In this document: positions 1-35,211 of the stretch, one piece after another
Layout: each line of letters opens with the position of its first letter
Position numbering within the stretch: the first letter of the stretch is position 1
Source of the DNA: an uncultured Fidelibacterota bacterium
GTDB lineage: Bacteria > Fidelibacterota > Fidelibacteria > Fidelibacterales > Fidelibacteraceae
NCBI GenBank assembly: GCA_937862595.1
Contig: CALMFL010000311.1
Location: forward strand, 1-35,211
Direction: 5' to 3'
DNA length: 35,211 nt
Program-made: the position numbers and the translations under genes
Notes under the pieces: model-generated
Told to the model about the DNA's origin: nothing
Databases searched by the model: none
What the model saw: only the letters and a program-made list of their open reading frames with translations

Positions 1-699
1 GAGAACATTTCCCAGACCGCCGAGCCCTACGTGGTGACCTACTGGAAACTGAAGGAGATCTTCAGCGAAACGGCTCCGGATACGCTGATCCTCGGGTTTT
101 CCCCGCACAATATTTCCGCGTTCAACGACATGAAATTCTCCGACAAAACCTGGTCCACCGAGATCTTCAGCAGGATCTATCCGATCCAGGACCTGGGCGC
201 TCTGGAGAACATCGAGGTCGATTACGCCGAGTACTGCCGCGTGCTGATGAAGCAAACCTGCCTCTTCCCCCGGCTGGACCACGACAACTATCTCGGCGAA
301 TATGAGAGCTCGGACATTTCCAATCTTTCGGACCTTGAAGAAGCGGTCGAACGGCACTATTTCTACGGGGGCGAGGAAGCGGGTGTTTCGGAAACCGCCG
401 TTTCCTATCTGGATTCCGTGATCGACCTCTGCGAGGAAGAAGGTGTTACGCCCATCATTGCCTGCAACCCCGTCCATGAAAGCTACTACGAGCGGATCCC
501 CGACAGGATCCTCGAACGCTTTGAGGAAGAACTTTCCGATTTGCGCGAAGAGGGAGTTCTCGTCATCGACATGACCACGGAAGATTACCCCGACTCGCTC
601 TTCATGAATGTGGATCACCTGAACAAATACGGTGCGAAGGTCTTCACCGAGGCGGTCATTCGCCTGATCAATCCGGCAAACGCATCCGCCCTTAAATAA
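1..699 (+). CDS. SGNH/GDSL hydrolase-like protein (5' truncated by window edge)
   Basis: Frame is open from base 1 (ENISQTAEPYVVTYWK...); C-terminal VDHLNKYGAKVFTEAV matches the Dx2H block of SGNH hydrolases. Confidence 0.6.
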   Translation, partial: ENISQTAEPYVVTYWKLKEIFSETAPDTLILGFSPHNISAFNDMKFSDKTWSTEIFSRIYPIQDLGALENIEVDYAEYCRVLMKQTCLFPRLDHDNYLGEYESSDISNLSDLEEAVERHYFYGGEEAGVSETAVSYLDSVIDLCEEEGVTPIIACNPVHESYYERIPDRILERFEEELSDLREEGVLVIDMTTEDYPDSLFMNVDHLNKYGAKVFTEAVIRLINPANASALK

Positions 700-714
700 A
701 AAAGGAAACGAAAC

Positions 715-1419
715 ATGACGGCACGCACCCGGGAACCCGGCCTTTCCCTTGCCATGAACTGGAACCTCCTGATCAGGACCGGCGGCTTCGCCGCGCTGGC
801 CATTGTCGGACTGATCCCCGTCCAGATCCTGATCTTCACAATTTTCCCTCCCCCCGAAAGCACTCTGGGCTTTTTTGAATTGTTTCACGAGAGCGCTTTT
901 CTCGGGCTTCTCAGCCTGGACCTTCTCTATTTTCTGAATAACGCCCTGATCGTTCTGCTGTACCTTGCTTTTTTTGCCGCCCTGAGAAACGCGAATCCCG
1001 CTGCCCTGCTGATCGCGCTGATCATCGGGTTCATCGGGATCGCCGCGTACTACGCCTCCTCGGTCGCCTTTGAAATGCTCTCGCTCAGCAAGCAGTATTT
1101 TCTTGCCGGCAGCGACACCCTGCGGCAGCAGCTGTTGGGCGCGGGATACGGGCTGCTGCTCCGCTATAAGGGCACGGCCTTTGACATCTATTACGTGTTC
1201 AATGCCGTGACGCTGCTGATCGTTTCCCTTGTGATGCTCCGTGACCGCACCTTTACCCGTACGACCGCTGTCTGGGGACTGGTTTCCGCATTGTTCATGG
1301 CCATTCCGTCCACAGCCGGAACGCTTGGGCTGATCTTTTCCCTGCTCTCGCTGATCCCCTGGACCGTCTTTTCTCTGCTGGCGGCGAAGAAGCTTTTAAA
1401 AATGAATGCCGTTTCCTGA
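715..1419 (+). CDS. Multi-pass membrane protein, DUF4386-like
   Basis: ORF 234 aa with several hydrophobic helices; FFELFHESAFLGLLSLDLLYFLNNALIVLLYLAFFAALR resembles the DUF4386 pattern. Confidence 0.55.
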   Translation: MTARTREPGLSLAMNWNLLIRTGGFAALAIVGLIPVQILIFTIFPPPESTLGFFELFHESAFLGLLSLDLLYFLNNALIVLLYLAFFAALRNANPAALLIALIIGFIGIAAYYASSVAFEMLSLSKQYFLAGSDTLRQQLLGAGYGLLLRYKGTAFDIYYVFNAVTLLIVSLVMLRDRTFTRTTAVWGLVSALFMAIPSTAGTLGLIFSLLSLIPWTVFSLLAAKKLLKMNAVS

Positions 1420-1492
1420 ACGACGGGCAGCTTTCCGTTTTCCGGACCGTTTTTCATTATAGACCTGCGAATATCTTAAAAAAGGACCTGCC

Positions 1493-2161
1493 ATGAAGCT
1501 TAAACGTCTTTTCGTTCGCATGCTGCCCTTGGCGGCGCTTTCGCTTTTTCTTGCCTGCGCCAAACCCGCGACGGTCACGGTCGGCGCGCAAACCTGGATG
1601 GCGGAAAATCTTAATGTCACGACCTTCCGCAACGGGGACCCCGTACCCCTGTGCCGGGACTATGAAGAATGGAAGCGCCTGGGCGAAGCGGGCATGCCGG
1701 CCTGTGCGGCGTATGGTTTCGATCCGGCGAACCGGAGAAAGTACGGTTTGCTCTACAACTGGCATGCCGTCAGCGATCCCCGGGGCCTGGCGCCCGAAGG
1801 TTTTCGCATTCCTTCTGCGGAAGATTTTATGATCCTCCTTTCTTCTACCGGCGGAAACGAACCCTATGATCCCCAAAAAGCGGCACGGGCGCTGAGTCCC
1901 GGCGGCGGCAGCGGATTCAACGCCTCCTTCGGCGGCTGGGGCTGCATGGAACCGGACCCGTTGTCCGGCATAACGGCTTTTGCGGATCTGGAAAAAAACG
2001 CCGCTTTCTGGACATCCGCCGAAAACGGCGCGCGTGAGGCCTGGAATTTGGACCTCGGATCCACGATCCGCAGCGACAGCGACGGCGCCTATCTGGACGG
2101 ATCGAGTTCCAAAGCGCTTCTCTTCTCCGTGCGCTGCATCAAGATCACTCCCGAACCCTGA
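1493..2161 (+). CDS. FISUMP-domain lipoprotein (Fibrobacter succinogenes major paralogous domain)
   Basis: Lipobox-like LPLAALSLFLAC; TVTVGAQTWMAENLNVTTFRNGDPVP...YGLLYNWHAV...GFRIPSAEDF...FWTSAE...FSVRCIK is the FISUMP signature. Confidence 0.9.
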   Translation: MKLKRLFVRMLPLAALSLFLACAKPATVTVGAQTWMAENLNVTTFRNGDPVPLCRDYEEWKRLGEAGMPACAAYGFDPANRRKYGLLYNWHAVSDPRGLAPEGFRIPSAEDFMILLSSTGGNEPYDPQKAARALSPGGGSGFNASFGGWGCMEPDPLSGITAFADLEKNAAFWTSAENGAREAWNLDLGSTIRSDSDGAYLDGSSSKALLFSVRCIKITPEP

Positions 2162-2172
2162 ACGGAAAAAGC

Positions 2173-2685
2173 ATGGGACATATTTTTGACCTCATTGTTC
2201 ATAACGGCTTCATTCTTCTGATCCCGGTTTTTGTCTGGAATTTTCTGCTTGCTTCAAAACTGCCGCCGCCCTATGATCCCGTGCGTTTTGATGAGGGCAT
2301 TCCAAAGCCATTGCTCGTCGCAGAAAGCGTGTTCCGGACGATCGTCTTTCTTTTGCCGCTTCTGTTCCGCATCGATCCCGCCGCGCAAAGCGGGAAAGCC
2401 GGCCTGATCGTTTACGCCGCGGGGATCCTGCTATATTTCGCTTCCTGGCTAGCGCTGATCTGCCTGCCCGAACGGGTCTGGCGAAAACGCGTCCTGCTCT
2501 TTACCGCCCCGGCCGTAACGCCACTGATCTGGCTCGCGGGCATCGGCCTGACGGCGGACGCCTATTATTTCAATCTGCCCTTTCGCCACTGGCATTACCT
2601 GCTTCCCTGCATCGTCTTTACCGTTATCCATACCGCTCACAGCTTTTTGGCGTTCCGTAAAACAGCCGGAGGAACAAAACAATGA
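2173..2685 (+). CDS. Hypothetical integral membrane protein
   Basis: 170 aa, about 5 hydrophobic segments; ends with a short overlap with the next gene. Confidence 0.6.
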   Translation: MGHIFDLIVHNGFILLIPVFVWNFLLASKLPPPYDPVRFDEGIPKPLLVAESVFRTIVFLLPLLFRIDPAAQSGKAGLIVYAAGILLYFASWLALICLPERVWRKRVLLFTAPAVTPLIWLAGIGLTADAYYFNLPFRHWHYLLPCIVFTVIHTAHSFLAFRKTAGGTKQ

Positions 2686-3470
2686 ACCGCCTGTCTTCAC
2701 TTCTTCTTTTAAGCTCTCTTATGGCCGTATTTTCGTTTGCGGAAACCCGTATCATCGCTCACCGCGGGTTCTCTTCCGCCGCGCCGGAAAACACCCTGGC
2801 CGCCTTTAATAAGGCCATTGAAACCGGAGCGGATTACTTTGAGCTGGACGTCCATCAAAGCAGGGACGGCAAGCTGGTCGTCATTCACGACGGATCCGTG
2901 GATCGCGTCAGTTCGAACGGCATGACGGGAAAGATCGCTGACATGGATTTCCGTGAGATCCGCAGGGTCCGCGCCGGTTATCCCAAAAAATTCGGAGAGA
3001 CCTATAAAAACGTACGCATTCCTACGCTGAAGCAGTCCCTGCGTGCGGCCAGGGGTAAGATCAGGGTCTGCGTGGAAGTCAAGGCGCCGGACATCGAGGC
3101 GGCCGTGCTGAAAACGGTCCGCGCGCTGAATATGGAAAAGGACGTCATCATTTTCTCCTTCGGGTACGACATCCTCAAAACCTTCCGGGAACTGGACGCG
3201 GAGATCCCGCTCCTCTACCTGCGCAGCGTCGTGGACAGCACCGTCATTGCCGATGCGGCGGCCATCCGCGCAACCGCGATCGGCGCGGGCCGTCCTACCG
3301 TGATCACGCCCGAAGTGCTGAAATCGGTCCGCGCGAACGGCATGGAGCTCTGGCAGTGGACCGTCAACGATCCCGCCGACATGCAGCGCTTGCTGGACCT
3401 CGGGGTCGACGGCGTGATCACCGATCGTCCGGACCTTGCCCTGGAACTGAGGGATAACTTGTCCCGCTGA
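2682..3470 (+). CDS. Glycerophosphodiester phosphodiesterase (secreted)
   Basis: Signal peptide, then IIAHRGFSSAAPENTLAAFNKAIETGADYFELDVHQSRDGKLVVIHDGSVDR...WTVNDPADMQRLLDLGVDGVITDRPD: canonical GDPD motifs. Confidence 0.95.
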   Translation: MNRLSSLLLLSSLMAVFSFAETRIIAHRGFSSAAPENTLAAFNKAIETGADYFELDVHQSRDGKLVVIHDGSVDRVSSNGMTGKIADMDFREIRRVRAGYPKKFGETYKNVRIPTLKQSLRAARGKIRVCVEVKAPDIEAAVLKTVRALNMEKDVIIFSFGYDILKTFRELDAEIPLLYLRSVVDSTVIADAAAIRATAIGAGRPTVITPEVLKSVRANGMELWQWTVNDPADMQRLLDLGVDGVITDRPDLALELRDNLSR

Positions 3471-3493
3471 AGGTATTGTCCGACTTGCTCGCC

Positions 3494-3681
3494 TCATCCT
3501 GAACGGCCCTTCCGGGGTCAACCCGTCAAAACCCTTCCACTGTCACCCCGAACTGCCTCCTTGTGTCATCCTGAACCGCCCCCTCGTGCGTCATCCTGAA
3601 CCGCCGTTGCGTCACATCCCGAACCACCGCCTGTCACCCTGAACCACCTCTGCGTATCATCCTGAACTTGTTTCAGGATCT
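3494..3681. repeat. Array of degenerate TCAtCCtGAAC half-sites ending in a full palindrome ATCCTGAA-CTTGT-TTCAGGAT
   Basis: Half-sites near 3494, 3543, 3566, 3591, 3612, 3634 and 3657, mostly spaced 21-25 nt; perfect 8-bp stem at 3659-3666/3672-3679. Confidence 0.85.
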
Positions 3682-3718
3682 CCATAATCTGATAAAAACC
3701 TTATGTATTCTCTCTTTT

Positions 3719-3734
3719 TGTGACCGCTGTCACA
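3719..3734. promoter_or_regulatory. CRP/FNR-family-like operator TGTGACCGCTGTCACA
   Basis: Exact TGTGA-N6-TCACA palindrome upstream of the GIY-YIG gene. Confidence 0.55.
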
Positions 3735-3780
3735 GCAATATGTTTTCAATTTCGTTAAATTACATGGAGATCCAAAATCG

Positions 3781-4134
3781 ATGAAAGACGCTTACACTTA
3801 TATATTGACAAATAAAAACAGAACGACACTTTACATTGGCGTGACAAATGATCTTGAAAGAAGAATATTTGAACATAAAGCGAGAAAAGGGTCGGCGTTT
3901 TGTGCAAAATACAATATTGACATACTCCTTTATTTTGAACATTTTTCTTTTATGGCGGAAGCCATCGCCCGGGAAAAACAGTTAAAGCGCTGGCATAGAG
4001 AGTGGAAATGGAACCTGATCAAAAAAGAAAATCCGGAGTTGAAAGATCTTTCTGAACCCTGGTTTGATCGTTCCATATTAAAAGATATTAAAGCATATTC
4101 AATGAGTGATGAGGGCAAGATTGAAAATAAATAA
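3781..4134 (+). CDS. Single-domain GIY-YIG nuclease family protein
   Basis: YTYILTNKNRTTLYIGVTNDLERRIFEHK...AKYNIDILLYFEHFSFMAEAIAREKQLKRWHREWKWNLIKKENPEL: GIY-YIG family pattern; AT-rich compared with flanks. Confidence 0.93.
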   Translation: MKDAYTYILTNKNRTTLYIGVTNDLERRIFEHKARKGSAFCAKYNIDILLYFEHFSFMAEAIAREKQLKRWHREWKWNLIKKENPELKDLSEPWFDRSILKDIKAYSMSDEGKIENK

Positions 4135-4153
4135 AGTTTTCTTTGAATAAATG

Positions 4154-4205
4154 GGATCCTGAAACAAGGCTGAAACAAGTTCAGCCTGACGTTGTTCAGG
4201 ATGAC
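4154..4205. repeat. Inverted copy of the TCATCCTGAAC/TTGTTTCAGGATC palindrome, interrupted by a nested hairpin
   Basis: GGATCCTGAAACAAG + GCTGAAACAAGTTCAGC + CTGACGTTG + TTCAGGATGACA; reverse complement of the element at 3657-3681. Confidence 0.8.
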
Positions 4206-4234
4206 ACGCCTTAATTTTCGATAAGGCCCGCGAT

Positions 4235-4813
4235 CTAATAGCTGTTGAATTTGTCTTCCCAGCACAAGATCCGCCATTTTCCGTCCGCATCTTTGCGGAA
4301 GCGGAATTCGGCATCGCCGACCAGCGTGTAGTAATCCCCGAGTGTCAGCTGATAGGAGCGGGAAATGTCCGCAATGTTGGCGGTCGCAAACCATGAATCG
4401 TCTTCCAGCAGGATCTCATCCCCGCTCATTTCGTAATAGGCGCTGTCCAGCGTGGTCTGCCAGAGCAGGTCAACATAATTGAAGGCGTTCAGCAGGCGCC
4501 CGGTGGTGCGCAGTTCGGTGTCGCGCATCCAGGAATCGTAGTGCCCGGTCCCGCTCGCATCTCCGGGCTGGTAGAACACAAAGACGAACTCGCTGTCCAG
4601 CAGCATGGAGTACATCAGGCTGTCCCGGTAAATATAGGCATAGCGGAAATTGTGCAGCACGTCGGCCGGCCGTTCCATGTCCGGGCGGTAAATGGAGTTC
4701 CCTCCGGCCAGGTCCCCCAGCGTGGGCGAAAAAATATTCCTGCAGCCCGTGAAGAGCAGGATGGCGCTCATGGCAAAAGAAAACAGGATGGCGGTGACGT
4801 TGCGCGGTCGCAT
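4235..4813 (-). CDS. Hypothetical lipoprotein
   Basis: N-terminal signal with lipobox (SAILLFTGCRN), 192 aa; SNTF2-like C-terminal fold is possible but unproven. Confidence 0.7.
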   Translation of the reverse strand: MRPRNVTAILFSFAMSAILLFTGCRNIFSPTLGDLAGGNSIYRPDMERPADVLHNFRYAYIYRDSLMYSMLLDSEFVFVFYQPGDASGTGHYDSWMRDTELRTTGRLLNAFNYVDLLWQTTLDSAYYEMSGDEILLEDDSWFATANIADISRSYQLTLGDYYTLVGDAEFRFRKDADGKWRILCWEDKFNSY

Positions 4814-4831
4814 GCCCGAATATAGGAAGAC

Positions 4832-4873
4832 AATTTATCATTGACAAAGAACAATTGACAATTGACAATTCGT
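4832..4873. repeat. Heptamer array (CAATTGA)n
   Basis: caattta tcattga caaagaa caattga caattga caattcg. Confidence 0.75.
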
Positions 4874-4954
4874 GCCCCGGCAGGGTTTCGAAGAAGTTTG
4901 CTTGAATGCGGGGGGATTCCTTCATATATTTATTCCAACAAAGGGAACACAGAG

Positions 4955-5278
4955 ATGAATTGCCCGAATTGCGGACGCAGCCTGACATTGGTCCGGCGCC
5001 TGGTCTCGGAAAGCGCCGGCGGGATCAAGACCTACACCTCTCAATGGTGGCGCTGCCGGCCTTGCCGCAGTTTTTGGTTCGGCGAGCTGACCGAGCATAT
5101 TGCCGACGGTTCCTATGAGCATGCCCTGTTTGCGGCGGACCCGGCGGTCTGGAAAGAGGATCTCCGAAAGGTGAAAGCCTGCCGGACCCCGGAAGATCAG
5201 TCATGCGCCTGTCCCGCCCATTCCGGAGACCTCTTCGAACATTACCGGGACAGGGTCTCGTACTCTTATGAGAAATAG
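4955..5278 (+). CDS. Small zinc-ribbon-type hypothetical protein
   Basis: Start chosen at MNCPNCGRSL; CPNC and CRPC pairs. The listed ORF start at 4862 lies in the repeat/upstream region. Confidence 0.6.
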   Translation: MNCPNCGRSLTLVRRLVSESAGGIKTYTSQWWRCRPCRSFWFGELTEHIADGSYEHALFAADPAVWKEDLRKVKACRTPEDQSCACPAHSGDLFEHYRDRVSYSYEK

Positions 5279-5398
5279 CCCTTCGCGGAACGTTAAAAAT
5301 TGAAAAAAGCGAAACAAAAACAGATCTTATGACTATAGGGTGATCCGGCCTTCACGGCAGACGCGCCGCGGCCGGGCCGGCAACAAAAAGGAGACACT

Positions 5399-6298
5399 AT
5401 GAAGATCGGGTTCATCGGATTGGGAAAGATGGGATATTACATGGTCCGGCAGCTGCGAGCCCGGGGGCACGAGGTCGTGGTCTTTAACCGCTCTCCGGAA
5501 TCGGTCCAAAAGATCAGCCGCGAGCACGGGGCGATCCCGGCGTCCTCCTACGAGGACCTTGTAAAACAGCTGGACGCGCCGCGGATCCTCTGGATGATGA
5601 TCCCCCACCCGGCGGTGGATGCGACCATCGGAACGCTGGTCCCGCTCCTGGATGCCGGCGACCTGCTCATCGACGGCGGTAACAGCAACTACCGTGAAAC
5701 GATCCGGCGCGCCGGGGAACTGAAAGCGGCCGGGATCCACTATCTGGATGTCGGTGTTTCGGGCGGCCTGGCCGCCGCCGAAACCGGCTACTGCATGATG
5801 GCCGGCGGGGCGGACGAACAATTCCGCCGCATTGAACCGGCGGTCCGGGACATGTGCGTTCCGGGCGGATACGGACATTTCGGACCGAACGGAGCTGGGC
5901 ATTATGTCAAGATGGTCCATAACGCCATCGAATACGGCATGATGCAGGCGATCGGCGAAGGGCTCGACCTGATACAGAACGGTCCCTTCCCGGAGACCGA
6001 CCAGGTCCGGCTTACCGATGTCTGGAACAACGGAAGCATCATCCGTTCCTTTTTAATGGAAATGACCCATCTCGGACTGAAGCACCATCCCGGCCTGGCG
6101 GATGTGGACGGATACGTCCCCAACAGCGGCGAAGGCAAATGGGCGGTGGAGGATGCAAAAGCCTACGGGGTCTCCATGCCCGTGATCGAGCAGAGCTTCC
6201 GGGTGCGCCTTGATTCCGATAAAATTAAAACCTACGCCACAAAGGCCGTTGCCGTGATGCGGGACGAATTCGGCGGACACGGTGTTGCCAAAACATGA
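5399..6298 (+). CDS. gnd: 6-phosphogluconate dehydrogenase, short (about 300 aa) decarboxylating form
   Basis: MKIGFIGLGKMGYYMVRQL...LLIDGGNSNYRETIRRA...DVGVSGGLAAAETGYCMMAGG...HYVKMVHNAIEYGMMQAIGEG. Confidence 0.93.
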   Translation: MKIGFIGLGKMGYYMVRQLRARGHEVVVFNRSPESVQKISREHGAIPASSYEDLVKQLDAPRILWMMIPHPAVDATIGTLVPLLDAGDLLIDGGNSNYRETIRRAGELKAAGIHYLDVGVSGGLAAAETGYCMMAGGADEQFRRIEPAVRDMCVPGGYGHFGPNGAGHYVKMVHNAIEYGMMQAIGEGLDLIQNGPFPETDQVRLTDVWNNGSIIRSFLMEMTHLGLKHHPGLADVDGYVPNSGEGKWAVEDAKAYGVSMPVIEQSFRVRLDSDKIKTYATKAVAVMRDEFGGHGVAKT

Positions 6299-6984
6299 CA
6301 ATTAAAACCTTCCCAAATATGTCGCGGCTTTCCCGCTTCGGCGCCCGCCTGATCGCATCCCGCCTGGAGGCCTTCGCCGCCGGCGGGGGTCCCGTCGTCC
6401 TCGGACTGGTCGGGGGGCGCAGCGTGTCCGGAATTTACAGCGCCTTATCCGGAATGGACATGCCGGCCTGGAAACAGGCCCACTTTTTCTGGGCGGATGA
6501 ACGCCGGGTGGCACCGGACGACCCGCTCAGCAATTACCGCCTGGCCCATGAGACGCTCCTTTCGCCTTTGCTGGAACGCGGTCAGATCACGGAGGAGAAC
6601 ATCCACCCGGTCGATACCGCGGCGGATCCCGCGGACGCGGCGCGGCGCTATGCCATTGAACTCGGCGCCTTCGGCTGCCACTTCGATATCGCGCTCCTGA
6701 GCGCGGGAGAGGACAATCACGTCGCCGGGATCTTCCCGGACAGGTCCTATCCGGAAGACTGCGCCTATATCGCCTTTGACGATTCCCCCAAGCCCCCGCG
6801 CGAACGCTTTACCGCTACCCCCGTTTTTTTGTCGGGAACCCGCTGCGGGATCGTCGTTTTTTCGGGAGCCCGCAAGCGCGCGGCGCTGGAACATTTTCTG
6901 AACGGCGCCACGGATAAAAGTCAGGCGGAAAAGGTTCTGGAAAACATCGGCGACTTAACCCTTCTGACCGATCAGCGAGGATAG
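6295..6984 (+). CDS. pgl: 6-phosphogluconolactonase
   Basis: LGLVGGRSVSGIYSAL...HFFWADERRVAPDDPLSNYRLAHETLL...FDIALLSAGEDNHVAGIFP; 4-nt overlap with gnd. Confidence 0.92.
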   Translation: MTIKTFPNMSRLSRFGARLIASRLEAFAAGGGPVVLGLVGGRSVSGIYSALSGMDMPAWKQAHFFWADERRVAPDDPLSNYRLAHETLLSPLLERGQITEENIHPVDTAADPADAARRYAIELGAFGCHFDIALLSAGEDNHVAGIFPDRSYPEDCAYIAFDDSPKPPRERFTATPVFLSGTRCGIVVFSGARKRAALEHFLNGATDKSQAEKVLENIGDLTLLTDQRG

Positions 6985-6985
6985 C

Positions 6986-8299
6986 ATGAAGCATTATACC
7001 CTGGTCATATTCGGCGGCACGGGCGACCTGACAAAACGAAAGCTCATCCCCGCCGTTCACGCGATCGCGGGCAAGGATCCCGGCCTGTCCTTCACCGTGC
7101 TGGGCGTCGGAAGAAAGCCCCTGACCGACGAAAGCTACCGGGAGTTCCTTCTGCCCGGACAGACGCCGCATCCGCAGGTTTCCATTCATTACCTGATCGC
7201 CGACATCGAAACACCCGGCTCCCTGGACGGCCTCATGCCAAGGATCGCCGGGATCGAGAAGGCGCCCGTTTCGGGACGGGTCTATTACCTGGCAACAAGC
7301 TACACCCTCTTCGGAACGATCGCCGCAAGCATCGGAGCGGACAGCCGTGGGGATGAATCCTTCTTTACGCGTATCATCGCCGAAAAACCCTTCGGCAGCG
7401 ACCGGGCTTCGTTCAAAAAGCTGAACCGGGAACTGCGCACCTTTTTTTCGGAGGACCAGATCTACCGCGCCGACCACTATCTTGCAAAAGGCACGATCGA
7501 CAACATCCTCCGGACCCGTTTTTCAAACCCTCTTTTTGAAAGCGTCTGGAACTCCCGCTCCATCGCCCGGATCACCGTAGCGGTGAATGAAGCGCTCGGC
7601 GTGGGAAACCGGATCGGATATTACGATCAGACCGGCGCGATCAAGGACATGGTCCAGAATCATCTTTTGCAAACCCTCTCCCTTGTCCTCATGAACGCTC
7701 CCGGCCGGCCCGGGGAAACGGCGTTCCGCAAAGCCAAGACCGATGCCATCAAAAAACTCTATTTCAGGAATGAGATCCGTACAGGCCAGTATCGCGGGTA
7801 TCAGGAGGAGGTCAAAAACATCCATCCCGGATCCGCGACCGAGACCTTTGCGGAATTATCCCTCTATTCGAAGGAACGGCGCTGGAAGGGCACCGAGATC
7901 GTCCTGCGGACCGGAAAGATGCTGAAAAAACGGGAAGCCCTGATCGACATCGAGTTCCGGAAGGACCCCTGCACGCCGTACTGCAGTTTTGACATTTCGC
8001 CCAACAGGCTCACGCTTCATATTCAGCCCCTGCAGAACGTGGAACTCGCCATCAATACCACCCTCCCCGGAGAAAAGGTGGCGCTGGCGCCGGTGAAAAT
8101 GACCTTTTGCCCGACCTGCGAATTCACCGCCAACACCCCGGAAAGCTATGAAGTGATCCTGAAGGAATGCCTGCGCGGAGACAAACGGCTGTTCATGTGC
8201 GACAAGGAGCTTGACGACGCCTGGCGGCTCACCGACAAGATCCTCGCAGCGGTCAGGCACACCGTTCCGGCGACCTACGAACCGGGGGAAGAATTTTAG
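6986..8299 (+). CDS. zwf: Glucose-6-phosphate 1-dehydrogenase (short, divergent)
   Basis: FGGTGDLTKRKLIPAV; IAEKPFGSD; YRADHYLAKGTIDNILRTRFSNPLFESVWN; GYYDQTGAIKDMVQNHLLQTLSLVLM. Confidence 0.93.
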   Translation: MKHYTLVIFGGTGDLTKRKLIPAVHAIAGKDPGLSFTVLGVGRKPLTDESYREFLLPGQTPHPQVSIHYLIADIETPGSLDGLMPRIAGIEKAPVSGRVYYLATSYTLFGTIAASIGADSRGDESFFTRIIAEKPFGSDRASFKKLNRELRTFFSEDQIYRADHYLAKGTIDNILRTRFSNPLFESVWNSRSIARITVAVNEALGVGNRIGYYDQTGAIKDMVQNHLLQTLSLVLMNAPGRPGETAFRKAKTDAIKKLYFRNEIRTGQYRGYQEEVKNIHPGSATETFAELSLYSKERRWKGTEIVLRTGKMLKKREALIDIEFRKDPCTPYCSFDISPNRLTLHIQPLQNVELAINTTLPGEKVALAPVKMTFCPTCEFTANTPESYEVILKECLRGDKRLFMCDKELDDAWRLTDKILAAVRHTVPATYEPGEEF

Positions 8300-8363
8300 T
8301 CACCGCTTTGTTTCGATTCGGGCATATCCTGTTTTCGATATCATAACATTGGTTCAATCCGCC

Positions 8364-8717
8364 ATGACAGCCGCACCCAATATCCCCTTGAACGAACACC
8401 GTCAGCTTGCCCTTAAGGCCGCATCTTGCGCGGAGCAGGCGCTGCCTCTTTTTGAAAGCGCCGTCCATGACGACCGGCCGCGCAGAGCCATTGCCGCAGC
8501 CCGCGCCTGGGCAGAGGGAAAGATCACGTGCGGACAAGCGCGCAAAGCGGCCTTTTCCGCCCACGCCGCCGCCCGTGAAGTAACGGATTATCCTGCAGCT
8601 CTTGCGGCCGCCCGGGCAGCCGCGCATGCCGCCGCAACGGCGCATGTCCCCGGCCACGCCCTGCACGCGGAAGCCTATGCCCGGAAAGCCCTCGAAAATG
8701 CACCTGACGCGGTCTGA
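8364..8717 (+). CDS. Imm-5-like putative immunity-type protein
   Basis: LNEHRQLALKAASCAEQALPLFESAVHDDRPRRAIAAARAWAEGKITCGQARKAAFSAHAAAREV...AARAAAHAAATAHVPGHALHAEAYARKALE, recalled as the 'putative immunity protein' family. Start set at ATG 8364. Confidence 0.65.
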   Translation: MTAAPNIPLNEHRQLALKAASCAEQALPLFESAVHDDRPRRAIAAARAWAEGKITCGQARKAAFSAHAAAREVTDYPAALAAARAAAHAAATAHVPGHALHAEAYARKALENAPDAV

Positions 8718-8881
8718 ATAAAAAACTCCCGGGGGCATCCCCCGAACGCGCCGCGGTGAAATTCTCTTTGCAAAGCAAACCGAATCGCCGTAATATTCTT
8801 ATCGGAACAGAAAACGACCTCCTGCCGGCAAGCGGATGCTTCGTTTTCTGACCTTTAAAACCATGTAAAACCGGGACAACC

Positions 8882-10198
8882 ATGCGCCTCAAAGAACTGC
8901 TCGTCGTGATCCCGCACAGCGGGATCGTCATTCCGGAGGAGATCGATCCGAAAAGCCTCGCGGAGGATTTTCCCGGGATGCTGAAAAACGTGGACTGGTA
9001 CACCAATTACCTCTACGATTTCCGCGACATCCTCGGCAACAAACAATTGAATTTCCCCTATTGCAGTCTGCTGGTGGAAGCCAACCGGCATCCCGACATG
9101 CTCGACGACTGCGTTCCCCTGAAGGATCCGCTCGGAAAGAAAATGTACAAAAAGGGCCGCCAGCCGGATGAGATGCTCCGGCGTACGGTTTCGGACAAGT
9201 ACCTCATTCCCTTCCATGACTCTATCAGCGAGGCTATTACCCGCGACATCAATTTCATGCTGGACGGCCATTCGACCGTCACGGCAAAAGGCGTGGAGGA
9301 CGACCAGATCGAACTGATGAACTACCAGCATTCCCAGCTCGACGAGGGACCGGTTTACTATTCTCCGCCCGTCTTTATCGAGACCTACGCGAAAGAGCTG
9401 AGAAAACGCCTGCCGGACATCCGGATCAGCGTGAACGAGTCCCGGTATTTCAACGTCTACGGTCATGTCTGCACGCATCATTCCGTAAATTCCCTCAAGC
9501 GCATCGGACACCGCGTACCGGCCATCCTGCAGGAAACAAATCAAAATTTATACATGCATCCGAACGGCACGCCGAACGTTTGCGCCCTTGAGCGGCTGCG
9601 GCGGGCTTTTGCCGAATCGCTCTATCACACCCTCCGCAAGGTCGGCAGTATCGGCATGTCCGGAAAAATACTGGACGTTCCCATTACCCGCCAGACCTAC
9701 GATTACGACTGCGGCGCCAAGGCCCTGCAGACCCTGCTGGCATACTACGGCCTCGATATCCGCGAGGACCTGCTGATGAAGGAGCTCCGGATCTCCAAGG
9801 TGGACGGATCATCCGTCGACGAGATCCGCGCTTTCGCCAAAGCGCAGGGGTTCGCCGTCCGCGCGCATCAGAACATGAGCATCGAAGAGCTGCGCGCCCA
9901 TATCGACGACGGGCACCCGGTGCTGGTCCTCCTCCAGGCCTGGGCCGAAAAAAAACTGACCCCCGAGGAATGGAAGAACAATTACGAGGATGGCCACTAC
10001 GTCATCGTCATCGGTTACGGTCAGAACAAGATCATTTTCGAGGATCCCTCCTCCTTCAGCCGGACCTGGCTGACGGTCAGGGAATTCCGCAACCGCTGGC
10101 ACGACATCAATCCCGAGAACGGCAAAAGGATCTACAACTTCGGCATGGTGCTTTCGGGCCGCGAACCCATCGGACAGACCATGGTGCACATGGAGTGA
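8882..10198 (+). CDS. N-formylglutamate amidohydrolase-like domain fused to C39-like cysteine peptidase domain
   Basis: N-term LLVVIPHSGIVIPEEI...FMLDGHSTVT...AILQETNQNLYMHPNG; C-term VPITRQTYDYDCGAKALQTLLAYYGLDI...GHPVLVLLQAW...GHYVIVIGYGQNKIIFEDPSS. Confidence 0.8.
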   Translation: MRLKELLVVIPHSGIVIPEEIDPKSLAEDFPGMLKNVDWYTNYLYDFRDILGNKQLNFPYCSLLVEANRHPDMLDDCVPLKDPLGKKMYKKGRQPDEMLRRTVSDKYLIPFHDSISEAITRDINFMLDGHSTVTAKGVEDDQIELMNYQHSQLDEGPVYYSPPVFIETYAKELRKRLPDIRISVNESRYFNVYGHVCTHHSVNSLKRIGHRVPAILQETNQNLYMHPNGTPNVCALERLRRAFAESLYHTLRKVGSIGMSGKILDVPITRQTYDYDCGAKALQTLLAYYGLDIREDLLMKELRISKVDGSSVDEIRAFAKAQGFAVRAHQNMSIEELRAHIDDGHPVLVLLQAWAEKKLTPEEWKNNYEDGHYVIVIGYGQNKIIFEDPSSFSRTWLTVREFRNRWHDINPENGKRIYNFGMVLSGREPIGQTMVHME

Positions 10199-10359
10199 CG
10201 CCGGACAATTCGGGAAGTCACACGAATGATGAACAATGACCGCTGTCGGGCGGACAATCAGAGAACATCATAAACAAACCCTTGTGAACATTGCGGACAA
10301 TTCATAAATTTCCTGCGCTCAGGGGCTGCAGCCTCAGCCCTATAAAGCGGAAAAAAGCA

Positions 10360-11034
10360 ATGAATAAATTCTGCGACAAGATCATCGGAAAGGACTACAA
10401 ATACCTCAATACCGCGGTCCTGATCCCGCGTGTCCGGATCGGTCGCGAAGATCATCTCCTGTTTCAGCAGCGGAGCCCGGACATTATCCAGGGCGGCGAG
10501 ATCTGTTTCCCGGGAGGCCGCGTTGATGCGGTCCGGGACCGCTCCCTGAAAGACACCGCGATCCGTGAAACCTGCGAAGAGCTCGGCATTGAAAAACGCC
10601 GCATTCGCGTTCTGAGTAAACTCGGCACCCTCATCGCGCCGGTGGGTGTTGCGGTTGAGGCTTATGTCGCATCCCTCACGATTGGGGGACTTCAAGACCT
10701 CAGCATCAGCAAAGCCGAGGTGGCGCGGGTCTTCACCCTGCCCCTGGCCTGGTTCAGGGCGAACCCGCCGAAGGAGCACCGTCTCACCGTTGAGATCCAG
10801 CCGTTTCGCTATAACGATAAAAACGAAAAGGAACACCTGCTCCCGGTCAGGGATTACGCCCTGCCGGCGCGGTATGAGGAACCCTGGACGGGACGCGAAC
10901 ACCCCGTCTTTGTCTATCGGACCGACTTCGGCGTGATCTGGGGGATTACGGCGGAACTGGTGCGGGAATATGTACAGCAGGAAGCCGTAAAACGGACCTC
11001 CCTTCTAAGGAACCACGCAAAGAACAATGACTGA
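10360..11034 (+). CDS. NUDIX hydrolase (CoA pyrophosphatase-like)
   Basis: CFPGGRVDAVRDRSLKDTAIRETCEELGI Nudix box. Start set at ATG 10360 (MNKFCDKIIG). Confidence 0.88.
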   Translation: MNKFCDKIIGKDYKYLNTAVLIPRVRIGREDHLLFQQRSPDIIQGGEICFPGGRVDAVRDRSLKDTAIRETCEELGIEKRRIRVLSKLGTLIAPVGVAVEAYVASLTIGGLQDLSISKAEVARVFTLPLAWFRANPPKEHRLTVEIQPFRYNDKNEKEHLLPVRDYALPARYEEPWTGREHPVFVYRTDFGVIWGITAELVREYVQQEAVKRTSLLRNHAKNND

Positions 11035-11064
11035 TAAAACAACGTGAATGGAAAGGAAAATCAC

Positions 11065-11379
11065 ATGATCATTTCAACCACAGAGAAGATCCCGAACAAA
11101 GAGATCACCGAAATACTGGGGATCGCCCGCGGCAGCACCGTGAGAGCAAGAAATATCGGCAGGGATATTTTTGCAAGTCTTAAGAACATTGTGGGCGGCG
11201 AGATCAGCGAATACACCCAGCTTCAGGCCGAGTCCCGCGAACAGGCTCTTCAGCGCATGGTCGAGGACGCGGAAAAAATGGGCGCCGATGCGATCGTGAA
11301 CGTACGGCTGGCAACTTCCATGCTGATGCAGGGCGCCGCCGAGATCCTGGCCTATGGAACGGCCGTAAAACTTTCGTAA
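11065..11379 (+). CDS. YbjQ/UPF0145 family protein
   Basis: IISTTEKIPNKEITEILGIARGSTVRARNIGRDIFASLKNIVGGEISEYTQLQAESREQALQRMVEDAEKMGADAIVNVRLATS. Confidence 0.92.
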   Translation: MIISTTEKIPNKEITEILGIARGSTVRARNIGRDIFASLKNIVGGEISEYTQLQAESREQALQRMVEDAEKMGADAIVNVRLATSMLMQGAAEILAYGTAVKLS

Positions 11380-11380
11380 C

Positions 11381-11515
11381 ATGGATACGCTCGTGAACAT
11401 CATTTTCAGTCTCTACGGCCTGGGCATCCTCGTCATGCTCGCCCTGCTCGTCTTTTTCATCGTCAAGCGGGTTAAAACCAAAAAGACCGAAAACTTCGAG
11501 AAACGGGACAACTGA
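11381..11515 (+). CDS. 44-aa single-TM small protein (absent from supplied ORF track)
   Basis: MDTLVNIIFSLYGLGILVMLALLVFFIVKRVKTKKTENFEKRDN*; begins 1 nt after the UPF0145 stop, with one clear TM helix and basic tail. Confidence 0.6.
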   Translation: MDTLVNIIFSLYGLGILVMLALLVFFIVKRVKTKKTENFEKRDN

Positions 11516-11599
11516 GCAGAAGCCGGAAGTCAGAAGCCGGGAGTCAGAAGCCGGGAGTCAGAAGCCAGAAGTTGGGAGACGGAAGTTGGGAGACGGAAG
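11516..11599. repeat. Heptamer array (TCAGAAG/CCGGGAG/TTGGGAG/ACGGAAG)n
   Basis: 12 consecutive 7-nt units: gcagaag ccggaag tcagaag ccgggag tcagaag ccgggag tcagaag ccagaag ttgggag acggaag ttgggag acggaag. Confidence 0.9.
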
Positions 11600-11813
11600 T
11601 CCAGAAGATAGGAAGCTGAAAAGTTTTTAGTAAGCGGAATGATACTGTCTATAAAATAAAATCCACTTGCAGGGACAAATATATTTTTGTCCAAATATAA
11701 AACAAACAGAGTCAATTGCGCATTTGTAAAACGGGCACACAGTATTATGTCTTTTGTTTTTATTTATTATATGTTATATTTATGCGGTTGATCAATATTC
11801 TTAGGAGACTGCC

Positions 11814-12521
11814 ATGAAAAAGCTCATCATGATAGCGACGATGCTCTTGTTTTCATCCGCTATGCTATTTGCCGGGGGAACAGACAGCACAAAAACAGCC
11901 ATTGCTAAAGATGCCAAATGCCTGCAGTTCCGCATCGGGAGTAATTTTTCACTGTCTTCCTTTCAGGGTTCTACAATATCTTACAAGAAACATACATCCG
12001 AAAACCGCGCTTACCGTGTCGGTATTACTGTATCCGGAGAAATGTTAAAAGATTCGCGGACTTATGTACTTAGCAATGATACGGACTCACTGCACAGAGA
12101 TTACAATATAAATAACAATGATTTTTCTATTGCAGTCAACTGGCAGCGTTTAAAATATTCCAGATCGGGCAATACATATTTCTATTACGGTTACGGGCCG
12201 AATATCTCTTACGGGTTAGATTATCAAAATGTTCTCCAAGAAGAATTCGATACAACTGAACCGGAGATCATTGAAGACCAAGATAAAAGAATTTTGCACG
12301 GAATAAGTGTAGGAGCGACCTTGCTGGCCGGTGTGGAATATTTTATCACAGCATCCGTCAGTATTCACGCCGAATACAGCCAGGGAATAAAATACACTTA
12401 CCAATGGTATAAAATTTTAAGCAATTATAACGAAGATCTAATAAGAAATGATATCAGAAGAACCAACGCGGTTTCACTGAATGCCGGCGGCGCCAGGTTC
12501 GGTTGTTCCTTCTATTTTTAG
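11814..12521 (+). CDS. Outer-membrane beta-barrel-like protein
   Basis: Signal peptide MKKLIMIATMLLFSSAMLFAGG, alternating hydrophobic strands, terminal aromatic FGCSFYF. Confidence 0.65.
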   Translation: MKKLIMIATMLLFSSAMLFAGGTDSTKTAIAKDAKCLQFRIGSNFSLSSFQGSTISYKKHTSENRAYRVGITVSGEMLKDSRTYVLSNDTDSLHRDYNINNNDFSIAVNWQRLKYSRSGNTYFYYGYGPNISYGLDYQNVLQEEFDTTEPEIIEDQDKRILHGISVGATLLAGVEYFITASVSIHAEYSQGIKYTYQWYKILSNYNEDLIRNDIRRTNAVSLNAGGARFGCSFYF

Positions 12522-12633
12522 ACCTGTTTATACTAAAATAGCCTCACAAAATTACCATTAAGCCAGATTTTTTAATCCATTATTATCTTATACAGACGCC
12601 AATCATTCATAATATAAGCAATGATACATAACA

Positions 12634-12657
12634 AAGGGCTGGATATATCCAGCCCTT
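12634..12657. terminator. Perfect 24-nt palindrome AAGGGCTGGATATATCCAGCCCTT (terminator-like)
   Basis: Self-complementary hairpin downstream of the beta-barrel gene. Confidence 0.45.
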
Positions 12658-12774
12658 ACATTTTACATTTTACGTTTTACGTTTTACGTTTTACGTTTTA
12701 CGTTTTACGTCTCACGTCTCACGTCTTACGCCTGCCCTGCGTAGCCTTGGCGAAGCAGGGTCTCACGTCTCACC
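12654..12774. repeat. Heptamer array (TTTTACG/TCTCACG)n split by a 30-bp palindromic element
   Basis: ccttaca ttttaca (ttttacg)x6 (tctcacg)x2 tcttacg [cctgccctgcgtagccttggcgaagcaggg 12731-12760] tctcacg tctcacc. Confidence 0.92.
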
Positions 12775-12831
12775 AACCTACGCCAATTTGAAGGCAACAG
12801 CGGCCTGCAACAATAAATAAAAATTGCTTGT

Positions 12832-12844
12832 ATGGTTATACCAT
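12832..12844. promoter_or_regulatory. Operator-like palindrome ATGGT-TAT-ACCAT between candidate -35 and -10
   Basis: TTGCTT (12824-12829) - 17 nt - TATTGT (12847-12852) with the palindrome in the spacer, upstream of the wHTH-MNT gene. Confidence 0.4.
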
Positions 12845-12877
12845 GCTATTGTATATTATCACCATACATTAAAGCCT

Positions 12878-13495
12878 ATGAATACCTTATCGGAAATATT
12901 GGCATCAAACACCCGGGCGGAATTTTTCCGGCTGTTGTTTGGATTGAACCGGAATGAATATTACTTGCGTGAAATTGCAAAAAACTCCGGACTTTCCATC
13001 GGTACGATACAGCAGGAAGCCTTGAAATTGGAAAATCTCGGCTTGATCCGTAAGCGCCGGGACGGGAACCGAACATATTTCAAGGCCAACAATGATCACC
13101 CTCTCTATCATGAGATCCATAATCTGGTCCTTAAAACTTCCGGGCTGGCTGACGTTATTAAACCATATTTAACGGACAATGCGATTCGGTTTGCCTTTAT
13201 ATTCGGTTCTCTCGCATCCGGAAATGAAAAACCCGAAAGCGACGCAGATCTTTTTATTGTGGGTGATATCGGGCTTAGAACACTCAGTGCAAATCTAAGC
13301 GAACCCACTCAAAAGATCGGGCGAGAGATCAATCCATATACTATTTCGATAAATGAACTGCATAAGAAAATAACACAAAAAGACCATTTTGTTACGACCG
13401 TTATCAATTCAAATAAACTTTTCATCAAGGGGGACGAAAATGAGTTTGAAAAACTGGTTGAAGAATGGATGGCTAAAGCCGCACAAGACGAGTAA
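12878..13495 (+). CDS. wHTH-minimal nucleotidyltransferase (MNT) fusion, putative antitoxin
   Basis: N-term wHTH (YYLREIAKNSGLSIGTIQQEALKLENLGLIRKRRDGNRTYF); C-term FIFGSLASGNEKPESDADLFIVG = GSx10DxD motif. Start at ATG 12878. Confidence 0.88.
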   Translation: MNTLSEILASNTRAEFFRLLFGLNRNEYYLREIAKNSGLSIGTIQQEALKLENLGLIRKRRDGNRTYFKANNDHPLYHEIHNLVLKTSGLADVIKPYLTDNAIRFAFIFGSLASGNEKPESDADLFIVGDIGLRTLSANLSEPTQKIGREINPYTISINELHKKITQKDHFVTTVINSNKLFIKGDENEFEKLVEEWMAKAAQDE

Positions 13496-13880
13496 GCAGG
13501 AAATCGGCAATCTGTTTAAAATCGTTGACCGCGACCTCGGAGATGCTCAGCGAAAAGATGTTTCCCCGGACTGGCGATTCGGTATTGCTTACAATGCGGC
13601 ATTGAAGCTTTGCACTATTCTGCTGTATTGCGAAGGGTACAAATCCGAAAATACCTATGCGCATTACCGGACGATACAATCGCTGCCACTCATACTGGGC
13701 AATGACAGGTCCAATGACGCCGCCTATCTTGAGGCTTGCCGGATAAAAAGAAATATCGTTGAATATGATTATGCCGGCAGTACATCGGACAGTGAAGCGG
13801 ATGAGTTGATCGGATTTGTGAAGAAATTGTATGCTGAAGTATCGGAATGGGTTGTTAAAGATCATTCCGGGGATGTATAG
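13440..13880 (+). CDS. HEPN-like partner protein, putative toxin
   Basis: RFGIAYNAALKLCTILLYCEGYKSENTYAHYRTIQSLPLIL...ACRIKRNIVEYDYAGSTSDSEADELIGFVKKL; overlaps the MNT gene by 56 nt. Start at ATG 13440. Confidence 0.75.
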   Translation: MSLKNWLKNGWLKPHKTSKQEIGNLFKIVDRDLGDAQRKDVSPDWRFGIAYNAALKLCTILLYCEGYKSENTYAHYRTIQSLPLILGNDRSNDAAYLEACRIKRNIVEYDYAGSTSDSEADELIGFVKKLYAEVSEWVVKDHSGDV

Positions 13881-14454
13881 TCATTCTTACCTTTCCGACT
13901 TTCCATGCGATAAATGAGAACCAGCCGAACACCACGATGGCGAACAGCCGTTGGGTAACGCCCCGGTACTGAACCGGATCAAGCCCGGCAACCATGGACC
14001 AAAGGTAGAGGAACATCAGAAGTCCGGCCGACAGGGAGATCGCATGAACGGCCCTTTCGCTGAACATGCCTTTTTGCTCGTAAAGAAAGACAATGGGGAT
14101 CAGCATCACGCACATCCCGATGCCGTAAAGTCCGTGCAGAGGCGAACCGATCTTAAAGACCGCACCAAAAACAAAGGTAATCCCGAACACAGCGGTCAGG
14201 ATGCTTGTCAGCAGGAATTGCTTTTTAAAGCTTAGCAGAAGACCTGCGGCAAGCAGGATCAGGGACAAGCCCGTGAGCGCTGCGCCGGTGTTGAATATCA
14301 CCGCGGCGCTGCGGCTCGCATTCACGGCCAGTTCGCTGGCGTGACGGCCCCAGTGACTGTAGTCCTTTGCAAATAACCCGGCCAGGATCACCGTCCCGAA
14401 ATAGATCAGCGGAAGCAAGATCGCCTGTTTTATCAATCGTGTTTTAATCATCAT
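13855..14454 (-). CDS. DUF998-family membrane protein
   Basis: MMIKTRLIKQAILLPLIYFGTVILAGLFAKDYSHWGRHASELAV...FGAVFKIGSPLHGLYGIGMCVMLIPIVF; DUF998-like. Confidence 0.65.
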   Translation of the reverse strand: MMIKTRLIKQAILLPLIYFGTVILAGLFAKDYSHWGRHASELAVNASRSAAVIFNTGAALTGLSLILLAAGLLLSFKKQFLLTSILTAVFGITFVFGAVFKIGSPLHGLYGIGMCVMLIPIVFLYEQKGMFSERAVHAISLSAGLLMFLYLWSMVAGLDPVQYRGVTQRLFAIVVFGWFSFIAWKVGKVRMTIHPRNDL

Positions 14455-14458
14455 ATAC

Positions 14459-14590
14459 TCTTCATGTTGGGTTGATTCAAGCACCAAGTGCAATTTTCTT
14501 CTCTCTTAAATAATACTTGATTCGCCGTAAAAAAACCACGTGTTTTTGCGGGTCGGTTATTCAGCTTCGTCATTATAGGAATCAGCTCAT
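14459..14590 (-). pseudogene. IS30-like transposase C-terminal remnant
   Basis: ITDNELIPIMTKLNNRPAKTRGFFTANQVLFKRE, then (frameshifted) KKIALGA*; resembles the IS30-family LNNRPRK-x-LGF-x-TPNEVF tail. Confidence 0.5.
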
Positions 14591-14850
14591 TATCAGTAAT
14601 GGTTGTTAAGTTCCTTTTACCGTGAAAATCGTAACGATGGGGAAGTTGTCTGAATGTTTTTGCCCGCGGTTCTCTCACATGGGACGCACGACCTCCAGGT
14701 CGAAGATCTTCGCATAGAGAACCTAATCCGGGCAAGTATCTTCAAGCACTTTTGCCAACTATTGCGTCAAACCTCGCGCCGGCGAGGATGGAACCTTCAC
14801 GATCTGTATGTAATGTTCCCGGAGGAGATCGACATTATTTCCTCTATGAG
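14585..14850 (-). pseudogene. Decayed citrate lyase alpha-subunit (citF) fragment
   Basis: Minus-strand reading RGLTQ*LAKVLEDTCPD*VLYAKIFDLEVVRPM*ENR... parallels intact CitF GGSTQYSTKMLEDGCLDYMLDAQTFDLEAVRSMRENR; then HRYDFHGKRNLTT parallels HCYDYHAKGNFTT. In-frame stops and a frameshift. Confidence 0.8.
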
Positions 14851-14978
14851 AAACCCTTTTCTGCGAGAAGCAAAGAAGGAAGGAAGATTCGTTTCGGAAA
14901 TGTGTATAATGCAATATCAAACATGGCGTGGTTTAATAAGCTTATCCGGCTTGCCTGTTCCGAACCGGCAATAAAACG

Positions 14979-17498
14979 TTAACGAATAAAAACGATCTTC
15001 TTTGTTATGGTAAGATCCTTAAGCCGTGCAGCTAAAAAATAGATCCCGTTTGGATAGACGGACAGATCTATCGTTTGGATCACTTCCTCTGCCTGTATTG
15101 CACGGATTTTTTTCCCGGCGGCATTAAAAAGAAGCAATTCATCAAAATGAACTTTTTGTTCCAGTGTGATATGCCCCTCGGTGGGATTGGGATAAATGCT
15201 GACGAGATCCCGAATATTCTCAAGATCCAGATATTCCCGCATTTCGTTGGACTCTACCCTTAGTACGGCGATATTGGGTGTCGAGAGGTCATAACCGTCA
15301 TAAACAGAATAGCGGAGGGAATCGGTCCCCGTGAAGTTTATATCGGGATAATATAGGAAAGAACCGTCTGCATTCGCCAGCACTCTTCCTTGTGCGGGTT
15401 GTTCTATGACTACCGCGCTTATTGTGCCGCCGTCCAGATCAAAATCGTTGCTCAGTAAACCGTCATCTGCCAGTATCTGCACCGGGAAGACCGGTCCGGC
15501 AAAATAAAAGGAATCGCGTACGGCAAAAGCCGGCGTATTGAACTCCGTAAGCCGTTCCTTTATAATATTATAAGATTTTTTTAGATATTCCTCCGTTACC
15601 AGTGTGGCTGCATTCCAACCTTGCCAAGCATAGCGTTCATCGCTTTGATACCAGTTTCCCCCATGTCGTATGGCGATGTGAAAGCCTTGTGTTTGAACAT
15701 ATTCGGTTTCCGGGGTGTCCCTCCAGTCATCGAGGACCAGGCGCCGGGTCGGATCAATAACGCTAAGCAGTGTCCAGGGAATGCGGATCCGTATACTGTC
15801 TTCTCCAATAATTACCGCATCCATCGTGGAAGACTGCATGTACTCATAATTTACCTTAAGATCTCCCACATACTGAATGTCATGTATACCTGTATTGTTT
15901 TTCCAACGGACTATATTCCAGGGTGCGCCGTCGGTGGCTGTGGAATGATACATTTGCGCGGGTATTGAAATATTGTGATACAGCCCATAGAGATCATAGG
16001 CTTCCGTCACATAAAGCCGGGCGGAGTGATTGGTAAGATGAAGAAGGAATTCACTGCGGAACGGCTGTACTTGTCCGTCCGGAAGCTGCGATTCACCGAC
16101 ATTCTCGCCGTAAGTATCCAGGGCGATCCATATTTCATCGGGGGAAACCAAGGGTTCGCGCAGACCGATTTCCAGATGAAAACAGCTATTGGAGGCGGCG
16201 GTCTTGATATGGCTTATTATTTGTGGCGCTGAATATTCCGCCAAATTATCATAGACAAACGGAGCATCAAAACGCACCAAACCGTAATTCTGTTCAGCTG
16301 CCATGAGATTATGCCACAAGATACGGCTTTCGGCCATAAAGTCAAGATGATCGGTGATCCATGTTCGCTTGAACCATTCATCTATCCACGAAAAATGGAT
16401 ACCTCCCGCGCAAGAGGTATTGCGTATCGTATGCAACAGACGAATAATTGTCTCTCCCTGACCCTTTTCGTCATAACCTCCATGGTTCAAACCGGAATTG
16501 GAGTAATGTGCCACCCCCCAGCTGGAAGGAACACCGTACTCTGCTATGATCAGGGGAATATTCTCATAATGCGATTTCAGATCAGTCAGATATCCCATAT
16601 AACAGTTCTTTCCATAAGCATCATCATAATCCTGATAATTCGACTGGTAACTGACAAAGCTGGGATAATAAGGATATGCATGATAACTGATAAAAAAACC
16701 GGCGGGTGCATCCTGAATTTGTATTTTTGACAGATCGAGAGTCTCGCTGTCTTCATCAACAAATATTTCTTCGGGATGGTCCATCGGGTCAAGCGTTGGC
16801 CAGCTTGACACGCTCACCGGTCGTTCGGTTTGATAGTTGTTCCTCTCATAATGCACAAGATGATCCATCATAGAAGTAAAGAACAATTCCGATGCCGTGC
16901 TGTTCTCTATGGCAAAATGGTCCCCGCTAAAAGCGGTTGGTTGAGGATGATCCTCATTGGTGGTGGCTATCTCGCCGGGATATACTTCTCTGCCGATAAT
17001 ATATCCGAGGCACCAGCGGGAAACATTTTTTGTATAACTCCCATACGCTTTCCCCACCCGGTTCGCAATATTTCGATTGCCATGCACACAATCCACATTC
17101 TCTTCGATCTCATTTTGAAATGATGGTGTAAGAAAGGTAAGGTCGTTTTCATAACCTTCAAGCTCTTCTTCAAGCCATACACCCTGAAAAAACAAAAGCG
17201 GATTTTGTGCATTAATGGTATTAAAAGAATCAAGTGCTTCATAAAAACGCGGGAAATGTAATGTATAAAGCCGAATGGTATTGAACCCGGCTTCCTTGAT
17301 CTGCCGGAACCATCGGGCGTATTGTTCCCGGGATGCCGCCATTTGACCCGGAAAGGTCCCCGGTACAGCGACACCCAGATTTGTTCCTTTGACAAAAACA
17401 GGTATATACTGACTGCCGTTCCAGGCGCTTAAAAAATCCCCTTCGGCTTTATAGGGCAATACAGCGCCATGAAGGTTCGATCCGTTACCTTGCAGCAC
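14979..17498 (-). CDS. Secreted putative TIM-barrel glycoside hydrolase with cadherin/Big-like domain and T9SS type A sorting domain
   Basis: YIPVFVKGTNLGVAVPG...GFNTIRLYTLHFPRFYEAL; NDFDLDGGTISAVVIEQPAQGRVLANADGSFLYYPDINFTGTDSLRYSVYDG; C-term VSIYPNPTEGHITLEQ...GIYFLAARLKDLTITKKIVFIR. The true start may be 17549 (see findings). Confidence 0.8.
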   Translation of the reverse strand: MLQGNGSNLHGAVLPYKAEGDFLSAWNGSQYIPVFVKGTNLGVAVPGTFPGQMAASREQYARWFRQIKEAGFNTIRLYTLHFPRFYEALDSFNTINAQNPLLFFQGVWLEEELEGYENDLTFLTPSFQNEIEENVDCVHGNRNIANRVGKAYGSYTKNVSRWCLGYIIGREVYPGEIATTNEDHPQPTAFSGDHFAIENSTASELFFTSMMDHLVHYERNNYQTERPVSVSSWPTLDPMDHPEEIFVDEDSETLDLSKIQIQDAPAGFFISYHAYPYYPSFVSYQSNYQDYDDAYGKNCYMGYLTDLKSHYENIPLIIAEYGVPSSWGVAHYSNSGLNHGGYDEKGQGETIIRLLHTIRNTSCAGGIHFSWIDEWFKRTWITDHLDFMAESRILWHNLMAAEQNYGLVRFDAPFVYDNLAEYSAPQIISHIKTAASNSCFHLEIGLREPLVSPDEIWIALDTYGENVGESQLPDGQVQPFRSEFLLHLTNHSARLYVTEAYDLYGLYHNISIPAQMYHSTATDGAPWNIVRWKNNTGIHDIQYVGDLKVNYEYMQSSTMDAVIIGEDSIRIRIPWTLLSVIDPTRRLVLDDWRDTPETEYVQTQGFHIAIRHGGNWYQSDERYAWQGWNAATLVTEEYLKKSYNIIKERLTEFNTPAFAVRDSFYFAGPVFPVQILADDGLLSNDFDLDGGTISAVVIEQPAQGRVLANADGSFLYYPDINFTGTDSLRYSVYDGYDLSTPNIAVLRVESNEMREYLDLENIRDLVSIYPNPTEGHITLEQKVHFDELLLFNAAGKKIRAIQAEEVIQTIDLSVYPNGIYFLAARLKDLTITKKIVFIR

Positions 17499-17583
17499 AT
17501 ATAAAAAAACACATGCAAATGAAATTAATTTGATTATTGCTGACCTTATTTAATTACTCCCGCTTGATATTCCAATGTGTAAT

Positions 17584-19137
17584 TCAGGTTTTAACCTGTC
17601 TTACCACATCAAGGACCGTGCCGTCCACCCATTTGATGGCGGCGACGATCTTGTCGCCGAGTTCGGGTTTCTGGGGTTTGCCGCAGATTCGTTCGGCTTC
17701 TTCCTTGAGTTCCTGAATGGTTTTCAGAGGCAGTCCCGCGTTTTTGACCTTGTCGATCAGGTCCTGCCGCCGGGGGTTGATGGCGATGCCGCGTTCGGTG
17801 ACGATCACGTCGATGAGTTCGCCCGGTCCCACGAGGGTGGTGACCTCATCCACAATAATGGGAATGCGGTTGCGGAAAAGCGGTACGGGCAGGATGGTGC
17901 ATTTGGCGAACAGGCAGTTCTGCCAGCCGCCGATGCCGTGAAGCAGATAGCCGTCCGAATGCGTGACCACGTTGCCGTTGTAGTTCACGTCCACCTCGGT
18001 GCCCCCGAGGATCATGACGTCCATCATGGTGGTGAAATTGCCTTTGGCGTGATAGTCGTAGCAATGGAAAATGGAAATATCCGGGTGTTTCGTACGGTTC
18101 TCGCGCATGGAGCGCACGGCCTCCAGGTCGAAGGTCTGTGCGTCCAGCATGTAGTCCAGACAGCCGTCTTCCAGCATTTTCGTCGAATATTGAGTTGAAC
18201 CGCCAACGGCAAAACGGGCGCGGATGCCGCGGGCTTTAAGCATTTCATGAAAGAACAATCCGATGGACAGCGAGGTGCCGCCGGCGCCCATCTGGAAGGA
18301 AAAACCGTCCTTTACCAAACCGGCCGCATCGCAGAATCTGGCGGTAAGCTCGGCGATCAGCAGGCGGTCGGGGCTTTTGGTGATCTGGGTGGTCCCGGAA
18401 ACGATGAGCTCGGGAATGCCGATCTTGTCCATCTCGACCACATAATCCACGTAATTCCCGATGATCTGCATGGGAATGGCGGGAAAGGGAACGAGGTTAT
18501 CCGTGACGACGATCACTTTTTCGGCGAACTGGTAATCCGCCAGCGCATAGCCGAGTCCGCCGCAGGCGGAAGGCCCTTCCAGTCCGTGCCCGTTCCCGAA
18601 GGCATCCGCCGTCGGCGCCGCGAGCACGGCGATATCGATCTTTACTTCACCGTCCTGCACGGCCTGATAGCGTCCTCCGTGGGAGCGCAGGACGGCCGTG
18701 CCCTTCATTTTTCCTTCGGAGGTGAAACGTCCCAGGGGTCCGTTCATGCTGCCTTCGATATGATGGACCACTCCGCTTTCGAGATGTTTGATGACCTCCT
18801 TATGGCAGGGAAAGGACGCCGAGGGGAACCAGACCAGGTCCTTGACGCCGAGTTCCGCGGCGATATCGAAGATCTGGTTGGCGACCAGGTCGCCGTCTCG
18901 CAGGTGATGGTGCGTGGAAATGACCATGCCGTCCTTCAGTCCGGCTTTGACCAGCGCCTCTTTGAGCGATGGCACGCGCTTATCGCCGTCGGGCGGATAG
19001 TCCGCAGCCGTAACGATTTTGGGTGCGTATTTTCTGCCTTCGGGGCGATGCTTGCCGATGCCTTTGTAGGGAATGACCTTCTCGCCGTTGATCTCGGTCG
19101 GCACCATGCGTCCGACTGCGTTTTTAACCATCTTCAT
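17584..19137 (-). CDS. citF: Citrate lyase alpha subunit
   Basis: 517 aa; DGMVISTHHHLRDGDLVANQIFDIAAELGVKDLVWFPSASF...HIEGSMNGPLGRFTSEGKM...IDIAVLAAPTADAFGNGHGLEGPSACGGLGYALADYQFAEKVIVVTDNLVPFP. Confidence 0.95.
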   Translation of the reverse strand: MKMVKNAVGRMVPTEINGEKVIPYKGIGKHRPEGRKYAPKIVTAADYPPDGDKRVPSLKEALVKAGLKDGMVISTHHHLRDGDLVANQIFDIAAELGVKDLVWFPSASFPCHKEVIKHLESGVVHHIEGSMNGPLGRFTSEGKMKGTAVLRSHGGRYQAVQDGEVKIDIAVLAAPTADAFGNGHGLEGPSACGGLGYALADYQFAEKVIVVTDNLVPFPAIPMQIIGNYVDYVVEMDKIGIPELIVSGTTQITKSPDRLLIAELTARFCDAAGLVKDGFSFQMGAGGTSLSIGLFFHEMLKARGIRARFAVGGSTQYSTKMLEDGCLDYMLDAQTFDLEAVRSMRENRTKHPDISIFHCYDYHAKGNFTTMMDVMILGGTEVDVNYNGNVVTHSDGYLLHGIGGWQNCLFAKCTILPVPLFRNRIPIIVDEVTTLVGPGELIDVIVTERGIAINPRRQDLIDKVKNAGLPLKTIQELKEEAERICGKPQKPELGDKIVAAIKWVDGTVLDVVRQVKT

Positions 19138-19161
19138 GTATCGTTCTCCCTTTGGGATTTT

Positions 19162-20346
19162 TCAGTTCTTGCCGGCTTTGCCCGCCAGTTCCATGACGCG
19201 GAGCGCGCGTTTGACCACCGGGGGATCGATCATTTTGGATCCGACGGCGACCACGCCCTGTCCTTTCTTTTCGGCTGCCTCGAAGGCCTCCACAATCTTC
19301 CGCGCTTTTGCGATCTCTTCTTCGGTGGGCGCAAACGCCTCATGAATGACCCGGATCTGCCGCGGATGGATACAGCCCATGCCGTCGAAGCCCAGCGCTT
19401 TGGAGGCCAGGACATTCTCGCGCAGGGCGTCCATGTCGGATACGTCGGAAAAGACCGAGTCGATCGCCTGCAGGCCGTGCGCCTTGGCGGCGTTCACCAC
19501 CTGGCAGCGCGCGAAAAAGGTCTCGCTTCCCTCGAGGGTGCGCGGCACGCCGATATCGGCGGTATAGTCTTCAAGTCCGACGGCCAGCGCGATCAGGTTT
19601 GGACTTGCGCCGGCGATCTCAAAGGCCCGCATCACGCCCAGTGCGCTTTCGATGATGGGCATGATCCAGACCTCGTTGCCGATCTGAAAGCGTTTTCGAA
19701 GCGTTTGGATACGTTCGTCCACGCTCCGGACCTGTTCCGGGCTTTCGCATTTCGGCAGCAGGATCACGTTCGCGTGCTGGGACACCACGGCGTCCAGGTC
19801 CAGCAGGCCGCGCTCGCCCTGATTGATGCGCACCATGCGCTCGGCTCCGTAGAAATCCACGGCACGCAGGGTGTTGCGGACCAGGATGCGCGCCTCGTCC
19901 TTGCGTTCCGGCGCCACCGAATCCTCAAGGTCCAGAATAATGCCGTCCCCGCTGTGAAGGCCGGCGTTGATGGCCAGCTTGGGCGTGTTTCCGGGAAGGT
20001 AAAGCCGCGAACGGCGCAGGCGGTCCCGGGCGGTCCCGTCCGCATTCTGCGGCAGCATGCCGGGAAGATAATGTTTGTCCGTCCTGACAAGCTGTTTCAC
20101 GCAGGCTTCGATCCGCGCGCAGATCACCGGATCCGTCGCCCCCGTGTCCTCGATGACGATCGCCGCATGATGAATATCATAAAAGGCCAGCACCTCTTCG
20201 GCGGTCTTTCGGATGGCGGCTCCGTAAAGAATGCCGACCTTGCTGTTCAGCGTTATGTCGATCCCCCCGCTTTTTTTCAAGGTCAGCGCGACGCGGCAGT
20301 CCGAACGGTCCGACTTCTCAAAATTTCCGGCGTAAACGGTTTTCAC
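19162..20346 (-). CDS. citE: Fused citrate lyase gamma (acyl carrier, CitD) - beta (CitE) subunit
   Basis: N-term AGNFEKSDRSDCRVALTLKKSGGIDITLNSKVGILYGAAIRKTAEEVL...AAIVIEDTGATDPVICARIEA is CitD-like; C-term SRLYLPGNTPKLAINAGLHSGDGIILDLEDSVAPERKDEAR is CitE. Confidence 0.92.
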   Translation of the reverse strand: MKTVYAGNFEKSDRSDCRVALTLKKSGGIDITLNSKVGILYGAAIRKTAEEVLAFYDIHHAAIVIEDTGATDPVICARIEACVKQLVRTDKHYLPGMLPQNADGTARDRLRRSRLYLPGNTPKLAINAGLHSGDGIILDLEDSVAPERKDEARILVRNTLRAVDFYGAERMVRINQGERGLLDLDAVVSQHANVILLPKCESPEQVRSVDERIQTLRKRFQIGNEVWIMPIIESALGVMRAFEIAGASPNLIALAVGLEDYTADIGVPRTLEGSETFFARCQVVNAAKAHGLQAIDSVFSDVSDMDALRENVLASKALGFDGMGCIHPRQIRVIHEAFAPTEEEIAKARKIVEAFEAAEKKGQGVVAVGSKMIDPPVVKRALRVMELAGKAGKN

Positions 20347-20436
20347 CCTGAGCTCCTTCGTGATTATTTTAATAAAAGCTTCCCGCGTAGATTACGAAAT
20401 AATTGAATTAATGGGTATTGTTTTTTTGTGAGGATG

Positions 20437-20637
20437 CGGCGACGGGATAAGCTTTGACAGGATAACAAGATTACGCGGATGGGGTATGGACGAAATGACA
20501 GGATATGCTTTGACAGGATAACGGGATGGTCCGGATGGTGTTTAGACGAGATGACGGGATAGCTTCGACTTAAGTTCAGACAGGATCACAGGATGACGTG
20601 AATGGTGTTGAAACGAAATGAACCGGATGGCTTAGGG
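20437..20637. repeat. Imperfect tandem repeat of about 56-66 bp with core GACAGGATAACAGGAT...CCGGATGG
   Basis: Core starts near 20456, 20512 and 20578 with recurring gacgaaatgac(a/g)ggata...gctt spacers. Confidence 0.8.
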
Positions 20638-20673
20638 AGATAGTGTTTCCCCGAAGTATTTTTTTTTGGATTT

Positions 20674-21312
20674 TCAGGAGTTTGGGGTCTGAGCGATTTT
20701 TGAAAGGATCTTTTTTACGGCGTCGGGATCGGTTGTTTTGCCAAGCACCGACGATACCGAGCACACGCTCTTGTCCTGAATGCCGCAGGGAACGATCCCC
20801 TCGAAGTAGGACAGGTCGGTGGACACGTTCAGGGCGAAGCCGTGGTAGGACACACCTTCTTTTATCCGCATGCCGATCGCGCAGATCTTGGCGTCGCCGA
20901 CCCACACACCGGGATAGTCGGGATGCACGTAGGAGGCGATCCCGAAGGCGTTCAGTACCTGCATGATCAGGTCTTCGACCCATGCAACAAGGCGCAGGGG
21001 CGTCAGTCCGCGGCTTGCGAGCTTGATGATGGGATAGCCGACCAGCTGCCCCGGACCGTGATAGGTCACGTCGCCCCCGCGGTCCGTCTGCCGCACGTCC
21101 ACCCCGCGTTCGCGCCGCCGGCTCTCGTCCCATACGATGTTACCGCCGTCCGCATGGCGGCCGAGGGTATAGACCGGGGGGTGCTCCAGCAGAATGAGCG
21201 TGTCGGGGATCTCGTCCCGGACGCGTTTTGCATGGAGGTCGCGCTGCAGCTCAAGGGCCGCCGTGTAGTCCACCCGGCCCGGCTCGAGGATGTTCAGGTC
21301 GTTTTTTATCAT
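20674..21312 (-). CDS. lipB: Octanoyl-[acyl-carrier-protein]:protein octanoyltransferase
   Basis: LEHPPVYTLGRHADGGNI...RGGDVTYHGPGQLVGYPIIKL...KICAIGMRIKEGVSYHGFALNV...GIVPCGI. Confidence 0.96.
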   Translation of the reverse strand: MIKNDLNILEPGRVDYTAALELQRDLHAKRVRDEIPDTLILLEHPPVYTLGRHADGGNIVWDESRRRERGVDVRQTDRGGDVTYHGPGQLVGYPIIKLASRGLTPLRLVAWVEDLIMQVLNAFGIASYVHPDYPGVWVGDAKICAIGMRIKEGVSYHGFALNVSTDLSYFEGIVPCGIQDKSVCSVSSVLGKTTDPDAVKKILSKIAQTPNS

Positions 21313-21354
21313 GGGTAAAAGATAGGATTTTTTGGGGTGATGTGCATGGTTTTA

Positions 21355-21466
21355 TTTGACGGGATGCCGGAAGAAGTTTAGACAGGATAACAGGATATTT
21401 GGGATGGCTTTGGGACAGGATGATCCGGATGGCGGTGAAGGGGGTTGACAGGATAACCCTCGTGCG
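21355..21466. repeat. Second cluster of the GACAGGATAACAGGAT repeat family
   Basis: gacgggatgccgg...gacaggataacaggatatttgggatgg...gacaggatgatccggatgg...gacaggataacc. Confidence 0.75.
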
Positions 21467-21604
21467 TCCCGGGGGGGCCGGGGAGGGCGGGACCGGCGTT
21501 TGGCAAACATAACTGTTGTGAATCATGCGCAATCGTTATATTTTTTACTTCGTGGAATAACAAAGGCTATTCCCCGGTCCTTATGGACGGACAGCAGGAT
21601 ACAC

Positions 21605-24600
21605 ATGGACAATACGAACATCACGATCCTGATCGTGGACGACACCGCGGCTAACCTTCAGGTGCTTACCTCGATCGTGACCACGCAGGGATACAATATA
21701 CTGCTCGCGCAGTCCGGCGAGGAAGCCATCCGCGTGGCGAACGAATACCATCCCGACATTATCCTGCTGGATATCATGATGTCCCGCATGGACGGCTTCG
21801 AGGTCTGCACCAAACTCAAGAACAACCCGATGACCCAGCAGATCCCCGTGATCTTTGTGACCGCGCGCACCGATGTGGAAGCCGTGGAAAAGGGTTTTGA
21901 TGTCGGGGGCGACGATTACGTCTCCAAGCCGTTCAATGACCGGGTCCTCCTGGCGCGCTTAAAGACCCATATCGAACGTTATCAGCTGCAGCGGGACATG
22001 ATCCGCGAACATGCGCTGATGACCTCGGTCCTGGAAGATTCGCCCATCATGTTCTGCCGCTTCAACGGCAGGAAGCAGATCGAGTACACAAACCAGGCCT
22101 TCCAGCACTGGTTCCGCGGGGATTTCTACAATTTTATCGGCGAAAACCTGCTGGAGCATTTTCCCGACAGGGCGGACATTGACTTTATCCGCTACCTGGA
22201 CCGCATCACTCCGGAGAACCCGAGCGATACGCAGGTTTTCTCTCATGCGGAACCCGGCGGAGAGAACCGCTTCATTCAGTGGACCTACCGCGGTATTTTC
22301 GGCGAAGATCAGCAGGCGGTCGCGTATCAGTGTTTCGGAAAGGACGTGACCGAACAGCAGATCATGATCCAGAAGCTGAACGAGCGGAACACCCTGCTGG
22401 AGCACTCCCAGGCGGTCGGCAAAATGCTGAACTGGGACATGGATCCGGCGACCGGCATGATCACCTTTGAGGGCGAACTCTCCCAAATCATTAAAAACTC
22501 CAACGAAAAGCTTGACCTCGTTGAACTGATGCAATACATGCATCCGGACGACCGCGACAGGCTGAAAAAAGAACTTGAGATCTATGCCGCGGGAAAAACG
22601 CCCGTGTCGACTTTTTTCCGTGTTATTGTAAGCGGCATCACCTATTCCCTGCGTGTCCACGGCTTCTACGAACACGACAAAAAAGGCAAGATCATCGCTT
22701 ACCGCGGTATCTTTCAGGATGTCTCCGAACTCATCGGCTACAAGGAACAGAGCGAGCATCTGAAGCGCGAACAGATATCAATCTATGAGGCGCTGGGCGA
22801 GGGCATTGTCATGATGGATCTGAAAGGCAACATTATTCAGGCCAACGATGCCGCTGCGCGCATGGCGGGATTTGAGACGGCCGCCGAGATCATCGGCAAA
22901 AAATGTTATAAGGTCTTTCACAGTTCCGATGAGGAATGTGTCCCCTGCACCTCCCGGGAAGCGATCCGCGAAGGCAAGCGCGTACAGACCGAAAAGCCGC
23001 ACGGAAAAGACCGCATCTGGAGCGTTTCCTCAACGCCCATTTTTAACAGCGAAGGCGAGATCATCAGCGTGATCGAACTGCTTTCCGACACGACCGAACT
23101 GCATCAGCGCCAGCGTGAACTCATCCTGAACCGCGAACGGCTGAACACCGCGTTCGACGCCGCCATGATCGGGACCTTTACGATCCACCTCCCGGCAAAG
23201 ACCTGGATCCCGGACGTCCAGCTGATGCACCTCTACGGCATCAAGGGAGGCGCAACCACCCTTAGCCTGGGGCAATGGTACGAACTGGTCCACCCTGACG
23301 ACCTGCCGAAACTGATGAAGGCCGTTGACGGCAGTTTCCGCCAGAAAGCGAACTCCACCAAATTTGAATTCCGCCTGAACACGCCGGAGGGTACGGCGCG
23401 ATGGTTCCGCTGTACGATGCAGGTCATTGAGCGCGACGATCAAAACCAGCCTAAAATGATCATCGGCGTCAGCATTGACATCACCAAAGAACGCTCCATG
23501 CTCGACACCATCAAGCTTCAGGAAGAAACCCTGGCGCAATCCCGCAAACTGAAAGCCATGGGACAGCTCACCGGCGGCATCGCGCATGACTTCAACAACA
23601 TGCTGGCGACCATTCTCGGCTTTGCCGAACTGCTGACCGAAGAGCTCAAGGATGACGAAGAGCTCAGCTATTACTGCAAGAACATTACCGATACCTGCGA
23701 GCGGGCGGCGACCCTCACCGATCAGCTGCTGACCTTCTCGCGCAAACAGCGCAAACAGACGACGGCGATCGACATCCACGAAATGATCCTTGGCTCCATG
23801 GACCTGCTGCGCCACGCCCTGCACAAGAACATTACCGTCAAACATTTTCTGAAGGCGAAGGAACATTATATCATGGGCGAGTTCGCCCAGCTTCAGAATA
23901 TTTTGCTGAACATGGGCTTCAACGCCCGCGACGCTATGCCCGACGGCGGGGTGTTCGAGCTTCGCACGGAAAACATCGCCGTTTATGAAGAGGACGTTCC
24001 CCTGTTCCCCGTCGACATCGAACCCGGCAATTACATCGCCCTGCATGTCAGCGACACCGGCATCGGCATGGAAAAAGAGGTGCTCTCCAAGATATTCGAG
24101 CCCTTCTTCACCACCAAAGACGCGGGAAAGGGCACCGGACTGGGACTTTCGTCCGTCTACGGGACCATTAACGCCCACAACGGAAGCATCTACGCCGAAA
24201 GCACACCCGGAGAGGGAACGGTGTTCCATATTTATTTCCCGGTATCCGCCCTCAAGCCCAAAGAGGTCAGGACCGAGAACAGGACCCGGACACACCGGGC
24301 GGTCAGCGGCAGCACCATCCTGATCATCGACGACGAGGAAGCCATCCGGAGAATGCTCGCAAAATCTCTTGAGTATATGGGATATGATGTCCTGGAAGCC
24401 GGCCGCGGCCAGGACGGGGTTGCGATCTTCCGGGAGAACCGGGACAAGATCGTGGCCGTCATTCTGGATGTGATCATGCCCGAAATGGACGGCGTGCAGA
24501 TATACAAGGAGCTGATCCGGATCGACCCGGAGGTGGCCGTCCTGATCTCCTCGGGATTTGCCAACAACGAACAGACCACCGCCCTCAAAGAGCTCGGCGT

Positions 24601-24670
24601 CAAAGGCTATCTGAAAAAACCTTACCGTCAGTCCGATCTCATCAGGGCCATAGAGAACATTCTGAACTAA
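21605..24670 (+). CDS. Hybrid sensor histidine kinase REC-PAS(x4)-HisKA-HATPase-REC
   Basis: N-terminal REC ([14 protein letters not shown]...[14 protein letters not shown]); H box [26 protein letters not shown]; ATPase [34 protein letters not shown]-terminal REC ([14 protein letters not shown]...[12 protein letters not shown]). Start at ATG 21605. Confidence 0.93.
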
Positions 24671-24672
24671 AA

Positions 24673-25572
24673 ATGAACGATCCTGTGAAAAAAAACGATT
24701 CCGCCAAGATCGCGCTGAGCGAAGGCCGTTTGTCCCTCATCGGGAATATCCTTCTCTTTGGAATAAAACTCTGGGCGGGGATCCTGTCGGCCTCATCCGC
24801 GATGATCGCCGATGCATGGCATACCCTGTCCGACTCCCTTTCTTCCCTGGTCATTATCGTCGCCGTCCGGATCGCGGGACGAAAACCCGATCGCGAGCAC
24901 CCCTTCGGGCACGGACGGGCGGAGCTGATCGCTTCCCTGATCGTGGGAATGCTGCTGGTCATGATCGCCTTCGATTTCGTTCTGGAAGGCATCGACCGCC
25001 TCTCAAATCATCTTCAGGCGGCCTACGGGACCGTGGCGATCGTCGTGACGGCGCTGTCGGTCGTCGTCAAGGAACTGATGGCTCAGTACGCTTTCCGCTG
25101 CCACCGCTTAACCGGCTTCCTCTCCTTGAAGGCGGACGCCTGGCATCATCGCAGCGACGCCATTTCCTCCCTGGTCATCCTGGCGGGCATTCTGTTCGGG
25201 CGTTATGTTTGGTGGATCGACGGCGTCCTGACCCTGATCGTCGCGGTCATGATCGGATGGACCGCCATACAGATCATGATTGACGGGGTCAAGCCCCTTT
25301 TAGGCGAATCGCCGGACAAGGCAATACTCGAATATCTTTCGGCGACCTGTGACGGACTGATGGACATGCCCTGCCATGTGCATCACGTTCACATTCATCG
25401 CTACGGCCGGCATGTCGAACTTACCTTCCATCTTCAGCTGCCGCCGGAACTTTCCCTGCGTGAAGCGCACGACCGCATCACGCTGATCGAGAACAAGATC
25501 CGGGAAGACCGGCAGATCGAGGCGACGATCCATGCCGAGCCTGTCGGAGACAGAGTTTCATCCCTGACCTAA
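24673..25572 (+). CDS. Cation diffusion facilitator family transporter
   Basis: SASSAMIADAWHTLSDSLSSLVIIVAVRIAGRKPDREHPFGHGRAE...LKADAWHHRSDAISSLVILAG. Confidence 0.95.
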   Translation: MNDPVKKNDSAKIALSEGRLSLIGNILLFGIKLWAGILSASSAMIADAWHTLSDSLSSLVIIVAVRIAGRKPDREHPFGHGRAELIASLIVGMLLVMIAFDFVLEGIDRLSNHLQAAYGTVAIVVTALSVVVKELMAQYAFRCHRLTGFLSLKADAWHHRSDAISSLVILAGILFGRYVWWIDGVLTLIVAVMIGWTAIQIMIDGVKPLLGESPDKAILEYLSATCDGLMDMPCHVHHVHIHRYGRHVELTFHLQLPPELSLREAHDRITLIENKIREDRQIEATIHAEPVGDRVSSLT

Positions 25573-25594
25573 TTACCCGAAACGGGAGGTGATC

Positions 25595-25996
25595 ATGCAG
25601 ATGCGTTTCGATCTCATCGGCCTGTTTGTGTGCGACCTGAATGCCATGGTCCGGTTTTACCGCGACGTCGTCGGGATCCCGATCGACTGGAACGGCGACG
25701 GGCCTTATGCCGAATTTATGCACGAAGGCATCCGCTTCGCCATGTACGAACGCGACAAGCTTCCGGACCTGCTCGGCCAGACGCCGTCCTACCCCGAGGG
25801 CCTGAACGGCAGTTTTGAACTCTCGCTCAACGCCGGGGAGCCGCAGAATGTGGACAGTACTTTCGAAAAGCTGGTCGCGAACGGCGCAGCCGTCGTCTAT
25901 GCTCCGCGCAACGAACCCTGGCACATGCGTTCCGCCATGATCGCCGACCCCGAAGGAAACCTGATCGAGATCGCCTCCGATTTTTGGGAAGAATAA
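25595..25996 (+). CDS. VOC (glyoxalase/bleomycin resistance) family protein
   Basis: LFVCDLNAMVRFYRDVVGIPIDWNGDGPYAEFMHEGIRFAMYER...MIADPEGNLIEIASDFWEE. Confidence 0.92.
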   Translation: MQMRFDLIGLFVCDLNAMVRFYRDVVGIPIDWNGDGPYAEFMHEGIRFAMYERDKLPDLLGQTPSYPEGLNGSFELSLNAGEPQNVDSTFEKLVANGAAVVYAPRNEPWHMRSAMIADPEGNLIEIASDFWEE

Positions 25997-26006
25997 GACC
26001 ACATCT

Positions 26007-26055
26007 CCCAGCGTTCAGCGCTCACCTTTCAGTGCCCAGCACCCAGTGCTCAGTG
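26007..26055. repeat. Heptamer array (yyCAGyG)n
   Basis: cccagcg ttcagcg ctcacct ttcagtg cccagca cccagtg ctcagtg: seven consecutive 7-nt units. Confidence 0.82.
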
Positions 26056-26062
26056 CTTAATT

Positions 26063-26078
26063 TGTGACCTTCGTCACA
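26063..26078. promoter_or_regulatory. CRP/FNR-family-like operator TGTGACCTTCGTCACA
   Basis: Exact TGTGA-N6-TCACA, shares the TGTGAC-N4-GTCACA core with 3719-3734; 8 nt after the heptamer array. Confidence 0.6.
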
Positions 26079-26141
26079 CCTCTCCCTGCGCGATTGATTA
26101 TCTCCGGAATTTGGCATAATTTCGGGGACGAGCGGGGACCT

Positions 26142-26915
26142 ATGCCGAAAGCGATCTACATCGTACTCATTACTTTTCTGCCGTGGTGCTTATCCGGAGT
26201 TGTCTGGCATATGCAGGATAATCTTCCGCTTTTCCCGGACGATGAAAACGATGCGGTTTCCTGCCTGGCGGATCCCTCCCTTTTTGCGGACACTCTGTGT
26301 TTTGTCAGCGGATGGAGCCCGGGTTTCAGGGAATTCGGTATCCGGGAGGGCCTGATATACGCCGGGACCCGGAGTTTCTCTCTCTCATTCATGACGCAGT
26401 ATCATCGCCTGATGGCGAACCACGTTCTCAGTGCCGCCTTTCCCGTTTTGAAGGAAGAGCATCTGCGCGCCGGGCTTGAAGTGCACTACGGCATTTCCGC
26501 CATCCCCGGTCTTGAGACCCTGCACGGGGGTTCCTGCTCGGGCTCGGTCCGGCTGGTTCCCCATCCCCAATGGCAGGTGCTGCTCCGGAGCCGTTATGCG
26601 CTTTCGTTTCCCCGGGAGCCTGCCGCCGGGATCTTTGAATCCGAGACCCTTGCCGGGATCAGCTATGCGCCCCTCCCGTTCATCCGCCTGTCCGGCTGTC
26701 TGAGCAAACGTGCCGCTCTTCCCTGGAAGGGCGTCCTTCAGATGTCGTACCTTCCCGGAAAGGCGCTGACCCTTACGGCGGGATACGATGTCTGGGATAA
26801 CGATCTTGCCCTGCGCATCCGGATACGGGTCCGCCGCTGGGAGGTGGAAGAAAATCTGCGCCTTCATCCGGTGCTGGGCATTTCCCACGTGCTCTTCATT
26901 GCCTATGCGTACTGA
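26142..26915 (+). CDS. Secreted/outer-membrane hypothetical protein
   Basis: Signal-like MPKAIYIVLITFLPWCLSGVVWH; beta-rich remainder. Start set at ATG 26142. Confidence 0.6.
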   Translation: MPKAIYIVLITFLPWCLSGVVWHMQDNLPLFPDDENDAVSCLADPSLFADTLCFVSGWSPGFREFGIREGLIYAGTRSFSLSFMTQYHRLMANHVLSAAFPVLKEEHLRAGLEVHYGISAIPGLETLHGGSCSGSVRLVPHPQWQVLLRSRYALSFPREPAAGIFESETLAGISYAPLPFIRLSGCLSKRAALPWKGVLQMSYLPGKALTLTAGYDVWDNDLALRIRIRVRRWEVEENLRLHPVLGISHVLFIAYAY

Positions 26916-28260
26916 TCATACAAACTCTTTCCGGATCTGCCTGAGCCTTGCCGCGGCGTTCCTTTCGCTTGCGGCCGGGGAGGACACCCTTGCCTACCCC
27001 GAACTGTTCCCCCCGGCCCTGTTCGATGAAGCCGTGGGCGGCGCGCGCATCGTGACACGGCTGGCCCTGAAACAGGGCTTCAGCTACCAGCACACCGCCG
27101 TGCTCGAGCGGGCTCCCTTCACTCTGTACTACACCGGACTCAGCGATACCGGCGATCCGGAACAGCTTGTTTCCGGTTCGTTTTCCGCGGGCCCCTTTCG
27201 TGCGGGCGCGGGCCGGGGCCGCGTGCATATCGCGAAGGGGTTTATCCTGGGCAACACCATGATGCGCTTCAGTCCCGATCCGGCATCCAATTTCCGGATG
27301 GAGGGAGTGAAGGCCGCGATCGGGAATTACACCTATTGCCCGTCCCTTGTATATGCCGGCGCGCAATGGAAGTCCCTGTCCTTGGACCTTTTCCGTACAA
27401 AAAGCATCAACGGGGCAAGCCTGCAATACCGGGACAAAGTCCTGACTACGGGACTGGCGCTTTACGGAACGGCGCGGATGATCGCAGAGATCTGGGCTTC
27501 GCATAGCGGGAAGGTCCTGAGCGGCCATTTTAACGGCTCCGCCAGCCTTTACGGCGTGAACCATCTCGCCGGGGAGGTCCTGATCCGGCAGGGACCTTTC
27601 CGCTGGCATGCCGGCGCCGTCTGGCTAAGCCCGGATTTCATCGCCTGCAGTCCCGACAGCAAATGGGGCTCCGGTCTGATCCCGGGAAGCAGGGGCTTTA
27701 CGGCCGCCGGACAGGTCCCGGCCGGCGCCTGGAAATTGCACAGCGCTTTTTATGCGATCACTCATCCCCGGCAGCGGGAAAGCCGCTATTGGCTCAGCGC
27801 CGTTTATGCGCGGACGCCCTTTGAGTTCGGGTTGTTCTATGATGAAAAAATCCGGGAGTTCATGTCCGCGTCAGGCCGCTTTCCTTTTCCGGAAACCCGG
27901 CAGAGCGAACACAGCCGCATCCTGAAGGGCCAGATAAAGCTGGATCTGAGCCGCTCCCTGCGTCTTGATGCGCAGGTCCAGGCGGATGTTCTGCACCGCA
28001 GCGCCTGTGCCGCCCTGACCCGGCTTAGCTACCGGCATTCCGGAACCTTGCTGCGGCTCCAGCTTTCCCGCGGATACAGCGACGGGACCATCCTGTACAT
28101 CCTGCGTCCGGCGACCGCTTCACGCTACACCATCCGGCGGATGCCCGTAAACGACATTACGTATCTTGATCTGTTATATTCGGTCATGCTGGGAACGCTG
28201 CGCTGCAGCTTTCTGCTCTGCAGCGAGGGTGCGGCGGCGGAAGTTGAAATGAAGTGGTAA
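26905..28260 (+). CDS. Outer-membrane beta-barrel-like hypothetical protein
   Basis: Start at ATG 26905 with hydrophobic N-terminus; long run of alternating strands; 11-nt overlap with the previous gene. Confidence 0.6.
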   Translation: MRTDHTNSFRICLSLAAAFLSLAAGEDTLAYPELFPPALFDEAVGGARIVTRLALKQGFSYQHTAVLERAPFTLYYTGLSDTGDPEQLVSGSFSAGPFRAGAGRGRVHIAKGFILGNTMMRFSPDPASNFRMEGVKAAIGNYTYCPSLVYAGAQWKSLSLDLFRTKSINGASLQYRDKVLTTGLALYGTARMIAEIWASHSGKVLSGHFNGSASLYGVNHLAGEVLIRQGPFRWHAGAVWLSPDFIACSPDSKWGSGLIPGSRGFTAAGQVPAGAWKLHSAFYAITHPRQRESRYWLSAVYARTPFEFGLFYDEKIREFMSASGRFPFPETRQSEHSRILKGQIKLDLSRSLRLDAQVQADVLHRSACAALTRLSYRHSGTLLRLQLSRGYSDGTILYILRPATASRYTIRRMPVNDITYLDLLYSVMLGTLRCSFLLCSEGAAAEVEMKW

Positions 28261-28268
28261 TGACGGTG

Positions 28269-29237
28269 TCAGCGTTTTTTCGGCAGCAAGCCGCCGATAT
28301 CGCCCGACGCTTCGAATCCCGCGATATGGGACGTTCCGCTGAACAGGATCTTTCCCTGCGGGTCCCGCAGTTCGATCTCAAGGTCGGCGTTCAGGCTTTC
28401 TTTCATGCTGCGTTCCATTTTCCCCCGGACCGGTGCGGTCAGCTTGCCTCCCCGGCCTTGTCCCGCGGTCACGGACAAACGATGCTTCCGGTTTTCCAGA
28501 GCGAGCCGCAGGGTTTCCTTATCGGCTTCCATCCTGACGACCTTGTGCCCGAGATAGGTCCCGAAGCGTTCCAGCCGGCCGTCATGGTAAAGAAATCCGA
28601 TCAGTCCGGTGAAGCTTAATCCCATCCAGGGGATCTTCGCCACGGAGAGCATGAACGAGGCGTCGCTGTTCCTGAAGGGATTGGCCTGCATCCACACCCA
28701 CGATTCCGGGAAAGAGCTTCCCCAGTCCTTCTCTATATACCCCACGCCGTTCTCAAAAACATAATCCCGCCCGTTGAAGCTGACCTTTCCGCGGATGCGG
28801 TGTTTCATCGAAACCACCCCGTGGTAGCATTCCATAAAGGGGATGAAGGTAAAGACGCCCATGATCCCCGGCGCCAGGAAGCGCGAGGGATACGGGTGCA
28901 TGTCGCTGAAGGACAGCTCGCCGTGCAGGGAAAGGCCCGGCCGGTCAACCGAGAGGCGGATGCCGCCGTCGGAAAAACGGTTGGCCTCGATCGCGGCATC
29001 AAAGGACGTTTTTGAAAACGTGAAGGCTTCCACGGGAAAGCGGATATACTCGGTTTCTCCCTCCGAGGTATTGACCTGGATAAAGGCATGCCGGTCCCCT
29101 TCATGCAGGGATACGCCCGGAATAAAGGCAATGGACGATTGCAGGTCGTCGCAGAGACATTTGATGTACCATCCCTCGAAATAGGCCTTTCGGCGAAGTG
29201 AGCCCTGAAAAACGGGCGGGTGCAAAAGCCGGTTCAT
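28269..29237 (-). CDS. Tocopherol cyclase-family (PF14249-like) protein
   Basis: NRLLHPPVFQGSLRRKAYFEGWYIKCL...IAFIPGVSLHEGDRHAFIQV...NGVGYIEKDWGSSFPESWVWMQANPF. Confidence 0.85.
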   Translation of the reverse strand: MNRLLHPPVFQGSLRRKAYFEGWYIKCLCDDLQSSIAFIPGVSLHEGDRHAFIQVNTSEGETEYIRFPVEAFTFSKTSFDAAIEANRFSDGGIRLSVDRPGLSLHGELSFSDMHPYPSRFLAPGIMGVFTFIPFMECYHGVVSMKHRIRGKVSFNGRDYVFENGVGYIEKDWGSSFPESWVWMQANPFRNSDASFMLSVAKIPWMGLSFTGLIGFLYHDGRLERFGTYLGHKVVRMEADKETLRLALENRKHRLSVTAGQGRGGKLTAPVRGKMERSMKESLNADLEIELRDPQGKILFSGTSHIAGFEASGDIGGLLPKKR

Positions 29238-29400
29238 AATGTTCCCTCCTCGAAAAAACTACGCAATCCTTCCTGAAAATCATACTTTTTTTTTACGCGG
29301 CGCCGATATTTGCACGGAACAAATGCCGGTCCCGCAAATAAATAGGGAGACCGCACGCAAATCGCTTTGTATCGCTTAAATTTGGGATTAAATTAATCGG

Positions 29401-30969
29401 ATGACCGAGAACACAAGCAAACATACGATCTTATGGGTTGACGACGAGATCCATCTCCTGCGTCCGCATATCATCTTTCTTGAAGAAAAAGGCTACGAGG
29501 TCAAGACCGCCACGAACGGGGTGGACGCGCTCGAGATCATCCGGCACGAGTATATTTCCGCCGCCCTGCTGGACGAGATGATGGACGGCCTGGACGGCCT
29601 TGCCGTCCTGGAGAAGATCCGTGAGCTGCGGCCCGGCATGCCCGTGGTGATGATCACCAAGAACGAGGAAGAATCGCTCATGGAAGATGCGATCGGAAAG
29701 GAAATTTCCGATTATCTGACCAAACCGATCAATCCCTCCCAGGTGCTGCTCAGTCTGAAGAAGACTCTCGACAGCGCCGATATCGCACGGGAGATGCGCG
29801 CACGGGAGTTTATGGATTTTTATCAGGCCACCAGCGCCGCGCTTTACGGGGGCATCACCTCCCTTAAAACATGGACGGCGATCCACGAACGGCTGGCATA
29901 CTGGCAGATCGAATTCTCCCGGAACATCCAGTACGACCTGGAGCATTTTCTGGCGGAACTGCTCGAAAGCGCCAACCGGGAATTTCAGCGGCTGGTCGCG
30001 GATTCCTATACCGCCTGGGTCCGGCAGTCCCCCGATATCCCGATGTCCCCCTATGTCATGGACACCTACGTCGCACCGCTGCTCAGGGCGAACAAGAAAA
30101 CGCTCTTTGTCCTGATCGACTGCCTGCGCTACGACCACTGGATGGCGATCGCGCCCCTCTTCTATCAGCAGTTCGACACCGAACTTCGCTCGCACCTCAG
30201 CATCCTCCCGACCGCGACCCCTTACAGCCGGAACGCGATCTTCGCAGGCATGTATCCCGACGCCATCAACGTCCGCTATCCCGACCTTTACGCCAATCCG
30301 GACAGTGAAGAGAGCATGAACCGCTACGAAGCCCAGCTGATCACCGACTATCTGAAGAAAGAGAACCTGCATCTCAGGAACGGACATTCGTTTCACAAGG
30401 TGAGCGATTCCAAGTACGGCGACACGCTGGCCAACCGTTTTTCGGATATCCGGAACAACGACCTGATCGTGCTGGTCGCAAATTTCGTCGATATTCTTGC
30501 GCACAAGCGCTCCGTTTCCGACATCCTGCTTGAGATCGTCCCGGACGAAGCGGGCTACCGCAATGTGGTCCGTAACTGGATGGAGAATTCCTACCTGCGG
30601 CGGGTCATCGAACTGGCCGGCGACGCGGGCTTCCATGTCGTGATAACCTCGGATCACGGGAGTCTGCGCGTGAACCGCGGATCGGTGGTCAAGGCCGACC
30701 GCGATTCCACCGACAGCCTTCGTTACAAAACGGGACGGAATCTCGTCGTACAAAGCAAGACCGCCGTTTACACCAAGGACGCCGCGGCCTTCCGCCTCCC
30801 GCAGACCCAGCTGGCCACGACCTATATCTTCGCGCGGGACGACTACTTCTTCCTTTACCCCAACAATATGAAAAAATACGAAAAGATCTACCCGGGCACC
30901 TTTCAGCATGGCGGCATCTCCATGGATGAAATGATCCTGCCGGTTGCGATGCTGAGCCCGAAACGATGA
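29401..30969 (+). CDS. porX: PorX-type response regulator (REC + PglZ domain), T9SS regulator
   Basis: ILWVDDEIHLLRPHIIFLEEKGYEV...ALLDEMMDGLDGLAVLEKIRE; PglZ VLIDCLRYDHW, PTATPYSRNAIFAGMYPD, VITSDHGSLRV. Confidence 0.92.
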   Translation: MTENTSKHTILWVDDEIHLLRPHIIFLEEKGYEVKTATNGVDALEIIRHEYISAALLDEMMDGLDGLAVLEKIRELRPGMPVVMITKNEEESLMEDAIGKEISDYLTKPINPSQVLLSLKKTLDSADIAREMRAREFMDFYQATSAALYGGITSLKTWTAIHERLAYWQIEFSRNIQYDLEHFLAELLESANREFQRLVADSYTAWVRQSPDIPMSPYVMDTYVAPLLRANKKTLFVLIDCLRYDHWMAIAPLFYQQFDTELRSHLSILPTATPYSRNAIFAGMYPDAINVRYPDLYANPDSEESMNRYEAQLITDYLKKENLHLRNGHSFHKVSDSKYGDTLANRFSDIRNNDLIVLVANFVDILAHKRSVSDILLEIVPDEAGYRNVVRNWMENSYLRRVIELAGDAGFHVVITSDHGSLRVNRGSVVKADRDSTDSLRYKTGRNLVVQSKTAVYTKDAAAFRLPQTQLATTYIFARDDYFFLYPNNMKKYEKIYPGTFQHGGISMDEMILPVAMLSPKR

Positions 30970-31409
30970 ACAAGAACCGCTACATTTTTATCAGCAAGTC
31001 CCCCGGGGAGACGGCCGCACTGGGCGGCCGCCTTGCCTCGCAATTCAGGCCGAATGACGTGGTCGCGCTTTACGGCGACCTGGCCGCGGGAAAAACCACC
31101 TTTACCCAGGGTGTCTGCACTTACCTGCATGCCGATCAGCCGGCGACCAGTCCGACCTTCACCCTGATCAACGAATACAGCGGCGACCTGCCGATCTTTC
31201 ATTTTGACTGTTACCGTATCAAGCACCCCGACGAGATCATCATGCTGGGGTTTGACGAATACCTTGAAAAGGACGGCGTCGTACTGATCGAATGGCCGGA
31301 AAACATTGCGGCGCATATTCCCGACGACTGCCTTGAACTTCATCTGAGCTATGTCGACGACCATACGCGCGAGATCGTCATACGCTCGCCGAGAGAACTG
31401 GAGCTGTAA
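30966..31409 (+). CDS. tsaE: tRNA t6A biosynthesis ATPase TsaE
   Basis: VVALYGDLAAGKTTFTQGVCTYL...ATSPTFTLINEYSGDLPIFHFDCYRI...VVLIEWPEN. Confidence 0.95.
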   Translation: MNKNRYIFISKSPGETAALGGRLASQFRPNDVVALYGDLAAGKTTFTQGVCTYLHADQPATSPTFTLINEYSGDLPIFHFDCYRIKHPDEIIMLGFDEYLEKDGVVLIEWPENIAAHIPDDCLELHLSYVDDHTREIVIRSPRELEL

Positions 31410-32066
31410 ATGATCCTGGCGCTTGAAACCTCTTCCCTGGTCTGCGGGGCCTCCCTGCACGAGAACGGCGAATGCGTCGCCGAAAGCTACCTGCAGGAAG
31501 CCCGCGTTCATGCCGAGAAACTTGTCGGCCTGGTCGGACAGCTGCTGGAGGATCAGACCATCCGCGTGGAAAAACTCCGCGCCGTGATCGTCTCCGCCGG
31601 ACCGGGCTCCTTTACCGGCCTGCGGATCGGCATGAGCTTTGCCAAGGGGCTCGTCTACCCGAACAAGATCCCCCTTGCGGGCGTGAATACAATGAACGCC
31701 TATCTGGCAGCCACGCGCGACACGGCGAAGGATGACGAACAGCCCGTCTGGGTCATCCGCTCGCACCGTGATTACATTTACGCCGCCGCCCTGCAGGATC
31801 CCGCAGGTCCGCTGGAGATCCGCTACGGGCAGATCCGCGAACTTAAGGACTGGTTTCCCGGCTGCCGCCACATTATTTCCAATGAAGCGCTTGCAGAGCT
31901 CGGGGACAGTCTCCGCGTGAGCGAACGGCCCGTGCTTCCCTCTATGATCGGGGACTATTATATCCGCTACGGGAACGACAGCGCCGGAACCGACTACGAC
32001 AGCCTGGTCCTGGAATACGGCATGGACTACAAGCCCAAAGAATGGAAAGCGGATACGGCCGTATGA
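31410..32066 (+). CDS. tsaB: tRNA t6A biosynthesis protein TsaB
   Basis: MILALETSSLVCGASLHENGE...AVIVSAGPGSFTGLRIGMSFAKGLVYPNKIPLAGVNTMNAYL. Confidence 0.94.
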   Translation: MILALETSSLVCGASLHENGECVAESYLQEARVHAEKLVGLVGQLLEDQTIRVEKLRAVIVSAGPGSFTGLRIGMSFAKGLVYPNKIPLAGVNTMNAYLAATRDTAKDDEQPVWVIRSHRDYIYAAALQDPAGPLEIRYGQIRELKDWFPGCRHIISNEALAELGDSLRVSERPVLPSMIGDYYIRYGNDSAGTDYDSLVLEYGMDYKPKEWKADTAV

Positions 32067-32509
32067 TACGAATACGCGAGATGCGCTCCGACGACATTCC
32101 GGAGGTCATGCTGATCGAAAAGGAAAGCTTTAACGATCCCTGGGCGGAGATACATTTTTATTCCGAGCTGTATCTGCCCGTTGCGATCACCTGGGTCGCC
32201 GCCGCAGCGGGAAAGATCGCCGGATATCTCTGCTGCTGGAAGATCGAGGACGAACTGCACCTGAACAACATTGCGGTGCGCCGGGATGTCCGCCGGAAGG
32301 GCGTGGCCCAAAAGATGATGAACAAGCTGATCCGGCTGGCGCGGGACGAAGGGAAGCGGATCATTACCCTCGAGGTCAGCGACCGGAATCCCGCCGCGAT
32401 CGCCTTCTATGAAAAGAACGGCTTCCTGCGCGAAGGATTCCGCCCGGACTACTACGAACACGATCATGCGAACGCGCTGATCCTGACAAAACATATGGAG
32501 ACAAGGTGA
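32063..32509 (+). CDS. rimI: Ribosomal-protein-alanine N-acetyltransferase
   Basis: IRIREMRSDDIPEVMLIEKESFNDPW...LNNIAVRRDVRRKGVAQKMMNKLI...LEVSDRNPAAIAFYEKNGF; ATGA overlap with tsaB. Confidence 0.93.
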   Translation: MIRIREMRSDDIPEVMLIEKESFNDPWAEIHFYSELYLPVAITWVAAAAGKIAGYLCCWKIEDELHLNNIAVRRDVRRKGVAQKMMNKLIRLARDEGKRIITLEVSDRNPAAIAFYEKNGFLREGFRPDYYEHDHANALILTKHMETR

Positions 32510-33276
32510 ATATCTTACTGGTGAACGACGACGGCATCGACGCCCCGGGCATTGCGAAACTGTATGAGGCCGTGCGCGGCTTCGGGTCCGTTACCGTCGT
32601 AGCGCCCGACGGCGAGCAGAGCGCGGTCGGCCACGGGATCACGCTCGACAAACCCATGCCCGTGCGGACCGTCGTGCGGGACGGCCTTTTTACCGGGACC
32701 GCCGTTTGCGGAACGCCTGCCGATTGCGTGAAGCTGGCGCTTACCGAGATCATGGACCATCGTCCCGACCTGGTGATCTCCGGGATCAATCTCGGCTGCA
32801 ATACCGGGCTGAACGTGATCTATTCGGGAACGGTCGGCGGCGCCGCGGAAGCCGCTTTCAACCGCATCCCCGCCATTGCGGTCAGCCTGACCACCTACAA
32901 GGACCCGCTGTGGGAAACCGCCGTGCGCTTTACACGCGACCTGGTGCGGACCGTGATCGAACAGGGCATGCCGGACGGCATCGTGCTGAATGTGAATATC
33001 CCGAACGTCCCTTCCGCCGCGATCGCCGGCGTGATGATCACCGAGCAGGGAATGGCGCAATGGAAAGAAAGCTTCTCCAAGCGCGTCGATCCCAAGGGCA
33101 GGACCTACTACTGGATGGGCGGGATCAAAAAAGAACTGAGGGAAAAGGAAACAATAGATGATACTGCGATCAAAAACAATTATATTTCCGTAACGCCGAT
33201 CCAGTTCAACCTGACGGCGTACGACAAACTGGAACACCTGAAAACCTGGGACCTTCACTACCGGAATGAAGACTAG
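32506..33276 (+). CDS. surE: 5'/3'-nucleotidase SurE
   Basis: GTG start; ILLVNDDGIDAPGIAKLYEAV...VVAPDGEQSAVGHGITLDKP...CGTPADCVKLAL...DLVISGINLGCNTGLNVIYSGTVGGAAEA. Confidence 0.96.
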   Translation: MNILLVNDDGIDAPGIAKLYEAVRGFGSVTVVAPDGEQSAVGHGITLDKPMPVRTVVRDGLFTGTAVCGTPADCVKLALTEIMDHRPDLVISGINLGCNTGLNVIYSGTVGGAAEAAFNRIPAIAVSLTTYKDPLWETAVRFTRDLVRTVIEQGMPDGIVLNVNIPNVPSAAIAGVMITEQGMAQWKESFSKRVDPKGRTYYWMGGIKKELREKETIDDTAIKNNYISVTPIQFNLTAYDKLEHLKTWDLHYRNED

Positions 33277-35211
33277 AACCCCCCGACATGGCATTGTGCT
33301 TTTCCTGCTCCTGGCGATGGCGGCGGGCCTCTCGGCCGCCAACCGTTCCGACGTGGACGAAGGAATCCAGCAATTCCAGCGGGGCGCTTATGAAAAAGCC
33401 CTGACCACCTTTCGCACCGCCTACGATTCGGAACCGATCTCCCGCAACGTATTTGCTGCCTTGTCGCTGTTCATGATCGCCAAATGTGATTTTGAACTGG
33501 GGAATTACGATCAGATCGTCCAGGACAGCCGGCTCTTTGAGCGGAACTTCCCCGAAAGCCGTTATCTTCCCGATGTCATGTTCGAACGTGCCAAAGCCCT
33601 GGCCATGAAGAAACAGTTCTACCCCGCCATGCTCTCCGCAATACGCATCCTTTCCCTTGAAGCGGATGAAGGGCTGAATCAGGATGTCATGACCTTCTGC
33701 GACGACCTTGCGCGCTATTATCTTATACCCTCCGATTTCGAGATGCTTTCGCCCCTGGTCGTGGGAGAGGCGTCATTGAACTACCTGAAGCTTCTTTGGG
33801 CGGAGCGCTGTATCGCCCTGGGGGATTATGCCGGAGCCAACGGCCTTCTGCAGGAAGTCAAGACGGGGCTGACCCACGTCGCGTTTGTCAACAAATACAA
33901 GAACCTGATCAAGTATCTGAATAAAAGCGCCAAAAGCGAAGAGCCCGAGATCACGGTCGCGGTGGTACTTCCCCTCACAGGCAAATATTCCGAGACCGGG
34001 AACGAACTGCTTGAAGGCATCAAGTACGCCTACGAGTCGAACCGCAACAAAAGCAAGAAGCGCGTCAACATCGTCATTGTGGACACCGAAAGCAGGATAC
34101 AGACCGGCCTGAGCAATCTGAAAGCCCTGCTGGAAATGCAGGAAATTGCCGCCGTGATCGGTCCCCTGACCAGCGAGATGGCCGTCTCCATGGCGCCGCT
34201 CTGCGAATACGCCGGCGTTCCCCTGATCGCGCCGACCGCAACGGCGGATGATCTAACAAAAATGGGCGCTTCGATCTTTCAGCTGAATCCCGAGCAGCAG
34301 CAGCGCGCCCGGGCGCTCGCCGATCATGCGACGGACCGGCTGAACTGCCGCCGTTTCGGCATCATCGCCCCGACGACCGAGGACGGGATCGCGATTGCGA
34401 ACGCCTTTATGAAAAGCGTGGAAAAGAACGGAGGACAGGTGGTGTCGAACGTCTGGTACAACGGAACGCCGACCGATATCAACGACAAGCTCTCCGAAAT
34501 GAAAGACGACGCCGAATACCTGCCGCCCTATTTTTCCTACCTGAAAGGGTTTTATGAAGCCCGCGCCCTGGGCATGTTCGACACCAGCGCCGCACCCTTG
34601 TCCGACACACTGCTTGCTGACGCACCCGACAGCTCGCTCGCCGATACGATGCTGTTCACGGCGCTTGCCGACAGCTTGCCGGATACCGCTTCGGTTGCGG
34701 TCCTGCCCGAACCCTTGCCTCCCGACACGACCTTCATTCTGGAGACCCTGTGGCCTTCCGATTCCACCGTCTATGACATCCTGGTGTACGGGACCGCTTC
34801 GGGCGCGCCGGAAGTATACTCCGACTCCCTGATGGATCATCTGAAAGCGCAGGCCAAACACTGGCTCTCCGGCGAGGTCACGCTGGAAGAAAAATACAAT
34901 ACCCTCATCACGGACAGCCTGTGCATTTTTCTCAGCGAACTGCGGGACAGTTCCGGGATCCTGCTTGTCAGACAGCTGCTTCGCGAACTGGATCCGGTCA
35001 CGATCGATGCCGCACGCTACGGAGACTACCATTTTTCGCGCATTGTCGCCGATACGATCCCGCTGAAGCCCTATATCGATATGGCGCGGGTGGCCTCGCT
35101 GAAAAAACAACTGACCTCGATAGATTCCCTGTCGGCCCTCTGGCTGCTTGCCAAAACCGATACCCTTCTGTTTCCCTATATCTTCCCCTTCGAAAATTAC
35201 GGGATCGATGC
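33266..35211 (+). CDS. TPR + periplasmic-binding-protein-like (LpoA/Leu-Ile-Val-BP fold) protein, 3' truncated; absent from supplied ORF track
   Basis: MKTRTPRHGIVLFLLLAMAAGLSAANRSDVDEGIQQFQRGAYEKALTTFRTAYDSE...ITVAVVLPLTGKYSETGNELLEGIKYAYE...AAVIGPLTSEMAVSMAPLCEYAGVPLIAPTATADDLT; open to the window end. Confidence 0.88.
   Translation, partial: MKTRTPRHGIVLFLLLAMAAGLSAANRSDVDEGIQQFQRGAYEKALTTFRTAYDSEPISRNVFAALSLFMIAKCDFELGNYDQIVQDSRLFERNFPESRYLPDVMFERAKALAMKKQFYPAMLSAIRILSLEADEGLNQDVMTFCDDLARYYLIPSDFEMLSPLVVGEASLNYLKLLWAERCIALGDYAGANGLLQEVKTGLTHVAFVNKYKNLIKYLNKSAKSEEPEITVAVVLPLTGKYSETGNELLEGIKYAYESNRNKSKKRVNIVIVDTESRIQTGLSNLKALLEMQEIAAVIGPLTSEMAVSMAPLCEYAGVPLIAPTATADDLTKMGASIFQLNPEQQQRARALADHATDRLNCRRFGIIAPTTEDGIAIANAFMKSVEKNGGQVVSNVWYNGTPTDINDKLSEMKDDAEYLPPYFSYLKGFYEARALGMFDTSAAPLSDTLLADAPDSSLADTMLFTALADSLPDTASVAVLPEPLPPDTTFILETLWPSDSTVYDILVYGTASGAPEVYSDSLMDHLKAQAKHWLSGEVTLEEKYNTLITDSLCIFLSELRDSSGILLVRQLLRELDPVTIDAARYGDYHFSRIVADTIPLKPYIDMARVASLKKQLTSIDSLSALWLLAKTDTLLFPYIFPFENYGID

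Follow-up and report, generated by a model that had tools for sequence, protein, structure and literature searches.

The GIY-YIG nuclease gene in the stretch of DNA analysed here (the window, 35,211 nucleotides in length) lies between inverted palindromes of the CGTC REP type, and there is good support for a partnership between its GIY-YIG family and CGTC REPs. What we observed is an association across phyla, a matched stem class, co-occurrence of gene and palindrome, doublets in unrelated flanks, and orthologous sites both occupied and unoccupied. CGTC REPs, a superfamily including dRS3 of Neisseria and RPE-4/RPE-6 of Rickettsia, were defined by Di Nocera et al. in 2013 and 'apparently lack a dedicated transposase' (PMC3733652). 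We consider it rather probable that the locus is a gene-carrying REP unit and that the GIY-YIG protein is the dedicated partner of CGTC REPs, in an arrangement like that of RAYT and REPIN but with an unrelated enzyme. The gene family of the window is thus the best candidate to date for the partner enzyme that CGTC REPs have been missing.

The initial annotation had described an AT-rich GIY-YIG ORF of 117 amino acids between inverted palindromes, and this was confirmed by the ORF itself, its Pfam match, DNA folding and GC content. The left palindrome lies exactly where it had been placed (3657-3681), while the right one, given as 4154-4205, is better delimited as 4157-4207. The features of the locus are the following.

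3491..3656, + strand: degenerate half-palindrome array (TCATCCTGAACCGCC, TCATCCTGAAC-CGCC and variants), from repeat search, motif counts and direct reading
3657..3681, + strand: left REP palindrome TCATCCTGAACTTGTTTCAGGATCT with an 8-bp stem and a 5-nt loop, from direct reading and DNA folding
3682..3780, + strand: AT-rich leader from the left REP to the start codon, from direct reading
3781..4134, + strand: single-domain GIY-YIG nuclease of 117 aa, from Pfam, alignment and an AlphaFold2 model
4157..4207, - strand: right REP, an inverted copy with a second hairpin nested in its loop, from direct reading, repeat search and folding

The right palindrome consists of ATCCTGAAACAAG, a nested REP-like hairpin and then GTTCAGGATGAC; read on the - strand it begins GTGTCATCCTGAAC..., with GGCTGAAACAAGTTCAGCC as the hairpin inside its loop. 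The nested arrangement looks like one REP inserted into another REP. The family consensus is GTCAYNCTGAAYTYRTTTCAGNRTC, from which the left palindrome departs by an ATC tag in place of GTC, and the right palindrome carries the tag TGTC. Hairpin folding compared with shuffles gave z-scores of -3.9 for the left and -5.0 for the right palindrome. Allowing up to one mismatch, the window contains 8 occurrences of TCATCCTGAAC where 0.52 would be expected (maximum in 100 shuffles, 3), and 6 of these 8 sites fall within 3494-4204; the half-palindrome array is a decayed REP array adjoining the left end of the unit. The GC content of the gene is 0.35 compared with 0.548 for the window, with only 0.14% of 354-nt windows being lower. 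Two separate ORFs (2682-3470 and 4235-4813) neighbour the GIY-YIG ORF, and the genes flanking the locus sit on different contigs in relatives; about 47 nt of the right REP are matched at 88-98% in congeneric genomes. Also near the locus are a Fib_succ_major (Fibrobacter succinogenes major domain) protein at 1493-2161 and, at 4818-4874, a TTGACAATTGACAATT-type repeat, unrelated to the REPs, with many congeneric matches (84-96% over 26-50 nt).

By its sequence, the window protein is a member of the GIY-YIG nuclease superfamily with predicted DNA cutting activity. It matches Pfam GIY-YIG (PF01541) with an E-value of 4.9e-16 and 59.2 bits (curated cut-off 22.6), and this is its sole domain match, the HUH/Y1 domain (PF01797) being absent from it. 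The catalytic residues Y7, Y18, R28, E65 and N84 are all present and are invariant in 34 aligned relatives, and a partner-type motif, KRWHREWK, occupies residues 69-76. An AlphaFold2 model (pLDDT 88.9) places the K-x-W-X-R-x-W-K helix after the catalytic Glu. Structure search found UPF0213 BH0048 (1zg2), Slx1 and the UvrC N-domain as nearest solved folds; with a best E-value of 8.6e-4 and poor superposition, it confirmed the GIY-YIG fold only.

A scan of 84,980 species genomes found 65 relatives, distributed over Neomarinimicrobiota, Dadabacteria, Bacteroidota, several CPR lineages, Gastranaerophilales, Elusimicrobia, TM6 and Alphaproteobacteria. The flanks of these relatives share one layout, namely an inward GTCA-tagged palindrome, the gene and a second inward palindrome, and the gene lies between matching CGTC-class palindromes in at least eight bacterial phyla. 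Under a fixed rule, inward palindromes were present on both sides of 34 of 55 close relatives and of none of 400 control ORFs taken from the same loci more than 900 bp from the GIY-YIG gene. With a looser hairpin rule, blind to stem class and applied to all loci of a larger set, 59 of 158 genes were bracketed compared with 2 of 479 controls (Fisher 1e-37). The left and right palindromes of one unit may differ in stem (ATGC versus ACCC), each being self-complementary. Among 30 distinct palindromes, collected with search patterns in which two stem positions were unconstrained, the unconstrained positions covary, with 20 both-side changes compared with 6.8 in shuffles. In Gastranaerophilales, the same REP-bracketed unit is found in different flanks, with identity beginning at the GTC foot.

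These data bear on the idea that the hairpins are terminators or mRNA-processing signals of the nuclease gene that recur elsewhere by coincidence. Although the hairpins do adjoin a gene, there are inverted copies upstream of the start codon as well, the control genes taken from these loci lack such bracketing, and many gene-less doublets with the same ends occur elsewhere; already contradicted by these doublets, the idea strikes us as very improbable. A phage-borne element was rejected since 50,697 phage records gave no match and 2.9 million viral contigs contained no stretch coding for KRWHREW. Two PLSDB records among the loci (NZ_CP119140.1 and NZ_AP026896.1, at L310 and L315; 2.17 and 4.94 Mb) carry the label of plasmids and have the appearance of chromosomes.

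Gene and palindrome also occur together at the level of genomes. The palindrome is present in 43 of 45 gene-bearing genomes at 2-145 copies each, while the same pattern read backwards is absent from all of them; in the two exceptions (loci L076 and L087), a CCCGGG palindrome takes its place on both sides of the gene. Within the phylum of the window, the palindrome occurs in 14 of 245 genomes, nearly all of them in two genera in which this gene type is found as well. In 201 Sphingomonas genomes, at least four copies were counted in 25 of 32 genomes with a WHR-type gene versus 28 of 169 without (Fisher 1.8e-11; medians of 13.5 and 0 copies, respectively), with genes found by a KQLK-x-WHR codon pattern that misses variants such as KRVK. 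All of these co-occurrence statistics ignore the relatedness of genomes. Several palindrome-rich genomes have no WHR-type gene detectable by that pattern, including G305 (194 copies), G298 (130) and G010 (31), and they are only partly explained by gene loss, relics, gaps in MAGs and the narrow search pattern. The initial annotation had named a lack of palindrome enrichment near the gene, or of co-occurrence, as grounds against its proposal; both were looked for, and the bracketing and co-occurrence counts did not refute it. It had also pointed to similar palindromes in unrelated phyla, correctly, though they had already been described as CGTC REPs (PMC3733652).

Since RAYTs are the enzymes linked to GTAG REPs (PMC3116915, PMC3733652), the palindromes might instead be mobilised by Y1/RAYT transposases with the GIY-YIG gene as a passenger. 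Yet 20 of the 50 genomes that have the palindrome show no Y1_Tnp match, among them genomes with 121-145 copies, and of 30 Y1 loci, each covering about 3 kb, only 1 contains a CTGAA palindrome. These counts largely refute RAYT/Y1 as the mobiliser, and we give this explanation scarcely any weight.

Genes of other GIY-YIG subclades lie between GTCA-tagged hairpins of other kinds, and residue X of the K-x-W-X-R-x-W-K motif tracks the stem. H at this position (WHR) goes with CTGAA, R (KRWRR..WK) with CCGG and N (WNR) with CCCG, while a GS motif (GSR) pairs with GCGA/GCGAG and L or I (WLR/WIR..KK) mostly with CTGAG. Relative to shuffles that ignore relatedness, the mutual information between X and stem position 5 had a z-score of 20, and that between W/G and position 4 a z-score of 30. 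Paralogues within one genome each keep their own stem: in G426, KRWHRQWK lies between CTGAA and KKWNRDWK between CCCGC palindromes, and in G481, KTWNRDWK is found with CCCG and KAWRRDWK with CTGACGG. The motif-stem code rests on more than one residue, since Aeromonas KKWRREWK is found with CCCGC, some KRWHREWK proteins with CCGGG or CCGAA, and four WHR-bearing Sphingomonas genomes (G406, G442, G356 and G327) have no CTGAA palindrome. A tree from which the motif had been left out offered only one to three supported independent pairs per trait; none of them was opposite in direction, and the result was not significant.

Twelve named records were also read. Before this reading, we expected the Neisseria gonorrhoeae relative to carry KxWNRxWK and to be bracketed by dRS3. 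Motif and repeat type held, with KKWNRAWK lying among GTCATTCCCGCG..GCGGGAATC dRS3 repeats; the bracketing expectation was only partly borne out because the nearest repeat on each side, within a dense array, points outward. Inverted palindromes on both sides were found for the Rhizobium CIAT894, Sphingobium, Sinorhizobium meliloti, Shinella, Aeromonas and Novosphingobium copies, those of Novosphingobium carrying a GTCG foot. A Planktothrix gene (KGWLREKK) lies among CTGAG repeats, and a Spirosoma gene (KGWRREKK) has CCGAG on one side. Among the 12 records, flanking palindromes were not found for the Photobacterium, R. tumorigenes and Sinorhizobium K101 copies.

The palindromes also form inverted doublets without a gene. 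Twenty such doublets from five Sphingomonas genomes, 88-106 bp in length, lie in unrelated flanks and have the same ends as the gene units; their length is near-constant within a genome (88-94 bp in G350 and G290, 94-95 bp in G280 and G298, 96-106 bp in G321). At a Sphingomonas junction whose flanking genes we read from sequence as mccA and mccB, four genomes show a gap of 5-8 bp and many others have a unit with GTCATGC at its start and GAC at its end. A genome with 57 palindromes and no intact gene (G476) retains a truncated GIY-YIG relic (L262) at this junction, and in G298, which is closely related to gene carriers, the place is taken by other DNA. Sphingomonas genomes carry up to seven GIY-YIG paralogues, some of them at the mccA-mccB junction common to many species; because the gene is often kept at one orthologous site, it seems itself to move rarely in this genus.

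GIY-YIG is a classic homing-endonuclease fold, and the strongest rival to a dedicated REP partner is a parasite of the doublets. A free-standing GIY-YIG homing endonuclease would target the REP doublet, cut empty doublets and be copied into them by repair with the REPs as homology arms, the REPs themselves spreading by other means. Such a parasite explains the bracketing, in that a gene between two intact REPs is what insertion into a doublet should leave, as well as the match of REP stem class to protein motif, and some palindrome-rich genomes do lack the gene. The family resembles free-standing GIY-YIG homing endonucleases in its catalytic domain and its compact gene in a mobile-looking unit, but differs from them in having no intron or intein, in being a single domain without a separate DNA-binding domain, and in being hairpin-flanked and found in many phyla. 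The window protein scored 21.3 bits with the NCBIfam group I intron homing endonuclease model (TIGR01453), far under its cut-off of 56.05. Moreover, the palindromes occur for the most part only in genomes or genera that have the gene, and homing leaves the spread of CGTC REPs unexplained, with no other enzyme linked to them either in PMC3733652 or in our Y1 searches. We therefore regard homing as an unlikely, if serious, explanation.

A host housekeeping role, in which a structure-selective nuclease comparable to Slx1 or the UvrC N-domain resolves or prunes REP cruciforms and so limits REPs, agrees with the nearest solved folds and with the stable orthologous position in many Sphingomonas. The KxWXRxWK helix sets the family apart from UPF0213, Slx1 and the UvrC N-domain, none of which is known to be REP-flanked. 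A patchy distribution with several copies per genome, the foreign AT-rich composition in the window, and a match of sequence class for which an enzyme selecting purely by structure would have no use all speak against this role, which we judge improbable.

In its own genome (a MAG of 1.99 Mb in 360 contigs, 87% complete), no full copy of the palindrome was found elsewhere at up to three mismatches, and the remaining TCATCCTGAAC sites have no palindrome and are mostly coding-like. With a full copy at one locus only and the other sites being non-palindromic, the palindrome is not a dispersed family there. Of the proposal that a GIY-YIG nuclease takes the RAYT role, the association, the REP-like nature of the palindromes and the position of the gene were supported, whereas spread within the source genome was not. 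Loci from AT-richer congeners have a GC content of 39-42%, which fits acquisition of the window unit from an AT-rich relative; judged from composition, the unit looks acquired in this way with no spread since. Other single-domain GIY-YIG genes of this genome (L002, L005, L006 and L007; contigs C175, C265 and C85) adjoin tmRNA, tRNA-Asp and tRNA-Ser genes, with tandem copies on C85 separated by a broken tRNA 3' half and a partial tRNA-Asp upstream of the gene on C265, which suggests a second lineage inserting at tRNA genes.

The palindromes resemble CGTC REPs (PMC3733652) in the GTC/TGTC tag at one end, the 8-9 bp stem beginning AT, the 4-5 nt loop and the short unpaired tail, as well as in being mostly head-to-head dimers. 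In the family, an unpaired CGTC/TGTC tag (GTCA; ATC in the left window copy) accompanies an 8-bp stem and a 5-nt loop, and as to the many copies per genome typical of CGTC REPs, 43 of the 45 gene-bearing genomes have 2-145 copies and the window's own genome a single locus. CTGAA stems and long GCGAG-type palindromes widen the range given in 2013, and a GIY-YIG gene is associated here whereas no associated transposase gene was found then (PMC3733652). Short-spaced inverted REPs in unrelated flanks, the mark of REPINs, are present in the five Sphingomonas genomes but not in the window's own. As with RAYT (TnpA-REP) and the REPINs of GTAG REPs (PMC3116915), a small nuclease gene lies between inverted REPs of the genome's own type, gene-less doublets are dispersed, and the gene site is often conserved. 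RAYTs are HUH/Y1 enzymes, by contrast, and the GIY-YIG protein has no such domain and shares no catalytic chemistry with them; it resembles RAYT in layout, not in family. A search of the open-access literature yielded no paper that connects GIY-YIG to REPs or to dRS3, nor any in which the core of the palindrome is printed. Given this open-access scope, the GIY-YIG-CGTC REP link is new only provisionally, and the palindromes themselves were already known as CGTC REPs.

For a dedicated REP partner, the most economical mechanism is that the enzyme cuts and spreads CGTC REPs. The GIY-YIG protein would recognise the REP, probably as a hairpin or as a cruciform extruded from the inverted pair, with the K-x-W-X-R-x-W-K helix reading the REP stem, and would cut at the GTC-tagged foot. 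Host repair or replication might then copy the unit elsewhere, and short gene-less doublets of about 90-105 bp, being REPIN-like, would be the non-autonomous form mobilised in trans. A nuclease that cuts hairpins or cruciforms is the simplest reading because the catalytic set is intact, the helix varies with stem class, and the units end sharply at the GTC foot. GIY-YIG enzymes hydrolyse DNA, with no joining activity known for them, so insertion would need host repair.

More tentatively, and with somewhat less than even confidence, we propose that the CGTC REP superfamily, from Neisseria dRS3 to Sphingomonas and the candidate phyla, was built and spread by GIY-YIG nucleases through hydrolytic, repair-coupled copying, with a residue-to-stem code in one helix. 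If true, this would be a new transposition-like mechanism together with an evolvable hairpin-specificity module. Should the code hold, hairpin specificity would be readable in proteins of about 95-120 residues. The 2013 survey raised the question of what mobilises CGTC REPs without answering it (PMC3733652); these repeats are both abundant and widespread across the phylogeny, and a concrete partner gene, having conserved catalytic residues and palindromes of matching class, makes the question directly testable.
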